A model generated the notes under the pieces. The model ran no database searches, had not been told where the DNA came from, and worked only from the letters and a program-made list of their open reading frames with translations. From NCBI GenBank assembly GCA_021205095.1, contig JAJPYE010000050.1:1-61945 (forward strand): DNA of 61,945 nt, given 5' to 3'. Position 1 is the first letter of the stretch. Each line of letters begins with the position of its first letter. Positions 1 through 61,945 of this stretch are shown in pieces. The stretch comes from Oscillospiraceae bacterium (GTDB lineage Bacteria; Bacillota; Clostridia; Oscillospirales; Oscillospiraceae). The translations under genes were made by a program, and so were the position numbers.

Positions 1-223
1 TATAGGCGAACTTGGGTAAACAAAGTGTAAAACTCAATTAAATCAGCGTATCCTTCAATATTCCATTCCTTGGCTTAACCCCTCGCCACACTCCCTTAGC
101 CGAATACCTGTTTAAACCACAGCTAAAAGCGGATAGGGGAGAGGCGGAACAGGTAAGCCTATTTTAACGAGATTTGCGTCGCAAAACCACACCTTATCGT
201 TCATAGATTAGAAAGGCAATATC
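1..223. other. AT-rich stretch of the putative element, no gene seen
   Basis: No convincing reading frame was found. The base composition is clearly AT-richer than the chromosome to the right of 4635. A 13-bp palindrome (TTTGCG-T-CGCAAA, 173-185) lies about 40 bases before the zinc-ribbon gene and could be an operator, but nothing else supports that. A weak purine-rich ribosome site (AGAAAGG) stands before the ATG at 224. Confidence 0.4.
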
Positions 224-427
224 ATGTTTTGTAATACCGAAGTTTTTTACGGCTTAACCAGGCCCGCGCACGTCACTAATAGGCCTGAACCCATTACTGG
301 GAAAGACGGTGTACCGCGTTACCGCAACACCAACACCTGTGTTTGCTGCGGTGCTGAAATCCCGGAAGGTCTTCTGAACTGCCCTAAATACCTTGACCTT
401 CTCCGCCTCTCTGAGAACGAGAAATAA
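224..427 (+). CDS. small zinc-ribbon-like hypothetical protein
   Basis: The gene encodes 67 residues of unknown function. The only recognisable feature is a zinc-ribbon-like half, CVCCGAEIPEG followed by a further Cys (NCPKY), in the second half of the protein. Such short ribbons are common in proteins of mobile elements and phages. The second pair of ligands is incomplete (only one Cys after the CxxC), so it may bind metal as a dimer or not at all. It sits on the foreign-looking side of the integrase and its codon use resembles that of the downstream surface-protein gene. It has a modest ribosome site at 211-217. Function not recognised. Confidence 0.5.
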   Translation: MFCNTEVFYGLTRPAHVTNRPEPITGKDGVPRYRNTNTCVCCGAEIPEGLLNCPKYLDLLRLSENEK

Positions 428-701
428 CCGAACAGCAAAACTGCGTTGGCCTTCAGTTTATAACAGGCTTTCTGCCTGCGAGTTTCCAACCAACACCACT
501 TATGCCAGGGCAGCTCAGTTGCTCGCAGCGTTCCACTCGTCCATCAGGGAAGAGAGGGAAAGACAGGGGTTGGATTCCCCTTCCTGGCCCAAGCGTGGTC
601 TTGCCAGTAACCACGCAACTAATAATCTGTTGTAATACACAAAACGAAAGGTGGTGCATGCGCACCTAGCTAAGCTCTCACTTAACTACGCGCAACCTAA
701 T
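428..701 (+). other. non-coding leader with several small inverted repeats
   Basis: These 274 bases lie between the zinc-ribbon gene and the surface-protein gene, and I see no credible gene here. They carry several inverted repeats: CTGCGAG (476-482) with CTCGCAG (522-528), a GGGG/CCCC pair near 567-580, and GCGTGGT (593-599) with ACCACGC (610-616) around a 10-base loop. None is followed by a T-run, so they do not look like terminators. A structured 5' leader for the downstream gene is possible. I could not match it to a known riboswitch. Confidence 0.3.
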
Positions 702-2942
702 ATGAAAACCAAGCAGACTAAACTTTTGGCGTTTTTCCTGGTTCTCACTCTCCTGGTAACTGCAATGAGCGGTTTCGCTTTTGCAACCGAAGATGAAGAC
801 CCGCCCCTGTCCATTGAGGCAATAGACGACGCTGACATCGCTAATGACGAACCCATCGGTGATGACGATGCCTCTGACGTTCCCGAAACCATCTCCGAGA
901 GTGAAGATGAGCCAGAATCTGAAGATGATGCTGAGGAAGCCTATATTGAGGAAGATGAGGATATCGACGTAGCCGAGGATGAAGAGGTTTCTGAGGAGCC
1001 TGAAGTCGATAACGACATAGAGGGCGACGAGGAGTCTGAAGATGAAGCCGAGAAATCCGAGAAAACTGAAGAGGCCAAGGCTAACGAAGACATAGGCGAT
1101 GAGCCTGAAATCATTTCCGAGGGTAAAACCGAGGCGAAGGCTGAAGACGAGAAGACCGAGGAAGTCGTTCTGACCGAGCAGACCATCTCTACTTCCATTA
1201 GCGGTATCACTGTTACCGTGTCCGGCTCTCTCCCTGAAGGCTGCACTCTGTCTGTCATTCCCGTGAGCGTGGATGATGACAGTCTGAACGTTGTTCTTGC
1301 TGTTGACATTTCCATCTACAACGCGGACGGTTCTGTTTTTGAACCGGAGGCTGGCACTATCTCTACCACGATTACGTCTGATGCTATCGTGGATTGCGAC
1401 AGTGTGTACTATGTCCCTGAAGACGGCGAGGCTATCCAGGTCGCTGCCGTTGTTGAAGATGGCGTGGCTGAATTCGAGGCAAACCATTTCTCTATTTATG
1501 TTGTTACAAGCACAGACTTGGACGCTGGCACTTCTACTGTTACGGTTACTGGCACGTATCATCAGGAAGAAGCCCGTTCCATGCTGTCTTATATCAACGC
1601 ATTCCGCACAAGCTCTACTGACGCTTGGTATTGGAATGAAACTGATACCGAGAAGGTGTACGTCTCTGGCCTGGGAGAGTTGGTATATGATTACGACCTG
1701 GAGCAGATCGCTATGCTCCGCGCCGCCGAGATCGCTATCTCTTATTCCCACACCCGTCCTGACGGAACCTCTTGCTTTACCGTGGAATGCAACGGTGTTA
1801 CGAGCGCTGGCGAGAATATCTGGTACTCTAACAACGGCGATGGAACCGCGCTGACAGCTTTCACCGTATTCAGAGAAGAGGATAACCCCTACGCGACTCA
1901 GGGCCACCGTCGGCTTATGCTTTCTGACACAAAGACTTCCGTTGGCATCGCCTGTGTCGAGATAGAAGGTTATTACTACTGGGTAATGGAGTTCGGTTGG
2001 GACAGCTATAATACCACTTCTACCGGTGACATAGACGGTGAGTGGGATGTTGAGACCACTGTGCTCAACTCTCTCCTGGACGAGAGCGAGCTTGCCTCCC
2101 ACGTCCATACTTATGATGCTGGTGTTGTTACAACCGAGGCCACCTGCACTACTGCTGGAGTAATAACCTACACTTGCACAGACTGTGGTGCTACTTATAC
2201 TGAATCAATTGCCGCCACAGGTCATACTTATAGCGAGGGACTTATCACGAGAGACGCTACTTGCACCGAAGATGGTTCGATGGTATACACCTGTACCGTA
2301 TGTGGCGCGAACGTTGCTGAAATCATTCCCGCCACAGGTCATTCATGGGATGTCGGTGAAGTTACCACTGCCGCTACTTGCACCGTAGATGGTGTTATGA
2401 CCTACCACTGCACAGTGTGCGATGCCACCAAGACCGAAGCTATCCCCGCTACAGGCCACACCTGGGGTGAGGGAGAGGTTACCAAGGAAGCCACTTGCAC
2501 TGAGGATGGTGAGAAAACCTATATCTGCTCCGTTTGCGGAACAATTAAGATTGAGGTCATCCCTGCCGCTCATACCTGGGATGAGGGCGTTGTCACGACC
2601 GAGGCTACTTGCACGGAAGATGGTGTTCTGACTTACACTTGCACCGTTTGTGGAGAGATCAAGACCGAGGCTATTGTGGCCACAGGCCATAGCTATGACA
2701 ACGGTGTGGTCACAACGGCGGCTACCGCTACAACAGCCGGCGTGAGAACTTATACTTGTGTCAACTGCGGTGACACCTACACTGAAACCATTGCGGCTAC
2801 AGGAACTTCCAGCACATCCAGCGATATCCCCAAAACTGGCGATAACACAGACATCGCTCTGTGGGTCGGCATTCTCGCCGCCTGCGCTATGGGCGCTGGT
2901 GCTGTTACCGTAATTTCTCGCAAGAAGATTATCTCCAAATAA
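702..2942 (+). CDS. cell-wall-anchored CAP-domain surface protein with Cys-rich repeats
   Basis: This is a secreted protein of 746 residues. It starts with a signal peptide (MKTKQTK, hydrophobic core, AFA cleavage site near residue 28). A very acidic Glu/Asp-rich stretch follows (about 30-160), then a beta-rich linker and a CAP/SCP-PR1 domain (about 285-440; HTRPDG and AGENIW are typical). Six repeats of about 39 residues follow (2106-2804), each with ATCT and CxxCG cysteines except the last, which lacks the first Cys. The C-terminus has the sortase signal IPKTGD, a hydrophobic helix and a basic tail. I chose the ATG at 702 because the signal peptide begins there; a GTG at 651 is in frame but adds 17 unlikely residues. 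The likely role is as a surface or adhesion factor carried by the element. Confidence 0.85.
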   Translation: MKTKQTKLLAFFLVLTLLVTAMSGFAFATEDEDPPLSIEAIDDADIANDEPIGDDDASDVPETISESEDEPESEDDAEEAYIEEDEDIDVAEDEEVSEEPEVDNDIEGDEESEDEAEKSEKTEEAKANEDIGDEPEIISEGKTEAKAEDEKTEEVVLTEQTISTSISGITVTVSGSLPEGCTLSVIPVSVDDDSLNVVLAVDISIYNADGSVFEPEAGTISTTITSDAIVDCDSVYYVPEDGEAIQVAAVVEDGVAEFEANHFSIYVVTSTDLDAGTSTVTVTGTYHQEEARSMLSYINAFRTSSTDAWYWNETDTEKVYVSGLGELVYDYDLEQIAMLRAAEIAISYSHTRPDGTSCFTVECNGVTSAGENIWYSNNGDGTALTAFTVFREEDNPYATQGHRRLMLSDTKTSVGIACVEIEGYYYWVMEFGWDSYNTTSTGDIDGEWDVETTVLNSLLDESELASHVHTYDAGVVTTEATCTTAGVITYTCTDCGATYTESIAATGHTYSEGLITRDATCTEDGSMVYTCTVCGANVAEIIPATGHSWDVGEVTTAATCTVDGVMTYHCTVCDATKTEAIPATGHTWGEGEVTKEATCTEDGEKTYICSVCGTIKIEVIPAAHTWDEGVVTTEATCTEDGVLTYTCTVCGEIKTEAIVATGHSYDNGVVTTAATATTAGVRTYTCVNCGDTYTETIAATGTSSTSSDIPKTGDNTDIALWVGILAACAMGAGAVTVISRKKIISK
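2106..2804 (+). repeat. six in-frame tandem repeats of about 117 bp
   Basis: Units begin at 2106, 2223, 2340, 2457, 2571 and 2688. Each codes for a 39-residue module that opens with HTY, HTW, HSW or HSY; unit four is one codon shorter (38). A conserved core reads ATCT-x-x-G-x-x-x-Y-x-C-x-x-CG. The modules are diverged at DNA level, so they are not a recent expansion. Similar modules are common in Clostridia surface proteins. Confidence 0.9.
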
Positions 2943-2968
2943 CAAAGGGATAGCAAAAAAGCAATCTA

Positions 2969-3009
2969 AAGGAGCTTGCCGCTAACGTGAGCAGGCTCCT
3001 TAATTTTCA
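2969..3009 (+). terminator. rho-independent terminator of the surface-protein gene
   Basis: An 11-bp inverted repeat with one G-U pair (2969-2979 and 2991-3001) encloses an 11-base loop and is followed by AATTTTC. It begins 26 bases after the stop codon of the surface-protein gene and separates that gene from the integrase. Confidence 0.7.
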
Positions 3010-3045
3010 AAAATCTAAATTTTTGGTAAAAACGCTTATATCACG

Positions 3046-3085
3046 AGGCCTCAAGGCGTGGTATAATACAGGCGCATTGAGGCCT
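3046..3085 (+). promoter_or_regulatory. integrase promoter region with flanking inverted repeat
   Basis: A perfect TATAAT lies at 3062-3067, with no good -35 hexamer 17 bases upstream (TATCAC). It is centred inside a perfect 9-bp inverted repeat, AGGCCTCAA (3046-3054) and TTGAGGCCT (3077-3085). This arrangement resembles a dimeric-repressor operator over the promoter. The integrase ribosome site (AAAGGAG) follows at 3097-3103. Confidence 0.5.
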
Positions 3086-3112
3086 TTCTGCCGAGAAAGG
3101 AGATATTTTTAT

Positions 3113-4300
3113 ATGGCAGAAAGACGAAAAGACAACAAAGGAAGGGTTCTGCGAAAAGGGGAATCCCAGAGAAAGGATCTACTGTATCAGTATAGATACA
3201 CGGACGTAACAGGCCAACGTAAGACGGTGTATGCAAAGGCATTGCCTGACCTGAGAGAAAAAGAGCGCCAGATAGAGGAAGCTAAAAATGCCGGCGTAGA
3301 CTACCAATCCGGGAAAATAACAGTATTGGAGCTGCTGGAGATTTTCATATCTGTCAAGAAAAACGTAAAACCGCAGACGATACGACTATATAATGAACGT
3401 ATTACCGTCATTGGGAGAACGTGGCTTGGGCCCAAACGTATATGCGAAGTCAAGCAAACAGACGCTAAACAGTGGTTCGTGGAGCGTAGCAACGAGGGGA
3501 AGTCCTATAACACCCTGCGAGGCTTTAGTGCTTTGCTTAAAGTGGCGTTTCAAATGGCGTATGATGAGTACGCGATCAAGAGAAATCCATTTAGCTTCAA
3601 TCTAAGAGATGTTCTGCGAAATGATACGAAGAAAAAAGAAGCACTTACACCTGAACAGCAACGGATATGGCTGGAATTTATACGTAGTAAGAAGTGCTAC
3701 AGAAGGCACTACCATCAGTATGTCATTCTGCTCGAAACAGGTATGCGTATAAGTGAGTTCTGCGGGCTAACCATTAAGGATTTAGATTTTGAAGCGCGAA
3801 CGATACGTATTGAACGGCAATTGGCAAAGATGCAAAAACACGGGCTCATAATTCAAGAGCCAAAATCTTCGAGTGGTATACGAACAATTCCAATGACAGA
3901 CACAGCGTATGAAAGCTTCAAGGCTCTTTTAGCTGAAAGACCGAAGTTAGCTGAAGAACCTGTTGTGGACGGTGTGAGCGGATTTGTTTTGCTGAACATC
4001 AAAGGCTGTCCAACAACAGGCAACGCATTTGATGGAATTGTCAGAGACGCAAGGAGAAATTTCCAGAAGATGCACCCTGATATAGAAATGCCAGATATTA
4101 CGCCCCATACGTTCCGGCATACATTCTGTACAAACATGGCAAATGCCGGGATGGATCCAAAAACGCTACAGTACATAATGGGCCATGCAACGGTAAACAT
4201 GACATTGAACCATTATGCTCACACAGGGTCAGAACAGGCCATAGAACAGATGGAGAAACTTAATCTCCGAAGTGTAGAAAAGGCCAATATATCAGAGTGA
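3113..4300 (+). CDS. int: site-specific tyrosine recombinase (Tn916 integrase type)
   Basis: The product has 395 residues. The N-terminus resembles the small DNA-binding domain of Tn916-type integrases (lysine-rich, RYTDVTGQRKTVYA), followed by a SAM-like core-binding domain and the catalytic domain. The catalytic set is visible: Arg212 (GMRISE), His332 and Arg335 (HTFRHTF), His358 (GHATV) and Tyr368 (NHYAH). It would excise and integrate the mobile element by strand exchange. I start at the ATG at 3113 because it has a strong AAAGGAG site and a matching N-terminal domain; the longer frame from 2987 runs through the terminator. It is AT-rich compared with the host genes to the right. The gene lies at the host-side edge of the element. 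Confidence 0.92.
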   Translation: MAERRKDNKGRVLRKGESQRKDLLYQYRYTDVTGQRKTVYAKALPDLREKERQIEEAKNAGVDYQSGKITVLELLEIFISVKKNVKPQTIRLYNERITVIGRTWLGPKRICEVKQTDAKQWFVERSNEGKSYNTLRGFSALLKVAFQMAYDEYAIKRNPFSFNLRDVLRNDTKKKEALTPEQQRIWLEFIRSKKCYRRHYHQYVILLETGMRISEFCGLTIKDLDFEARTIRIERQLAKMQKHGLIIQEPKSSSGIRTIPMTDTAYESFKALLAERPKLAEEPVVDGVSGFVLLNIKGCPTTGNAFDGIVRDARRNFQKMHPDIEMPDITPHTFRHTFCTNMANAGMDPKTLQYIMGHATVNMTLNHYAHTGSEQAIEQMEKLNLRSVEKANISE

Positions 4301-4500
4301 CATTACAAGCAAAACAAACCAAGCAAATAAAAGCTTTGCGCAACGCCTACTACACCGTTTACTACACCAATTTGGTATCGATTTATAACGACTTATATCG
4401 ACTTATAACGGGTTTTGATTTAAGACGAACAAAAAAGACGACGAAAGCTCAAACCTTAAAAAATCCAGGAATTCGTTGATTTTCAAGGGGGTGCGGGCTA
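4301..4500. other. probable element end and attachment region with direct repeats
   Basis: No gene is supported between the integrase stop and the cdaA promoter. The stretch carries two sets of short direct repeats: ACTACACC at 4349-4356 and 4361-4368, and TCGATTTATAACG / TCGACTTATAACG at 4378-4390 and 4398-4410 (20-base period). Repeats of this kind next to an integrase gene often serve as arm-type binding sites. The exact attachment core cannot be fixed because the other end of the element is outside the window. Confidence 0.4.
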
Positions 4501-4540
4501 TGATAATTAGGGTAGGCACAAAAAAGCCTAAGATATTTTG

Positions 4541-4569
4541 TTGATATATTGGCCCGCCTGAGCTATAAT
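4541..4569 (+). promoter_or_regulatory. sigma-A promoter of cdaA
   Basis: TTGATA (4541-4546) and TATAAT (4564-4569) are separated by exactly 17 bases. It stands 65 bases before the cdaA start codon. A short hairpin (TAGGC/GCCTA, 4514-4531) just upstream may isolate it from the element. Confidence 0.75.
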
Positions 4570-4634
4570 AGTATATTGACAAAGAATATTTTTGCCTGCA
4601 AAGAACCGTAAGAATCAATGAAAGAGGCTGCTGC

Positions 4635-5516
4635 ATGAATACCTTTTTGACCGACCTGGTGGATAGCGCCAAATACATACTGTCTATGCAGTGGTACGAT
4701 GTGGTAGACATCCTGCTGGTTGCTTCGGCCATTTATGCTGTTCTCACCTTCATCCGGCGGACAAACGCCACAAAAGTGGCGCGGGGCATACTGATTTTGA
4801 TCATCGCATTGTGGCTGTCCAGCGCTTTGGGCCTGACGGTGACAAACTTTATCCTCCAGCAGGTGTTCAGCATTGGCATTATAGCGGTGGTGGTGCTGTT
4901 TCAGCCTGAAATCCGCCGTGCGCTGGAGCGTGTCGGTTCCAATCCGATGTTTTCCTTTTTGGGCAGAGACTGGGGCGGTCAGGCGCTGGAGAACGTCATT
5001 ATGCAGACGGTTTATGCCTGCGAGGATATGTCCAAGAGTCGGACAGGCGCTTTGATTGTCTTTGAGCGGTATAACCGTCTGGATGAGCAGCTATCCTCCG
5101 GCACGGCTATGGACGCCATTGTGTCCACAGAGCTTCTGAAAAACATTTTCTTCGACAAATCTCCCCTGCATGACGGGGCGGTTATCGTGAAGGATGGGCG
5201 CATTGCCGCGGCAGGTTGTATGTTGCCCCTGTCAAAAAATGCCAATCTGAGCCGAGAGCTGGGTATGCGCCACCGGGCGGGCATTGGCATGAGCGAACAT
5301 TCCGATGCGGTGGTGGTTATTGTTTCGGAGGAGACGGGAGACATCAGCGTGGTGGTAGACGGACTTTTGAAGCGCCACCTTTCCCCGGACACCTTTGAAA
5401 TGCTTTTGCGGCGGGAGCTTCTTCCGGCGGACGAGCCAAACGAACGTGTCACACTGCGAGACAGGCTTAGACGTAAAAAGGAGAAAAAACATGGGGAAAA
5501 CGAAGGAGACGAATAA
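4635..5516 (+). CDS. cdaA: diadenylate cyclase CdaA
   Basis: This 293-residue membrane enzyme makes c-di-AMP from two ATP. Three hydrophobic helices occupy about residues 20-95, followed by a DisA_N cyclase domain. The two catalytic signatures are present: DGA (SPLHDGAVIV) and RHR (GMRHRAGIG). The length matches CdaA, not DisA. A GAAAGAGG ribosome site precedes the ATG. Its stop overlaps the start of cdaR by 26 bases, the usual CdaA-CdaR pairing. The glmM gene that commonly follows is not here. Confidence 0.96.
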   Translation: MNTFLTDLVDSAKYILSMQWYDVVDILLVASAIYAVLTFIRRTNATKVARGILILIIALWLSSALGLTVTNFILQQVFSIGIIAVVVLFQPEIRRALERVGSNPMFSFLGRDWGGQALENVIMQTVYACEDMSKSRTGALIVFERYNRLDEQLSSGTAMDAIVSTELLKNIFFDKSPLHDGAVIVKDGRIAAAGCMLPLSKNANLSRELGMRHRAGIGMSEHSDAVVVIVSEETGDISVVVDGLLKRHLSPDTFEMLLRRELLPADEPNERVTLRDRLRRKKEKKHGENEGDE

Positions 5517-6771
5517 AAAACGCGGCGTCCGGGGCGGAAGCAATGTCTTCTGGGTCGTTGTTTCTCTGGTCATTGCCGTATTTATTTGGGTATACTATAC
5601 CTCTAACTATAGTTCCGCGATTACCCGCACCTTTTATGGCGTAGAAGTCACTTATTCTGGGGAAGATACCATGCGAGACTCCCTTAGTTTGATTATTTCG
5701 GAGGAGGAAAATACCACCGTCACCGTTACATTGAGCGGCAGCCGCCGGGAGCTTGGCAAGCTGACCAGCTCTGATCTGAAGGCCGTGGTAAATCTCTCCA
5801 GCGTCACCAGATCCGGCTACCGCACCATGGCCTATACCCTGTCCTATCCCAGCTCGGTCAACAGCAGCAATATTGAAGTCGTATCCCAATCGCCTCAGAC
5901 CGTTGGATTGCAGATAAGTAAGCTTTCCACAAAGGTGGTGGAGTTTACGGGTACCTTTTCGGGAACGGTGGCAGATGGATATGCCATCGACTCCGACCAG
6001 ATGACCTTTGACCCCAGCTATGTGACCGTTATCGGGCCGGAGGAGGAGCTGGATCAGATTACCGCCGCCCAGGTGATCGTGGACAGAGACGATGTAAGCA
6101 CCACCTTTACCGCTACGGCCAATTATACTTTTATTGATGCCGAAGGAGAGACTCTTTCCTTCGATGATTTGACTGTGGATACGGACACAGTGACTGTCAC
6201 CGTGCCGGTCAGTATGGTCAAGACGGTGGCTTTGGATGTGGCCCTGGTGGACGGCGGCGGCGCGACCAGCGACAATGTGATAAAGACCATCACCCCCACC
6301 ACCATCACCCTGGCGGGAGACACCGCCACCCTGGAAAGCATTAACACAATCACGCTGGCAACCATAGACCTGTCGGACTATCTGTCCTTCCCCACAACGG
6401 AATACACCATTGTATTGCCGGACGGCGTGGAGTGTATTTCCGGGGAAAACACCGCCACAGTGAGCCTTGAGTTTACGGGGCTGGAGAGCGCTGTGTTCTC
6501 TGTGACGAACCTGAGCTATATAAACCTGCCTTCCGGCTATACGGCCAGTATTCTGACGCAAAACCTTGTCGTTACCATCCGTGCTTTGTCTGACACGCTC
6601 AGCCAGATTTCTGCGAATAATATCCGGGCTGTGGCAGATCTGACGGATGTGACAACCACCTCCCGTGTGCCGGTGACGATTTATGTTGACGGTTATGACG
6701 ACGCCGGGGCGGTGGGTGATTACATAATCTATATCCAAATAGCGGTGGAGGAGGCAGAGGAGCAGTCATGA
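5491..6771 (+). CDS. cdaR: YbbR-domain regulator of CdaA
   Basis: The product has 426 residues. It has a short basic N-terminus, one transmembrane helix (about 17-37), then extracytoplasmic beta-rich YbbR repeats that fill the rest of the protein. Proteins of this family regulate the neighbouring diadenylate cyclase through the membrane. I use the ATG at 5491, which follows AAAAAGGAG and gives a normal N-in anchor; the upstream in-frame start would extend back inside cdaA without a membrane signal. It overlaps cdaA and is followed by an overlapping RseC-like gene. Confidence 0.92.
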   Translation: MGKTKETNKKRGVRGGSNVFWVVVSLVIAVFIWVYYTSNYSSAITRTFYGVEVTYSGEDTMRDSLSLIISEEENTTVTVTLSGSRRELGKLTSSDLKAVVNLSSVTRSGYRTMAYTLSYPSSVNSSNIEVVSQSPQTVGLQISKLSTKVVEFTGTFSGTVADGYAIDSDQMTFDPSYVTVIGPEEELDQITAAQVIVDRDDVSTTFTATANYTFIDAEGETLSFDDLTVDTDTVTVTVPVSMVKTVALDVALVDGGGATSDNVIKTITPTTITLAGDTATLESINTITLATIDLSDYLSFPTTEYTIVLPDGVECISGENTATVSLEFTGLESAVFSVTNLSYINLPSGYTASILTQNLVVTIRALSDTLSQISANNIRAVADLTDVTTTSRVPVTIYVDGYDDAGAVGDYIIYIQIAVEEAEEQS

Positions 6772-7169
6772 CGCAAAACGGAGTGGTAACAAAGCTGTTG
6801 GAGCGAGGCCGGGCTGAGGTAGCCGTGGAACGGGGAACCGCCTGCGGCGGTCACTGCGGGAGTTGTGAGGCGTGTATATATGCAAACCGCCTCGTTGTCC
6901 CGGCGGATAATCTTGTTTACGCGAAGCCTGGCGACCGGGTGGTGCTGGAGAGCAGCACCGGCGGCATCATGGGCGCGGCGGCGCTGATATATCTCATGCC
7001 CCTGGTGTTCTTTTTCGCTGGATATGCCGTTGGCGCCGGCCTGGGCCTGGCCCAGGGGGGCTGTGTGGCCGCCAGCGTGGCGGGCCTGGTTCTGGGAGGC
7101 GGCCTGGCAGTGCTTCTGGGCCGACGGCGGAAGGAAATTACCTTCCGTATTACCGGCTACTGCCGCTGA
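6768..7169 (+). CDS. RseC/MucC-family (SoxR-reducing system) protein
   Basis: The product has 133 residues. The N-terminal soluble part carries a cysteine cluster (CGGHCGSCEAC, about residues 21-31), followed by two transmembrane helices in the second half. This is the architecture of the RseC/MucC family, whose members are linked to redox maintenance with Rnf-type complexes in proteobacteria. No rnf or sigma-E regulator genes are nearby, so the partner is unknown here. The ATG overlaps the cdaR stop (ATGA), so translation is probably coupled. Confidence 0.82.
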   Translation: MTQNGVVTKLLERGRAEVAVERGTACGGHCGSCEACIYANRLVVPADNLVYAKPGDRVVLESSTGGIMGAAALIYLMPLVFFFAGYAVGAGLGLAQGGCVAASVAGLVLGGGLAVLLGRRRKEITFRITGYCR

Positions 7170-8044
7170 TGTATGGCTATGTCCGCCCGGAAAAGGGTGA
7201 GCTGAAGGTAAAGGAATACCAGCGCTATCGAAGCGTGTACTGTGGTTTGTGCCACCATCTGCGCCATCGGTATGGGCCAATGTGCCGCCTGCTTGTGAAT
7301 TATGATTTTACCCTTCTTGCCATGCTGTTTGCGGGAGAAGGGGAGGAGATAATATGCAGCAAACGCTGCCCGGTGCATCCCCTGCGAAAATATCCCTGCC
7401 TGGGTTCCTGTTCGGAGCTGGACGCGGCGGCGGATGAGACCGTGATCCTAGCCTGGTGGAAACTGCGGGATGGGGTACGGGATGAGCGTTTTTTCAAAAG
7501 CCTGCGGTATCGGGTCGCCTGTCTTATATTTCGCCGGGCCTATAAAAAGGCGGCGGGCCAAAGACCTGATTTTGCGGCGGAGACGCAGATGCAAATGGGC
7601 CGACTTAATAAGCTGGAGGACGCCAAAAGCCCAAGCCTGGATGAAACGGCGGACGCTTTTGCCTCCATCCTGCGGGCTGCCGGAGAGTGTGGGGCAGGAG
7701 AACGGTCGCGGATACTGGGGGAGCTTTTGTACCATCTGGGGCGGATTGTGTACCTTCTGGACGCGGCGGACGATTTGGCTCAGGATGAAAAAAACGGCGG
7801 CTATAACCCCCTGCGTTATCGCTTCCATTTGGAAAATGGAAAGCTTTCTCAGCAGGATGAGGCGGCTCTGCGCCTGACGCTTCAGCACTCCCACAACAGC
7901 ATTTCCGCCGCTTGGGCACTTTTGGAGCCGTCGCCCTATTCCGAGATTATTTCCAATATTATATATTTGGGGCTGCCTGCTGTGACACAGGCGGTTTTTG
8001 CCGGTACGTGGCGCCCCGACAAAAGAGAACGGAGCAAGCTATGA
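7169..8044 (+). CDS. DUF5685 family protein
   Basis: The product has 291 residues and no assigned function. The N-terminus [20 protein letters not shown], then [13 protein letters not shown] and later cysteines (CSKRCP, CLGSC), is characteristic of the DUF5685 family. The cysteines suggest a metal or Fe-S site near the N-terminus. The remainder is helical with conserved Asp residues ([19 protein letters not shown]), which resembles the all-alpha isoprenoid-synthase look, but this is only an impression. It overlaps the preceding gene by one base and the J-domain gene by four. Confidence 0.75.
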
Positions 8045-8697
8045 ACGATCCTTATAGTGTATTGGGCGTTTCCCCCAACGCCAGCGACGAGGAGGTCAAA
8101 AAAGCCTATCGAGACCTGGCGCGAAAGTATCACCCTGACAACTATCACGATAACCCTCTGGCTGACCTGGCCTCTGAGAAGATGAAGGAAATCAACGAGG
8201 CGTATGATGAGATCACAAAAAGCCGGGAGCATGGAGGCAGCGGAAGCGCCTATAACGGCGGCGGTGCCTATCGGCAGCAGCGCGGGAGCTATAACACGAG
8301 CTATCAGCAGCGCTCTCAAACAGGAAGCAACGCAGCCTATGCCCAGATACGGGCGCTTATTAACGCCAATAATCTGGCTCAGGCAGAGTCCATGCTGAAT
8401 AACATCACCGTTCACGATGCGGAGTGGAACTACCTGATGGGCAGCGTCTGCTGGCGCAAGGGATGGATGGACGAGGCGTCCCGCTATTTCCGCACGGCAT
8501 CCAATATGGAGCCGATGAACCAGGAATACCGTCAGGCGGTGCAGTATATGAACCAGGGCGGTCAGGCCTATCGTCCCACTGGGTATTCGAATATGAATAT
8601 GACCAATGCGGACGCTGCCTGTAATATGTGCGGCAATCTCCTCTGTGCGGACTGCTGCTGCGAGATGATGGGCGGGGATCTGATTCCCTGCTGCTGA
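8041..8697 (+). CDS. J-domain protein with helical repeats and Cys-rich tail
   Basis: The product has 218 residues. Residues 1-66 are a J domain with the HPD motif (KYHPDNY), which stimulates the ATPase of Hsp70/DnaK. A Gly/Ser/Tyr/Gln-rich linker follows (about 62-100), then a TPR-like helical segment ([10 protein letters not shown], about 105-170). The last 25 residues contain eight cysteines, ending CC. It lacks the zinc-finger and substrate domains of true DnaJ, so it is a specialised co-chaperone. I start at 8041 (ATGA overlap with DUF5685), which places the J domain at the N-terminus. Confidence 0.85.
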
Positions 8698-8712
8698 TTT
8701 GGAGGCGAGTCC

Positions 8713-9201
8713 TTGAAGGAATCTACAAAGCGGCTGACAAGGCTGGCGCTGCTGGCGGCGCTGGGCGTTGTGTTTTTGATGCTGGCCTCAGTGCTGCCCA
8801 CAGGAAGCCTGGCGCTGCTGGCCGTCGCCAGCTTTGCGGTCTGTGTGGCCCGTATGCTTTACGGCTGGGGCTGGGGCGCTGGCGTATATGCCGTGACGGC
8901 GGCATTGGGGCTGCTGCTCTATCCGGGGACGGCGACCATTGCCTATGCCGGATTTTTTGGTTATTACCCCCTGGCAAAGAGCTTGTTTGAACGGCCCCAC
9001 AGCCGGGTGGCGGAATGGGCTATGAAGCTGGGGCTGTACGCTGTTGTTTTCGCTCTGTATTGGATGCTGTTTCCCGTGGACAGTACGTTGCCTTGGTATG
9101 CCCTCTGTCCCATAGGGGCTGTGGCCTTTGCCATATATGACTGGTGCCTGTCCCTGATGGTTCGGATTTATATAGAGAGAATTGCGAGGTACATGAAATG
9201 A
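8713..9201 (+). CDS. small polytopic membrane protein, unknown function
   Basis: The product has 162 residues, nearly all hydrophobic, with about five predicted transmembrane helices and a basic N-terminus (KESTKRLTR). It resembles S-component or DUF2232-like membrane proteins in shape, but no diagnostic motif is visible. It starts at TTG 8713 after a strong GGAGGCGAG site and overlaps yicC by four bases (ATGA). Confidence 0.7.
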   Translation: MKESTKRLTRLALLAALGVVFLMLASVLPTGSLALLAVASFAVCVARMLYGWGWGAGVYAVTAALGLLLYPGTATIAYAGFFGYYPLAKSLFERPHSRVAEWAMKLGLYAVVFALYWMLFPVDSTLPWYALCPIGAVAFAIYDWCLSLMVRIYIERIARYMK

Positions 9202-10076
9202 TTAACAGCATGACCGGCTATGGCGGCGCGAAGGGAGAGGTTGAATCTATCGCCGTCAGCGCCGAGCTGAAAAGTGTGAACAACCGTTATCTGGACGTCT
9301 CTGTCCGGCTGCCGAAAAGCTGCCTGTTTGCGGAGGAGGCTGTTCGCGCGGCGGTGGGGGAGCATATCAGCCGTGGCAAGGTGGACGTTTTTATCTCTGT
9401 GGACACCTCCGCCGCTCAGGAGGTGTCTATCCAGGTAAACCAGCCTTTGGCGGCAGCCTATGTGAAGGCTGTGGGGAGCCTTGCAGAGCAATATGGCCTG
9501 CCCACAGATCTTTCCGCCCTGAGCCTGAGCCGGTTTCCAGAGGTTCTGACGGCGGAAAAATCTGATACTGACCAGGACAGCATCTCTAAAGCTATCCTGT
9601 CGGTTTTGTCCCAGGCGTTGGAGGGCTTTGATGCCATGAGAGCCAGAGAAGGGGCGAAACTGTACGAAGATCTGACGCAGAAGCTGAGTCGGCTGGAGGA
9701 TATGGTGGCCGCCGTGGAGCGGCGCAGCCCGGAAACCGTGACGGAATACCGGGAAAAGCTGCTGTCCCGTATGCAGGAGGTTCTGGCTGACGCTGCTGTG
9801 GATGAGGCCCGCATTTTGCAGGAGGCCGCTATCTATGCCGACAAAGTGGCCGTGGACGAGGAGACCGTCCGCCTGCAGAGCCACATCGCCCAATTTAGGC
9901 TTCTTTTAGAGGGTGGATCCCCCGTGGGGCGCAAACTGGATTTTCTTATCCAGGAGATGAATCGAGAGGTCAACACCACTGGATCCAAGTGTGTGGACAG
10001 TACCATTGCCAAGACTGTCATCGATATGAAGGCGGAGCTTGAAAAAATGCGGGAACAGATTCAGAATATTGAATAA
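9198..10076 (+). CDS. yicC: YicC family endoribonuclease
   Basis: The product has 292 residues. It opens with MINSMTGYG and continues with SVNNRYLDVSVRLP, both hallmarks of the YicC family; the C-terminal DUF1732 part has LDFLIQEMNREVNT and ends with KAELEKMREQIQNIE. Members are metal-dependent endoribonucleases acting on RNA turnover. The start at 9198 gives the conserved N-terminus and overlaps the upstream stop. It begins the conserved yicC-remA-gmk-rpoZ-priA order of Firmicutes. Confidence 0.93.
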   Translation: MINSMTGYGGAKGEVESIAVSAELKSVNNRYLDVSVRLPKSCLFAEEAVRAAVGEHISRGKVDVFISVDTSAAQEVSIQVNQPLAAAYVKAVGSLAEQYGLPTDLSALSLSRFPEVLTAEKSDTDQDSISKAILSVLSQALEGFDAMRAREGAKLYEDLTQKLSRLEDMVAAVERRSPETVTEYREKLLSRMQEVLADAAVDEARILQEAAIYADKVAVDEETVRLQSHIAQFRLLLEGGSPVGRKLDFLIQEMNREVNTTGSKCVDSTIAKTVIDMKAELEKMREQIQNIE

Positions 10077-10088
10077 GGGGGCCGGGGA

Positions 10089-10352
10089 ATGAAGCTTATC
10101 AGTATAGGATTTGGCAATTTTGTCGCCCCGGAGCGCATTATTGCGGCGGTTGACCCAGAGTCGAACCCCATTAAGCGGGTGGTGGCCCAGGCCAGGGAGG
10201 GCGGTCGGCTTATTGATGCCACCTTTGGTCGGAAAACAAAAACGGTTCTCGTTATGGACAGCGATCATGTGATACTCTGCCCTGTGGAGCCGGAAGAACT
10301 GTCCCGGCGAGCAGCCGGAGGAACGGGAGGCGATACAAATGAAGCCCAATAA
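10089..10352 (+). CDS. remA: RemA family regulator (DUF370)
   Basis: The product has 87 residues. The sequence KLISIGFGNFVAPERIIA and GRLIDATFGRKTKTVLVMDS matches the RemA/DUF370 family throughout. In Bacillus, RemA is a DNA-binding activator of biofilm matrix and osmolyte genes; what it controls here is unknown. It sits between yicC and gmk, the usual place, and overlaps gmk by 14 bases. Confidence 0.93.
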   Translation: MKLISIGFGNFVAPERIIAAVDPESNPIKRVVAQAREGGRLIDATFGRKTKTVLVMDSDHVILCPVEPEELSRRAAGGTGGDTNEAQ

Positions 10353-10953
10353 AGGGGTTTTGGTTATCCTGTCCGGGCCGTCCGGGGCCGGAAAAAGCAC
10401 GGTTATTTCCCGCTTGACCGCCAAGCGCGGAGACATTCGTTTTTCCGTTTCCGCCACGACAAGGGAACCCCGTCCCGGTGAGCAGCATGGACGGGAATAT
10501 TTCTTTAAGACCAGAGAGGAGTTTCTTTCCCTGATTGCGCAGGATGCCTTTTTGGAGCATGCGGAATATGTTGGGAATTTTTATGGCACTCCTGCCGCGC
10601 CGGTGGAGGAGAGCCTTGCCGAGGGTTATAACGTTATGCTGGACATAGAGGTTCAGGGAGCGGCCCAGGTGATGGCCCACAGGCCGGATGCGGTCAGCAT
10701 TTTCCTTTGTCCTCCCAGTTTGCAGGAGCTGGAAAACCGCCTCCATAAGCGGGGAACCGACCCGGAGGAACGAATCCAGGCAAGAATTGCCGCTGCCAGA
10801 GAGGAGTATACCCAGCTCCACAATTACACTTACATCGTCGTGAACGACGATGCAGATACAGCCGTCCAGGAATTGGACGCAATCATCACCGCCGAGCTTT
10901 GCCGGGGTGAGAGAAGACTGAACACTATTTTTGAAGGAGAGAACCTATTATGA
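10339..10953 (+). CDS. gmk: guanylate kinase
   Basis: This 204-residue enzyme phosphorylates GMP to GDP with ATP. The P-loop GPSGAGKST is at about residues 14-22. The GMP-binding part includes SATTREPRPGE and GREYFF, and DIEVQGA follows. Length is normal for the family. The start overlaps remA, and the stop overlaps rpoZ (ATGA), so the three are translated together. Confidence 0.96.
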   Translation: MKPNKGVLVILSGPSGAGKSTVISRLTAKRGDIRFSVSATTREPRPGEQHGREYFFKTREEFLSLIAQDAFLEHAEYVGNFYGTPAAPVEESLAEGYNVMLDIEVQGAAQVMAHRPDAVSIFLCPPSLQELENRLHKRGTDPEERIQARIAAAREEYTQLHNYTYIVVNDDADTAVQELDAIITAELCRGERRLNTIFEGENLL

Positions 10954-11291
10954 TGCTATATCCACCAATGGCTGAGCTGATTGACAAGGTTGGCAGCAGC
11001 TATGCACTGATAAACCTTGTTGCCAAGCGGGCGCGGGAAATATCCGCAGAAGCGGAGGAGCAGGGGATTCCGCTGACAAAAAAGCCGGTTTCCGCTGCTA
11101 TTGACGAGGTTTACACCGGGAAGCTGACCGTTCACCCGGAGACTGAAGCTCCTGCTGAAGCCTATCGCGATCGGCAGTTGGAGCAGGATCTGGAGGAATA
11201 TGTTGCCACGCTGCACACAGAGCCGGAGGACGAGACAGTCGCCGGGGCTGTGCCGGAAATCGTCTTGACGGACGAGGACATGCAGGAATGA
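10950..11291 (+). CDS. rpoZ: RNA polymerase omega subunit
   Basis: The product has 113 residues. The N-terminus matches omega (YPPMAELIDKVGSSYALINLVAKRARE), and the PVSAAIDEVYTGKL segment is typical of Firmicutes. Omega stabilises the beta-prime subunit of RNA polymerase. The protein is longer than the usual 60-90 residues because of an acidic C-terminal tail rich in Glu and Asp. Two adjacent ATG codons (10950 and 10953) could serve; a GAAGGAGAG site lies about 10 bases upstream. Confidence 0.92.
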   Translation: MMLYPPMAELIDKVGSSYALINLVAKRAREISAEAEEQGIPLTKKPVSAAIDEVYTGKLTVHPETEAPAEAYRDRQLEQDLEEYVATLHTEPEDETVAGAVPEIVLTDEDMQE

Positions 11292-11322
11292 GCAGGGGAT
11301 TGACTCCCGGACAGGAGAATCG

Positions 11323-13776
11323 TTGAAGCAAGAGCGGACAGTCCGCATTGCCGTGTCAGGCGTTACCTATTGGGTTGACAAGCCCTATACCTACGCTGTG
11401 CCAGACCATTTGGCTGGAGATATTCGGCCAGGCGTTCGTGTGGCTGTACCCTTTGGCGGCAGCCGTCCCCGCGAGGGCGTGGTGTTGGCTATGGGCGGAG
11501 AAACGGAGAAGTCCCTGAAACCAGTACTGGAGGTGCTGGATCGGGAACCGCTTCTAACCGAGGGGCAGCTAAAGCTGGCTCTGTGGATGCGGGAGCGTTT
11601 TTTCTGTACCGTTATGGATGGAGTTAAGGCTATGCTCCCCGCAGGGCTTTGGTACCGGGTATGGCCTGTATACTGCTTGGCGGAGGGGATGGATCAGAGG
11701 CGGGCTTATCAGATGGCCGGAAGCAGCAAGGCAGAGGCCTTGGCACTGGACGCTGTGTGTGGACACGGGGGTCGGTGTGAGCTTGCGGATATTGAAGCTG
11801 TTTTCGGGGGAAAAAACCCTGGCCCGGCCCTGGCGAGCCTGGTAAAGAAGGGCGTTCTGTCCGCCGAGGCTGAGGCCGCCCGCAGAGGCGGTGACAAGAC
11901 GATTCAGCGAGCCGAGCTGGCTGTGTCGCCAGAAGAAGCCGTCTCTTATGCGGAAAAGAATCCGCGGGCTGTGCGGCAGGCGTCTGTTTTGCGGGTTCTG
12001 GCCCAGCTCGGCAAGGCATCTGTTGCCGATCTGTGCTATTTTACCGGCACAGGTCGGGATACGGTGAAGCGTCTTGCGGAGAAGGGTCTTGTTACGCTGT
12101 CCAAGGAAACGGTGTACCGTCGCCCGGTCTATACCCAGGAGGAGCAAAAAGCGCTGCCAGTGCTGAACAGTGAGCAGCAGACGGCTTTTAACGGCCTTCT
12201 GGCTTTAATGGACGAAGGAAAGCCTCAGGCGGCTCTGCTTTTTGGCGTGACCGGCAGCGGCAAGACCACTGTGTATATTCATTTGATTCACGAGGCCATC
12301 AGCCGGGGCCGCTCGGCCATCTTCCTTGTGCCGGAGATTGCCCTGACGCCACAGATGATACAAACCTTTTCCGCTCACTTCGGGGACAGTGTTGCGGTTC
12401 TTCATTCTTCCCTCTCTATGGGGGAGCGCTACGACGAGTGGAAGCGTATTCGCTCCGGGGCCGCTAAGGTTGTTATCGGAACTCGCAGCGCTGTGTTTGC
12501 CCCGGTGGAGAATCTGGGCGTTGTGATCATAGATGAAGAGCAGGAGGATACCTATAAATCGGAAACCGCCCCCCGCTACCATGCCAGGGATGTGGCAAAG
12601 TTTCTCTGCGCGCAGGCTAATGCCTTGCTCGTGTTGGGCAGCGCTACCCCGGACGTGTGTTCCCGCTATTATGCGGATATTGGGCGATACAGCCTGTTTA
12701 CCCTTACAAAACGGTATAACGCCATGCGGCTTCCTCAGGTGCGAATTGCGGATATGAAGCGGGAGATCCAGCGGGGAAACGGCACATGCCTGTCTTCTCT
12801 TCTGCGTGAGGAGATAGAGGAAAATCTGTCCCGCGATGAGCAGACGATTCTGTTTCTTAACCGACGGGGCGCCAATAAGCTCGTGACCTGTTCTGTCTGC
12901 GGGTATACCTATAAATGTCCAAACTGCACCGCAAACCTAACCTACCACAGTATAGGAAGCCGTCTGATGTGCCACTACTGCGGGCATACTCAGCCGGTTG
13001 ACGCCGCTTGCCCTAACTGCGGTGGAAAGCTGAGTTTTACCGGTATTGGAACCCAAAAGGTGGTGGAACAGATACAAGCGGCGTTCCCGGACGTTCCCAT
13101 CCTGCGGATGGACGCGGACGCCGTGGCTCCAGCGGGGAGCCACCGGGCGCTTTTTGAACAGTTCCGCGTCCAGCGTATTCCTATCCTGGTGGGGACGCAG
13201 ATGGTGACAAAGGGCCTGAATTTTGAAAATGTCACCCTGGTGGGAGTTCTGTCCGCCGATCAGAGCCTTTATGCCAGCCAATACCGGGCGGGGGAGCGAA
13301 CTTTTTCCCTGATTACGCAGGTCATTGGCCGAAGCGGACGGTTTTCCAAGCCAGGACGGGCCGTGATCCAGACCTTTACCCCGGAAAACCAGATTATCCA
13401 GCAGGCCGCCGCCCAGGATTATGACAGCTTTTACAGGGATGAGCTATCTCTCCGACGCATTACGGGGACGCCGCCCTTTTCCGAGATGTTTGTGCTGACC
13501 GCTACAGGGGAGGATGAGGACGCCGTGCTTCGCTGCTGCCGGGATATACGGCGGGAGCTGCTTCGATTGACCGCAGACCTTGCGGACGTCAGAGTGTTTG
13601 GCCCCGCGCCCCTTCCCGTTGCAAGAATGAACAGATCCTGGCGTTATCGGGTGACGGTCAGCGGGCCGGAAGGCAAACCTATCCGCGCTGCCGTGAGTTG
13701 GGTGCTGATGAACTGCAATGATGGAAAAAAATACAAGAGGGTCTCTGTTTATGCAGATTATGATCCACTTGAATGA
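11323..13776 (+). CDS. priA: replication restart helicase PriA
   Basis: The product has 817 residues. An N-terminal 3'-fork-binding domain is followed by a superfamily 2 helicase with Walker A GVTGSGKTT (about residue 308), the DEEQ box and motifs IV-VI. The zinc site of paired CxxC motifs (CSVCGYTYKCPNC, then CHYCGH and CPNC) lies near 525-566. It reloads the replisome at stalled forks. The start is TTG 11323 with AGGAG at 11313-11317; no better in-frame start is available. Confidence 0.96.
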   Translation: MKQERTVRIAVSGVTYWVDKPYTYAVPDHLAGDIRPGVRVAVPFGGSRPREGVVLAMGGETEKSLKPVLEVLDREPLLTEGQLKLALWMRERFFCTVMDGVKAMLPAGLWYRVWPVYCLAEGMDQRRAYQMAGSSKAEALALDAVCGHGGRCELADIEAVFGGKNPGPALASLVKKGVLSAEAEAARRGGDKTIQRAELAVSPEEAVSYAEKNPRAVRQASVLRVLAQLGKASVADLCYFTGTGRDTVKRLAEKGLVTLSKETVYRRPVYTQEEQKALPVLNSEQQTAFNGLLALMDEGKPQAALLFGVTGSGKTTVYIHLIHEAISRGRSAIFLVPEIALTPQMIQTFSAHFGDSVAVLHSSLSMGERYDEWKRIRSGAAKVVIGTRSAVFAPVENLGVVIIDEEQEDTYKSETAPRYHARDVAKFLCAQANALLVLGSATPDVCSRYYADIGRYSLFTLTKRYNAMRLPQVRIADMKREIQRGNGTCLSSLLREEIEENLSRDEQTILFLNRRGANKLVTCSVCGYTYKCPNCTANLTYHSIGSRLMCHYCGHTQPVDAACPNCGGKLSFTGIGTQKVVEQIQAAFPDVPILRMDADAVAPAGSHRALFEQFRVQRIPILVGTQMVTKGLNFENVTLVGVLSADQSLYASQYRAGERTFSLITQVIGRSGRFSKPGRAVIQTFTPENQIIQQAAAQDYDSFYRDELSLRRITGTPPFSEMFVLTATGEDEDAVLRCCRDIRRELLRLTADLADVRVFGPAPLPVARMNRSWRYRVTVSGPEGKPIRAAVSWVLMNCNDGKKYKRVSVYADYDPLE

Positions 13777-13854
13777 GTATAAATACGAATTTCTAAATAT
13801 TCAGGAATATTCATTTAAAAATATGAAGAATGAAACGGAAAGGAATAAACTGTT
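13777..13854. other. AT-rich gap between priA and def
   Basis: This stretch of 78 bases is much richer in A and T than the flanking genes and contains the imperfect palindrome AATATTCAGGAATATT (13796-13811). It has no T-run terminator and no convincing promoter hexamers at correct spacing. A GGAAAGG ribosome site for def lies at its 3' end. Confidence 0.35.
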
Positions 13855-14367
13855 ATGGCGCTTCGCAATATATTACAAGATGGAGACGAAACGCTTTCCA
13901 AGCGCTGCCGTCCCGTGACCGATTTTAACAGCCGACTACATCAGCTTTTGGACGACATGAAAGAGACGTTGGTTGCCGCGGAGGGGGTAGGGCTGGCTGC
14001 GCCTCAGGTGGGCGTTCTGCGCCGGGCTGTGATTGTGCTGGAGACCAACGTTCCAGAGGGGCAGCCGGAGGAGATTATTGAGCTGATAAACCCGGAGATT
14101 ATTGCCACGGATGGAGAACGGGAGGGGCCGGAGGGCTGCCTGTCCGTCCCAGGCGTCTATGGCTGGGTGCAGCGGCCCGATCATGTTCGGGTGCGGGCGC
14201 AGGATCGTTTTGGTGAATTTTTTGAAATAGAAGGCGATGGTTTGACTGCCCGTGCATTTTGCCACGAGGTCGATCACCTGGACGGCCATATGTTCCTGGA
14301 GATAAGCGACCATATCATGTCGGATGAAGAGCTGGAGGAGTATTATGCCTCCGAGGACGGAAAATGA
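13855..14367 (+). CDS. def: peptide deformylase
   Basis: This 170-residue metalloenzyme removes the formyl group from nascent proteins. All three motifs are present: GVGLAAPQVG (motif 1), EGCLSVPG (motif 2, with the metal-binding Cys) and the HExxH variant HEVDHLDG (motif 3). It overlaps fmt by four bases, which adds the formyl group to the initiator tRNA; the def-fmt pair is conserved across bacteria. Confidence 0.96.
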   Translation: MALRNILQDGDETLSKRCRPVTDFNSRLHQLLDDMKETLVAAEGVGLAAPQVGVLRRAVIVLETNVPEGQPEEIIELINPEIIATDGEREGPEGCLSVPGVYGWVQRPDHVRVRAQDRFGEFFEIEGDGLTARAFCHEVDHLDGHMFLEISDHIMSDEELEEYYASEDGK

Positions 14368-15281
14368 ACGTAGTTTTTATGGGTACGCCGGATTTTGCCG
14401 CCTGCTCCCTGCAAAGATTAATAGACGAGGGATACTCTGTTTCCGGCGTTTTCTGCCAGCCGGACAAGCCTAAAAATCGGGGACATAAGTTGGCGGCCTG
14501 CGCCGTGAAGGAGACGGCTCTGGCCGCGGGGCTTCCTGTGTACCAGCCGGAAAAGCTGCGGGACGGCGCAGCCTTTGAAACCTTACGGCAACTTGCGCCG
14601 GACGTCATCGTGGTGGTAGCCTATGGACGTATTTTGCCGGAGAATATACTGTCTCTGCCGCAATACGGCTGCGTCAACGTCCACGGGTCTCTTCTGCCCG
14701 CCTATCGAGGCAGCGCCCCCATTCAGCGGGCGGTTCTCAGCGGTGACAAGACAACCGGTGTTTCCACTATGTATCTCAGCGTGGGCATGGACGAGGGAGA
14801 TGTTATTTTCTCCAGTGAAACGGAAATCGGCGAGACGGAGACCAGCGGCCAGCTTTTCGAGCGTCTGGCCCCCATGGGGGCAGAGCTTTTGATAAAGACC
14901 CTTCGGGCCATTGAAGACGGCGCCGCCCCTCGCATCCCCCAGGACGGAAGCTGTGCTACCTACGCGCCCCCGCTGTCTAAAGACGAATCTCCGATCGATT
15001 GGGCAAGGCAGCCGCGCATGGTGCTGAAGCATATATTCGGTATGCAGCCCTGGCCCTGCGCCACAGCGGAGCTGGGCGGCACAGTCTTCAAAATATTCAG
15101 CGGAGAGCGGACGGGCCGAATGTCTGCCAGGGTGCCGGGAACCGTTGTTGCAGCCGGGAAGAAGGGCATAGAGGTCGTCTGCGGCGGGGGAGAGACCATC
15201 CTTATCACGGAGCTGCAGGCCGCCGGTGGAAAGCGCATGACGGCGGGGGCTTATCTTTTGGGGCATCCCATGGAGGTTTAA
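14364..15281 (+). CDS. fmt: methionyl-tRNA formyltransferase
   Basis: The product has 305 residues. The N-terminus MNVVFMGTPDFAA is typical. The formyltransferase signature has the catalytic N-H-D set in the form NVHGSLLPAYRGSAPIQRA with the Asp in GVSTMYLSVGMDEGD. A C-terminal OB-like tRNA-binding domain follows. The ATG overlaps the def stop. One base separates it from rsmB, whose ribosome site lies in the last fmt codons. Confidence 0.96.
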   Translation: MNVVFMGTPDFAACSLQRLIDEGYSVSGVFCQPDKPKNRGHKLAACAVKETALAAGLPVYQPEKLRDGAAFETLRQLAPDVIVVVAYGRILPENILSLPQYGCVNVHGSLLPAYRGSAPIQRAVLSGDKTTGVSTMYLSVGMDEGDVIFSSETEIGETETSGQLFERLAPMGAELLIKTLRAIEDGAAPRIPQDGSCATYAPPLSKDESPIDWARQPRMVLKHIFGMQPWPCATAELGGTVFKIFSGERTGRMSARVPGTVVAAGKKGIEVVCGGGETILITELQAAGGKRMTAGAYLLGHPMEV

Positions 15282-15282
15282 T

Positions 15283-16539
15283 ATGCCGCGACAGGCTGCG
15301 TTAGAGGCGCTGGAACGCTTTCGCCGGGACTCTGCATGGAGTCGCCAGGTTATGAGTACGCTTATACGGAAATACGACCTGGACGGACGGGATGGCGCGC
15401 TGGCCGCCAGAATGTTTTACGGCACGCTGCAAAACCTTGCCCTGATTGACTATTATCTGGGCGCCTATGCCAGGAGCAGACTGGAGCCAAAGGTGCGGGA
15501 CATTCTTCGCCTGGGCGCTTATCAGATCCTGTTTATGGATAAAATACCGCCCAGCGCCGCAGTGAACGAAGCCGTTCGCCAGTGTAAAAAATATACTCCC
15601 CGTGCCGCTGGTCTGGTGAACGCCGTGCTGCGCCGTATCGCTGCCGATAAGGAAAGAGATGCTCTTCCCCTTTTGTCGGAACAGGGCGGGCCGGAATACC
15701 TGGCGATAAAATACAGCCATCCTGGCTGGATGGTGGAGGAGCTGATAGCCCTGCGGGGGTATGATGGGGCGGAAGCTGTTCTTCGCGCGGATAATGAGCC
15801 GCCGCCTATCTATGTGCAGACAAATACCCTGAAAACCACGCCGGAGGCGCTTTCGGCCCAACTGGGTGCGGAACCGTTTGGCGGGATACCCGGCTGCCTT
15901 CTTCTGCCCCGTCAGGGGCGGTTGGAGGAGAGCGCGCCGTTTGCTCAGGGACTGTATTATGTTCAGGATCCCGCCGCCCACTGCGCAGTTTTAGCTGCTG
16001 ATCTGAAGCCTGGCATGACTGTGTTGGACGCCTGCGCCGCCCCCGGCGGCAAAAGCTTTGCCGCCGCCATCGCCATGGAGGACAAAGGGCGCGTCCTTGC
16101 CAGGGATATTAACAGCAAAAAGCTGGCGCTTGTAAAAACAGGCGCGGAACGATTGGGCCTTCGGTCTATTCAGTGTCAGCCGGGAGACGCGAGAGAGGCG
16201 GAGGGAGTCTTTGACGTGGTGCTGGCCGACCTGCCGTGTAGCGGCCTTGGCGTTATCCGCAAAAAGCCGGACATTCGTTATCGTCCCAAGGAGGAACTGG
16301 ATGCGCTGCCGGATTTGCAGCTTGAACTGCTGGACGCCCTGGCCGGGACGGTTAAACCCGGTGGAAGGCTGATTTATTCCACCTGCACCTGGCGGGAGAC
16401 GGAGAATGGGGCTGTGGCGTCGGCCTTCCTGGCGAACCGCACGGATTTTACAAAGAGCTATGAAAGAGTCTGCTGGCCTGACACAGACGGAACGGATGGG
16501 TTTTATATATGCCGGATGGAACGAATAAACCAGATATAA
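15283..16539 (+). CDS. rsmB: 16S rRNA m5C967 methyltransferase RsmB
   Basis: The product has 418 residues. An N-terminal NusB-like RNA-binding domain (about 1-130) precedes the SAM-dependent methyltransferase. SAM motif I reads LDACAAPGGKSF. The catalytic cysteines are in motif IV (ADLPCSGLG) and motif VI (YSTCTW). It methylates cytosine 967 of 16S rRNA. The 3' end overlaps rlmN by 31 bases. Confidence 0.95.
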   Translation: MPRQAALEALERFRRDSAWSRQVMSTLIRKYDLDGRDGALAARMFYGTLQNLALIDYYLGAYARSRLEPKVRDILRLGAYQILFMDKIPPSAAVNEAVRQCKKYTPRAAGLVNAVLRRIAADKERDALPLLSEQGGPEYLAIKYSHPGWMVEELIALRGYDGAEAVLRADNEPPPIYVQTNTLKTTPEALSAQLGAEPFGGIPGCLLLPRQGRLEESAPFAQGLYYVQDPAAHCAVLAADLKPGMTVLDACAAPGGKSFAAAIAMEDKGRVLARDINSKKLALVKTGAERLGLRSIQCQPGDAREAEGVFDVVLADLPCSGLGVIRKKPDIRYRPKEELDALPDLQLELLDALAGTVKPGGRLIYSTCTWRETENGAVASAFLANRTDFTKSYERVCWPDTDGTDGFYICRMERINQI

Positions 16540-17552
16540 AATCTATGCTTCCGCAGGAACTGGAGGCAGAGCTGAAAGCGCAGGGGCTTCCCGCCTGGCG
16601 GGCAAAGCAGATATTTCGCTGGATAGGCCGGGGGGCCGCGTCCTTCGAGGAAATGACCGATCAGCCTAAGACGCTGCGGGCGGAGCTGGCCGAACGGTAT
16701 CTTATCCCAAGTCTGACGGTAATGCAAAAGCAGGTATCCGCTCAGGACGGCACGGAAAAGCTTTTGTGGCGGCTGCCGGATGGGGAAAGCGTGGAGACCG
16801 TTTTTATGCGCTATAAACACGGTAACACGGTTTGTATATCCTCCCAGGTGGGGTGTCGGATGGGCTGCGCTTTCTGTGCCAGCACTATTGGCGGGCGGAT
16901 ACGGAATCTGTCTGCTTCGGAGATGCTGGACGAGGTGCTGCGTACAGATCTGGAATGTGGGCCGGTTTCTAATATCGTTCTCATGGGAATAGGGGAGCCT
17001 TTGGATAATTTTGACAACGTTATCCGCTTCCTGCGGCTGGTGAACGACCCGGAGGGGGCCAATATTGGGATGCGGCACATCTCTCTTTCTACCTGTGGAT
17101 TGATAGAAGGAATTGACAAACTGGCCGCTCTTAATTTACAATTAACCTTGTCCGTATCCCTACACGGGCCGGATGATGAGACCCGCTCCCGGCTGATGCC
17201 GGTGAATCGGCAGTATGGGGTGGACGCCCTGCTTGACGCCTGTCAGAGGTATTTCAAACAGACGGGGCGGCGCATTTCCTTTGAATATGCTATGGTGCGG
17301 GACGTAAACGACACCCTATATCACGCCAGACTTCTGGCAAAGCGCCTCCGCGGTACGGGAGCCCATGTAAACCTTATCAGGCTAAACTATGTTTCGGAGC
17401 GCGCGCTTCTTCCTTCTTCGGAGGAAACAGTTCGAATCTTCGCAAAGGAGCTGGCAGACAGCGGCATCGCCGTGACAGTCCGCCGTCGACTGGGAAGAGA
17501 CATTGACGCTGCCTGCGGGCAGCTTCGCCGCGGACAAATGAGGCACCAATGA
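16509..17552 (+). CDS. rlmN: 23S rRNA / tRNA adenine C2-methyltransferase RlmN
   Basis: The product has 347 residues and is a radical SAM enzyme. The CxxxCxxC cluster is GCRMGCAFC (about residues 115-122), followed by GEPLDN and the conserved Cys near the C-terminus (DIDAACGQL). It methylates A2503 of 23S rRNA. A shorter start at ATG 16545 (MLPQELEAEL) would remove most of the overlap with rsmB and also gives a normal N-terminus, so the start is not certain. Confidence 0.94.
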   Translation: MPDGTNKPDIKSMLPQELEAELKAQGLPAWRAKQIFRWIGRGAASFEEMTDQPKTLRAELAERYLIPSLTVMQKQVSAQDGTEKLLWRLPDGESVETVFMRYKHGNTVCISSQVGCRMGCAFCASTIGGRIRNLSASEMLDEVLRTDLECGPVSNIVLMGIGEPLDNFDNVIRFLRLVNDPEGANIGMRHISLSTCGLIEGIDKLAALNLQLTLSVSLHGPDDETRSRLMPVNRQYGVDALLDACQRYFKQTGRRISFEYAMVRDVNDTLYHARLLAKRLRGTGAHVNLIRLNYVSERALLPSSEETVRIFAKELADSGIAVTVRRRLGRDIDAACGQLRRGQMRHQ

Positions 17553-17553
17553 A

Positions 17554-18297
17554 ATGTTTAATGTTTTTGGATTGAGCGACAAGGGCCGGTTTCGGGCCGA
17601 AAATCAAGACTCCTTCGATGTTTGCGCCGTCGCGGACGGGCTGCTGACCGTGGTCTGCGACGGCATGGGCGGCGCTGCCGCCGGTCTGATGGCCAGCGAT
17701 ATGGCCAGAGCCAGATTTATGGCATTCGCCAAGGATGCGCTGAAGACCTCTGACGGCGCGGACACGGCGGATATTCTGCGCCAGGCCACGGACGCAGCCA
17801 ACAGGAAAATATACAGTTTTGCCGCCCATTCAGAGGAATATGCCGGCATGGGAACAACCCTGGTCGGAGGTTTTTTGAAGGAAGATCAGGCCGTCTTCGT
17901 TAACGTAGGGGACAGCCGAGCCTATCGGGTAGCGAAGGACGGCATTGTCCAGATTACAAAGGATCATTCTCTCGTGCAGATGATGGTGGACAGCGGCCAA
18001 ATCACACCTGATCAGGGAAAACACCACCCCCGACGGAATATCATCACCCGTGCGGTAGGGAGCGAGCGGTTTGTCACCAGCGATATTTTCACGTTTCCCA
18101 TTCGGCCTGGAGACAGTTTCCTCCTCTGTTCAGATGGGCTGACGAACGTTATGGAGGATGCCGAGCTGCATCGGCTCATCCTGGCGGCGGAAGATGCGCA
18201 GACAGCCTGCTGCGCCCTGGTGAACGAGGCGGTAGACAATGGCGCCAGGGACAATGTCACTGCCATTGTGATCTATGAACGAAAGGAGGACGTTTGA
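17554..18297 (+). CDS. prpC: PP2C-type Ser/Thr phosphatase of the PrkC pair
   Basis: The product has 247 residues. PP2C metal-binding motifs are all present: GRFRAENQDSF, CDGMGGAA, VGDSRAYR, LLCSDGLTN and DNVTAIV. It reverses phosphorylation by the adjacent PrkC kinase. The two genes are separated by one base, the usual prpC-prkC arrangement, and PrkC's ribosome site lies within the last prpC codons. Confidence 0.95.
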   Translation: MFNVFGLSDKGRFRAENQDSFDVCAVADGLLTVVCDGMGGAAAGLMASDMARARFMAFAKDALKTSDGADTADILRQATDAANRKIYSFAAHSEEYAGMGTTLVGGFLKEDQAVFVNVGDSRAYRVAKDGIVQITKDHSLVQMMVDSGQITPDQGKHHPRRNIITRAVGSERFVTSDIFTFPIRPGDSFLLCSDGLTNVMEDAELHRLILAAEDAQTACCALVNEAVDNGARDNVTAIVIYERKEDV

Positions 18298-18298
18298 T

Positions 18299-20179
18299 AT
18301 GGACAACATGGATAACAGGGTAAGCTGGCGTCTTGGTAAGACGTTGGATGGTCGATATGAAATGCTTTCCGTGCTGGGCATAGGCGGCATGGCCGTTGTA
18401 TACAAGGCGTTCGACCACAAGCTGAAACGGAACGTAGCCATCAAGGTTCTGCGGGATGATGTTGCCATGGATGCGGATTCCCGCCGACGGTTTCGCACGG
18501 AGTATCAAGCGGTCGGTATGCTGAGCCATCCGAATATCCGAGCGGTGTATGACGTTGTTTCCTCCGGGGATACGGAATACATTGTGATGGAATATGTGGA
18601 TGGCATCAACTTAAAGCAGTATCTGAAAAAGAAGGGATTTCTGTCCTGGCGTGAAGCATTGCATTTTTCCACCCAGATTGCAAAGGCGCTGAGCCATGCC
18701 CACAGCAAGGGCATTATCCATATGGACATTAAGCCCCAGAACATCATTTTGCCCAAGGATGGTACGGCAAAGGTAGCTGACTTTGGCATTGCCCAGTTGG
18801 AGGAATCCGAGGAGGATGGCTCTGCGGATGAGGCAGTGGGCAGTATCCACTATATCTCCCCGGAACAGGCGAGGGGCGAGTCGGTAGACGCACGGTCAGA
18901 CATATATTCTCTGGGTGTTGTCATGTATGAGATGCTGACGGGGCAGCTTCCCTTTGATGGAGAGACGGTGGGCGAGGTCGCAATGAAGCATTTCACGGTT
19001 ATCCCGGACGCCCCAACCGCCATCAACCCGGATATACCGCCGGAGCTGGAGGAGATCACGCTGAAAGCCATGCAGCCTGATCCCAACGATCGCTACCGTA
19101 CCGCAGATGAAATGCTGGCGGATCTGGAGGATTTTCGCAAAGGGCAGACCGCCTCTGTCGGAAGAGCGGTAAAGAGAGCTCTGGCGGAAAATACGCCGCC
19201 TATGCGGGATGAGGTTCATGTCATCTACCGTAACGTACCGCGCGTCAGCACAGCGGGAGAGCTTTCCAAAGAGGGGTATGCCCGTAGGAGAGCCAGGGAA
19301 CGGCGCATCAGTAATCTGCTGGGATTCGGTCTGGTACTTGTTTTCATGCTGGGGCTGTTTGGTTTTGTGTGGAATTATTGGCTGGGCGGTATTTTCAGCG
19401 ATGCGGAGCGCACGGATGTGCCTGATTTTGTGGGTTCCCTGGTTGAAGATATAACCAGCGATGAGGCCATGACCAGTCTGTTCAACTTTACCGTTGTTTA
19501 TAAGGCGGATTCCGTCTATGAGGAGGGCGTCATTACTGCCCAGGATCCGGCGGCGGGAACTAGCCGCATGATCGTGTCCGAGGGCATTGATGTTATGATT
19601 ACCGTCAGTTCCGGTATTCAGCTTGTGGAGGTGCCGGATCTGGTAAACCATCCTTATACGGAGGCGCAGGTTCAGCTTCAAACGCTGGACTTGAATGTGG
19701 AGATTGTACTGGAGGAATCCAGCTCTATCACGGAAAACTATGTTATCAGCACAGATCCAGAGGCGGGAGCGTCTGTTGCCAGCGGCGATACTGTCACCCT
19801 TACCGTCAGCGCCGGGCCGTCTGTTACCTATGCCACGGTGCCGGATTTAGTGGGCATGACAAAAACAGAGGCGCTGCTGGCGCTCCAGCAGGAGGGACTT
19901 GTCTGCTCCGAGTCCGACATTACCTATGTTTCCTCCAGCGAGAGTGAGACAGGCGTGGTCATCTGGCAGAATTACACGAGCGGCACCCAGGTGGTCAGCG
20001 GTACCGCCGTATACATCCAGGTCGGTACCGGCCCCAGCGCCACGGCTACATCGACGCCAACGGAGACGCCGGCGGTTGTCACAGAATCCTCTGACACCGA
20101 GTCGGAAACACAGACGGAGGATACCGGCAGTGCGCCGGAGACCGTTGAGGACAGTGCGACAGGAGACGGGACGGAGTGA
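18299..20179 (+). CDS. prkC: PASTA-domain Ser/Thr kinase PrkC
   Basis: The product has 626 residues. The kinase domain (about 17-275) has the glycine loop GIGGMAVVYKA, the VAIKVL lysine, the catalytic loop and ADFGIA. The catalytic loop reads HMDIKPQN, not the usual HRD. A transmembrane helix lies near 345-365, followed by three extracellular PASTA domains (about 375-580) and a Thr/Glu-rich tail. PASTA domains sense peptidoglycan fragments, tying growth and germination to cell-wall state. The ATG at 18299 has a GAAAGGAGG site at 18281-18289. Confidence 0.95.
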   Translation: MDNMDNRVSWRLGKTLDGRYEMLSVLGIGGMAVVYKAFDHKLKRNVAIKVLRDDVAMDADSRRRFRTEYQAVGMLSHPNIRAVYDVVSSGDTEYIVMEYVDGINLKQYLKKKGFLSWREALHFSTQIAKALSHAHSKGIIHMDIKPQNIILPKDGTAKVADFGIAQLEESEEDGSADEAVGSIHYISPEQARGESVDARSDIYSLGVVMYEMLTGQLPFDGETVGEVAMKHFTVIPDAPTAINPDIPPELEEITLKAMQPDPNDRYRTADEMLADLEDFRKGQTASVGRAVKRALAENTPPMRDEVHVIYRNVPRVSTAGELSKEGYARRRARERRISNLLGFGLVLVFMLGLFGFVWNYWLGGIFSDAERTDVPDFVGSLVEDITSDEAMTSLFNFTVVYKADSVYEEGVITAQDPAAGTSRMIVSEGIDVMITVSSGIQLVEVPDLVNHPYTEAQVQLQTLDLNVEIVLEESSSITENYVISTDPEAGASVASGDTVTLTVSAGPSVTYATVPDLVGMTKTEALLALQQEGLVCSESDITYVSSSESETGVVIWQNYTSGTQVVSGTAVYIQVGTGPSATATSTPTETPAVVTESSDTESETQTEDTGSAPETVEDSATGDGTE

Positions 20180-20183
20180 ACAG

Positions 20184-21104
20184 GTGAGCGGAGAGGGAAC
20201 CATCGTTAAAGCCCTTAGCGGGTTTTATTATGTCCGCTGTGAGAGTACCATTCTGGAATGTAGGGCCAAAGGCCGATTCCGTTTGGAGGGTACCACGCCG
20301 CTGGTGGGCGACCGTGTTCTTGTGGAGAATGCAGGGGACGGTACTGGCACCGTGAGCGAGATACTGCCCCGAAAAAATGCTTTTACCCGGCCTGCGGTGG
20401 CGAACGTGGATTATCTTGTTATGCTTCTATCCGCCGCGCTGCCGGTGACAGATCCTTATCTGGCGGACAGGGTGACGGTGCGGTGCGAGAAAAACAACTG
20501 TGGTGTCATGCTGGTTATCAATAAATGCGACCTGGAGCCGGGCGACGAGTTGTATGAGATATACATAAGCACGGGCTATCCGCTGTTTCGCGTCAGCGCT
20601 GCCTCCGGCCAGGGTATCGAGGAGCTAAAGACGGCTTTGAGAGGAAAAATCTGCTGCTTTACCGGGAACTCCGGCGTGGGAAAGAGCAGCCTGATTAACG
20701 CCATGGCCCCCGGCTTTCATGTTCCCACCGGGGCCGTCAGTGAAAAGCTGGGCCGTGGCCGCCATACCACGCGCCACGTGGAACTGTTTGATTTGGGCGG
20801 GGGAACCCTGCTGTGCGATACGCCTGGCTTTGCATCCTTTGGGGATGAGACGGAGGAACCTATCACCACGGAAGAGCTTCCGCTGCTGTTCCCGGAATTT
20901 GAAACGGTACGAAACCAATGCCGCTTTGACGACTGCACCCATCGGGCGGAACCTGGCTGCGCCGTTCGCGAGGCTATGGCGGCAGGCCGTATTCATCCCA
21001 GTCGATACAACTCCTATCTGCGGCTTTATGAGGAGGCAGCCCGTATTAAGCCCTGGGAGCTGGGGAAAAATAATAAAGGAACCAAAAAAGCTTCCCATCC
21101 ATAG
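20184..21104 (+). CDS. rsgA: ribosome small subunit GTPase RsgA
   Basis: The product has 306 residues. It has an N-terminal OB-fold and a circularly permuted GTPase: G4 (NKCDL) comes before G1 (GNSGVGKSSL) and G3 (DTPGF). The C-terminal zinc site has CRFDDCTHRAEPGC. It acts late in 30S maturation. The likely start is GTG 20184, four bases after the prkC stop, because it gives the normal N-terminal OB-fold (EGTIVKALSGFYYV). The stop lies in the loop of a terminator hairpin. Confidence 0.94.
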   Translation: MSGEGTIVKALSGFYYVRCESTILECRAKGRFRLEGTTPLVGDRVLVENAGDGTGTVSEILPRKNAFTRPAVANVDYLVMLLSAALPVTDPYLADRVTVRCEKNNCGVMLVINKCDLEPGDELYEIYISTGYPLFRVSAASGQGIEELKTALRGKICCFTGNSGVGKSSLINAMAPGFHVPTGAVSEKLGRGRHTTRHVELFDLGGGTLLCDTPGFASFGDETEEPITTEELPLLFPEFETVRNQCRFDDCTHRAEPGCAVREAMAAGRIHPSRYNSYLRLYEEAARIKPWELGKNNKGTKKASHP

Positions 21105-21129
21105 GATAGAAAGGATGGGAGGCATTTTT
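21090..21129 (+). terminator. terminator-like hairpin overlapping a ribosome-binding site
   Basis: An 11-bp stem with one G-U pair (21090-21100 and 21113-21123, loop of 12) is followed by ATTTTT at 21124-21129. The right arm contains GGGAGG, the ribosome site of the 50-residue peptide at 21130. The rsgA stop codon is in the loop. If the hairpin forms it would both end transcription and hide that ribosome site. Confidence 0.7.
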
Positions 21130-21282
21130 ATGCGGAAAAAAGGACGGAACAGCCTATGGGGCTGGGTAGCGGTGATCGGGGGCGCGCTGATTGTGCTGGC
21201 GCTTATTCTTCCAGCCTGGTTTTGGTGGCTGGTCTGTGCGGCGCTCCTGATATTTGGCGGAGTTTGGCTGCTGAAGTTTTAG
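21130..21282 (+). CDS. 50-residue membrane peptide
   Basis: The product has 50 residues: a basic N-terminus (MRKKGRNS), then two hydrophobic segments with Trp residues (WGWVAVIGG, PAWFWWLVC) and a final Lys-Phe. It would be a small double-pass or re-entrant inner membrane peptide. The ATG lies eight bases from a good GGGAGG ribosome site, which is inside the preceding hairpin. No family is recognised. Its downstream neighbour is a DUF3794 spore-type protein, so a sporulation role is possible but unproven. Confidence 0.6.
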   Translation: MRKKGRNSLWGWVAVIGGALIVLALILPAWFWWLVCAALLIFGGVWLLKF

Positions 21283-21286
21283 CCTG

Positions 21287-21315
21287 GCATATCCTGCCCG
21301 GACGGGGCATATCCT
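21287..21315 (+). promoter_or_regulatory. candidate sigma-E promoter of the DUF3794 gene
   Basis: GCATATC (21287-21293) and CATATCCT (21308-21315) are separated by 14 bases. They match the sporulation sigma-E consensus (KMATATT, 14-15 bases, CATACAHT) at 6 of 7 and 6 of 8 positions. The site lies immediately after the small peptide gene and 34 bases before the DUF3794 start. Confidence 0.4.
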
Positions 21316-21348
21316 TGCATAGAACATTGTGCAAGGAGCGATAGTATT

Positions 21349-22845
21349 ATGGATATGGCCTTGAAGAAGGATATATATGAGGATCTGGCTTTGGTTTGGC
21401 AGGGGACGCTCAACCGGGAATTTACGGCGGAGTGCGTTGTGCCGGACGCTATGCCGGATGTCGGCTCCATCGTGGATGCGGAAGGCGTACTGACCTTGCG
21501 GAGCAAGGACACAGAGGCGGGGAGCGTACTGCTTGCCGCCTCCATTAGCGCCTTCGTGCTTTATATGCCGGACAGCGGCGGCGTTATGCAGAGTCTGCCC
21601 GTTACCATGCCGGTGGAGCTTTCCATGGAGGCTCCGGCGGCGGACACGGACTGCCGCACGGTGGCCCGTTTGCGAATCCGCACGCTGGACGCGAGAATGA
21701 CCAATTCCCGAAAAATATCCATTCGGGCAGATGTAGCGGCAGAAGCGCAGAGCTATCAAAAACGTCGTCTGGAAATTGCCGTTGCGCTGGAAGACGAGGC
21801 GTCCTCCGCCCACGTTTTGACTCAAACGGCGGCTATGACAGCGGTATCCGATGTGAGAGAGAAGACATTTGTGGTGACGGACGAATACCAGCTTCCCGCT
21901 GCCAGGGGTTCTTCCATATTAAGTCAACGGGCAGAGGCAGTCGTGGAGGATGTAAAGTATGTCAGCGGCAAGGCTGTATTCCGGGGGCGGGTGCGGGTAA
22001 ATCTTATTCTGGCCGGAGCGGAAGATGAGAAGATAGTCTCTGGCCGGTATGAGACCGAATTTTCTCAGATTATGGAGGTAAGCGGCGAGGGGGAAATAGT
22101 GCCGGAGATTATGATTATGCTGACAGGGGTGTATTTCGATCTGCCGGATCAGGGCGAGGAAAATGGGCGCATTACAGCGGAGATTCATCTGGCCGCCCAA
22201 TGTGTCTGCCGTCAGACAAGAGAGATAAGCTATATGGCGGATTTATACAGCAATCGCACCATGTTGACAGGTCAGGCAGAGCCGCTGGAGCTTATCACCG
22301 GCACACGAAACGTGTCCGTGCGTCAGACTGTTACCGGTAGCGCAGAACCATCCGGGGCTGGAGGAGAGGTGCTGGGACTGTTTGCCAGGGTGGGGAGCAT
22401 CGCCGTTGAGGGGGATGTGGTCAAGGCCGCTGTTGGCATCCGGCTGATTTGCCGCCAGCAGGACGGGACATATTCCCTTTCCCGATGCCGCCTGGCAGCG
22501 GAATTTCCCGCAGACCTGCCCGAAGGGACGGAGCTAGCTTGCGTCACGGTGACGGTGACAGATGTGTATTATGCTCCCTCCGGCGCGGGAATGGATGTGC
22601 GTGTCTCGCTGCAAATGGAGGCTCTTGCTTTGTCACGGCAGACGATTTTTTGCGTTTCCCAGGTGACAGAGGATGCGGCGGCCTGGGAAACCATGCCCCT
22701 GACGGCATCTGTCACTCTGGCCAGAGTAGGGCCGGAAACAGATATGTGGGCCTTGGCAAGGAGATACCATTCTACGGTGGATGCCATCGAAAAGGCCAAT
22801 GAGGGCAGAGAAAGGGGGCTGCTTCTCATCCCCAAATGCCGATAA
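21349..22845 (+). CDS. DUF3794 (SPOCS) and LysM protein, spore-associated type
   Basis: The product has 498 residues without a signal peptide. Beta-rich DUF3794/SPOCS modules occupy most of the protein (for example ALVWQGTLNREFTAECVVPD near the N-terminus). The C-terminal 45 residues form a LysM-like segment (DMWALARRYHSTVDAIEKAN). Proteins of this architecture occur in spore formers and are linked to the spore coat and envelope. The ATG at 21349 follows GCAAGGAG; a second ATG at 21355 is in frame. Confidence 0.85.
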   Translation: MDMALKKDIYEDLALVWQGTLNREFTAECVVPDAMPDVGSIVDAEGVLTLRSKDTEAGSVLLAASISAFVLYMPDSGGVMQSLPVTMPVELSMEAPAADTDCRTVARLRIRTLDARMTNSRKISIRADVAAEAQSYQKRRLEIAVALEDEASSAHVLTQTAAMTAVSDVREKTFVVTDEYQLPAARGSSILSQRAEAVVEDVKYVSGKAVFRGRVRVNLILAGAEDEKIVSGRYETEFSQIMEVSGEGEIVPEIMIMLTGVYFDLPDQGEENGRITAEIHLAAQCVCRQTREISYMADLYSNRTMLTGQAEPLELITGTRNVSVRQTVTGSAEPSGAGGEVLGLFARVGSIAVEGDVVKAAVGIRLICRQQDGTYSLSRCRLAAEFPADLPEGTELACVTVTVTDVYYAPSGAGMDVRVSLQMEALALSRQTIFCVSQVTEDAAAWETMPLTASVTLARVGPETDMWALARRYHSTVDAIEKANEGRERGLLLIPKCR

Positions 22846-22851
22846 TAAGTG

Positions 22852-22880
22852 TTGATATTGGCGTTTTTTTATGTTACAAT
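22852..22880 (+). promoter_or_regulatory. sigma-A promoter of yebC
   Basis: TTGATA (22852-22857) and TACAAT (22875-22880) are separated by 17 bases. The yebC ribosome site (AGGGGG) and ATG follow 35 bases later. Confidence 0.75.
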
Positions 22881-22915
22881 AACCTGTAAAGCAAACATAC
22901 AGGGGGATATATAGA

Positions 22916-23656
22916 ATGTCAGGACATTCGAAATGGCATAACATACAAAAGACCAAGGGCGCGGCGGACGCCAAGCGGGCCCAGACCTTCACCAAGATTG
23001 CGCGCGAGATGATCGTGGCGGTGAAGGAGGGGGGCAGCGGCGACCCGAAGAACAATATGCGCCTGGCCGCAGTCATCACCAAGGCGAAGGCCGCCAATAT
23101 GCCGAACGACAACATCAAGCGCACCATAGAGAAAGCGCTGGGCAGCGGCGACACCTCCAACTTCGAGAGCGTCACCTATGAGGGCTATGGCCCCAGTGGC
23201 GTGGCTGTCATTGTGGAGGCCATGACTGATAACCGCAACCGAACCGCCAGCGAGGTTCGTCACTGCTTTGATAAATATAACGGAAACCTGGGCGCGACTA
23301 ACTGCGTGAGCTGGTCCTTTGACCGCAAGGGCGTTATTGTGGTAGACAACGAGGACGGCGACCTGGAGGAAGATAACGTCCTTATGGACGCCATGGAGGC
23401 CGGTGCGGCGGATATGGAGACCGAGGAGGGCGTGTTCACCCTCTATACCGCTCCGGACGACGTGACCGCCGTGGCTGACTATATGACCGAGCATGGGTAT
23501 AAGCTGATCTCCGCCCAGGAGGAAATGGTACCTCAGAGCTATGTGAACCTGACCGAGGAAGGGGACAGGAAGAATATGCAGAAGATGCTGGACGTGTTCG
23601 AGGACAACGACGACGTGCAGAACGTCTGGCACAACTGGGGCAACATGGACGAATAA
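22916..23656 (+). CDS. yebC: YebC/PmpR family protein
   Basis: The product has 246 residues. The N-terminal MSGHSKWHNIQKTKGAADAK and later YEGYGPSGVAVIVEA are diagnostic. Family members act either as DNA-binding regulators or, as shown for some YebC proteins, in relieving ribosome stalling at proline stretches; which applies cannot be read from the sequence. Codon use is strongly biased to the preferred host codons, suggesting high expression. It has its own promoter and is followed by rnpB. Confidence 0.96.
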   Translation: MSGHSKWHNIQKTKGAADAKRAQTFTKIAREMIVAVKEGGSGDPKNNMRLAAVITKAKAANMPNDNIKRTIEKALGSGDTSNFESVTYEGYGPSGVAVIVEAMTDNRNRTASEVRHCFDKYNGNLGATNCVSWSFDRKGVIVVDNEDGDLEEDNVLMDAMEAGAADMETEEGVFTLYTAPDDVTAVADYMTEHGYKLISAQEEMVPQSYVNLTEEGDRKNMQKMLDVFEDNDDVQNVWHNWGNMDE

Positions 23657-23658
23657 GG

Positions 23659-24018
23659 CAGATGAGCGAGCTTTCCGAATGGCCGCGGGCATGAGCCGAA
23701 AGGCTGTGCGTGAGGAAAGTCCGGGCTCCACAGGGCAAGAATAACGGGTAACGCCCGCCGATGGCGACATCAGGACGAGTGCAACAGAAATAGACCGCCG
23801 CTGCCTTGCAGCGGTAAGGGTGGAAAGGCGGTGTAAGAGACCACCTGGCGGATTGGCGACAGTTCGCTGCTGTAAACTCTATTCGGAGCAACACCGTGGA
23901 GGGGAACATAGGTCGGCCCGGCCTCCCCAAGGAGGTGGCTGGAGCGGTACGGTAACGTATCGCCTAGATAGATGGCCATTTTTAACAGAATCCGGCTTAC
24001 AGGAAAACTCGTCACCTT
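23659..24018 (+). ncRNA. rnpB: RNase P RNA, bacterial class A
   Basis: The catalytic RNA of RNase P trims the 5' end of precursor tRNAs. The universal core is clear: GAGGAAAGTCCGGGCTCC (P4/J2-3 side, 23713-23730), ACAGAAA (P5-P7 region, 23784-23790) and, at the 3' side, the conserved CTAGATAGATGG (23965-23976) and ACAGAATCCGGCTTAC (23985-24000). The 5' GATGAGCGAG and 3' CTCGTCACC ends pair as P1. The ends are set by that pairing and may be off by a few bases. Any protein frames across it are shadows. Confidence 0.93.
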
Positions 24019-24025
24019 ATAAAAC

Positions 24026-24073
24026 AAGGGGGGCTGTGTCAAAACTGCAATGTTTTGATGCAGCCTTCCTTAT
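24026..24073 (+). terminator. long hairpin after RNase P RNA
   Basis: A 20-bp stem with several G-U pairs (24026-24045 and 24052-24071) surrounds a 6-base loop. It is a likely rnpB terminator, although the T-rich tail is weak (TTCCTTATT overlaps the stem). The arm GGCTGTGTCAAAA also resembles the ends of some insertion sequences. Confidence 0.5.
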
Positions 24074-24147
24074 TATGCGAACGGGACTGACAGTTTGCGT
24101 GTTGTACCGGGTGCTTATAGCCAGCAAAGATTGTAGTTTTTCGTTTC

Positions 24148-24176
24148 TTGTTTCGCAGAGATACTGGTAGTATAAT
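24148..24176 (+). promoter_or_regulatory. sigma-A promoter of murD
   Basis: TTGTTT (24148-24153) and TATAAT (24171-24176) are separated by 17 bases. Because the -10 lies over the first in-frame ATG codons, the promoter argues for the TTG start of murD at 24199. Confidence 0.65.
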
Positions 24177-24198
24177 GAAAATGAGGGAGGGTAGTACC

Positions 24199-25584
24199 TT
24201 GACCTTAAAAAACTATTTGACATCGCTGCGGGGGAAGTCCGTGGCGGTGGTGGGGGCAGGGCTTTCCAACCGGCCATTGATCCCCCTTTTGACCCAGGCA
24301 GGGGCGGATGTGACGATTTATGATCAATCCAGCAAGTCGGCGCTGGGTGATTTCTACAGAAAATGCACCGAAGACGGGGTAAAATTCCATTTGGGAGAGG
24401 ATTATCTGGACGGCCTTGCCGGGGATATTATCTTCCGTACCCCTGGCGTTCTGCCGACGGAACCGGCCCTCGTGCGGGCGGCGGCAAACGGCGCCGTTCT
24501 GACCAGCGAGATGGAGCTGTTTTTGTCCCTGTGTCCCTGCCGTGTATTGGCTGTGACCGGGTCGGCAGGTAAGACCACCACGTCGTCCATCCTGGCCACG
24601 CTGATGAAAAACGCCGGGTATAAGGTCTGGCTGGGCGGAAATATCGGCCATCCGCTGCTTGCGGAGACAGACGAGATAGCCCCGGACGACGTGGCGGTGC
24701 TGGAGCTAAGCTCCTTTCAGCTTCACAGCATGACCTGCGCCCCGGATGTGGCGGTCATTACGAATCTATCCCCCAATCATTTGGATAAACACGGGACGAT
24801 GGAGGATTATATATCCGCCAAAAAGCAGATATTCCTCCATCAAACGCCCAAGGAAAGGCTGGTTCTGAACCGGGATGATGCCCTGACTGCCGCCTGCGCC
24901 CAGGAGGCCCGCTGTCCCGTGCGGTGGTTCAGCCGCCGGGAAACGCCGGAGGACGGCGTGTTTCTGCGGGAGGATGGAATGATATGCCTGTATAAAGACG
25001 GAGAGGCGGTGCCGGTTGTTTCTGCCTCCGTGCTGAAAATTCCGGGGCTTCATAATGTGGATAACATGATGGCCGCCTTCGCGGCGGCGTGGGATATGGT
25101 TCCTGTGGATGTCATGGAGCAGACGGCCAGAACCTTTTCCGGCGTACCCCATCGACTGGAGGTCGTTGGCGTTCGCCACGGCGCGACGTTTATAAACGAC
25201 TCCATTGCTACCAGCCCGGATCGTACCATTGCGGGGCTGGCCTGCTTCCGGGAAAAGGTCATCCTGATTGCCGGAGGCAAGGACAAGGGACTGCCCTTTG
25301 ACGATCTGGGCGAGGCTATCTGCACTCATGTTAAAAGCCTGTATCTCACCGGCTGGACGGCGGAGAAAATCAAAACAGCAGTGGAAAATGCGCCGAGCTA
25401 TGTTCCAGGCTGTCCGGAGATCCACGTTATCGGAGATTTCGCTCAGACGGTGCAGGCGGCGGCGGAAGAGGCGGATTGTGGAGATACAGTACTGCTGTCT
25501 CCGGCCTGCACTTCCTTTGATTGCTTTAAGAATTTTGAGGAACGCGGCGATGCGTTCCGGCGGATTATTTCGGAAATGGAGTGA
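24199..25584 (+). CDS. murD: UDP-N-acetylmuramoylalanine--D-glutamate ligase
   Basis: The product has 461 residues. It adds D-glutamate to UDP-MurNAc-L-alanine in peptidoglycan synthesis. The N-terminal domain has VAVVGAGLSNRPL, the ATP loop is VTGSAGKTTTSS, and Mur-ligase residues LSPNHLDKH and FINDSIATSP follow. I chose TTG 24199 because GGGAGGG lies seven bases upstream; ATG codons at 24175 and 24181 are in frame but sit at or next to the -10 element. Confidence 0.93.
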   Translation: MTLKNYLTSLRGKSVAVVGAGLSNRPLIPLLTQAGADVTIYDQSSKSALGDFYRKCTEDGVKFHLGEDYLDGLAGDIIFRTPGVLPTEPALVRAAANGAVLTSEMELFLSLCPCRVLAVTGSAGKTTTSSILATLMKNAGYKVWLGGNIGHPLLAETDEIAPDDVAVLELSSFQLHSMTCAPDVAVITNLSPNHLDKHGTMEDYISAKKQIFLHQTPKERLVLNRDDALTAACAQEARCPVRWFSRRETPEDGVFLREDGMICLYKDGEAVPVVSASVLKIPGLHNVDNMMAAFAAAWDMVPVDVMEQTARTFSGVPHRLEVVGVRHGATFINDSIATSPDRTIAGLACFREKVILIAGGKDKGLPFDDLGEAICTHVKSLYLTGWTAEKIKTAVENAPSYVPGCPEIHVIGDFAQTVQAAAEEADCGDTVLLSPACTSFDCFKNFEERGDAFRRIISEME

Positions 25585-25593
25585 TGTGAAGCT

Positions 25594-26613
25594 ATGGAAC
25601 TGACAGAACTGACAAAGCGGCTATGCAGTCTTCCCGGCCCTTCCGGGTTCGAGGAGGCGGTGTTTGACTGGGCTGCGGAATATTTGCGCCCCATCGCTGA
25701 CGAGATACATACAGATTCCCTGGGTAATCTGCTGGCGATAAAGCGCTGCGGCCAGCCGGATGCCAAGCTGGTCATGCTGGACGCTCACCTGGATGAAATA
25801 GGTTTTATCGTTACCGGCGCGCAGGACGGCTTTCTGACCTTTGATATGCTGGGAGGCGTGGATCACCGTATGCTCCCGGCGCGGGAGGTGCGGGTGCTGT
25901 CTGACCCGCCGCTTTTCGGGGTAATCGACACTATGCCGCCTCATCTTCTGGAGGCGGAGGAGACGGGAAAAACCATCCCGGCGGACAAGCTGTTTATTGA
26001 CGTAGGCCTTACGCAGGAAGAGGCTCTGAAGGCCGCCCCGCCGGGGACGCCGGTGGTATACGCCAGCGGCTGCGACGAGCTTTGCGCCGGTCAGCTTTGC
26101 GGCAAGGCATTGGATGACCGGGCCTGTGCTGCCATTATTATCAAAGCGTTTGAAACCTTGGCGGACAAGCCTCTGAACGTAGACCTGGGATGCCAGCTCA
26201 GTACCCAGGAGGAGGTAGGACGCCGTGGCGCCGCTGTGGGAGCCTGGAACGCCGCCCCGGACATTGCCCTGGTGGTGGACGTCACCCACGCCAAAACGCC
26301 GGACGGCAAGGAGGCCCTTTGTGAAGGACGCAAGGGAGCGGCCATCGGGGTCGGGCCCAATCTGAACCGGGCCGTTACCCGCGAGCTGTTCCGCATTGCG
26401 GAGGAGCAGGGCATTGCCCATCAGACGGAGCCTCTGCCCGGCGACAGCGGCACCAACGCTGCGGCCATTCAAATCTCCCGTCAGGGGGTGGCCACGGGCC
26501 TTGTATCTCTTCCGCTGAAATATATGCACACGCCGGTGGAGACGGTCTGGACAGAGGATATGATTGCTATCGAGGAACTTTTGATAGCTTATGTGGAGGA
26601 GGCGGAGGTGTGA
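25594..26613 (+). CDS. M42 family metallopeptidase, copy 1
   Basis: The product has 339 residues. The M42 (glutamyl aminopeptidase/cellulase M) set of ligands and catalytic residues is visible: LDAHLDEIGF (His and Asp), DDRA (bridging Asp), STQEEVG (Glu pair), VVDVTH (Asp) and the late His in KYMHTPVE. It should be a cytoplasmic dinuclear aminopeptidase trimming peptides. It lies 9 bases after murD and immediately before a paralogue. Confidence 0.92.
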   Translation: MELTELTKRLCSLPGPSGFEEAVFDWAAEYLRPIADEIHTDSLGNLLAIKRCGQPDAKLVMLDAHLDEIGFIVTGAQDGFLTFDMLGGVDHRMLPAREVRVLSDPPLFGVIDTMPPHLLEAEETGKTIPADKLFIDVGLTQEEALKAAPPGTPVVYASGCDELCAGQLCGKALDDRACAAIIIKAFETLADKPLNVDLGCQLSTQEEVGRRGAAVGAWNAAPDIALVVDVTHAKTPDGKEALCEGRKGAAIGVGPNLNRAVTRELFRIAEEQGIAHQTEPLPGDSGTNAAAIQISRQGVATGLVSLPLKYMHTPVETVWTEDMIAIEELLIAYVEEAEV

Positions 26614-26615
26614 CA

Positions 26616-27635
26616 ATGCTGGACACGATGGAAACGCTGTGCTGTCTGGATGGCGTATCCGGCAGTGAAGATGAAGTGCGGGATTACATCCTGGAGCGGG
26701 CCATGCCCTTTGCCGATGAGATACGTACCGACCCTATGGGGAATCTGATGATTTTCAAAAAGGGCGACGCTTCGCCCAGTCGGCGGGTCATGCTCTGCGC
26801 CCATATGGACGAGGTAGGCCTGATGGTGACGGGCATTACGGAGGAGGGCTACCTGCATTTTGATACGTGCGGCGGCATAGACCGGCGGGTGCTGATTGGC
26901 AAGCGGGTATTTGTTGGTGCTATGCGCACCATGGGCGTTGTCGGCTCCAAGGCCATACACCTGACCACAGCGGAGCAGCGCAAGACGCTGCCGAAGCTTT
27001 CCGATATGTATATAGACATCGGCGCGCCGGACAGAAAAGCGGCGGAGGCTCTGGTCAGCCTGGGGGACACTGTGGCCTTTGACGATGCGGTCATACGCTT
27101 CGGAGACGGCTTTATCAAAGCTAAGGCCATAGACGACCGGGTGGGCTGCGCCACTATGCTGGAGCTGATAGAAAGCCAGCTTCCCTGCGACTGCTGGTTT
27201 GCCTTCACTGTGCAGGAGGAAGTGGGCTGCCGGGGCGCGATGATTGCGGCCCGAAGCATAGAGCCGGAAACTGCGCTCATTTTGGAGACCACCACGGCGG
27301 CGGATATTCCCGGTGTAGAAGGCGCAGCCCGCGTATGCTGCCTGGGCCAGGGTGTCGTCATCCCCTTTATGGACAAGGGAACGATATATGACAAGACTCT
27401 GTATGCCACGTTAGGCCGTCTGGCGGAGGAAAACAACATTCCCTGGCAGACCAAGACCCGTATAGCCGGCGGAACGGATGCCAGCGCCGTTCAGCGCAGC
27501 GGCAGAGGCGTGCAGGTGGCGGCGCTTTCCGTCCCTGTGCGGAACATTCATTCCCCGGCCAGCGTTGCGAAAATCAGCGAGTGCGAGGATCAATACAGGC
27601 TGGCGCGGCTGTTTTTGCAGGAGATGGCAAAATAA
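26616..27635 (+). CDS. M42 family metallopeptidase, copy 2
   Basis: The product has 339 residues and is a diverged paralogue of the preceding gene. Ligands are CAHMDEVGL, DDRVGCA, TVQEEVG, ILETTTAAD (Glu in the place of Asp in copy 1) and the late His in NIHSPAS. The differences suggest another substrate preference or a mixed complex. I start at ATG 26616 because GGAGG at 26604-26608 is properly spaced; GTG 26610 is in frame but too close to that site. Confidence 0.9.
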   Translation: MLDTMETLCCLDGVSGSEDEVRDYILERAMPFADEIRTDPMGNLMIFKKGDASPSRRVMLCAHMDEVGLMVTGITEEGYLHFDTCGGIDRRVLIGKRVFVGAMRTMGVVGSKAIHLTTAEQRKTLPKLSDMYIDIGAPDRKAAEALVSLGDTVAFDDAVIRFGDGFIKAKAIDDRVGCATMLELIESQLPCDCWFAFTVQEEVGCRGAMIAARSIEPETALILETTTAADIPGVEGAARVCCLGQGVVIPFMDKGTIYDKTLYATLGRLAEENNIPWQTKTRIAGGTDASAVQRSGRGVQVAALSVPVRNIHSPASVAKISECEDQYRLARLFLQEMAK

Positions 27636-27638
27636 TCG

Positions 27639-27667
27639 TCATGTTCCGGCCCCTGCTCCCATAAGCT
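27639..27667 (+). promoter_or_regulatory. candidate sigma-E promoter of yunB
   Basis: TCATGTT (27639-27645) and CATAAGCT (27660-27667) are separated by 14 bases, matching the sigma-E consensus at 6 of 7 and 6 of 8 positions. The site is in the short gap before yunB. The Bacillus yunB gene is known to belong to the sigma-E regulon. Confidence 0.45.
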
Positions 27668-27689
27668 GACCTGAAAGGGGATGGGGATT

Positions 27690-30331
<2,642 letters not shown>

Positions 30332-30351
30332 AGTTTAATATGCATAAAAAT

Positions 30352-30382
30352 ATCGCTGGATTTTGAATATAAATCCAGCGAT
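30352..30382 (-). terminator. terminator of the cotJ operon
   Basis: A perfect 12-bp stem (30352-30363 and 30371-30382) with a 7-base loop lies between convergent ligA and cotJC. On the minus strand it is followed by ATTTTTATG, a T-run (30347-30351), so it should terminate cotJC; it may also stop ligA transcripts less efficiently. Confidence 0.75.
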
Positions 30383-30411
30383 GCTGTGATAATTCAGCTT
30401 ATTCTGAATAT

Positions 30412-31020
30412 TTATTTCCTTGCCGGCTTGTCAAACGCGGGGTTCACTGCATAGATATTTCGTTTATCCATTTGAGATGTTGCGATCTCCATCGCTTCGC
30501 CGAAACGCTGGAAGTGGACGACCTCACGCTCCCGCAGGAATCGGATAACGTCTATCACATCCGGGTCGTCGGCCATACGAAGGATGTTGTCATAGGTTGC
30601 TCTGGCCTTCTGTTCAGCGCCCATGTCCTCGGTCAAATCAGCGATCACATCACCCTTTACTGCAAAGCTGGCTGCATTAAAGGGCCAGCCAGCGGCGGCC
30701 TGGGCGTATACGCCGGCGGTGTGATCCACAAAGTATTCCTGGAACCCGGCCTCCTTCACCTGCTCTATGGTCATGTTTCGCGTAAGCTGATGAACGATGG
30801 CGCCGATCATCTCAAGATGCCCAAGCTCCTCCACGCCGATGTCTGTAAGAGTAGCCTTTAGCGCCGGGTACGGCATGGAATACCGCTGGCTCAGATAACG
30901 CAGGGACGCGCTCAATTCGCCGTCCGGGCCGCCGTATTGCGTAATGATAAATTTCGCCATGGCGGGGTCGGGATTTTTGATGCGGACAGGATATTGCAGC
31001 TTTTTCTCATACACAAACAT
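30412..31020 (-). CDS. cotJC: spore coat protein CotJC (manganese-catalase family)
   Basis: The product has 202 residues. It is a four-helix ferritin-like protein of the manganese catalase family. Likely metal ligands lie in GVEELGHLEMIG and in REREVVHFQRFGEA, with AEQKARATYDNILR between. In Bacillus it is part of the inner spore coat and may protect against peroxide. I use the ATG at 31020 (MFVYEKKLQYP), which overlaps the upstream stop by one base; an ATG at 31026 is two codons longer. Confidence 0.92.
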   Translation of the reverse strand: MFVYEKKLQYPVRIKNPDPAMAKFIITQYGGPDGELSASLRYLSQRYSMPYPALKATLTDIGVEELGHLEMIGAIVHQLTRNMTIEQVKEAGFQEYFVDHTAGVYAQAAAGWPFNAASFAVKGDVIADLTEDMGAEQKARATYDNILRMADDPDVIDVIRFLREREVVHFQRFGEAMEIATSQMDKRNIYAVNPAFDKPARK

Positions 31021-31466
31021 CAGCATTTACCTGCCTTTCCGCCGTTGTCCCAGGGCCACGGATCTTCCGTCCAAACCCAGGAATTGAAGTTTGCCGTGTC
31101 CCGGCGTGTAACGGGGCCATACAGCTCTACATATCGTTTACGGCCTTTCTCTGCCAAGGCGACAAAGCTCTTCCAGGTCTTGAATGCCTCGGCGTCGTCT
31201 GGATGGGTGTCCAAATACAGGGCAAGCTCCTGGAGCACGAAGTCCAGGGCCATCAGCTCCGCCAGCGGGGTGTTTTCCACCGCGCCGGTGGCCACATAGT
31301 CCATGAAGGGCAGATCCAGGCCGGGAAACAGCGTTCCCTTTGCCAGCGCCTCCGCGCTGTCATAGGCGGGTTGACTGCTCTGCTGCACAGGTACCATAGG
31401 CACTGCCAGTGAAACGCATGAAGGGAGCGGCCCTTCTCTATAGGTGCAGGAATTATTATTTGCCAA
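31020..31466 (-). CDS. cotJAB: CotJA-CotJB fusion spore coat protein
   Basis: The product has 148 residues and joins two proteins that are usually separate. Residues about 13-56 match CotJA (LAVPMVPVQ, ALAKGTLFPGLDLPF). Residues about 66-141 match CotJB (LQELALYLDTHPDDAEAF, then WVWTEDPWPWD). The reading frame is continuous, without a start or ribosome site for a separate CotJB except internal Met codons (for example Met55 and Met72). I start at TTG (31466-31464) because AAAGGGGGA lies just upstream; ATG codons at 31499 and 31490 are in frame but inside the hairpin. Confidence 0.85.
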   Translation of the reverse strand: MANNNSCTYREGPLPSCVSLAVPMVPVQQSSQPAYDSAEALAKGTLFPGLDLPFMDYVATGAVENTPLAELMALDFVLQELALYLDTHPDDAEAFKTWKSFVALAEKGRKRYVELYGPVTRRDTANFNSWVWTEDPWPWDNGGKAGKC

Positions 31467-31469
31467 ATG

Positions 31470-31509
31470 AAATCCCCCTTTGCAAGCCATTCTATGCAAA
31501 GGGGGATTT
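31470..31509 (-). promoter_or_regulatory. hairpin holding the cotJAB ribosome site, with sigma-E-like -10 in the loop
   Basis: A perfect 15-bp stem (31470-31484 and 31495-31509) with a 10-base loop lies between pfp and cotJAB. On the minus strand the second arm contains AAAGGGGGA, the cotJAB ribosome site. The loop plus two stem bases read CATAGAAT on the minus strand (31489-31496), 7 of 8 with the sigma-E -10 consensus. The matching -35 is poor. Transcripts started there would lack the first arm. Confidence 0.5.
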
Positions 31510-31522
31510 TGTTGTGTGTGGA

Positions 31523-32761
31523 TTACGCCTGTATCTTTTTCAGCTTTGCATATCTGGGCAGTGACTGTTCAACAGGCCGCACCGGCTCGCCTTGAATCAG
31601 AGGAAGAGCGTAGTCGATGAACTCCTGGGTGACAAAGTTACCCTCCGCATTGATCCACTCCAGAGGAACCTTCTTTTCTGCGTTGGCGACGGCAGACAGA
31701 GGGAGCAGTATGGTCTTGCAGACGTACTGGCCGCTGTCGCGGCCCCGCTCAAAGGCTACCATCTTCCCGGTTTCCCCGGCCACGGCAGCCTCCACCGCTG
31801 CGCGGCCCGCCAGCTCTGCCTCCTCCACATCGGTCTTGGAGGCCAGATGGGCGCCGCAGCGCTGCAAAAGACTCAGCTCGATAGGCCGCACCTTGGCCCC
31901 AGTGCGCTCCTTCACCATTTCCGCGAGGCGTGCGGCCAGACCCCCAAGCTGGGCATGGCCAAAGCCGTCCGTGCTGCTGGTCTTTGCCTGGGAGACAAAG
32001 GTGCCGTCTGCGAAATGCAGCCCCTCCGACACAGCGGCCAGGCAGCAGCCTTTTTCCTTGTAAATCCGCTCCACATCGGCCAGAAACGCCTCCTGGTCGA
32101 AGTCCCGCTCCGGCAGATAGACCAGATCCGGCCCTGCGCCGAAATAGGTTCCCAGAGCGGCGGAACCGGCCAGCCACCCAGCGTGGCGGCCCATAATCTC
32201 GATGATTGTCACCTGCCCGGTGGGGTAGACCCGGCTGTCCCGCGACACCTCCATGCAGCTTGTGGCGATATATTTCGCCGCAGAGCCAAACCCAGGGCAG
32301 TGGTCGGTGCCATAAAGATCGTTGTCGATGGTCTTGGGAATCCCCATCACCCGGCAGTCCCAGCCGGAACGGGCCATATAGCGGCTGATCTTGTCGCAGG
32401 TGTCCATGGAATCGTTGCCGCCGTTATAGAAGAAATAACGGACATTGTGTTTTTGGAATACCTCCAAAATACGTTTATAGTCGGTGTCGTCCACATCTGG
32501 ATCGGCCAGCTTATACCGGCAGGATCCAAGCTCCGAGGCGGGGGTGTTTTTCAGATAGGCCAGCTCCGCCGGATCCTCCAGCCCCATGTCATAGAGCTTG
32601 TCTCCCAGAACGCCGGTTATTCCGTGATCTGCGCCGAGAACCTGGGTGATCTCCTCTGCAGCAAGGGCCGCAGTGATAGCGCCGTAGGCGCTGGCGTTGA
32701 TGACCGATGTCGGCCCGCCGGACTGCCCGATGATACAGGCTCCCACAAGTTTTTCAGCCAT
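31523..32761 (-). CDS. pfp: PPi-dependent 6-phosphofructokinase
   Basis: The product has 412 residues. It interconverts fructose 6-phosphate and fructose 1,6-bisphosphate using pyrophosphate. The GGNDS motif has Asp where ATP enzymes have Gly, and PKTIDND has Lys at the second discriminating position; both mark the PPi-type. IMGRHAGWLA is the usual sugar-phosphate part. It is divergent from fba, the next glycolytic step. Another PFKA-family assignment is possible only for the physiological direction. Confidence 0.92.
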   Translation of the reverse strand: MAEKLVGACIIGQSGGPTSVINASAYGAITAALAAEEITQVLGADHGITGVLGDKLYDMGLEDPAELAYLKNTPASELGSCRYKLADPDVDDTDYKRILEVFQKHNVRYFFYNGGNDSMDTCDKISRYMARSGWDCRVMGIPKTIDNDLYGTDHCPGFGSAAKYIATSCMEVSRDSRVYPTGQVTIIEIMGRHAGWLAGSAALGTYFGAGPDLVYLPERDFDQEAFLADVERIYKEKGCCLAAVSEGLHFADGTFVSQAKTSSTDGFGHAQLGGLAARLAEMVKERTGAKVRPIELSLLQRCGAHLASKTDVEEAELAGRAAVEAAVAGETGKMVAFERGRDSGQYVCKTILLPLSAVANAEKKVPLEWINAEGNFVTQEFIDYALPLIQGEPVRPVEQSLPRYAKLKKIQA

Positions 32762-32804
32762 GGTATGTCCTCCAAAATTAAGTTTAATATTATCGAGATT
32801 TGTA

Positions 32805-32833
32805 TTGATTATAACACGGTTTTGCGGTAAAAT
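32805..32833 (+). promoter_or_regulatory. sigma-A promoter of fba, overlapping the divergent pfp promoter
   Basis: For fba: TTGATT (32805-32810), 17 bases, TAAAAT (32828-32833). On the minus strand a TATAAT (32808-32813) with a weak TTTATT 17 bases upstream could serve pfp. The two would overlap, so only one polymerase could bind at a time. Confidence 0.6.
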
Positions 32834-32855
32834 AAAGAAAAAGGAGTGGTGAAAT

Positions 32856-33791
32856 ATGCCAATCGTAACAACAACCGAAATGTTCGAAAAAGCCTACAAG
32901 GGCGGGTACGCCATCGGGGCTTTTAATGTCAACAACATGGAGATCGTTCAGGGCATCACGGAGGCGGCTGCCGAGGTCAATTCTCCTCTGATCCTCCAGG
33001 TTTCTGCCGGGGCGCGCAAATATGCAAAGCACGTCTACCTCACCAAGCTGGTGGAGGCCGCTGTGGCGGATACGGGCTTGCCCATTGCCCTGCATCTGGA
33101 TCACGGTGCGGACTTTGACATCTGCAAGAGCTGTGTGGACGGGGGCTTTACCTCCGTTATGATCGACGGCTCCTCCCTCAGTTTTGAGGACAACATTGCC
33201 GTCACCCGGCAGGTGGTGGAGTATGCCCATGACCACGGCGTCGTGGTAGAGGGCGAGCTGGGCCGCCTGGAAGGGGTGGAGGACGATGTAGTTGTTTCTG
33301 CTGAGGATTCCAGCTACACCCGCCCGGAGGATGTGCAGGAGTTTGTAGAGCGCACCGGGGTGGATTCCCTGGCTATTGCCATCGGCACCAGCCACGGGGC
33401 CTATAAATTCAAGCCCGGCACAAAGCCTCAGCTCCGCTTTGATATTTTGGAGGAAGTCGCCCAGCGTCTTCCCGGTTTCCCTATTGTACTCCACGGCGCT
33501 TCCAGTGTTATCCCCAAGTATGTGGACATCATCAACGCCAACGGCGGCAAGCTGGTGGACGCCATCGGCGTGCCGGAGGATATGCTCCGCAAGGCTGCAT
33601 CCATGGCCGTTTGCAAGATTAACATCGACTCCGACCTGCGCCTGGCCATGACCGCCGGCATCCGCCAGCATTTCAATGAGCATCCTGAGCATTTCGACCC
33701 CCGTCAGTACCTGACCGTTGGCCGGGACTATATCCGCGAGCTTGTGAAGGACAAAATTGTAAACGTGCTGGGGAGCGACGGGAAGGCGTAA
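32856..33791 (+). CDS. fba: class II fructose-1,6-bisphosphate aldolase
   Basis: The product has 311 residues. It splits fructose 1,6-bisphosphate using zinc. Ligand and active-site segments are IALHLDHGADF (catalytic Asp and first His), VEGELGRLEG, AIGTSHGAYKF and VLHGASSV (His). KINIDSDLR is the phosphate-binding part. AAGGAG precedes the ATG. Only one base separates it from the P-type ATPase gene, whose start is probably translationally coupled. Confidence 0.95.
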   Translation: MPIVTTTEMFEKAYKGGYAIGAFNVNNMEIVQGITEAAAEVNSPLILQVSAGARKYAKHVYLTKLVEAAVADTGLPIALHLDHGADFDICKSCVDGGFTSVMIDGSSLSFEDNIAVTRQVVEYAHDHGVVVEGELGRLEGVEDDVVVSAEDSSYTRPEDVQEFVERTGVDSLAIAIGTSHGAYKFKPGTKPQLRFDILEEVAQRLPGFPIVLHGASSVIPKYVDIINANGGKLVDAIGVPEDMLRKAASMAVCKINIDSDLRLAMTAGIRQHFNEHPEHFDPRQYLTVGRDYIRELVKDKIVNVLGSDGKA

Positions 33792-33792
33792 T

Positions 33793-35499
33793 ATGGGGTT
33801 TTTGCGAGAGATAAAACAAGCCGTTTCCGGCCACGGTCACGACTGCACCTGCGATAGCTGCATGGAGGAGCATCACCACGACCATCACGGCTTTGACACC
33901 GTGATGGTGTGGCGGCTCGTTGCTGCCGCCGTCCTGTTTATAGGCGGGGAGGTGGCGGAGGGGACGCTGCCTACTGTGTCTCTTATCCTGTTTATCGCGG
34001 CGATACTTTGCGCCGGATATGACCTTTTTATCAGCGCTGTCGCAAACATCTTTCAGCGGAAGCTGTTTGATGAGACGTTGCTGATGAGCATTGTCGCCGT
34101 AGCTGCCTGTATTATTGGCGAAGCCAGCGAGGGAGCCTCGGTGGTGATTCTGTTCCAGCTTGGCGAGCTGTTTCAGGGCTATGCTGTGGCAAAGGTTCGG
34201 CACAATATAGAGGGGCTGATGGAAAATCGCTCCCCGGAGGCCAGCGCGGTTCTGGCTGACGTCCGCTCGGACAAGGGGCAGAAGGGAAGAACAGAGGAGT
34301 TCATCACCCATTTTTCCCGTGTATATACGCCTGTGATTCTGGGCGTGGCGCTTATCGTTGCCATCGTATCTCCGCTGGCGCTGGACGTCACCGTGGCGGA
34401 AGGGGTTCACCGTGCGCTGGTAATGCTGGTGATTGCCTGTCCCTGCGCCATCGTTATCTCTGTGCCGCTGACCTATTTTGCAGGTATTGGCGGAGCTACG
34501 CGGCAGGGAATCCTGTTTAAAAGCACCTGTGCCATGGATGATGTGGCCCGCACCCAGGCGGTAGTATTTGACAAATCCGGCGCTTTAGAAGGCGAAGGGC
34601 TGCGTGTGGTGTCCGTCAAGAGCGATAAAATGGATGCAGGTGTGCTTCTTCGCATTGCTTCCCATGCCTGCGCCTATTCCAGCAGCATTTATGCAGAAGG
34701 AATCAAAGCCTCCTATCAGGGCGTAATCTACATCGAGCTGATTCAAAGCTTTCAGCAGCAGGAGGAGGGCTTTGGCATCACCGTAGAGGTGGACGGCGTC
34801 CGCATTGTGCTTGGCCTGCTGGATTTTATGCGCGACCATGGGGTGGATCCAGAGACGGATGCCCTGCCGGAGGAAGATTGCGTGTATTTGGCCGTTGATG
34901 GTCAATATGCAGGACGTATTCTGCTGGGCAGCGTTGCGAAAGCCGATGTTTGCGGAGCGGTGACGGTTCTTTCCTGGAGTAAAGGCAGAGAAATCGCCAT
35001 GATAACAGACGACAGCCGCACTGCGTCGGAAAAATTTGCCCGACAGGTCGGTATAGACGAGTTTTACCCAGATTGCAATTCGTCGGATAAGGTGGCGCTG
35101 GTCAAGGAAATACAAAACCGTCAGGTCAAAAAAGGCACGCTGATGTTTGTTGGCGATGCCGATACGGATGGAGACTGCATCCGTCAGGCGGATGTGGGCG
35201 TGTCCCTGAATGGTGCGGATTCCGATGCTGCGATTCAGGCGGCGGACGTAGTCATCATGGACAACTCGCCTTCCAAAGTGGTGACGGCGATGGAGGCTGC
35301 TCGCCACACCCGTTCTATCGTCTGGCAGAACATTGTTTTTGCACTGGCCTTTAAGGTCGTTATCCTTGTGCTGGATATGTTTGGCTTCTGCCCCTTGTGG
35401 CTGGCTGTGTTCGCGGACGTGGGCGTGGCGCTTCTTGCAGTGCTCAACTCTCTGCGTGCCTTCCTGATAAAGGATACCGTGCTGCCGGAGAGCAAATAA
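33793..35499 (+). CDS. degenerate P1B-type ATPase lacking the actuator domain
   Basis: The product has 568 residues in an uninterrupted frame. It is clearly built like a heavy-metal P-type ATPase: an N-terminal His/Cys cluster (CTCDSCMEEHHHDHH, 18-32), membrane helices, the metal-site CPC (216-218), and DVG (542-544) in the last helix pair. The actuator domain with TGE is absent: helix 4 ends near 140 and FSRVYTP resumes at 174. DKTGT is DKSGA (260-264), TGD is TDD (405-407), GDGxND is GDADTDGD (454-461) and the HP motif of the nucleotide domain is missing. Ordinary transport is unlikely; a metal sensor or scaffold is a possible role. Confidence 0.85.
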   Translation: MGFLREIKQAVSGHGHDCTCDSCMEEHHHDHHGFDTVMVWRLVAAAVLFIGGEVAEGTLPTVSLILFIAAILCAGYDLFISAVANIFQRKLFDETLLMSIVAVAACIIGEASEGASVVILFQLGELFQGYAVAKVRHNIEGLMENRSPEASAVLADVRSDKGQKGRTEEFITHFSRVYTPVILGVALIVAIVSPLALDVTVAEGVHRALVMLVIACPCAIVISVPLTYFAGIGGATRQGILFKSTCAMDDVARTQAVVFDKSGALEGEGLRVVSVKSDKMDAGVLLRIASHACAYSSSIYAEGIKASYQGVIYIELIQSFQQQEEGFGITVEVDGVRIVLGLLDFMRDHGVDPETDALPEEDCVYLAVDGQYAGRILLGSVAKADVCGAVTVLSWSKGREIAMITDDSRTASEKFARQVGIDEFYPDCNSSDKVALVKEIQNRQVKKGTLMFVGDADTDGDCIRQADVGVSLNGADSDAAIQAADVVIMDNSPSKVVTAMEAARHTRSIVWQNIVFALAFKVVILVLDMFGFCPLWLAVFADVGVALLAVLNSLRAFLIKDTVLPESK

Positions 35500-35549
35500 T
35501 CGACCCTGGCGGCTTGACCATGTGATGCGTGGAAAGAAAATATTACTAT

Positions 35550-35593
35550 AATATCTGCGATAAAAAGCGCCGCTTCTTTTTATCGCAGATATT
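35550..35593. terminator. bidirectional terminator between convergent genes
   Basis: A perfect 18-bp stem (35550-35567 and 35576-35593) with an 8-base loop lies between the ATPase gene and the minus-strand hypothetical gene. The stem has internal A and T runs that give T-rich stretches on either strand. Confidence 0.75.
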
Positions 35594-35607
35594 CGTTTAA
35601 CCATACC

Positions 35608-36039
35608 TCAGTCTTTTGGCGCCCATTGACCGAGAGCATTTTTGACAAGCACCCATTGATAATTTGTATATTCAGCGTTCGGCTCCAAACTGCCGTCACC
35701 GCCGGAGGAATTGGTTTGAAAGCTGGACAGCAGAACGATGACTTCCTGACTGTCATATTGAGCGGCCCAGGAATCCTCGGCGGCGGCCATGGAGTCTCCC
35801 TCGTACCAGAGGTCGGTCAGCGTGCAGCCGTTGAAGCCCGCACGGAATTTCCTTTTGACAGCCTTCATAGCGGCTTCAATTTCTCTGGCGCTGTGATTGT
35901 CCGTGACAGTATAGTAGGTATTCACCTGACTAACGTCTCCATGCCCGGTTATTTTTATTCCTATGATTGCACAAACAAGAATGATTAAAAATGCAGAAAT
36001 TATCAGAATAATTCGGCTTGTTTTGATGGATTTATTCAT
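35608..36039 (-). CDS. membrane-anchored small protein, DUF4829-like
   Basis: The product has 143 residues. It has a basic start, one hydrophobic anchor (about 10-29) and a secreted domain (YYTVTDNHSAREIEAAM to the end) that resembles the DUF4829 fold, ending WVLVKNALGQWAPKD. No catalytic motif is seen. It follows the histidine kinase gene by 32 bases on the same strand, so it is probably in its operon and may be an accessory or target of that system. Confidence 0.65.
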   Translation of the reverse strand: MNKSIKTSRIILIISAFLIILVCAIIGIKITGHGDVSQVNTYYTVTDNHSAREIEAAMKAVKRKFRAGFNGCTLTDLWYEGDSMAAAEDSWAAQYDSQEVIVLLSSFQTNSSGGDGSLEPNAEYTNYQWVLVKNALGQWAPKD

Positions 36040-36071
36040 GTTTAGATCCTCTATCTGTGTATTAAGGATAA

Positions 36072-38141
36072 CTATGCGTTGGCCGTGGCATCCAAGGGGA
36101 TGTTCAGCGTTTCGGGAAGCTTTGCGGAATAGGGGAAGGTTATAAGAGCCTTGAACAGGTCTCCGTCCAGTATCAATTCAAGATTACCGCCCATCAGCTT
36201 GGTCAGACTCAGGGCAATGGACAGGCCAAGGCCGGAACCCTCGCTGCTGCGGGAGCTGTCCCCCCGGACAAATCGCTCCATCAGCTCCTCCGCGGGTATG
36301 TCCAGCGGGGCCTTTGATATATTCTTGATGGCAATCTCCATCTGATCCTGACGGACGGACAGATCAAAATAAGCCCGCGTTCCCGGCTGGGCATATTTCA
36401 GGATGTTGGTGATCAAATTATCCAGCACCCGCCCCAACAGACGGCCATCCGCCAGAAGAAGGACGCTGTCCTGCGGCATATGAATGACCGGCTCGATCTC
36501 GGCAGCTTGCAGGCGCTCGCTGTATTCTCCCACAAACTGCTCCAGCAGCTCCGTTACGTCCAGCTCCTCCCAATTCACCACAATAGCGCCGCTGACGGCC
36601 TTGGACGCCTCCACCACGTCCTCCGTCAGTTTTTTCAGCTTGGCGTTCTGGCGTTCCAGCACGGTGATGTATTCCCGGCGCTGCTCCACTGGCAGGCTCT
36701 CGTTTTTTAACAGGTCGATATAGTTGATGATGGAGGTCAGCGGCGTTTTCAGGTCGTGGCTGACGTTGGTAATCAGCTCGGTTTTCATCCGCTCGCTTCG
36801 CATACGCTCCTCAACGGCCAGAGCCATACCGTCCCCGATGCTGTTCAGATTCTGCCCCAAGGATTTCCACGTCAGGTGGAGCCTGCGTGTGTCCACCTTA
36901 TAGGTGAGATTTCCCTCTGCAAGAGCGGCGGATGCCGAGCGAACGGCTTTTTCCTCGCTGCACCAGCGGATGAATCCAACCAGCAGCACCACATCTGTTG
37001 CCAGCAACAGCCAAGCCAGGTAAAAAAGTATTAAGCCTCCGTAAGTATAAAACTCAACCATCGTAAAGAAGCACTGCACTCCTATAAAGACGACAATCAG
37101 CACACGCAGGATGATTCGCATTGGCAGCTTTCCAGCCAGGCGGCGCAGGAGAAGACTTTTCACAAATATCTTAGTGGCAATTTGTGTAGCCAGAATATAG
37201 CCTGCCAGGCTGACAGCCATCACCGAAAACATTGCCCTGAAAAGAGAGAAGGGCACATACAGGCTTACTGTCTTGTAGACCAGGTCAAATGTCAGATCCC
37301 ACGCACCGTTCCACAGCAGGAGGGAGCACAGATACAACCCTACCGCCAGCACTTCAAAGGGAAGGCAAAAGAGAGTTAATGGTTTCTTTCCGTTTTTTCC
37401 GGCCAGGATGGCCCCCGCCAGCGCGAACGCCAGCAGCAGAAGAGCCATGGCTCCGCCGCCCACGCACAGGGCCAAATAGTAGTCCCGGCCCGCGAATAAG
37501 CGGGTGAAGGTGAGATATTCCCCATAGCAGCCGTCATATGGCTCCACGGGAAGATTGACATAGCCGGAGATGATATAGTTGGATTCATTGTATAGATAAT
37601 ATACGGATGCGGTTTCGCCATCCTTACTATATGTTTCCGTCTCTTCCTCATAGGCTTCGGTATCGCTTGCACTGGCGTTTTCCGCTGGCAGCGGCGCTGG
37701 CGTGGCCGCCGTGACGGTATAGTCTTCGTCTGACACGCTGACCCCGGCATCCACGCTTTCGGTCAGATCAATAATCACCGTCTCGTCATAGCCAGTGCCG
37801 TAGTCCATCACATAAACGGAGTTTTCCGTGGTGGTGTCCGCCATGACCTTGCCGGTATCGATTTGTGTGATGGTATAGGAAAAGGCCTCCCCGCCGTATT
37901 CCCCCAGGGTGGTGTCCGTGGGGTCGCCCAGCCATATCAGATTTTGCGCCACATAGAACAGGCAGTCCTGGATATAATCCTGGCAGAGAGCGCTGTCCTC
38001 GAAGCCGTCTGTTCCGCCATACCAGCCGTCCTGCAAGCCATAGTTATACAGAAAGCCGCAGACAAAGCTGACTGCAACACACAGGCAGAACAGTATCAGC
38101 GCCAGCGTTCGCGCCCATCGTTTTTGGCAAAAAGATTTCAT
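36072..38141 (-). CDS. sensor histidine kinase with large ectodomain and polytopic membrane part
   Basis: The product has 689 residues. After TM1 (about 12-30) an extracytoplasmic segment of nearly 190 residues follows, which is acidic and includes a Glu/Thr-rich run. Then come about five helices (220-390), a HisKA domain with NVSHDLKTPLTS (His462) and HATPase_c with NLITNILKYA and GSGLGLSIA. The N-box Asn is kept. I start at ATG 38141, which has GAGGGGG upstream; ATG 38159 overlaps the regulator stop (ATGA) but lacks a ribosome site. Its ligand is unknown. Confidence 0.88.
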   Translation of the reverse strand: MKSFCQKRWARTLALILFCLCVAVSFVCGFLYNYGLQDGWYGGTDGFEDSALCQDYIQDCLFYVAQNLIWLGDPTDTTLGEYGGEAFSYTITQIDTGKVMADTTTENSVYVMDYGTGYDETVIIDLTESVDAGVSVSDEDYTVTAATPAPLPAENASASDTEAYEEETETYSKDGETASVYYLYNESNYIISGYVNLPVEPYDGCYGEYLTFTRLFAGRDYYLALCVGGGAMALLLLAFALAGAILAGKNGKKPLTLFCLPFEVLAVGLYLCSLLLWNGAWDLTFDLVYKTVSLYVPFSLFRAMFSVMAVSLAGYILATQIATKIFVKSLLLRRLAGKLPMRIILRVLIVVFIGVQCFFTMVEFYTYGGLILFYLAWLLLATDVVLLVGFIRWCSEEKAVRSASAALAEGNLTYKVDTRRLHLTWKSLGQNLNSIGDGMALAVEERMRSERMKTELITNVSHDLKTPLTSIINYIDLLKNESLPVEQRREYITVLERQNAKLKKLTEDVVEASKAVSGAIVVNWEELDVTELLEQFVGEYSERLQAAEIEPVIHMPQDSVLLLADGRLLGRVLDNLITNILKYAQPGTRAYFDLSVRQDQMEIAIKNISKAPLDIPAEELMERFVRGDSSRSSEGSGLGLSIALSLTKLMGGNLELILDGDLFKALITFPYSAKLPETLNIPLDATANA

Positions 38142-38155
38142 CCCATTTCCCCCTC

Positions 38156-38845
38156 TCATTCAAATTTATAGCCCTTGCCCCACACGACCTTCAAGTGCCG
38201 GGGGTTGGCGGGGTCGATTTCCACCTTTTCCCGCAGATGGCGGATATGTACGGCCACGGTGTTTTCCGTGCCCATGGGGGTATCCCGCCACACGCTGCGA
38301 TATATCTCCCGGCTGGAAAACACCTTGCCGGGGTGCTGCATGAAGAATTTCAGGATGTCGTATTCCTTGGGCGTGACCGGGACGGGTTCTCCGTCACAGG
38401 TGACGCTTTTGCTGTCATCGTCCAGCTCGATACCGCCCATACTAAGGACAGAGGGATTGGCGGTCGCCATGCCGCCAAGGGTTGCATATCGCCGCAGCAG
38501 CGCCTTGACGCGGGCCAGTACCTCCTTGGCGTTAAAGGGTTTTGTGATATAGTCGTCTGCACCCAGCTCCAGCCCTGCGATTTTGTCGTCGTCCTCTCCT
38601 TTAGCGGTCAGGAATATGACCGGAACATTATTTTGTTTCTCTCTTAGAAGCGTCAGCACCTCTGTGCCGTCCAGAACAGGTATCATGATGTCCAGCAGAA
38701 TAAGATGCACGGTCTCCGCCCCCAGCAGCTTCAGTGCCTCCCATCCGTTGCCCGCTGAAAGCACCCGATAGCCGCCGCCGGTGAGATAAATCTCAAGCGC
38801 ATGACGGATGTCATCGTCATCATCGCAAATCAGAACGGTATACAT
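38156..38845 (-). CDS. OmpR/PhoB-family response regulator
   Basis: The product has 229 residues. The receiver has the acidic pocket DDDDD, the phosphoacceptor in LLDIMIP and the Lys in ITKPF. The C-terminal winged helix contains LTPKEYDIL-type sequence (VTPKEYDILKFFM) and ends VWGKGYKFE. It is transcribed with the kinase. AAAGGAGTGAG-type ribosome site precedes the ATG. The look is VanR-like but the targets cannot be named. Confidence 0.92.
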   Translation of the reverse strand: MYTVLICDDDDDIRHALEIYLTGGGYRVLSAGNGWEALKLLGAETVHLILLDIMIPVLDGTEVLTLLREKQNNVPVIFLTAKGEDDDKIAGLELGADDYITKPFNAKEVLARVKALLRRYATLGGMATANPSVLSMGGIELDDDSKSVTCDGEPVPVTPKEYDILKFFMQHPGKVFSSREIYRSVWRDTPMGTENTVAVHIRHLREKVEIDPANPRHLKVVWGKGYKFE

Positions 38846-39081
38846 GGTCTCACTCCTTTATATCCGTCTCTACACTACCACAATTTGCGCCTGGAATAAA
38901 GAGAACAATCCTTAAGGTTTTATTATTTTTATGAGCAGCGCACTTTAAGGAAGAGGAAACGGCTCCTGACAGGGGAAACAGGGAAGGAAGTACAATAGTC
39001 CCCTTAGCGCAGTCTCGAAAATTTCCCATTACGAGCCTCTGCGTTAAGGGGACTATTCCTTCTTCCATGGGGAGGGCGACT
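38846..39081. other. intergenic region with a large palindrome
   Basis: No gene is supported. It holds the upstream region of the response regulator and the large inverted repeat described separately. A smaller inverted repeat (TCCTTAA/TTAAGGA near 38909-38952) is also present. No clean sigma-A promoter could be read for the regulator. Confidence 0.4.
38994..39057. repeat. 19-bp inverted repeat (palindromic element)
   Basis: Arms 38994-39012 and 39039-39057 are complementary over 19 bp with one G-T pair (AATAGTCCCCTTAGCGCAG type). An inner stem CTCG/CGAG continues it. There is no T-run on either side. It could be a palindromic mobile repeat, a structured RNA or a recombination site. Confidence 0.7.
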
Positions 39082-39852
39082 TTACTGTCGGCCCATACGG
39101 TCTCTCAGCTTGTCCGTTATGGCGGCCTCAAAGACAGAGCAGGCGGCGGCGTGATAGTCGTCCAGCTTGGCGGATACGTTGTCTGTGGCCACGTTGGTCT
39201 GACAATATGTGTCTACGTCCAGAATGAACTCCCGGCGGCGGTTGGGCTTGGGGTATTCGCCGTTGAAAATCCCATAGCGAATGGTGGCCCGATCGGTGCC
39301 GTAATTCAGCTCGGTAGTACACATATGTCTTGCCAGCGCCCCGTCGTTAGCGGCAAATCGAAGACCGCCCAACAGCCATGGGTTTACATAATTTTGCCAA
39401 AAATCGGCGCCCAGCCCCACGCCGGCATCTGCCTGCGGCAGCTTTATCTCATTGATATAACGCATCCCCAGCCGCCGAATGGAAAGACTGGGATATTGAG
39501 CGGCCATAGCGTCCAAAACATCCAAAAATGTGTCCCGTAGAATACCATATCCCTGGTAGCGGCGTTCCTCTAAAAATACATATTCGCTGGACATTGCGAT
39601 ACGCCGGACTTTGCCCTCTGCCCAGAAGTTGTTTTCCACATAGTTTATGGTGCGGGTGTCCTTTACCGGCCCCTGAGGGGTTTTCTGTATATGAACCTCT
39701 GACTTTGTGCGGTTCATGCGGTTACGCTGGGGAAAATCCGCCAACAGGTCAGAAAAGCTCTCCTCCGGCTGATTTACCATCGGCACCGAGCCGGAGACGA
39801 AATCCGCCCGGATAATCACCTGGGAGATAAAATTGCTGTCATAATGCGCCAT
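39082..39852 (-). CDS. TIGR04255 family protein
   Basis: The product has 256 residues and no known function. The N-terminus (YDSNFISQVIIRADFVSG), the central SSEYVFLEERRYQGYG and the RRLGMRYINEI stretch match the TIGR04255 family, which is sporadically distributed in bacteria. It is a soluble alpha/beta protein without recognisable catalytic residues. It stands alone, with its own promoter, next to the large palindrome, which suggests an accessory gene. Confidence 0.8.
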   Translation of the reverse strand: MAHYDSNFISQVIIRADFVSGSVPMVNQPEESFSDLLADFPQRNRMNRTKSEVHIQKTPQGPVKDTRTINYVENNFWAEGKVRRIAMSSEYVFLEERRYQGYGILRDTFLDVLDAMAAQYPSLSIRRLGMRYINEIKLPQADAGVGLGADFWQNYVNPWLLGGLRFAANDGALARHMCTTELNYGTDRATIRYGIFNGEYPKPNRRREFILDVDTYCQTNVATDNVSAKLDDYHAAACSVFEAAITDKLRDRMGRQ

Positions 39853-39893
39853 GAGCTGCGCCTTCCTTTCCCATCAATCGTTTAATTACCTGT

Positions 39894-39922
39894 ATTATAC
39901 TGTTTTCCGTCCAAAAAGTAAA
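39894..39922 (-). promoter_or_regulatory. sigma-A promoter of the TIGR04255 gene
   Basis: On the minus strand TTTACT (39917-39922) and TATAAT (39894-39899) are 17 bases apart, 42 bases before the start codon. Confidence 0.6.
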
Positions 39923-40011
39923 GCACGCCATGAAAGCGTTACGGAGAGAGAAAATTGTCGGCAAAAAAACACACAGAAAGTGTTTCGCATACTTATGGGT
40001 ACTTCTCACAA

Positions 40012-40042
40012 TAAAAAAGGTTCAATTTCGAAAATTGAACCT
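40012..40042 (-). terminator. terminator of the GNAT-DUF2156-udg-Nudix operon
   Basis: An 11-bp perfect stem (40018-40028 and 40032-40042) with a 3-base loop is followed, on the minus strand, by TTTTTT (40012-40017). It is about 40 bases after the GNAT stop codon. Confidence 0.8.
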
Positions 40043-40079
40043 AAAAAAACAGTATCCACTTTTTGTATCCTAATGACGC

Positions 40080-40937
40080 TCAGTCGAACGCAGGTCCCCA
40101 CCAGAAATCGTCCGGGAGAGAGCGAGAGGGGGTGGATTGGAACGAGGCCAGCATAAAAGGCCGCTCCTCGCCGGGGCCGTCGAAGAACAGCGGTGTGCGC
40201 AGGATATACTCCTCTGCCGGGCAGTAGGCGGCGGCGGCAGCGGCGGCGGCGAGTCCGTCCCCGTCAGGGTCAAGCACCTCCACCATGTGGCAGAGGTTTC
40301 CTTCTATCTCCGCGGCGGCGATGCCGCTTCCACTCATAAAGAGACCGCCATTTTGGGCCTGGTATTCCTCCAGGTCGATAAATTCAGCGGGCAGAAAGGC
40401 GTGGGGCATACCGCCCAGCAGCACCTCCCGCAGACCGCTATACTCCAAACTCCCGATGCGGGCTCCGGCCCCGTCCCGGTGGGACATCAGCTCCTCCCGC
40501 GTCATGCGTATCTCTCGGATGTAGCTGAGAGGCTTTGCGCCGGAGGCGTTTTCATAAAAGGGGTACAGCCCCGTTTCCGCCGGAAGGACGCACGCTGCGT
40601 CCGCTCGCTTATAGGCCGCCTGAACGCAAGCCTTGTATACGGCGGTGCCGATACCCCGACCCCGGTACTCCGGCAGAGTCGCCAGGGCGTAAGTATAGGC
40701 CGCGCTGAGCATGGTTTTGCGCCCGGTGAAAAGCTTTGTGCCGTCCAAAATATACATGGCGGAGACCACCTTGCCGTCGGCCTGGGCCACCATGCAGCCC
40801 TCCGCCGTCAGAAACAGGTCGTGGAAGTTGTGGATGTAGTCCTCGTCGTCCCCGAAGGCGATCTGCCACAGGGCCTTGAGCTGTTCTTTGTCCACCGCCG
40901 TCCAGGGACGAATTACGAAATCATTTGCGTTACTCAT
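40080..40937 (-). CDS. GNAT family N-acetyltransferase
   Basis: The product has 285 residues. The acetyl-CoA motif is LPEYRGRGIGTAVYKA (about 91-106). The C-terminal half is a further domain as in Eis-like or two-domain GNATs. The substrate cannot be told from the sequence. Its start overlaps the DUF2156 gene by eight bases and the four minus-strand genes from here to 42955 form one operon. Confidence 0.85.
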   Translation of the reverse strand: MSNANDFVIRPWTAVDKEQLKALWQIAFGDDEDYIHNFHDLFLTAEGCMVAQADGKVVSAMYILDGTKLFTGRKTMLSAAYTYALATLPEYRGRGIGTAVYKACVQAAYKRADAACVLPAETGLYPFYENASGAKPLSYIREIRMTREELMSHRDGAGARIGSLEYSGLREVLLGGMPHAFLPAEFIDLEEYQAQNGGLFMSGSGIAAAEIEGNLCHMVEVLDPDGDGLAAAAAAAAYCPAEEYILRTPLFFDGPGEERPFMLASFQSTPSRSLPDDFWWGPAFD

Positions 40938-41829
40938 GTATTGTCACCTTATATTTCTCCACCATGCGATCTGGCTGATAGCTCAGCTTGGACTGCCGCA
41001 GGCTTGGACGGCCTGTGTCGTCCTCCCGGTTGATCCACTGTATCTCCGGGTGATTCCGCCGTATCTGGCGGACAAACTCCCGATTCACCATGGTATAGGC
41101 TCCGTTGATGGAGGCGTATGCCTTTTCAAAATGTACGTTGAAGGTATTGCTGCTGATAACCTCCCCAATGGTAAAGGCTGCCAGCCGGTCTTCCACCCAG
41201 AGTGCGCCGCCCTCCAGGCGCAGCGCCTCATAATATTGAAAGGCACGATGAATAGCGGCGTATTCCTCATCGATACCGTCCCGCTCGTCCTCACCGCACA
41301 GGGCCATCCACTCATCCAGCAAAGTCTGACAGGCAGGCAGACTATCGGGAGTCAGAGGTTCAAAACGCCAATTATTTTCCGCCGTGAAGCGATTTATGTG
41401 ATTACGCTTGCCGTGGAGCTTTTTGCCGGACAGGGTGTCTAGCTTTTCCGCGCTGTATAGGTAGTCCCAATAGTCCCGCTCGTCCTCAATGGTGCATTTA
41501 TCGCCCCAAAGGGAGTGAACGGTGGGCAGATGCTCGCCTGTGACGCCCCGCAGGACGAAGGGAGAGCCGCTTGCCTTGGCGTGTTGGTGCATACGCTCCA
41601 AAACGGAGGCTACCGGCCCGCTGCCTACCGGCCAGGCAAAGAAGGGCTTTTCCTCATAGCAGGGCATAACGATCAGCCGTTCCTCAAACTGGCCCACCAG
41701 TTGGTGAAAGCTGTCGTCCCACAGGAATATGTTTCCAAAGTTATAGTCGGCGCTGGGGGAGTCCTCCGCCAGCACCAGGGGGTCTATCCATGACTTGTCC
41801 GCCAGGGTGACTGGGTGCAGTTCCATCAT
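40930..41829 (-). CDS. DUF2156 protein (aminoacyl-lipid transferase-like)
   Basis: The product has 299 residues. The family shares the two-GNAT fold of the C-terminal domain of MprF/lysyl-phosphatidylglycerol synthase; segments such as DYNFGNIFLWDDSF and LHGKRNHINRF are typical. It has no membrane helices, so it is probably cytoplasmic or peripheral. Substrate unknown. The ATG overlaps the uracil-DNA glycosylase stop (ATGA). Confidence 0.82.
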   Translation of the reverse strand: MMELHPVTLADKSWIDPLVLAEDSPSADYNFGNIFLWDDSFHQLVGQFEERLIVMPCYEEKPFFAWPVGSGPVASVLERMHQHAKASGSPFVLRGVTGEHLPTVHSLWGDKCTIEDERDYWDYLYSAEKLDTLSGKKLHGKRNHINRFTAENNWRFEPLTPDSLPACQTLLDEWMALCGEDERDGIDEEYAAIHRAFQYYEALRLEGGALWVEDRLAAFTIGEVISSNTFNVHFEKAYASINGAYTMVNREFVRQIRRNHPEIQWINREDDTGRPSLRQSKLSYQPDRMVEKYKVTIHE

Positions 41830-42380
41830 AATAGCTTTTGAATCTCCCGTTGTAATTGCTTTAGGTCTACGAAGGTTTCCGGCCTTTTGCCAGGGTCTCG
41901 GAGCAGGGCGGAGGGGTGGTAAAGAGCCATGGCCGGTCGGCCCTCTACAGTGAAAATCTGACCATGCTCACGGGTGATACGAAAATCCGGCTTGATAAAG
42001 GCCATGGCCGCGATGCGCCCCAGGAAAACAAACATTTTGGGGTCTACCAGGGCGATTTGCCGTCGGAGCCAGCCCATGCAGGCCGTCTGCTCATCCGGCA
42101 GCGGGTCACGGTTCCGGGGAGGACGGCATTTCACGATGTTTGCAATGTATACCTTTGTCCTGTCCAGGTTGATAATCTCCAGCATGGTATCCAGAAGCTG
42201 TCCCGCCGGGCCGACAAAGGGCTCACCCTTCAAATCCTCCTGCTCGCCGGGGCCTTCACCAATGAACATGACATCCGCTTTCTGGTCTCCTACTCCAAAG
42301 ACCAGATTATGCCTTGTGCGGCCCAGGCCGCAGCCCTGGCAGGCGGCACATTCCTTTTTCAGAGTCTCCCAGTTGTCCAT
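41826..42380 (-). CDS. udg: family 4 uracil-DNA glycosylase with Fe-S cluster
   Basis: The product has 184 residues. It excises uracil from DNA. Motif 1 is GEGPGEQED with [11 protein letters not shown], and motif 2 is HPSALLR. Four Cys of the Fe-S site are visible: CAAC near residues 11-14 and two more (NIVKC, TACMGW) near 84-100. Length is normal. The 5' end overlaps the Nudix gene by 22 bases. Confidence 0.92.
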
Positions 42381-42955
42381 AATTCAGTCAGCTCCGGCGT
42401 GATGATTTGGCTCCAGGTCTCCATCTGCGGAGCGGTTTCCGCCAGGGAGGACAGAGGCAGGAATCCGCCCTCCAGCTTTTCCGTCTCCCGGACGGATACG
42501 TCCCCGGTGGTGGTCAGAGTGAAGAAAAATCCCAGGTGTACGCTGCCAACGTCGTTGCTGTTGTCGTTAATCAGGCCCCGCAGAGTCAGCGTGCCGAAGT
42601 GGGACATATTCACCTCTTCTTCCACCTCACGGCGCAGACAGTTCATCAGCCAGTCGCCGTCCTTCTCGTCTGTCTGGTTGATGTGTCCGCCCACCCCAAG
42701 GCTGACCAGCCCGTGAAGACGGCTTTCACCGCCCTTGTTCAGGCGGCGGGTGGCAAAAGCCTGATCGTCCCGGAGGATGGTCACATAAGGGATAATCTGT
42801 TTATAGGAGGGATCCACCTCTGCCGCAGGCCGAGGCAAAAACTCCCCGTGGGTGGAGATCAGCTCCATGACCTCCTCCTCCCGCCCGGTGATAAGGCCGT
42901 TCGCGGACACGATGTCCCCCAAAAGAGAGGTCTTTACAGCCAATACATTTTCCAT
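42359..42955 (-). CDS. Nudix hydrolase-like protein
   Basis: The product has 198 residues. The Nudix box is present as [16 protein letters not shown] followed by RREVEEEV, with a short insertion before the REVEEEV part. It would hydrolyse a nucleoside diphosphate linked to another group; the substrate is unknown. The [16 protein letters not shown] segment precedes the box. Possible TATAAT on the minus strand at 42997-43002 lies 42 bases before the start. Confidence 0.85.
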
Positions 42956-43040
42956 GGTTCCCCTCCAAATTTTCCCAGATAGTTTTTCCTATATATATTA
43001 TAGCACGGAATTATAAAATAGAAATACGTTTTTCGGACAA

Positions 43041-45041
43041 TTATTCAAGCTCGCTTTGTCCAGTATAGAGCATATAGTACCGCCCCTTCTGGGCCAGCAG
43101 CTCCTCATGACTGCCCCGTTCCACGATTTCACCATGTTCAATGACAACAATGGCCTGGGCGTTGCGGACGGTGGATAGCCGGTGAGCGATGACGAACACT
43201 GTCCGTCCTTCCATCAGCGCGTCCATGCCCTTGTCGATCAGCTTTTCCGTGCGGGTATCGATGGAGCTGGTGGCCTCGTCCATAATCATAACCGGGTGAT
43301 TTGCCACGGCAGTGCGGGCGATGGCCAAAAGCTGGCGCTGCCCCTGGGATAGATTCTGACCGTTGCCGCTTATCATGGTGTTGTAGCCATCCGGCAGACG
43401 GGTGATAAACCCGTGGGCGTTGGCGGACTTGGCCGCCTGGATGCACTCTTCGTCCGTGGCGTCCAGCTTGCCGTAGCGAATGTTGTCCATCACCGTGCCG
43501 GTGAACAGATTGGTGTCCTGAAGCACGATGCCCAGGCTTCGGCGCAGGCCGGACTTCTGGATGTCCTTCACGTCGATGCCGTCGAAAAGGATGCGGCCTT
43601 GATCTATCTCGTAAAAACGATTTATCAGGTTCGTGATGGTGGTTTTGCCGGCGCCGGTGGAGCCGACAAAGGCGATCTTCTCGCCGGGCTTTGCCCAGAC
43701 GGTGATGTTCTTCAGCACCGGCTTTTCCGGCACATAGGAAAAGCTGACGTTTTCCAGCCGGACGTTTCCGAGAACTTCTTTATATGCAAAGCTCCCGTCC
43801 TCCTGGGGAATCTTCCAGGCCCAGAAGCCGGTTCGCTCCCCATGGCTCGTTTCCGTGATGGTTCCGTCCTCGGCCCGATTTGCGGTGACGAGGGAGACCT
43901 TGCCTTCGTCTGCCTCCGGTTCGTGGTCGATAACGGCGAAAATGCGCTCCGCGCCGGCGATAGCGGAAAACAGGTTGATAGCTTGGTTCGACATCATGTT
44001 GATGGGCATCGTCACCTGACGGATATAGTTGAGATAAACGCCGAGGGAGCCGATGGTGAACCGGCCTGCCACGGTCATAAAACCGCCCAGCACCGCCGTT
44101 ACCGCGTAGCATATATTCATGACGGCGTTCATAGTGGGCATGATGACGTTTCCAAGAAAGTTTGCGCAGATGGCGTTTTCTCGGTATTCATCGTTCAAAT
44201 CGCCGAAGTTGACCTTGGCCCGCTCTTCATAGTTGAAAGCTTTGACGACCTTCAGGCCATCCAGCATTTCCTCAATATAGCCGTTGAGGATGCCAAGCGA
44301 GGACTGCTGCTTTTTGAACAGTATCTTGGAATATTTCCCCACGCCCCGCACCAGGCCAAAGGACAGCACGATGGTGATGACTGTAACGATGAACAGCCTC
44401 CAGCTCAGGGCCAGCATTAAAACCACGGTGCCGACGAAGGTGATAATGCCGGACAAAAACTGCACGATGCCCTGCTCCAGGCACATCTGCACATTGTCCG
44501 CGTCGTTTGAGAAGCGGCTCATCAGCTCACCGTGGGTGTGCTGGTCAAAATAGGTGATGGGCATATCCTGCAACGCGGCGAAAAGGTCGCGGCGAATGGC
44601 GTTCGTTGACCACTGAGCCAACTGCATACAGGCGCGGGAGGTGAAATAGGTGGCTACCGCGCTGGCAAGATAAATGCAGGCCAGAATGGCGAGCTGCCCC
44701 GCGAGAGCGGAAAAGTTTTTCTCCGGCTGGGTGATGAGGGGGACGATATAGTCGTCTATGAGAGGTTTTAGAAAATAGCTGGCCACCAGAGAGCAGCCGG
44801 TGGAAATGAGCATCATGACGACGATAAGCACCAAAAGGCCCCGCCGTTTGCCGGCATAGCCCAAAATGCGCAGCAGCGTTCCCTTAGTGTCTTTGGGCTT
44901 GCGGAAATCCTTGCCGCCTCCGGGGCCGGGGCCATTCTCAACGTGCTTGTATATTTTGGCGTCGTTTACGTCCACGTCGTCCACGGCGAGTCGGGCCTTT
45001 AGCTGCGCCAGCACGCTTTGTCGGTTCTTTCTTTCAGCCAT
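43041..45041 (-). CDS. ABC exporter half-transporter, catalytic partner
   Basis: The product has 666 residues. An N-terminal tail of about 70 residues precedes six helices and the nucleotide-binding domain. Walker A is GSTGAGKTT and Walker B with catalytic Glu is MIMDEATSSID. The signature is LSQGQ in place of LSGGQ. With the gene at 45034 it forms a heterodimeric exporter of the BmrCD or TM287/288 type. Substrate not known. The two genes overlap by eight bases. Confidence 0.93.
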   Translation of the reverse strand: MAERKNRQSVLAQLKARLAVDDVDVNDAKIYKHVENGPGPGGGKDFRKPKDTKGTLLRILGYAGKRRGLLVLIVVMMLISTGCSLVASYFLKPLIDDYIVPLITQPEKNFSALAGQLAILACIYLASAVATYFTSRACMQLAQWSTNAIRRDLFAALQDMPITYFDQHTHGELMSRFSNDADNVQMCLEQGIVQFLSGIITFVGTVVLMLALSWRLFIVTVITIVLSFGLVRGVGKYSKILFKKQQSSLGILNGYIEEMLDGLKVVKAFNYEERAKVNFGDLNDEYRENAICANFLGNVIMPTMNAVMNICYAVTAVLGGFMTVAGRFTIGSLGVYLNYIRQVTMPINMMSNQAINLFSAIAGAERIFAVIDHEPEADEGKVSLVTANRAEDGTITETSHGERTGFWAWKIPQEDGSFAYKEVLGNVRLENVSFSYVPEKPVLKNITVWAKPGEKIAFVGSTGAGKTTITNLINRFYEIDQGRILFDGIDVKDIQKSGLRRSLGIVLQDTNLFTGTVMDNIRYGKLDATDEECIQAAKSANAHGFITRLPDGYNTMISGNGQNLSQGQRQLLAIARTAVANHPVMIMDEATSSIDTRTEKLIDKGMDALMEGRTVFVIAHRLSTVRNAQAIVVIEHGEIVERGSHEELLAQKGRYYMLYTGQSELE

Positions 45042-46779
45042 CGGAAAGCGCCTCCTCCACCTGGGACGTATAGATCTCCCTGTAAATTTTACTGGTCTCC
45101 ATCAGCTCTCCGTGGGTACCTAAGGAATCGATACAGCCTTCGTCCAGAACGATGATTTTATCTGCCAATACCACCGAGGATATACGCTGGGCAATAATGA
45201 ACACAGTGGTATCCTTCAGCTCCCGGCTGAAGCTGTCCCGAATACGGCCTTCTGTGTCGGAGTCTACGGCGCTGGTGCTGTCGTCCAGAATCAAAATGGC
45301 CGGGTGCTTCAGCATGGCGCGGGCAATGCAAAGCCGCTGCTTCTGTCCGCCGGAGACGTTGGTGCCTCCCTGCTGGATATAGGTGTCAAGCCCCTCCGGC
45401 ATTTGGGAGACAAAATCCCACGCTTGGGCATTTTTCAAGGCTTGGATAATTTCCTCGTCCGTGGCGTCCGCCCGGCCCCAGGAGATATTCTCCCGGATGG
45501 TGCCGGAGAACAGGACATTATTTTGCAGCACCATGCCGATGCCGTCTCGCAGATCCTCAATGCGGTAGTCCCGCACGTCCACGCCGTCCACCAGTACCTG
45601 ACCCTCCGAGACGTCGTAAAACCGGGGAATAAGGTTCACAAGGCTGGATTTTCCCGCGCCGGTGCCGCCTACGATGGCGATGGTCTGACCTGGCTGGGCG
45701 GTGAAGGAGATGTTTTTCAAAACCTCCTCGCCGGCGCCTGCTTTGGCGTAGCGGAAGGATACATTCTTAAACTCCACAGAGCCATGATTCTGGGCGATGG
45801 TGTGGGCGGAAGCGTTAGGCTTTGTCTGAATGTCCGGGATGGTGTTCAGCACCTCGGCAATGCGTTTGCCACAGGCCCGGCTGCGGATATACTGCATCAG
45901 CACCATGGAGAACATCATCACGCTGAACATAATCTGGGTCAGATAGCTTATAACAGCCAAAAGCTGGCCGGACTGTATCTCCCCAAAGGCCACCAGCCGT
46001 CCGCCAAACCAATACAGGCACAATGTTACAATGTTCAAAACAATGGTGGCCAGGGGACTCATAACGATAATAAGACCCACGGCCTTCAGATTGGCGAGAG
46101 TCAGGTCATCGTTGGCTTTCTTGAATTTTCGTTTCTCATGCTCCTGGCGAACGAACGCCTTCACCACGCGAATGGCGATCAGATTTTCCTGAATGTCCGC
46201 CGTCATAGCGTCCAGCTTCTGCTGTACGATGGTAAACAGCCTATCCACCGCAGACATGACAGAGACCACCCCGATGAACAGCAGGGGAACTGCGATAAGG
46301 TAAATCAGCGCCAGCTTCCAGCTATAGGTACATACGATGACCAGGGCCACTATAAGCTGAAAGGGAGCCTGTATCAGGGTGCGGAGCATCATCTGCATGG
46401 CATTTTGAAGCTGACGTACATCGCTGGTAGTGCGGGTGACAAGACTGGCGGTGGAAAATCGGTCAATATCCGAGAAGGAAAAATCCTGGATATGATGAAA
46501 CATAGCCACCCGTAGGTTAGAGCCGAAACCGTTGGAGGCTCGCGAGGCGTGCCAGGTGCTGCAATACCCGGCGGCGGCGCTGAACAGGGCCAGGGCCGTC
46601 ATCAAAAGACCGCAGAGAATGATGTACCGCCTGTCGCCGTTTGCCACGCCGGTGTCCACGATGTTTGACATCAAGGTGGGCAGCGCCAGAGTAACGATGG
46701 TCTCAAACAGGACGAAGATAGGGGTCAGGATCAGGGAATTTTTGTATTCTCCCCAGTATCCCGTCAGAATTTGCCGCAT
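45034..46779 (-). CDS. ABC exporter half-transporter, degenerate-site partner
   Basis: The product has 581 residues: six membrane helices and a nucleotide-binding domain. Walker A is GGTGAGKSS and the signature is VSGGQ. Walker B ends ILILDDSTSAVD, so the catalytic Glu is replaced by Asp. That is the non-canonical site expected in one half of heterodimeric exporters. It is the first gene of the pair and has a promoter at 46847-46875. Confidence 0.93.
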   Translation of the reverse strand: MRQILTGYWGEYKNSLILTPIFVLFETIVTLALPTLMSNIVDTGVANGDRRYIILCGLLMTALALFSAAAGYCSTWHASRASNGFGSNLRVAMFHHIQDFSFSDIDRFSTASLVTRTTSDVRQLQNAMQMMLRTLIQAPFQLIVALVIVCTYSWKLALIYLIAVPLLFIGVVSVMSAVDRLFTIVQQKLDAMTADIQENLIAIRVVKAFVRQEHEKRKFKKANDDLTLANLKAVGLIIVMSPLATIVLNIVTLCLYWFGGRLVAFGEIQSGQLLAVISYLTQIMFSVMMFSMVLMQYIRSRACGKRIAEVLNTIPDIQTKPNASAHTIAQNHGSVEFKNVSFRYAKAGAGEEVLKNISFTAQPGQTIAIVGGTGAGKSSLVNLIPRFYDVSEGQVLVDGVDVRDYRIEDLRDGIGMVLQNNVLFSGTIRENISWGRADATDEEIIQALKNAQAWDFVSQMPEGLDTYIQQGGTNVSGGQKQRLCIARAMLKHPAILILDDSTSAVDSDTEGRIRDSFSRELKDTTVFIIAQRISSVVLADKIIVLDEGCIDSLGTHGELMETSKIYREIYTSQVEEALSDG

Positions 46780-46846
46780 AACGTGGACAGTCTCCCTTCG
46801 GTTTGATGATGAGCTTTACACTTCTTATTCGCTTGTAATCCTGTTT

Positions 46847-46875
46847 ATGCTATCAGATAAAAGAACCAAAGTCAA
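46847..46875 (-). promoter_or_regulatory. sigma-A promoter of the ABC exporter operon
   Basis: On the minus strand TTGACT (46870-46875) and TAGCAT (46847-46852) are 17 bases apart. It lies in the gap shared with the divergent spoIIIA operon. No convincing sigma-E promoter for spoIIIA was found in this gap. Confidence 0.6.
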
Positions 46876-46941
46876 CTGTTTCCGCGTGGCATAATGAGGG
46901 GGAGCGGGTAATAGACTTGTCCTGTGAAGGGGGCGGGAAGC

Positions 46942-47814
46942 ATGAATGGATTTCTCGCGGCGGCAGCTCTTTTGCCGCCGATGCTACGGAAGGCGGCGTT
47001 GTCTCTTGCGCCGGAGGAACAGGCCGTCTGTGAGGAGCTGCGCCTGCGTCGGGGGCGATTCGGCACGGCGCTGCTTCGGGGGAGAGAATATGTCCTGTCG
47101 GCTCCGCTGATAACGGAGGAAGATCTGCGCTCTGTGCTGGAGGCGGCTACAAGGGCCTCGCTCCATGCGGCGGGAGCGGAGTTGGCAAGAGGATTTGTGT
47201 CCGCGCCCGGCGGCGTGCGGGTGGGCGTATGCGGCGTAGGCGTTATAGGAACCGGGGGGCTGGAGGGCCTGCGAAGCTTTTCGTCCCTGTCCTTGCGGGT
47301 TCCCAGGGCCGTACCTGGCTGCGCCGGGGAAATATGGGAAGCGCTGAATCAAAACGGGTTTCAGTCTACCTTAATTGCTTCGCCTCCCGGCGGAGGCAAG
47401 ACCACCCTTTTGCGGGAGCTGATACGCTGCCTGTCGGAGCGTGGCTGCCGGGTGGCCGTGGCGGACGAGCGCGGGGAGATCGGAGCCGCCCAATCCGGCC
47501 AGCCTCAATTTGATATAGGCCCATGTGTGGACATTTTGACCGGCGTGCCGAAGGCGAAGGCGGTTGGAATGTTGGTGCGGGCCATGAATCCCCAGGTGGT
47601 AGCCATGGATGAAATAACAGATCATATGGACGCCAGCGCACTGCTTGAGGGCGTGGGCTGCGGCGTGCGCCTGCTGGCTACGGTTCACGGAGAGCGGGGA
47701 TGCCAGATGACGGCAGCCTGCCGGGAGCTTCTGACTGCGGGGGCATTTCAGCGCATGGTGTGGATAGAGGAGCGGGACGGAGTGCGCCGATATTCCGTAG
47801 AACCATGCGACTGA
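46942..47814 (+). CDS. spoIIIAA: stage III sporulation protein AA
   Basis: The product has 290 residues and is the ATPase of the SpoIIIA-SpoIIQ feeding channel. The P-loop is SPPGGGKTT (about 155-163) and Walker B VVAMDEI. It resembles secretion ATPases. The ATG at 46942 gives a normal N-terminus; GTG 46924 is in frame but six residues longer. It begins the eight-gene operon that links mother cell and forespore. Confidence 0.94.
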   Translation: MNGFLAAAALLPPMLRKAALSLAPEEQAVCEELRLRRGRFGTALLRGREYVLSAPLITEEDLRSVLEAATRASLHAAGAELARGFVSAPGGVRVGVCGVGVIGTGGLEGLRSFSSLSLRVPRAVPGCAGEIWEALNQNGFQSTLIASPPGGGKTTLLRELIRCLSERGCRVAVADERGEIGAAQSGQPQFDIGPCVDILTGVPKAKAVGMLVRAMNPQVVAMDEITDHMDASALLEGVGCGVRLLATVHGERGCQMTAACRELLTAGAFQRMVWIEERDGVRRYSVEPCD

Positions 47815-48302
47815 CGGGAGCTGTCCTCTTGATGGCATCCTGTCTGATGGCGGGGCTTTCCGGGGCAAAACAGCTTCGCAAAACTGTTTTCCGAAGGGAG
47901 GAGCTGTGTCGGATGCTCTCTATGATGGAGTTTGAGCTGGCGCGATTTAAAACCCCGCTGCCGGAGCTTTTTACGGTGCTTGAAATGGAGCTTCATGGAG
48001 AGGCTGCCGCGCTGTGCCGAAGGGTGGGATCTGGCTTTGCCCGATTGGGGGAGTGCGATTTTTCTGCCCTGTGGAGCGAGGGGCTTTCAGCGCTACCGGA
48101 GGAGGAAGAGCGTATTCTTTGCACGTTGGGTTCCGTGCTGGGCCGGTATGGAGCGGAAGAGCAGACGCAGGCGGTAGATCTGTGCCGCCGGGAGATGGAG
48201 CTTGCCAGGGACGAGGCCAAAATACAAGCCCAAGAGAAGGGGCGAGTCTATATCGCCCTTTCTGCCGCCGGAGGCGCCATGCTGTCCGTGCTGCTGCTAT
48301 AG
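47805..48302 (+). CDS. spoIIIAB: stage III sporulation protein AB
   Basis: The product has 165 residues. A hydrophobic N-terminal segment (LTGAVLLMASCLMAG) is followed by a mostly helical soluble part (RREELCRMLSMMEFELAR) and a C-terminal membrane helix. It resembles a GspF-like platform protein of the SpoIIIA complex. The start overlaps spoIIIAA by 10 bases. Confidence 0.88.
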   Translation: MRLTGAVLLMASCLMAGLSGAKQLRKTVFRREELCRMLSMMEFELARFKTPLPELFTVLEMELHGEAAALCRRVGSGFARLGECDFSALWSEGLSALPEEEERILCTLGSVLGRYGAEEQTQAVDLCRREMELARDEAKIQAQEKGRVYIALSAAGGAMLSVLLL

Positions 48303-48332
48303 CCGGAACAAAGGAGCGTGTCATACTTATCT

Positions 48333-48530
48333 ATGGATGTGGATTTGATATTCAAGATCGCGGCGGTGGGTATCCTGGTGGCGGTGCTGAATTTGCTGCT
48401 AACCCGCTCCGGGCGGGACGAACAGGCCCTCATGACCACCATTGCGGGGCTTGTGGTGGTGCTGGTGGTGCTGGTGCAGCAGATTGCGGAGCTGTTCGAG
48501 CTTATCAAGACTCTGTTTTCTCTGGGATGA
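48333..48530 (+). CDS. spoIIIAC: stage III sporulation protein AC
   Basis: The product has 65 residues and two transmembrane helices (MDVDLIFKIAAVGILVAVLN is the typical start). ATG 48333 gives the normal family length, but the AAAGGAG at 48310-48316 is 16 bases away. GTG 48318 is in frame but only one base from that site. The start is therefore not settled. The stop overlaps spoIIIAD (ATGA). Confidence 0.88.
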   Translation: MDVDLIFKIAAVGILVAVLNLLLTRSGRDEQALMTTIAGLVVVLVVLVQQIAELFELIKTLFSLG

Positions 48531-48913
48531 GCGTGCTGATAAAGGCGGCGGCCATCGGCATTGCCGGGGTAGTGCTGTCGCTGCTGCTGAAAAAGACGGC
48601 CCCGGAGATGAGCTTTGCAGTGGGACTTGCCGTCAGTCTGATGGGAGTAGTATTGGCCATGGAATTGTTCCAGGGACTGAGCGATATAATCGTTCAGACT
48701 GTGGAGCAGATAGAGCTGAGTGCAGCCGTGGTCAACCCGGTGCTAAAATGCGTGGGAATTGGCATTATCACCCGCATCAGCGCTGATCTGTGCCGGGACG
48801 GAGGACAGGGGGCGGTGGCTTCCGCTGTCGAGCTGTGCGGTGCGGCCTGTGCTGTGGTGACGGCGCTGCCGCTGATACAGGCCCTGTTTCAGATGATTAA
48901 TAATATGGTATAG
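48527..48913 (+). CDS. spoIIIAD: stage III sporulation protein AD
   Basis: The product has 128 residues with several membrane helices (VLIKAAAIGIAGVVLSLLLK near the start, LCGAACAVVTALPLIQAL near the end). It belongs with SpoIIIAC in the same family and in the SpoIIIA channel. The start overlaps spoIIIAC by four bases. The ORF continues upstream in frame but begins here on the basis of the family N-terminus. Confidence 0.9.
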   Translation: MSVLIKAAAIGIAGVVLSLLLKKTAPEMSFAVGLAVSLMGVVLAMELFQGLSDIIVQTVEQIELSAAVVNPVLKCVGIGIITRISADLCRDGGQGAVASAVELCGAACAVVTALPLIQALFQMINNMV

Positions 48914-48924
48914 GAGGCCGGAGA

Positions 48925-49992
48925 ATGAGGGGGGTACTGTGTTTTCTGCTGGCTGTTCTGGTGTTGGGAATTCCGGCTCTGGCGGTGGACACGGACGGGG
49001 TGGAGGAGGCGCTGCCGGAGGCGGCCCAGGAGATACTGGGGGAGGCCACGGTCAGCGACGCCGTCAGCGGGTCAGGACTTTTTAAGACCATCTGGCAGTG
49101 GGTGGTCTCCGCTGTAGGGGAGCAGCTTTCCAAGGCTGCGAAAAGCGCCTGCACGGCTCTAAGTGTGGCACTTCTCTGTTCCCTGGTAGGGGCCGTCAGC
49201 GAGAGTGGAAAAACGCCGGACTTTGCGGTCATGGCGGGGGCACTGGCGATTATGAGCTGCTGTGCGGGAGATATGACCTCCTTTTTAGGACAGACAGAGA
49301 CAGCGCTGGCGGACTTGTCGGATTTTTCCAAGGCGCTGCTGCCCTGTATCGCGGCGGCTTCCGCCACGACTGGAAATGGAGCGGCGGGAGCCGCCCGGTA
49401 TACTGCCTCGGCTTTGGGGCTGGATATTCTGATGACCTTGGGCGTGCAGGCCATTTTACCGCTGATATATGCCTTTGCTGCCGTCAGCACAGCGGATGCC
49501 GCTCTGCCAGGCGGTACGCTTGGCGGGCCGGCAAAGCTTTTGAGCTGGCTGTGCAGTGCGCTTTTGACTGGACTGACTACGGTGTTTACTTTGTGCCTGA
49601 CGCTCTCTGGTCTTATTGCGGGGAACGCGGATAAGCTGGCAGGAAGCCTGACGAAAACGGCCATATCGGCGGCCCTTCCTGTGGTGGGTTCCATTTTGTC
49701 TGATGCTGCGGATACATATCTTGCGGGGGCTGCCCTGCTGAGAAACGGGGTTGGCATATTCGGACTGGCGGCGGTGCTGTGCGTGTGCATTGGGCCGGTG
49801 CTGGGTCTGGGACTGCACTATTTGCTGTTCAAGGCGGCGGCCTGCATTGCGGAGCCATTTTCCGAAGGGCGGCTTTCGGCCCTGATCGGCAACATCGGCA
49901 CGGCCTACGGCATGGCCCTGGGCCTGCTGGGAAGCGCGGCGGCTATGCTGTTTGTGTCCATTGTGCTGTCCATGGAGGCGGTGACGGGATGA
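48925..49992 (+). CDS. spoIIIAE: stage III sporulation protein AE
   Basis: The product has 355 residues. A signal-like N-terminus (VLCFLLAVLVLGIPALA) is followed by a loop and about seven or eight membrane helices. SpoIIIAE is the large polytopic component of the channel. GGAGGCCGGAG precedes the ATG. Its stop overlaps spoIIIAF (ATGA). Confidence 0.93.
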   Translation: MRGVLCFLLAVLVLGIPALAVDTDGVEEALPEAAQEILGEATVSDAVSGSGLFKTIWQWVVSAVGEQLSKAAKSACTALSVALLCSLVGAVSESGKTPDFAVMAGALAIMSCCAGDMTSFLGQTETALADLSDFSKALLPCIAAASATTGNGAAGAARYTASALGLDILMTLGVQAILPLIYAFAAVSTADAALPGGTLGGPAKLLSWLCSALLTGLTTVFTLCLTLSGLIAGNADKLAGSLTKTAISAALPVVGSILSDAADTYLAGAALLRNGVGIFGLAAVLCVCIGPVLGLGLHYLLFKAAACIAEPFSEGRLSALIGNIGTAYGMALGLLGSAAAMLFVSIVLSMEAVTG

Positions 49993-50462
49993 AAAGCTGG
50001 ATTACGGGCATCGTGGCAGCCTCCGTTCTCCGGGCCGTCGCCATGGCGTTGACCCCGCCGGGGCGGGTGCGCTCGGTGACGGGGCTGGTGTGTACCATTG
50101 TGTGTACCCTGGCGCTGGTGTCGCCGGTGCTGGAACTTGACTTGGACGATTTGGCGGTGGGATTCGCGGAATATGAACAGATGGCGGAGAGCGTGATAGA
50201 GCAGTCGGAGGAGGAGTCAAAAATGCTGAACCGGGCATACATAGAAGGGGAATACGAGGCATATATATTAGGCAAGGCGGTGGAAACTGGCGTGACCGTG
50301 GAGGAGGTGTCTGTAACGGCCCGGTGGGATGAGGAGGCCCTGGTGTGGTATCCCTGGCAGGCAGTTCTTAGCGGGGTGTATGACGAGACGCTTTCACAGA
50401 CGATAGAGGCGGAGCTGGGGATCCCGGCGGAACGACAGGAGTGGACTGATGATGAGGGATAG
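49989..50462 (+). CDS. spoIIIAF: stage III sporulation protein AF
   Basis: The product has 157 residues. Two membrane helices at the N-terminus (KSWITGIVAASVLRAVA and the VTGLVCTIVCTLALVSP part) precede a soluble domain that ends near the stop overlapping spoIIIAG by 14 bases. SpoIIIAF is a ring-forming member of the SpoIIIA complex. Confidence 0.9.
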   Translation: MKSWITGIVAASVLRAVAMALTPPGRVRSVTGLVCTIVCTLALVSPVLELDLDDLAVGFAEYEQMAESVIEQSEEESKMLNRAYIEGEYEAYILGKAVETGVTVEEVSVTARWDEEALVWYPWQAVLSGVYDETLSQTIEAELGIPAERQEWTDDEG

Positions 50463-50784
50463 GTGGAAGGAGCTGGCGGAACGGCTGGGAAGCTGGAAAT
50501 ATGTGCTTCTGGTGGGACTGGTGGGGCTTGTGTTGTTGGTCTGGCCAACGGGTCAATCTGCCGGGGAGGACGACGGCGTAACAGAGGAGGCGAGGCTGGA
50601 GACGCTTCTATCACAGATTGAAGGCGTGGGAGAGGTCAGTCTGCTGCTGTCAGACAGCGGTGCGGCCATCGTATGCCAAGGGGCAGACAGTGCAGCGGTG
50701 CGCCTTGAGATCACGGAGGCGGTGCGCTGCTATACAGGTCTGGGTGCGGATAAGATCGAAATTTTTAAAATGATGGAGGGATAG
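50449..50784 (+). CDS. spoIIIAG: stage III sporulation protein AG
   Basis: The product has 111 residues. One anchor helix (about 20-35, VLLVGLVGLVLLVW) is followed by a short soluble domain with LLSQIEGVGEVSLLLSDSG. The domain is shorter than the Bacillus SpoIIIAG (about 229 residues); the insertion typical of that ring protein is missing. The start could be either ATG at 50449 or 50452. Confidence 0.88.
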   Translation: MMRDRWKELAERLGSWKYVLLVGLVGLVLLVWPTGQSAGEDDGVTEEARLETLLSQIEGVGEVSLLLSDSGAAIVCQGADSAAVRLEITEAVRCYTGLGADKIEIFKMMEG

Positions 50785-50787
50785 ATC

Positions 50788-51348
50788 TTGAGAAGAAATT
50801 TAAAGCGGAATATCGTCATTGCGGCGGTACTGGTGTTTGTAGGCGCAGCGGTGTATCTGAACTGGTCATATAACAGTCGATGGGGAACGGCGGACACGGC
50901 TATGGTAGTGGCCGAGGACGCGGCCATGGCAGAGGCGGAGGAGGAATACCTGGCGGCCTCAGCGGAGGCGGAGGAGGCCAGCGCGATCACCTCGGTTTAT
51001 TTTGACGAGGCGCGACTGTCCCGCCAGTCCTCACGGGATGAGGCTCTGGAGCTTTTGGAATTGGCCTGTTCCTCGGACGATACCTCTCAGGAGGTAATAG
51101 ACGCCTCTATGGAGCAGATAAACGCTATGGCCGCCTGGAATTTGCAGGAGGCGCTGGTGGAAAATGAGCTGCTTGCCAAGGGCTATGCGGACTGTGTTGT
51201 GTTTGCCTCGGACGACGGCATTACCGTGGCAGTTCCCGCGTCGATAGAGGGCCTGACCTCTACTCAGGTAGCCCAAATCACGGAAGCTGTTTTGGCCAAT
51301 ACAGACTTTGCAGCTACAGAGCTGAACATTATCGAAGTGACAGACTGA
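50788..51348 (+). CDS. spoIIIAH: stage III sporulation protein AH
   Basis: The product has 186 residues. One N-terminal helix (NIVIAAVLVFVGAAVYLNW) anchors a soluble domain that binds forespore SpoIIQ across the septum. The YscJ-like segment includes DEALELLELACSS and LVENELLAKGYADCVVFA. It starts at TTG 50788, with GGAGGG at 50775-50780. It ends the operon. Confidence 0.92.
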   Translation: MRRNLKRNIVIAAVLVFVGAAVYLNWSYNSRWGTADTAMVVAEDAAMAEAEEEYLAASAEAEEASAITSVYFDEARLSRQSSRDEALELLELACSSDDTSQEVIDASMEQINAMAAWNLQEALVENELLAKGYADCVVFASDDGITVAVPASIEGLTSTQVAQITEAVLANTDFAATELNIIEVTD

Positions 51349-51405
51349 CGACAAAAGAAATGGAATAAGTTTTGCCCTTTTACCCTTTTCTTTTTTTGTG
51401 GGGTA

Positions 51406-51414
51406 TGGTATAAT
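51406..51414 (+). promoter_or_regulatory. extended -10 promoter of the Asp23 gene
   Basis: TGGTATAAT (51406-51414) is an extended -10 (TGnTATAAT). No good -35 is present 17 bases upstream. The gene starts 32 bases later. Confidence 0.6.
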
Positions 51415-51446
51415 ACCCTCATCAATTAACTTGGAGGTGTTAGGCC

Positions 51447-51806
51447 ATGGCCGAAAATTACATCACCAAACAAGAGGAAAAGGGTACCGTCAACATCTCG
51501 GAGGACGTGATTGCCGTTATGGTGAGCGCAGCCGTCACCGAGGTGGAGGGCGTTGCCAGCATGGGCAGTCCTACCTCGCCGGAGCTGGTGGAGCTTTTTG
51601 GGCGCAAAAATCCTGTGAAGGGCCTGAAAATTCGCTTTATCGATGAGAAGATCACCATCGACGTACTCATAAACGTCCGGCCTGCCGGGAGTATTACCGA
51701 TGTTGCCGTCCGGGTACAGGATACGGTATGCACAGAGGTGGAGTCCGTTACCGGCATGAGCTGTGTAGTGAATGTTCATGTGACGGGCATCTCCCTGGAT
51801 AAATAG
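51447..51806 (+). CDS. yqhY: Asp23/Gls24 family envelope protein
   Basis: The product has 119 residues. It matches Asp23/Gls24 proteins (VNISEDVIAVMVSAAVTEVEGV, then INVRPAGSITDVA). In Bacillus the copy before nusB is YqhY, tied to fatty-acid metabolism and envelope stress; the symbol here rests on that synteny. A GGAGGT site precedes the ATG. Confidence 0.9.
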   Translation: MAENYITKQEEKGTVNISEDVIAVMVSAAVTEVEGVASMGSPTSPELVELFGRKNPVKGLKIRFIDEKITIDVLINVRPAGSITDVAVRVQDTVCTEVESVTGMSCVVNVHVTGISLDK

Positions 51807-51831
51807 AAACAGGCGGAGAGGCAAAAAAATT

Positions 51832-51856
51832 AGGCCCCCAGAATGGGGGCCTTTAT
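51832..51856 (+). terminator. hairpin between the Asp23 gene and nusB
   Basis: A perfect 9-bp GC-rich stem (51832-51840 and 51844-51852) with a GAA loop. The tail is short (TTTAT), so it may only attenuate, allowing reading into nusB. Confidence 0.6.
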
Positions 51857-51872
51857 GTATGTGGAGAAAGAA

Positions 51873-52409
51873 ATGACCAGAACAGCAGCGCGAGAGATCG
51901 CCATTCAGCTTGGCTTTTCTGTGGCCGCCACCGGCCAACAACCGGAGGAGGCCCTTTGGGCCTTTTTTGAGCCGGAGCATTATGCGGCCATGGCGGAGGA
52001 AGGGGACGTCTATAGTGAGGCTCCTTCGGCCAAGGATATGGATTTCATCCGCCGGAGCGTTACCGGCGTGGTGACACATCGGGAGGAACTGGACGGCTAT
52101 ATCGGGAAATACGCCAAAGGCTGGCGCACAGAGCGCATATCCCGCAGCGCAGCGGCGGTGCTGCGCCAGGCCATGTTTGAAGTGTTATACATGCCGGATG
52201 TGCCGGACGCCTCCGCCATCAATGAGGCTATAGACTTGGCCAAGGGCTATGAGGATCAGGCGGTGGTAGCCTTCATAAACGGCATTTTAGGAGGCTTTTA
52301 CCGGGGCGAGGTGGAAAAACAGCCATCCCATGAGACTGTCAGCCAGCCGGAGGAGCCTTTGCCGGAGAATAACGATACGCCGCCGGAGACCGAGAGCCTC
52401 GGTGAATGA
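51873..52409 (+). CDS. nusB: transcription antitermination factor NusB
   Basis: The product has 178 residues, longer than usual because of an acidic C-terminal tail of about 30 residues. It matches NusB (TRTAAREIAIQLGFS, LRQAMFEVLYMPDVPDASAINEAI and KGYEDQAVVAFINGIL). With NusA/NusG it assembles on rRNA operons. The ATG at 51873 has GGAG upstream at 51863-51866; an ATG at 51855 is in frame. Confidence 0.92.
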   Translation: MTRTAAREIAIQLGFSVAATGQQPEEALWAFFEPEHYAAMAEEGDVYSEAPSAKDMDFIRRSVTGVVTHREELDGYIGKYAKGWRTERISRSAAAVLRQAMFEVLYMPDVPDASAINEAIDLAKGYEDQAVVAFINGILGGFYRGEVEKQPSHETVSQPEEPLPENNDTPPETESLGE

Positions 52410-52410
52410 G

Positions 52411-53631
52411 ATGAATGAGCTTATTTTCACCGTCTCCCAGCTAAACGGCCATATTAAAGAGCTGCTGGAGGCGGATCCAATGCTGGACAGGGTGATGGTT
52501 CGGGGGGAGCTGTCTAATTATAAGATATACCCCTCTGGACACCACTATTTCACCATGAAAGACGGAGAGAGCAGTCTGAAATGCGTGATGTTCCGCTCCA
52601 GCGCCTCCAGGCTGCGCTTCCGACCTGAGAGCGGCATGAGCGTTACCGCCACAGGGCGGGTTTCGGTCTACCCCAGAGACGGAGCCTATCAACTATATGT
52701 GTCTGGCCTGATGCCGGAGGGAACCGGGGATTTGCAGATCGCCTTCGAGCAGCTCAAGGCAAAGCTGGCGGCGGAGGGCCTTTTCGACCCGGCCCATAAA
52801 AAGCCCCTGCCCGCCTTTCCCAGGCGGGTGGCGGTCATCACCAGCGGAGCCGGGGCGGCGGTACACGATATTATCCGCGTGCTGGGGAAGCGCTGGCCCA
52901 TGGCGAAAATCCTTGTCCTGCCCGTGCGGGTGCAGGGGGCGGAGGCCCCGCCGGAAATCGTTGGCGCAATCCAATACGCCAACCGCTACCATGTGGCGGA
53001 CGTTATCATCACGGGCCGGGGCGGCGGCTCCATTGAGGATTTGTGGGCCTTTAACGACGAGCGGGTGGCGCGGGCCATTTATGCCTCTGAGCTGCCGGTG
53101 GTCTCGGCGGTGGGCCATGAGCCGGACGTGACCATAGCGGACTATGTGGCCGATCGGCGGGCTGCCACGCCCTCCAATGCAGCGGAAATCGTGGGGCCGG
53201 ATATGGTGGATGTGCTGGCGGGCATTGCCCAGAACGGGGTGCGGCTCCAGCAGGCCATGGACAAGAAGCTGGACATACTCTCCCGCCGCTTGGAAGAGCT
53301 TTCCACCCGCCCGGCGCTGACTGACCCGGAGGTGTATCTGGGGGCCAAGCGCATGGCCTTGGACTATGCCCGCGCCAATCTTTCCAGCGCGGGGGAGCAG
53401 ACCGTGGCCGCCGCCCGGCGGAAGTATGTGGCGCTGGCCGCCAAGCTGGACGCGCTCAGCCCTCTGAAGGTGCTGGGGCGGGGCTATTCCATAGTGGAAA
53501 AGGATGGCGTATCCGTTCGGCAGGCGTCGGATTTGTCGGCGGGGGACGAGATAAACGTAAAGCTGTCCGGGGGCGACCTGGACTGTGTTGTGAAGGAGGT
53601 TCACAATGGCGGAAGAGAAAAAAAGCTTTGA
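52411..53631 (+). CDS. xseA: exodeoxyribonuclease VII large subunit
   Basis: The product has 406 residues. It has an OB-fold N-terminal domain (VRGELSNYKIYPSGHHYFTM), followed by the catalytic domain (VITSGAGAAVHDII, GRGGGSIEDLWAFNDERVARA, VVSAVGHEPDVTIAD), a coiled part and a C-terminal beta segment. With XseB it degrades single-stranded DNA. The start lies one base after the nusB stop. The 3' end overlaps xseB by 26 bases. Confidence 0.95.
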   Translation: MNELIFTVSQLNGHIKELLEADPMLDRVMVRGELSNYKIYPSGHHYFTMKDGESSLKCVMFRSSASRLRFRPESGMSVTATGRVSVYPRDGAYQLYVSGLMPEGTGDLQIAFEQLKAKLAAEGLFDPAHKKPLPAFPRRVAVITSGAGAAVHDIIRVLGKRWPMAKILVLPVRVQGAEAPPEIVGAIQYANRYHVADVIITGRGGGSIEDLWAFNDERVARAIYASELPVVSAVGHEPDVTIADYVADRRAATPSNAAEIVGPDMVDVLAGIAQNGVRLQQAMDKKLDILSRRLEELSTRPALTDPEVYLGAKRMALDYARANLSSAGEQTVAAARRKYVALAAKLDALSPLKVLGRGYSIVEKDGVSVRQASDLSAGDEINVKLSGGDLDCVVKEVHNGGREKKL

Positions 53632-53830
53632 ACAGTCCCTGGCCCGGCTGGAGGAGATAGTCCGGCTGCTGGAAAAGGGCGACGCCCCTCTTGCGGAGAG
53701 CCTGGGTCTTTTCGAGGAAGGCGCAGGGCTTATTAAGCAGTGCAGCCAGCAGCTTGACCAGGCGGAGCAGAAGGTCGTTCAGCTTCGCAAGGGGCCGGAC
53801 GGCGCCCCGGAGGAGCTGCCCTTTGAGTGA
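53606..53830 (+). CDS. xseB: exodeoxyribonuclease VII small subunit
   Basis: The product has 74 residues. FEQSLARLEEIVRLLEKGD and the ESLGLFEEG part are the family signature. It assembles with XseA. The gene sits between xseA and ispA and overlaps both. Confidence 0.94.
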   Translation: MAEEKKSFEQSLARLEEIVRLLEKGDAPLAESLGLFEEGAGLIKQCSQQLDQAEQKVVQLRKGPDGAPEELPFE

Positions 53831-54644
53831 GCGGAACGAGTATTCCCTGCGTCTGGCGGGGCTGCAGGAGAGAATAGAGAAGGCCCTGGCGGGGTATTTT
53901 CCCCCGGCGGAGGACGGGAAAAACAGCCTCCGGGAGGCCATGCGGTATAGCCTCCTGGCCGGAGGCAAGCGCATACGCCCGGTGCTGTGCCTGGAGTTTT
54001 GCCGTATATGCGGGGGCAGTGAGGAGCGTTGTATGCCTATCGCTTGCGGCATTGAAATGCTCCATACCTACAGCCTGATACACGACGATCTGCCCTGCAT
54101 GGACAATGACGACCTGCGGCGGGGCCAGCCTTCCAATCATAAAAAATTCGGGGAGACCACCGCCGTCCTGGCGGGGGACTGCCTCCAGGCGGAGGCGTTC
54201 GAGGCCATATGCGCTGCGCCCCTGAGCGACGGGCAGAAAATGCGCTGCTGCCGCCTTCTGGCAAACGCAGCGGGTCTCGCGGGTATCTGCGGCGGGCAGC
54301 ACACGGATTTGAGCGCCCCTGTCTCTGCAGAGGCTATGGTCGCCACAGAGGTGGATAAGACGGCCACTCTCCTGGCTGCGGCCTGCGCCATGGGAGCCGC
54401 TGCCGCCGGAGCCACCCAGGAAACGGAGCGGGCCGCCTTGCAGTACGGTCTGCTGGTGGGGCTTGCCTTCCAGCTTCGGGACGACGTGCTGGATGGAGAC
54501 GGTCTCTGCGCCCTGCTGGGAGCGGATTCCTGCAATGCGATGGCTTCCGGCAATACGCAGAAGGCGCTGGAACAGTTAGATTTCTTCCAGGACACTGATT
54601 TTCTCCGCTGGCTGACCGTCAAGCTGGCAGGCCGGGAAGCGTAA
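53823..54644 (+). CDS. ispA: short-chain polyprenyl diphosphate synthase (farnesyl type)
   Basis: The product has 273 residues. The first Asp-rich motif is HDDLPCMDNDD and the second DDVLDGDG, with GGKRIRPVLC before them. It condenses isopentenyl diphosphate to give farnesyl or geranylgeranyl diphosphate for undecaprenol and quinones. The likely start is TTG 53823, overlapping the xseB stop by eight bases. It comes before dxs, the first step of the same pathway. A terminator follows. Confidence 0.9.
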   Translation: MSERNEYSLRLAGLQERIEKALAGYFPPAEDGKNSLREAMRYSLLAGGKRIRPVLCLEFCRICGGSEERCMPIACGIEMLHTYSLIHDDLPCMDNDDLRRGQPSNHKKFGETTAVLAGDCLQAEAFEAICAAPLSDGQKMRCCRLLANAAGLAGICGGQHTDLSAPVSAEAMVATEVDKTATLLAAACAMGAAAAGATQETERAALQYGLLVGLAFQLRDDVLDGDGLCALLGADSCNAMASGNTQKALEQLDFFQDTDFLRWLTVKLAGREA

Positions 54645-54696
54645 AATGCGCGCATAGGAAGTAAAATATTCATTTTGTTGTGAATTTATGCAAGAT

Positions 54697-54724
54697 GCAC
54701 CTTGAAAAACAGGGTGCGTTTTGT
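54697..54724 (+). terminator. terminator after ispA
   Basis: A 7-bp stem with one G-U (54697-54703 and 54711-54717), loop of seven, followed by GTTTTGTT. It overlaps the -35 of the dxs promoter. Confidence 0.6.
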
Positions 54725-54749
54725 TATTATTGGGACTATGAGATATAAA
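54721..54749 (+). promoter_or_regulatory. sigma-A promoter of dxs
   Basis: TTGTTA (54721-54726) and TATAAA (54744-54749) are separated by 17 bases, 64 bases before the dxs ATG. Confidence 0.6.
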
Positions 54750-54813
54750 AGCGCGTTAGGTGAGCTTCAGACCATCTGTGCATTGCTGCTATGTTTGGTA
54801 GGGTGAGCCAATT

Positions 54814-56670
54814 ATGATAATTTTAGATAAAATTAAAAGCCCTGAGGACATAAAGGCACTGTCCTCAGAGGAATTGGATATGCTTTGCAAGGAGATACGG
54901 GAGTTTTTGCTTCAATCTCTTTCAGAGCAGGGCGGGCATTTGGCCTCCAACCTGGGGGCGGTGGAGCTGACGGTGGCCCTGCATCGGGTTTATGATACGG
55001 CCAAGGACAGGCTTGTCTTTGACGTGGGACACCAGTGCTACACCCATAAGCTGCTGACAGGTCGAATGAAGGGGTTTGAAAGCTTCCGGGAGCTGGGCGG
55101 TATGTCCGGCTTTCCCAAACCGAAGGAGAGCGTACATGACGCCTTCATTGCAGGCCATGCCTCCAACTCCGTGTCCGTGGCCCTGGGTATGGCGCGGGCC
55201 AGAACCGCCCTGGGCGGAGACTATGATGTGGTGGCCCTGATCGGCGACGGTGCACTGAACGGCGGAATGTCTATCGAGGGACTTTCCGACGCAGGTCAGA
55301 GCGGTGAGCCGCTGGTGGTCGTACTAAACGATAACGGAATGTCCATCAATCAGGGCGTGGGCGGTCTTGCGGCCATGCTCAGCCGTATGCGCACAAGGCC
55401 CCAGTATCTGCGCTTTAAGCGCTGGTACAGGAAAAAGATGATGGCCCGCGTACCGGGACTCTATCAGATCCTGCACCGTCTGAAAACCTGGCTGAAGGAG
55501 CGTATCATTCCGGATAATATTTTCGACGACTTCGGCTTTGAGTATATCGGCCCTATCGACGGCCACAGCATAGAGCAGACGGAAAATGCCCTTCGCTGGG
55601 CAAAGGCCCAGGAAAAACCGTGCCTTGTCCATGTTATCACCCAGAAGGGCCGGGGTTATCCCCCGGCGGAGCAAGCGCCGGAGGCGTTTCACGGCGTTGG
55701 GGTGTTCGATCTGAAAAGCGGCGTGATTCACTACACGGGAGCGGATTTTTCCTCTGTCTTTGGCCGGACGCTGACGGAGCTGGCGGGGCAGGACAGCCGC
55801 ATCGTGGCCATTACGGCGGCCATGAAGGAGGGGACGGGCCTTATCGGCTTCCAAGAGGCGTACCCTGATCGCTTTTTTGACGTGGGCATTGCGGAGGAAC
55901 ACGCCTGCGCCATGGCGGCGGGCATGGCCGCCCAGGGGCTTATCCCGGTGTTTGCGGTATATTCGACGTTTTTGCAGCGGAGCTATGATATGCTCATCCA
56001 TGACGTATCCCTGATGGGACTGCATGTTGTTTTCTGCGTGGACAGGGCCGGTATTGTGGGCCGGGACGGGGAAACTCACCAGGGGGCCTTTGACGTGGCC
56101 TATCTTTCCAGCGTGCCGGGTATGCGGATGTATGCCCCCGCCAGCTTTGCGGAGCTGCGCGCTATGCTGCGCCGGGCGCTGCTGGAGGACGACGGCCCTG
56201 TGTCCGTGCGCTATCCGCGAGGCGGGGAGGGCCGGTTCCGGGGCGATACCTCGGACAAACCCAGCAACGTCATGCGAACAGGAACAGACGTGACCATCGC
56301 AGCCTATGGCTGGGAGGTAAATCCTGCGCTGGAGGCGGCGGATATATTGGAAAGTCAGGGTATTTCGGCGGAAGTGATAAAGATAAATATCATCTGCCCG
56401 GTGGATCCTGCGCCAGTGCTGGAATCGGTGCGGAAAACGGCGGCTCTGCTGGTGCCGGAGGATGTGTGCCGCACCGGCTGCATAGGCGGACGGCTGCTGG
56501 CCGCCGCCGGCGAGGCGGGCATTTATCTCAGGCACGCCCGGCTCGTGAATCTCGAAAGCGGCATATTGGAGCACGGCGACCCGGCGGCGCTGCGGGAAAA
56601 AACAGGCTTGGACGGCCAGGGCATTGCCCAGGCGGTGAGGGAGATGCTGGATGGAAAAAACAAGACTTGA
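54814..56670 (+). CDS. dxs: 1-deoxy-D-xylulose-5-phosphate synthase
   Basis: The product has 618 residues. It condenses pyruvate and glyceraldehyde 3-phosphate, the first step of the MEP isoprenoid pathway. The thiamine-diphosphate motif is GDGALNGGM, with VFDVGHQCYTHKLLTGR and DRAGIVGRDGETHQG in the expected places. Length is normal. Translation overlaps tlyA by 20 bases. Confidence 0.96.
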   Translation: MIILDKIKSPEDIKALSSEELDMLCKEIREFLLQSLSEQGGHLASNLGAVELTVALHRVYDTAKDRLVFDVGHQCYTHKLLTGRMKGFESFRELGGMSGFPKPKESVHDAFIAGHASNSVSVALGMARARTALGGDYDVVALIGDGALNGGMSIEGLSDAGQSGEPLVVVLNDNGMSINQGVGGLAAMLSRMRTRPQYLRFKRWYRKKMMARVPGLYQILHRLKTWLKERIIPDNIFDDFGFEYIGPIDGHSIEQTENALRWAKAQEKPCLVHVITQKGRGYPPAEQAPEAFHGVGVFDLKSGVIHYTGADFSSVFGRTLTELAGQDSRIVAITAAMKEGTGLIGFQEAYPDRFFDVGIAEEHACAMAAGMAAQGLIPVFAVYSTFLQRSYDMLIHDVSLMGLHVVFCVDRAGIVGRDGETHQGAFDVAYLSSVPGMRMYAPASFAELRAMLRRALLEDDGPVSVRYPRGGEGRFRGDTSDKPSNVMRTGTDVTIAAYGWEVNPALEAADILESQGISAEVIKINIICPVDPAPVLESVRKTAALLVPEDVCRTGCIGGRLLAAAGEAGIYLRHARLVNLESGILEHGDPAALREKTGLDGQGIAQAVREMLDGKNKT

Positions 56671-57448
56671 CCAGCGGGTGTATGACCTGGGCCTGGCGGA
56701 GAGCCGGGAACGGGCCAAGGCCCTTATTATGGCGGGACAGGTATATGTGGACGGCCAGCGGCAGCTAAAGCCCGGCGCGTCGGTGACGGAGACGGCGGAT
56801 GTGCAGGTTCGCGGGGAAAAACTCCCCTATGTCAGCCGGGGCGGCCTGAAGCTGGAAAAGGCGCTGAACGAATTTCAAATCGACCCGGCGGGGTTTGTCT
56901 GCGTGGACTGTGGGGCTTCCACCGGCGGGTTCACGGACTGCCTTTTGCAGCGGGGAGCGAAGCACGTTTTTGCCGTGGACGTGGGCTATGGACAGCTTGC
57001 CTGGGCCCTGCGTCAGGATGAACGCGTTACGGTGATGGAACGTACCAACGCCCGAAACCTGACGCCGGATATGTTCCCCGGCCCTTCGGATATGGCGGTG
57101 ATGGATATGTCTTTCATCTCTCTGCGGCTGGTGCTGCCAGCGGTGCGGGAGCTTCTGACGCCGACTGGGCAGGTGGTGTGCCTTGTAAAGCCACAGTTCG
57201 AAGCCGGGCGGGAACTGGTCGGGAAAAAGGGCGTTGTTCGCGACCCGGCGGTACATCGGCAGGTGCCGGAAACCTTTATAGCAGAGGCCGCAGCCATTGG
57301 GTTTGTTCTCCAGGGGCTGACCTTCTCCCCGGTGCGGGGGCCGGAGGGGAATATTGAGTATCTGGCCTGGCTTGGTAAAGAGGGTTTGGCCATCGAAGCG
57401 GACTGTGAAGATGTTGTGCGCCGCTCCCATGAGGCGCTGGACAAATAA
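56651..57448 (+). CDS. tlyA: TlyA family rRNA 2'-O-methyltransferase
   Basis: The product has 265 residues. An S4 RNA-binding domain (about 4-65) is followed by an FtsJ-like methyltransferase: SAM motif VDCGASTGGFTDCLLQ and the later MDMSFISLRLVLP. It methylates 16S and 23S rRNA ribose. It was once thought a haemolysin. It overlaps dxs and precedes nadK as in many Firmicutes. Confidence 0.94.
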   Translation: MEKTRLDQRVYDLGLAESRERAKALIMAGQVYVDGQRQLKPGASVTETADVQVRGEKLPYVSRGGLKLEKALNEFQIDPAGFVCVDCGASTGGFTDCLLQRGAKHVFAVDVGYGQLAWALRQDERVTVMERTNARNLTPDMFPGPSDMAVMDMSFISLRLVLPAVRELLTPTGQVVCLVKPQFEAGRELVGKKGVVRDPAVHRQVPETFIAEAAAIGFVLQGLTFSPVRGPEGNIEYLAWLGKEGLAIEADCEDVVRRSHEALDK

Positions 57449-57469
57449 AAAAGATGGGGGGTGAACAGT

Positions 57470-58318
57470 TTGAAGCACATTGTATTATGTCCCAATGTTC
57501 AGCGGGATGCAGATTTTTCCTGCACCCTGCGGGCTAAGACCATGCTGGAAGAGGCCGGATGCCAGGTAACTGTCAGCCCTCTCTATGGGGAGGAGGACGG
57601 TCTCTTTCCGCCGATACCTCTGGGGGAGGCGCTGGAAGGAGCTGATCTTCTCGTTACCCTGGGCGGGGACGGGACGATTCTGCGCATTGCGCCCCTTATT
57701 ATGGAGCATATGGTGCCGCTGGTGGGGGTGAATCTGGGTCACAAGGGCTTTCTTGCGGAGCTGGACGGGGAGAGCATAGAGATGCTTCTCCAGGCGGCGG
57801 CAGGAAAGTTTGAGCTTGTCCCCCGCATGATGCTGGATGTGGAAATACGCCGGGGCGGCGAGATAGTCTTCTCTGACACTGGCCTGAACGAGGCGGTGGT
57901 CTCCGGCGTGGTGCAGAACATCCGTCTGGCCGCCCTGGGAGACGGGCAGCAGATTCTGGATTTTTCCGGGGATGGGATCATCGTATCCTCTCCCACAGGT
58001 TCCACAGCTTATTCCATGTCCGCCGGAGGGCCGCTGGTGGAGCCGGGGGCGGAGACCATTATCCTGACCCCCATATGCGCCCATATGCTGGCCGCCCGCT
58101 CCTTTGTCCTGACGCCGGAGCGCGTGGTGACGGTGATACCCGCCGACTTGGGGCCGGAGCGCCGGGGCATTTTATCCGTGGACGGTCGGGGCATGACAAA
58201 CCTGCAGGACGGCGATCAAATCATAGTAAAAAAATCGGCCCACAAGCTGTTAATGGCCGATCTGGGAACCAAAAGCTTTTATGAGACCGCATTTGAGAAA
58301 TTGGGAGGAAGGACATGA
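57470..58318 (+). CDS. nadK: NAD kinase
   Basis: The product has 282 residues. It phosphorylates NAD to NADP. The GGDGT motif is present (LVTLGGDGTILRIA), with GVNLGHKGFL and SPTGSTAYSMSAGGP. I take TTG 57470 because the G-run 57455-57461 then sits at a proper distance; GTG 57461 touches it. The stop overlaps argR (ATGA). Confidence 0.94.
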   Translation: MKHIVLCPNVQRDADFSCTLRAKTMLEEAGCQVTVSPLYGEEDGLFPPIPLGEALEGADLLVTLGGDGTILRIAPLIMEHMVPLVGVNLGHKGFLAELDGESIEMLLQAAAGKFELVPRMMLDVEIRRGGEIVFSDTGLNEAVVSGVVQNIRLAALGDGQQILDFSGDGIIVSSPTGSTAYSMSAGGPLVEPGAETIILTPICAHMLAARSFVLTPERVVTVIPADLGPERRGILSVDGRGMTNLQDGDQIIVKKSAHKLLMADLGTKSFYETAFEKLGGRT

Positions 58319-58770
58319 AAAGTGCCAGGCAGGAGGTTATCCTGGAGATCATCGCGGAGGAGGACATCGAGACCCAGGGCCAGCTTTTGGAGGCGCTGGA
58401 GCGCCGGGGCGTGAAAAGCACCCAGGCCACCATATCGCGGGACATCAAGGAGCTGCGGCTGATCAAGGAAATTTCCTCTGAGGGGCGCTATCGCTATGCC
58501 CCGGCAGGGCAGGACGAGGCATCTGACGAGGCCCGGCGCATGGAGGAAATATTCCGGGAGGGTTGCATTGGCTTTGACCATGCGCTCCACACTGTCGTCA
58601 TCAAAACGCTGCCGGGGCTGGCCTCCGCTGTGTGCGGCGCGGTGGACGCCATGGGAGAGGACGCCGTTCTCGGTACTGTGGCGGGGGACGACACCGGCAT
58701 CCTTATTATGCGCAACGCGGCGTCAGCGGAGCGGCTTTGCACCCAGCTTCGCCGGGCCTATAAGCGGTAA
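58315..58770 (+). CDS. argR: arginine repressor-type regulator
   Basis: The product has 151 residues. The N-terminal winged helix has QATISRDIKELRLIKE, and the C-terminal oligomerisation part has GTVAGDDTGILIM with the arginine-binding Asp pair. It sits between nadK and recN, the usual place for AhrC/ArgR in Firmicutes. Confidence 0.94.
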   Translation: MKSARQEVILEIIAEEDIETQGQLLEALERRGVKSTQATISRDIKELRLIKEISSEGRYRYAPAGQDEASDEARRMEEIFREGCIGFDHALHTVVIKTLPGLASAVCGAVDAMGEDAVLGTVAGDDTGILIMRNAASAERLCTQLRRAYKR

Positions 58771-58781
58771 GAGGCTTCACC

Positions 58782-60470
58782 ATGCTCAAAAGTCTCCACA
58801 TTGAAAATATCGCGGTGGTGGAGCGGGCCGACGTGGAGTTCCGCGAGGGACTGAACGTGCTGACCGGCGAGACTGGCGCGGGAAAATCCATCATCATAGA
58901 CGCCCTTTACGCTGTCACCGGGGGCCGTACAAGCCGGGAGCTGGTGCGCACCGGGGCAGATAAATGCCTTGCTTCCGCTGTGTTTGACGCGGCAGAAGCC
59001 GACGCCTGGTGCGAGGAAAACGGCGTCGAGCCGGAAGAGGGTACGCTGATTATCCAGCGCAGTGTTTCCGCCGACGGACGCGGCTCCTGCCGCGTGAACG
59101 GGGTGCCGGTGACAGCCGCCCAGCTCCGTCAGCTTGGCGGGTATCTCGTGGATATTCACGGTCAGAACGATGGCCGTCAGCTATTGGATGAGAGCCGTCA
59201 CATTGATTATCTGGACACTTTTTCCGGCGCGGAAAAGGAGCTGACCACCTACCGGGCGGCTTACGCCGCTTTCCAGGAGAACGAGCGGGAGATAGCCCGT
59301 CTGTCCCTGGATGACGACACCCGCCGCCGCCTGGCGGAAAGCCTTGCCTACCGGGTGCAAGAGCTGGAAAAAGCCTCTCTGAAAGCAGGGGAGGAGGCGG
59401 AGCTGGAAAGCCGTTCCGCCTTGCTGCGAAACGGCGAAAAGCTCCGGGAGGCGACGGAGGGAGCCTTTGCCGCCCTTTATGGGGATGAAAACTCCGCCGT
59501 CACGCTGGCGGGACAGGCGCGTGGGTATCTCTCCCGCGCCAAAGGCTGGAGTCAGGAGCTGGCGGCGGCGGACGAGTCTTTGCAGGAGGCGGTCAGCCTT
59601 CTGGAGGATGCGGCGGAGCTTGTGCGGGACGTGCGGGACGGCCTGGACTTCTCCCCGGCGGAGTTTGACCGGGTGGAGGGTCGTCTGGCCGAGCTGCGTC
59701 GGCTGGAACGGGAGTTTTCCGCTGTGGACGAGGCGGGGCTTATCGAGCTGTATCAGGAATCTTCCCAGCGTCTCGCGGAAATCGAATACAGCGATGAGGC
59801 ATTGGAAAAACTCTATAAAAAACGGGATGAGCTGAAGGAAGCCTGCATTGCCGCTGCGAAGAAGCTGACCCAGGCACGCGTCCGGGCGGGGAAGGAGCTT
59901 GCCCAGCGCGTGGAGCGGGAGCTGAAGGAGCTTTCTATGCCGTCCGCCCGGTTTGAGACCAGCGTGGAGCCGCTCTCCGGCGACCCTGGCTTTGGGCCGA
60001 AGGGGGCGGACAGCGTCTGCTTCCGCATGAGCGCCAACGCAGGGGAGAAGCCGGGCCGCATCGCCAAAATCGCCTCCGGCGGCGAGCTGAGCCGCATTAT
60101 GCTGGCGCTGAAAACCGTTTTCGGGGAGAACGACCCGGTTCCCACGGCGGTGTTCGACGAGATAGACACCGGCGTTTCCGGGGTGGCGGCCAGCCGGGTA
60201 GGGGAGAAGCTGGCCCGCATGGGTCGGGACAGGCAGGTGCTTTGCATCAGCCATTTGCCCCAGATAGCGGCCATGGCGGACGCGCAATATTGTATTGAGA
60301 AGCGGGAGGCCAAAGGCCGTACCTATACCACCGTGGAGGAGCTGGACGGCCAGGGCCGGGCGAGAGAGCTTGCCCGCCTCATCGGTGGAGATAACATTAC
60401 AGACAGCACCCTGTCCGCTGCGGCGGAGCAGCTTCGGGCAGCGGAGAAGATAAAGGAGACCATGCCATGA
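58782..60470 (+). CDS. recN: DNA repair protein RecN
   Basis: The product has 562 residues. It is an SMC-like repair ATPase. Walker A is TGETGAGKSIIIDAL (about 30-44), a coiled coil fills the middle, and the signature KIASGGELSRIMLALK and Walker B TAVFDEIDTGVSG are near the C-terminus. The stop overlaps a 21-codon ORF. Confidence 0.95.
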   Translation: MLKSLHIENIAVVERADVEFREGLNVLTGETGAGKSIIIDALYAVTGGRTSRELVRTGADKCLASAVFDAAEADAWCEENGVEPEEGTLIIQRSVSADGRGSCRVNGVPVTAAQLRQLGGYLVDIHGQNDGRQLLDESRHIDYLDTFSGAEKELTTYRAAYAAFQENEREIARLSLDDDTRRRLAESLAYRVQELEKASLKAGEEAELESRSALLRNGEKLREATEGAFAALYGDENSAVTLAGQARGYLSRAKGWSQELAAADESLQEAVSLLEDAAELVRDVRDGLDFSPAEFDRVEGRLAELRRLEREFSAVDEAGLIELYQESSQRLAEIEYSDEALEKLYKKRDELKEACIAAAKKLTQARVRAGKELAQRVERELKELSMPSARFETSVEPLSGDPGFGPKGADSVCFRMSANAGEKPGRIAKIASGGELSRIMLALKTVFGENDPVPTAVFDEIDTGVSGVAASRVGEKLARMGRDRQVLCISHLPQIAAMADAQYCIEKREAKGRTYTTVEELDGQGRARELARLIGGDNITDSTLSAAAEQLRAAEKIKETMP

Positions 60471-60532
60471 AACAGGGACTGCGCCGCCTCATGGACAGCC
60501 ATCAGCTTTGGCCGCCCAACGAAATAGTATAA
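60467..60532 (+). CDS. 21-residue ORF overlapping the recN stop
   Basis: The ORF begins at the ATGA overlap with recN and codes for 21 residues (MKQGLRRLMDSHQLW and six more). It has no ribosome site of its own except coupling with recN. It could be a remnant of a gene that once followed recN or a chance frame. Confidence 0.25.
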   Translation: MKQGLRRLMDSHQLWPPNEIV

Positions 60533-60598
60533 GCTGAATAAAGAAACTTTATTAACTCATCAATAATCTTTATATTAAGAACGAGGAGAGAACGACCA

Positions 60599-61825
60599 AT
60601 GACACTATATGACGAGCTGGTTGCCCGCGGCCTGGTGGCCCAGGTGACGGACGAGCCGGAAATCAAGGAGCTTATCAACAACGGCAAGGCCATTTTTTAC
60701 ATCGGCTTTGACTGCACGGCAGACAGCCTGACGGCGGGTCATTTTGTGGCCCTGACGCTGATGCGCCGGATGCAGCTTGCAGGCAACAAGCCTATCGCCC
60801 TGATTGGCGGCGGCACCACCATGATCGGCGACCCCTCTGGCCGGACGGATATGCGTAAGATGCTTACCAAGGAGACCATCGACTATAACGCGGAGTGCTT
60901 CCGCCGTCAGATGGAAAAATTCATCGATTTCGGGGACGGCCCCAGCCAGGCAATGATGCTCAATAACGCCGACTGGCTGCTGAATCTGAACTATGTGGAG
61001 CTGCTGCGGGAGGTGGGGGCCTGCTTCTCCGTGAACAATATGCTCCGGGCTGAGTGCTACAAAAACCGCATGGAGCGGGGCCTTTCCTTCCTGGAATTTA
61101 ACTACATGATCATGCAGTCCTACGACTTCTATCATATGTACCAGGAATTTGGCTGCAATATGCAGCTCGGTGGTAACGATCAGTGGAGCAATATGCTGGG
61201 CGGCACGGAGCTTATCCGCCGAAAGCTGGGGAAGGATGCCTACGCCCTGACTGTGACGCTGCTGACTGATTCCCAGGGAAACAAGATGGGCAAGACCGCC
61301 GGAAACGCGGTCTGGCTCGACCCCAACAAGACCAGCCCCTATGAGTTTTATCAATACTGGCGAAACGTGGGCGATGCGGACGTTATAAACTGTCTGCGTA
61401 TGCTGACATTCCTCCCACTGGAACAGATTGAGGAAATGGCCTCCTGGAAGGATCAGAAGATTAACACAGCCAAAGAGATACTGGCCTATGAGCTGACCAA
61501 GATGGTTCATGGCCAGGAGGAGGCAGAAAAGGCCCAGGCTGCTGCCCGCGCTCTGTTTGGTTCCGGGGGTGGAGAGGAAGCGCCTGTAACGGAGGTTTCC
61601 CTGGCTGACTTGAAGGACGGGGGCATGGACATCAAGCAGCTTCTGGTGAAATCCGGGCTGTGCGCCTCCAATTCCGAGGCCCGGCAGAACATCTCTCAGG
61701 GAGGCGTGACCTGCGACGGGGAGAAGGTGACAGACCTGTTTCTTCTTGTGCCGGAGGCAAAACTGCGGAACGGTGTTCTGCTCCGCCGGGGCAAAAAAAG
61801 CTACCGTAAGGTGGTTTTAAAATAA
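60599..61825 (+). CDS. tyrS: tyrosyl-tRNA synthetase
   Basis: The product has 408 residues. The class I signatures are FDCTADSLTAGHF (HIGH position) and NKMGKTAGNAVW (KMSKS position). GGNDQWSN binds tyrosine. A C-terminal S4 RNA-binding domain closes it. The upstream gap is only 66 bases, too short for the T-box leader often found with tyrS; a GAGGAG site precedes the ATG. Confidence 0.96.
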   Translation: MTLYDELVARGLVAQVTDEPEIKELINNGKAIFYIGFDCTADSLTAGHFVALTLMRRMQLAGNKPIALIGGGTTMIGDPSGRTDMRKMLTKETIDYNAECFRRQMEKFIDFGDGPSQAMMLNNADWLLNLNYVELLREVGACFSVNNMLRAECYKNRMERGLSFLEFNYMIMQSYDFYHMYQEFGCNMQLGGNDQWSNMLGGTELIRRKLGKDAYALTVTLLTDSQGNKMGKTAGNAVWLDPNKTSPYEFYQYWRNVGDADVINCLRMLTFLPLEQIEEMASWKDQKINTAKEILAYELTKMVHGQEEAEKAQAAARALFGSGGGEEAPVTEVSLADLKDGGMDIKQLLVKSGLCASNSEARQNISQGGVTCDGEKVTDLFLLVPEAKLRNGVLLRRGKKSYRKVVLK

Positions 61826-61838
61826 GAAAAGCCTTTGT

Positions 61839-61880
61839 AAAGTCAATATGTTGTGACTTTCTATGATGTCAATGTGTTGT
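61839..61880 (+). repeat. hairpin and 13-bp direct repeats after tyrS
   Basis: A hairpin AAAGTCA/TGACTTT (61839-61845, 61854-61860) follows tyrS but has no T-run. The repeats GTCAATATGTTGT (61842-61854) and GTCAATGTGTTGT (61868-61880) differ at one base with a 26-base period. Confidence 0.5.
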
Positions 61881-61894
61881 TTTTAGTGAAACTG

Positions 61895-61945
61895 CGGTAG
61901 TGTAAAATAGTTTGTGTAAAGTTCATAGGTTCGGTACCGGATATT
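61895..61945. mobile_element. possible outer end of an IS256-type insertion sequence
   Basis: GGTAGTGTAAAATAG followed by TTTGTGTAAAG resembles ends seen on IS256-family elements in Clostridia, from memory. The window stops before any transposase frame, so this is only a candidate. Confidence 0.3.

Follow-up and report, generated by a model that had tools for sequence, protein, structure and literature searches.

A P-type ATPase pseudo-pump without an actuator domain directly behind fba in Oscillospiraceae

What does a P-type ATPase gene still encode once the parts that drive its pumping are gone? The question is raised by a 61,945 nucleotide stretch of Oscillospiraceae DNA, here called the window, which corresponds to contig C37 in a draft genome of 2.34 Mb that is 97% complete. 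Positions 33793–35499 of its plus strand gave a stop-free translation of 568 amino acids. From the letters alone, the original prediction had read this as a P-type ATPase lacking its actuator domain and most ATPase motifs, with its membrane metal site retained, and had proposed a non-transport role such as metal sensing, buffering or scaffolding. The intact 568-codon frame, the N-terminal His/Cys residues, CPC, DKSGA, TDD, GDADTDGD, DVG and the absence of HP were all found in the sequence, as was a start codon one base past the fba stop. The features are as follows.

31523..32761, minus strand: phosphofructokinase-like gene (name presumed), divergent from fba and a conserved neighbour
32856..33791, plus strand: fba, class II fructose-bisphosphate aldolase (PF01116; Pfam match), directly upstream
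33780..33786, plus strand: GGGAAGG, Shine-Dalgarno-like, within the last fba codons and 6 bases before the ATG (read from the sequence)
33793..35499, plus strand: fba-linked pseudo-P1B ATPase of 568 aa without an actuator domain (translation, profile matches, alignment)
33832..33888, plus strand: N-terminal His/Cys cluster, residues 14–32 (36-protein alignment)
34213..34296, plus strand: short linker replacing the actuator domain, residues 141–168 (alignment)
34438..34446, plus strand: CPC membrane metal motif, residues 216–218 (kept in 36/36)
34570..34584, plus strand: degenerate phosphorylation motif DKSGA, residues 260–264 (sequence and alignment)
35005..35013, plus strand: TDD instead of TGD, residues 405–407 (sequence and alignment)
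35152..35175, plus strand: GDADTDGD instead of GDGxND, residues 454–461 (sequence and alignment)
35353..35355, plus strand: TM5 lysine K521 (kept in 30/30 representative fba-linked pseudo-pumps of 11 genera)
35416..35424, plus strand: DVG of the last helix, residues 542–544 (alignment)

The N-terminal His/Cys stretch of the window protein is HGHDCTCDSCMEEHHHDHH. Alignment with intact relatives revealed the actuator domain, together with its TGE, to be wholly absent, core helices two and three being joined by a linker of about 25 residues instead; the actuator columns held 0 residues in the window protein versus 84 in 8/8 intact copies, in agreement with the predicted deletion. The actuator profile PF00122 did score above its cut-off, but the match covered only model positions 70–180 of 181. 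The alignment column of the HP motif was occupied by SI. The phospho-acceptor Asp (D260) is still there despite the altered DKSGA motif, and an alignment of 36 proteins (34 from the window's genus, g1, and two copies of the sister genus g29) showed it to be kept in 35/36. The claim that most ATPase motifs are lost was therefore right, and the stronger wording that all energy-coupling parts are lost went too far.

The top NCBIfam model for the window protein was TIGR01525 (E 4.4e-85), with a score of 286.6 bits that falls below the cut-off of 346.25; its TIGR01512 score (258.9 bits) was likewise below the cut-off of 313.5. An intact protein, L041, passed both models (528.2 and 491.9 bits), and the general model TIGR01494 was passed by the window protein itself (94.2 vs 62.3). 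The best solved relative was ZntA (4umv, E 6.7e-75). By these matches the window protein is a homologue of the P1B-2 (ZntA-like) ATPases. It shares with ZntA (PDB 4umv and 4umw) the CPC in TM4, the Lys in TM5, the DxG in TM6 and a HAD-type P domain. In contrast to ZntA, it has neither the actuator domain with TGE nor HP, its DKTGT, TGD and GDGxND are altered, both specific NCBIfam cut-offs are missed and its gene lies directly behind fba. An intact ZntA of 613 aa, with all tabulated motifs, is encoded elsewhere in the same genome (contig C66).

An orthologue free of in-frame stops and sharing the deletion was present in 35/35 genomes of the genus. The 34 whole copies were 548–571 aa long, and the copy in G031 was split in two pieces at contig ends. 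In all 35 genomes fba, or the part of it held by the contig, lay directly upstream, with a gap of 1 base in 6/35 (the window's subclade) and of 3–9 bases in 29/35. Relatives in uncultured Oscillospiraceae MAGs (8 loci, 74–96% identity) were within genomes of this genus set and came from at least two MAG series. As the shortened copy is found in 35/35 genomes of the genus, chance and assembly error are excluded.

The pairwise NG86 dN/dS of the pseudo-pump was 0.045–0.095 in 15/15 pairs of the window's subclade, values that are approximate, because synonymous sites were near saturation in several pairs, and that lie far below one, as expected of a selected gene. A one-strain pseudogene or a sequencing error was ruled out by the 35/35 genomes, the similar lengths, the lack of stops and these ratios. 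Pooled over five genomes of the subclade, without G002, which is close to G001 and less complete, dN/dS was 0.058 (0.045–0.072 in a bootstrap of 100 codon resamples), below that of intact ZntA; on the same four genomes the pseudo-pump had a value of 0.054, whereas intact ZntA reached 0.137 and fba 0.013. The larger subclade, subclade 2, had a median of 0.20 (276 pairs, 24 genomes), and in 55 matched pairs from it the pseudo-pump stood at 0.175 vs 0.300 for ZntA. The ZntA copies numbered 20; two, L118 (partial) and L119 (more distant), were left out of the dN/dS calculation, and the G001 copy was partial (461 codons). For the linker, residues 141–166, the median regional dN divided by whole-gene dS was 0.057 and 0.076 in the two subclades. 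Constraint was weaker among G006, G007 and G008 (L052, L051 and L050), which gave 0.31–0.58 among themselves and had lost more motifs, with both D260 and D542 gone from the G006 copy. The pseudo-pump is under purifying selection in the window's genus, to which all of these selection figures apply, and we are highly confident in its identity as a selected pseudo-pump. In G006–G008 the faster pseudo-pump adjoins an fba that is nevertheless 91–92% identical to that of the window, and CPC is kept.

In the 36-protein alignment C216, P217, C218 and K521 were kept in 36/36 and D542 in 35/36, which upheld the predicted retention of the metal ligands for g1 and g29. The N-terminal cluster was nearly as constant (H14 in 36/36; H16, C18, C20 and C23 each in 35/36), with one g29 copy, L055, being without it. 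The catalytic positions varied more widely: D455 was kept in 32/36, T405 was Thr in 25/36 and Ser in 4/36, K433 was Lys in 27/36 and D459 was Asp in 12/36. Position 262 was Ser in 5/36 and Thr in 28/36, making DKSGA a minority spelling. Metal ligands are thus better kept than coupling residues in these two genera. Both g29 copies come from G062, which has two separate fba and pseudo-pump pairs (L054 and L055) with fba before each; the contamination of this assembly is 6%, so two organisms are possible.

This pattern bears on what the protein may do. Class II aldolases are zinc-dependent. The CPC/Lys/Asp site and the N-terminal Cys/His residues could store zinc at the membrane and hand it to newly made aldolase. 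Three observations fit such a buffer: few residues are better kept in the genus than the CPC, the Lys and the Cys/His cluster; a class II aldolase (PF01116) is encoded next door; and an ArsR-type regulator gene lies between fba and zntA in three intact relatives. It cannot be the shared function, as the first CPC Cys is lost in all 20 sequences from nine other genera, where the genes are nevertheless still in place; the loss of the cluster in L055 also speaks against it, and we regard it as unlikely, if the most serious of the alternatives to be weighed here. A membrane part without its actuator domain might instead pass zinc or another cation passively down its gradient, as a channel or carrier. 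The coupling parts are absent and the full membrane ligand set is present in 35/36, as such a pathway would need. An equivalent Lys–Asp salt bridge stops zinc reflux in ZntA, as described in a passage of PMC6305203, and the Lys of this closing pair is invariant in 30/30 representatives; other lineages, moreover, do not have the first Cys ligand, and a passive pathway appears improbable.

The HAD-type P domain could also have become a phosphatase or a phosphate sensor of glycolytic intermediates. The window protein has a PF00702 match above cut-off, D260 and D455 are mostly kept in the genus, and the gene stands beside fba and the phosphofructokinase-like gene. The looser conservation of T405, K433 and D459 and the loss of the Asp nucleophile from 14/20 sequences of the nine other genera make this quite improbable, slightly more so than a passive pathway. 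Retention of D260, CPC, Lys and Asp might even suggest that the protein still pumps, with a separate protein providing the actuator domain. The changes extend to HP and GDGxND, however, and no clear stand-alone actuator protein was found among the six PF00122 matches of the 97%-complete draft genome: five were in frames of 578–961 codons (one of them belonging to the window), while the sixth, in a frame of 194 codons where a contig ends, is ambiguous. A stand-alone actuator acting in trans was rejected for want of a clear candidate among these matches, and continued pumping is hardly credible. Two partial PF00122 matches at contig ends (G000:C18:89703-90164 and G000:C23:3-161) could be one split P-type ATPase gene.

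A survey starting from fba was carried out in 60 genera of the same family, with profile and tblastn searches of downstream stretches of at least 1.4 kb; 91 loci were counted, some being two cuts of one genome, and 5 shorter loci were left out. A P-type ATPase homologue was found behind fba in 14/60 genera. In three of the 14 (represented by G088, G215 and G066) the ATPase was intact and an ArsR-like frame intervened, with an ArsR Pfam match (PF01022) at G088, the only locus of the three tested; in genus g25 the order fba-arsR-zntA was present in 1/5 genomes examined. In the other 11 (g1, g29, g4, g95, g102, g5, g42, g80, g71, g52 and g21) a defective ATPase lay directly behind fba. The genera had been chosen by fba or ATPase similarity, often with one genome each, so 11/60 is not a rate. 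No ATPase-like frame was found in the surveyed stretch behind fba in 46/60 genera, where ATPases further downstream would be missed, and the partner is thus dispensable. In the nine genera beyond g1 and g29 the gaps to fba were 12–83 bases, 2/20 of the chosen starts overlapping fba, and in g4 the pseudo-pump was present in 9/11 genomes and behind fba in 9/9.

Motifs were read by alignment column in 30 representative sequences (8 of g1, 2 of g29 and 20 of the other nine genera). The actuator domain was absent, with 0–9 residues left, in 16/30, and intact motifs were rare (DKTGT 0/30, GDGxND 0/30, TGE 1/30, HP 2/30). Outside g1 and g29 the phospho-acceptor Asp and the first CPC Cys were lost in the numbers given above, and the second Cys in 12/20. 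Across the 11 genera the TM5 Lys (K521), one of three residues invariant in 30/30, was joined by W536 in 29/30 and the TM6 Asp (D542) in 27/30. With the Lys/Asp pair kept but CPC cysteines lost across genera, the shared membrane feature is nearer to a closing pair than to metal ligands. The motif table rules out metal-site retention as the common explanation; the common denominator of the fba-linked defective ATPases is their place directly behind fba. The proposed non-transport role therefore survives in part: the loss of coupling and the open, selected frame support it, and metal sensing or buffering, as the first CPC Cys is lost in nine genera, can at most be the version of the window's genus and its sister.

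A slowly decaying, functionless relic carried behind fba would fit the patchy distribution and the relaxed constraint in G006–G008. Against this stand the pooled dN/dS, under that of intact ZntA, the lack of stops in the genus copies and the open frames of 528–721 codons in 20/20 sequences of the nine other genera, long branches notwithstanding; we consider a relic very improbable. In wider samples, 25/394 genomes of the order matched the window protein at E 1e-85 and at least 233/391 genomes of the class at E 1e-100. The matches listed, the window's own gene aside, began at query residues 124–157, as expected with an actuator domain; scoring covered the top few candidates of each genome and motif inspection some of the matches, so rare exceptions could have escaped.

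Of the intact relatives found, that of G088 was the closest, with 46% identity over residues 150–560. The defective genes and G088 belonged to a single group of ZntA homologues specific to the family (SH-aLRT 99 at a fork of 29 rows) in a quick tree from a short search, built from 42 of 63 rows after 21 near-duplicate or outgroup rows had been dropped. A single clade of all fba-linked pseudo-pumps was compatible with the data (AU p 0.9), and its likelihood exceeded that of the free quick tree, which needs 3 changes for their origin; FastTree support for one clade was 0.69. One to three origins are possible, with long branches as a caveat. A single loss of the actuator domain was rejected (AU p 2.6e-5, 15 rows), and the tree required 4 changes; the domain has, as judged from this tree, been lost about four times. 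The simplest history would run from fba-arsR-zntA through loss of arsR and capture of the ATPase by fba to loss of pumping and repeated trimming.

The type of fba itself varies within the genus. A 322-aa type, present in 25/35 genomes (L013–L036 and L057; several partial), was approximately 67–73% identical to that of the window by two aligners. Its 18 distinct near-full sequences grouped with fba of g65, g67, g26 and g20 (support 0.91), and the deeper forks parting them from the window's type had support of 0.996 and 0.997. At two 322-aa fba loci that were inspected, the neighbours keep their place with 71–90% identity; we take these to be phosphofructokinase-, CotJC- and response-regulator-like genes at both and a ligA-like gene at one. 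It thus appears from trees and gene order that one fba was swapped for another at this locus and the pseudo-pump stayed where it was, which would favour a bond to the position, through joint expression, over a finely fitted protein contact.

In the window, the GGGAAGG inside the last codons of fba suggests translational coupling of the pseudo-pump to fba. Beside the glycolytic locus, on the minus strand, two small overlapping genes (30412–31499) presumably encode CotJC- and CotJB-like spore-coat proteins. On the other side, also on the minus strand, are genes at 36072–38845 that we take to encode a histidine kinase and a response regulator. In G005 (L059), L061 and L063 the response regulator directly follows the pseudo-pump and is encoded on the plus strand, indicating a local inversion in the window's genome. 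The L059 kinase reads as two overlapping frames.

Taken together, we tentatively favour, at rather less than even confidence, a retired ZntA-type zinc/cadmium pump that no longer pumps and now serves, in the membrane, as a partner of the class II aldolase encoded just upstream. It is homologous to P1B-2 ATPases, and three intact relatives, including the closest found (G088), stand as fba-arsR-zntA. In the window's lineage, where no regulator gene lies between and the ATPase frame begins 1–9 bases after fba, the actuator domain and several catalytic motifs have gone, so that the E1/E2 cycle cannot run as known. Translation of the pseudo-pump would be coupled to that of fba, the helices with the Lys–Asp pair may form a sealed anchor in the membrane, and what is left of the P/N-like domain would face the cytosol, where it would hold or tune aldolase, or the zinc of that enzyme, at the membrane. 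Zinc may be bound in g1 and g29 by the CPC/Lys/Asp site together with the N-terminal Cys/His cluster, which L055 lacks, a capacity probably lost in other lineages. That coupled translation, an anchor of this kind and zinc binding in g1 and g29 all hold jointly is possible but doubtful.

Survival of the fba linkage through the replacement of fba, with the pseudo-pump keeping its place, supports the partner model. The same replacement, with the neighbour left as it was, makes a finely fitted interface less likely, unless that interface lies on a conserved surface. Also counted against the partner model are its dispensability in 46/60 genera, the weaker constraint in G006–G008, the median of 0.20 in subclade 2 and the retention of D260 in 35/36. 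For the family as a whole, we consider it an evenly balanced proposition that a pump gene became trapped behind fba, shed its regulator along with the parts needed for pumping, was differently trimmed in different lineages and became a membrane partner of a glycolytic enzyme, at first binding zinc and later without the full ligands.

Pseudoenzymes, such as the iRhoms, have lost catalysis and act in regulation. The fba-linked pseudo-pump belongs among them, being homologous to a family of active enzymes, short of catalytic residues and, in the window's genus, under purifying selection; its extent is unusual for a P-type ATPase. Like iRhoms, it is conserved, selected and, to judge from its residues, probably free of catalysis. 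MJ0968 is a soluble P-type-like HAD protein without a membrane domain. It resembles the window protein in having a P-type-like HAD domain outside a working pump, whereas the membrane domain that it does not have is exactly what the window protein keeps. The loci of G088, G215 and G066, from the same family, have fba upstream as in the window; they differ in having all tabulated motifs intact and the ArsR-type gene between, with 508–612 bases separating the ATPase from fba. The place next to fba is conserved across genera, 11/60 having a defective copy there, as would be expected of a functional partner of aldolase. Among the matches listed from the open-access PMC literature there was no P-type ATPase pseudo-pump and no fba-linked ATPase, and a search of PMC6094482 for aldolase and fba terms found none.

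P-type ATPases are a textbook case of tightly coupled domains. If the reading given here is true, about four losses of the actuator domain, in genes that have stayed open and in place and that are, in the window's genus, under purifying selection, would amount to a natural dissection of the non-pumping membrane part. Some lineages have the CPC cysteines and others do not, and comparing the two offers a direct test of a metal role. For the Oscillospiraceae, the locus would, if the same reading holds, offer a lead on how a central enzyme of glycolysis may associate with the membrane or be controlled by metal.
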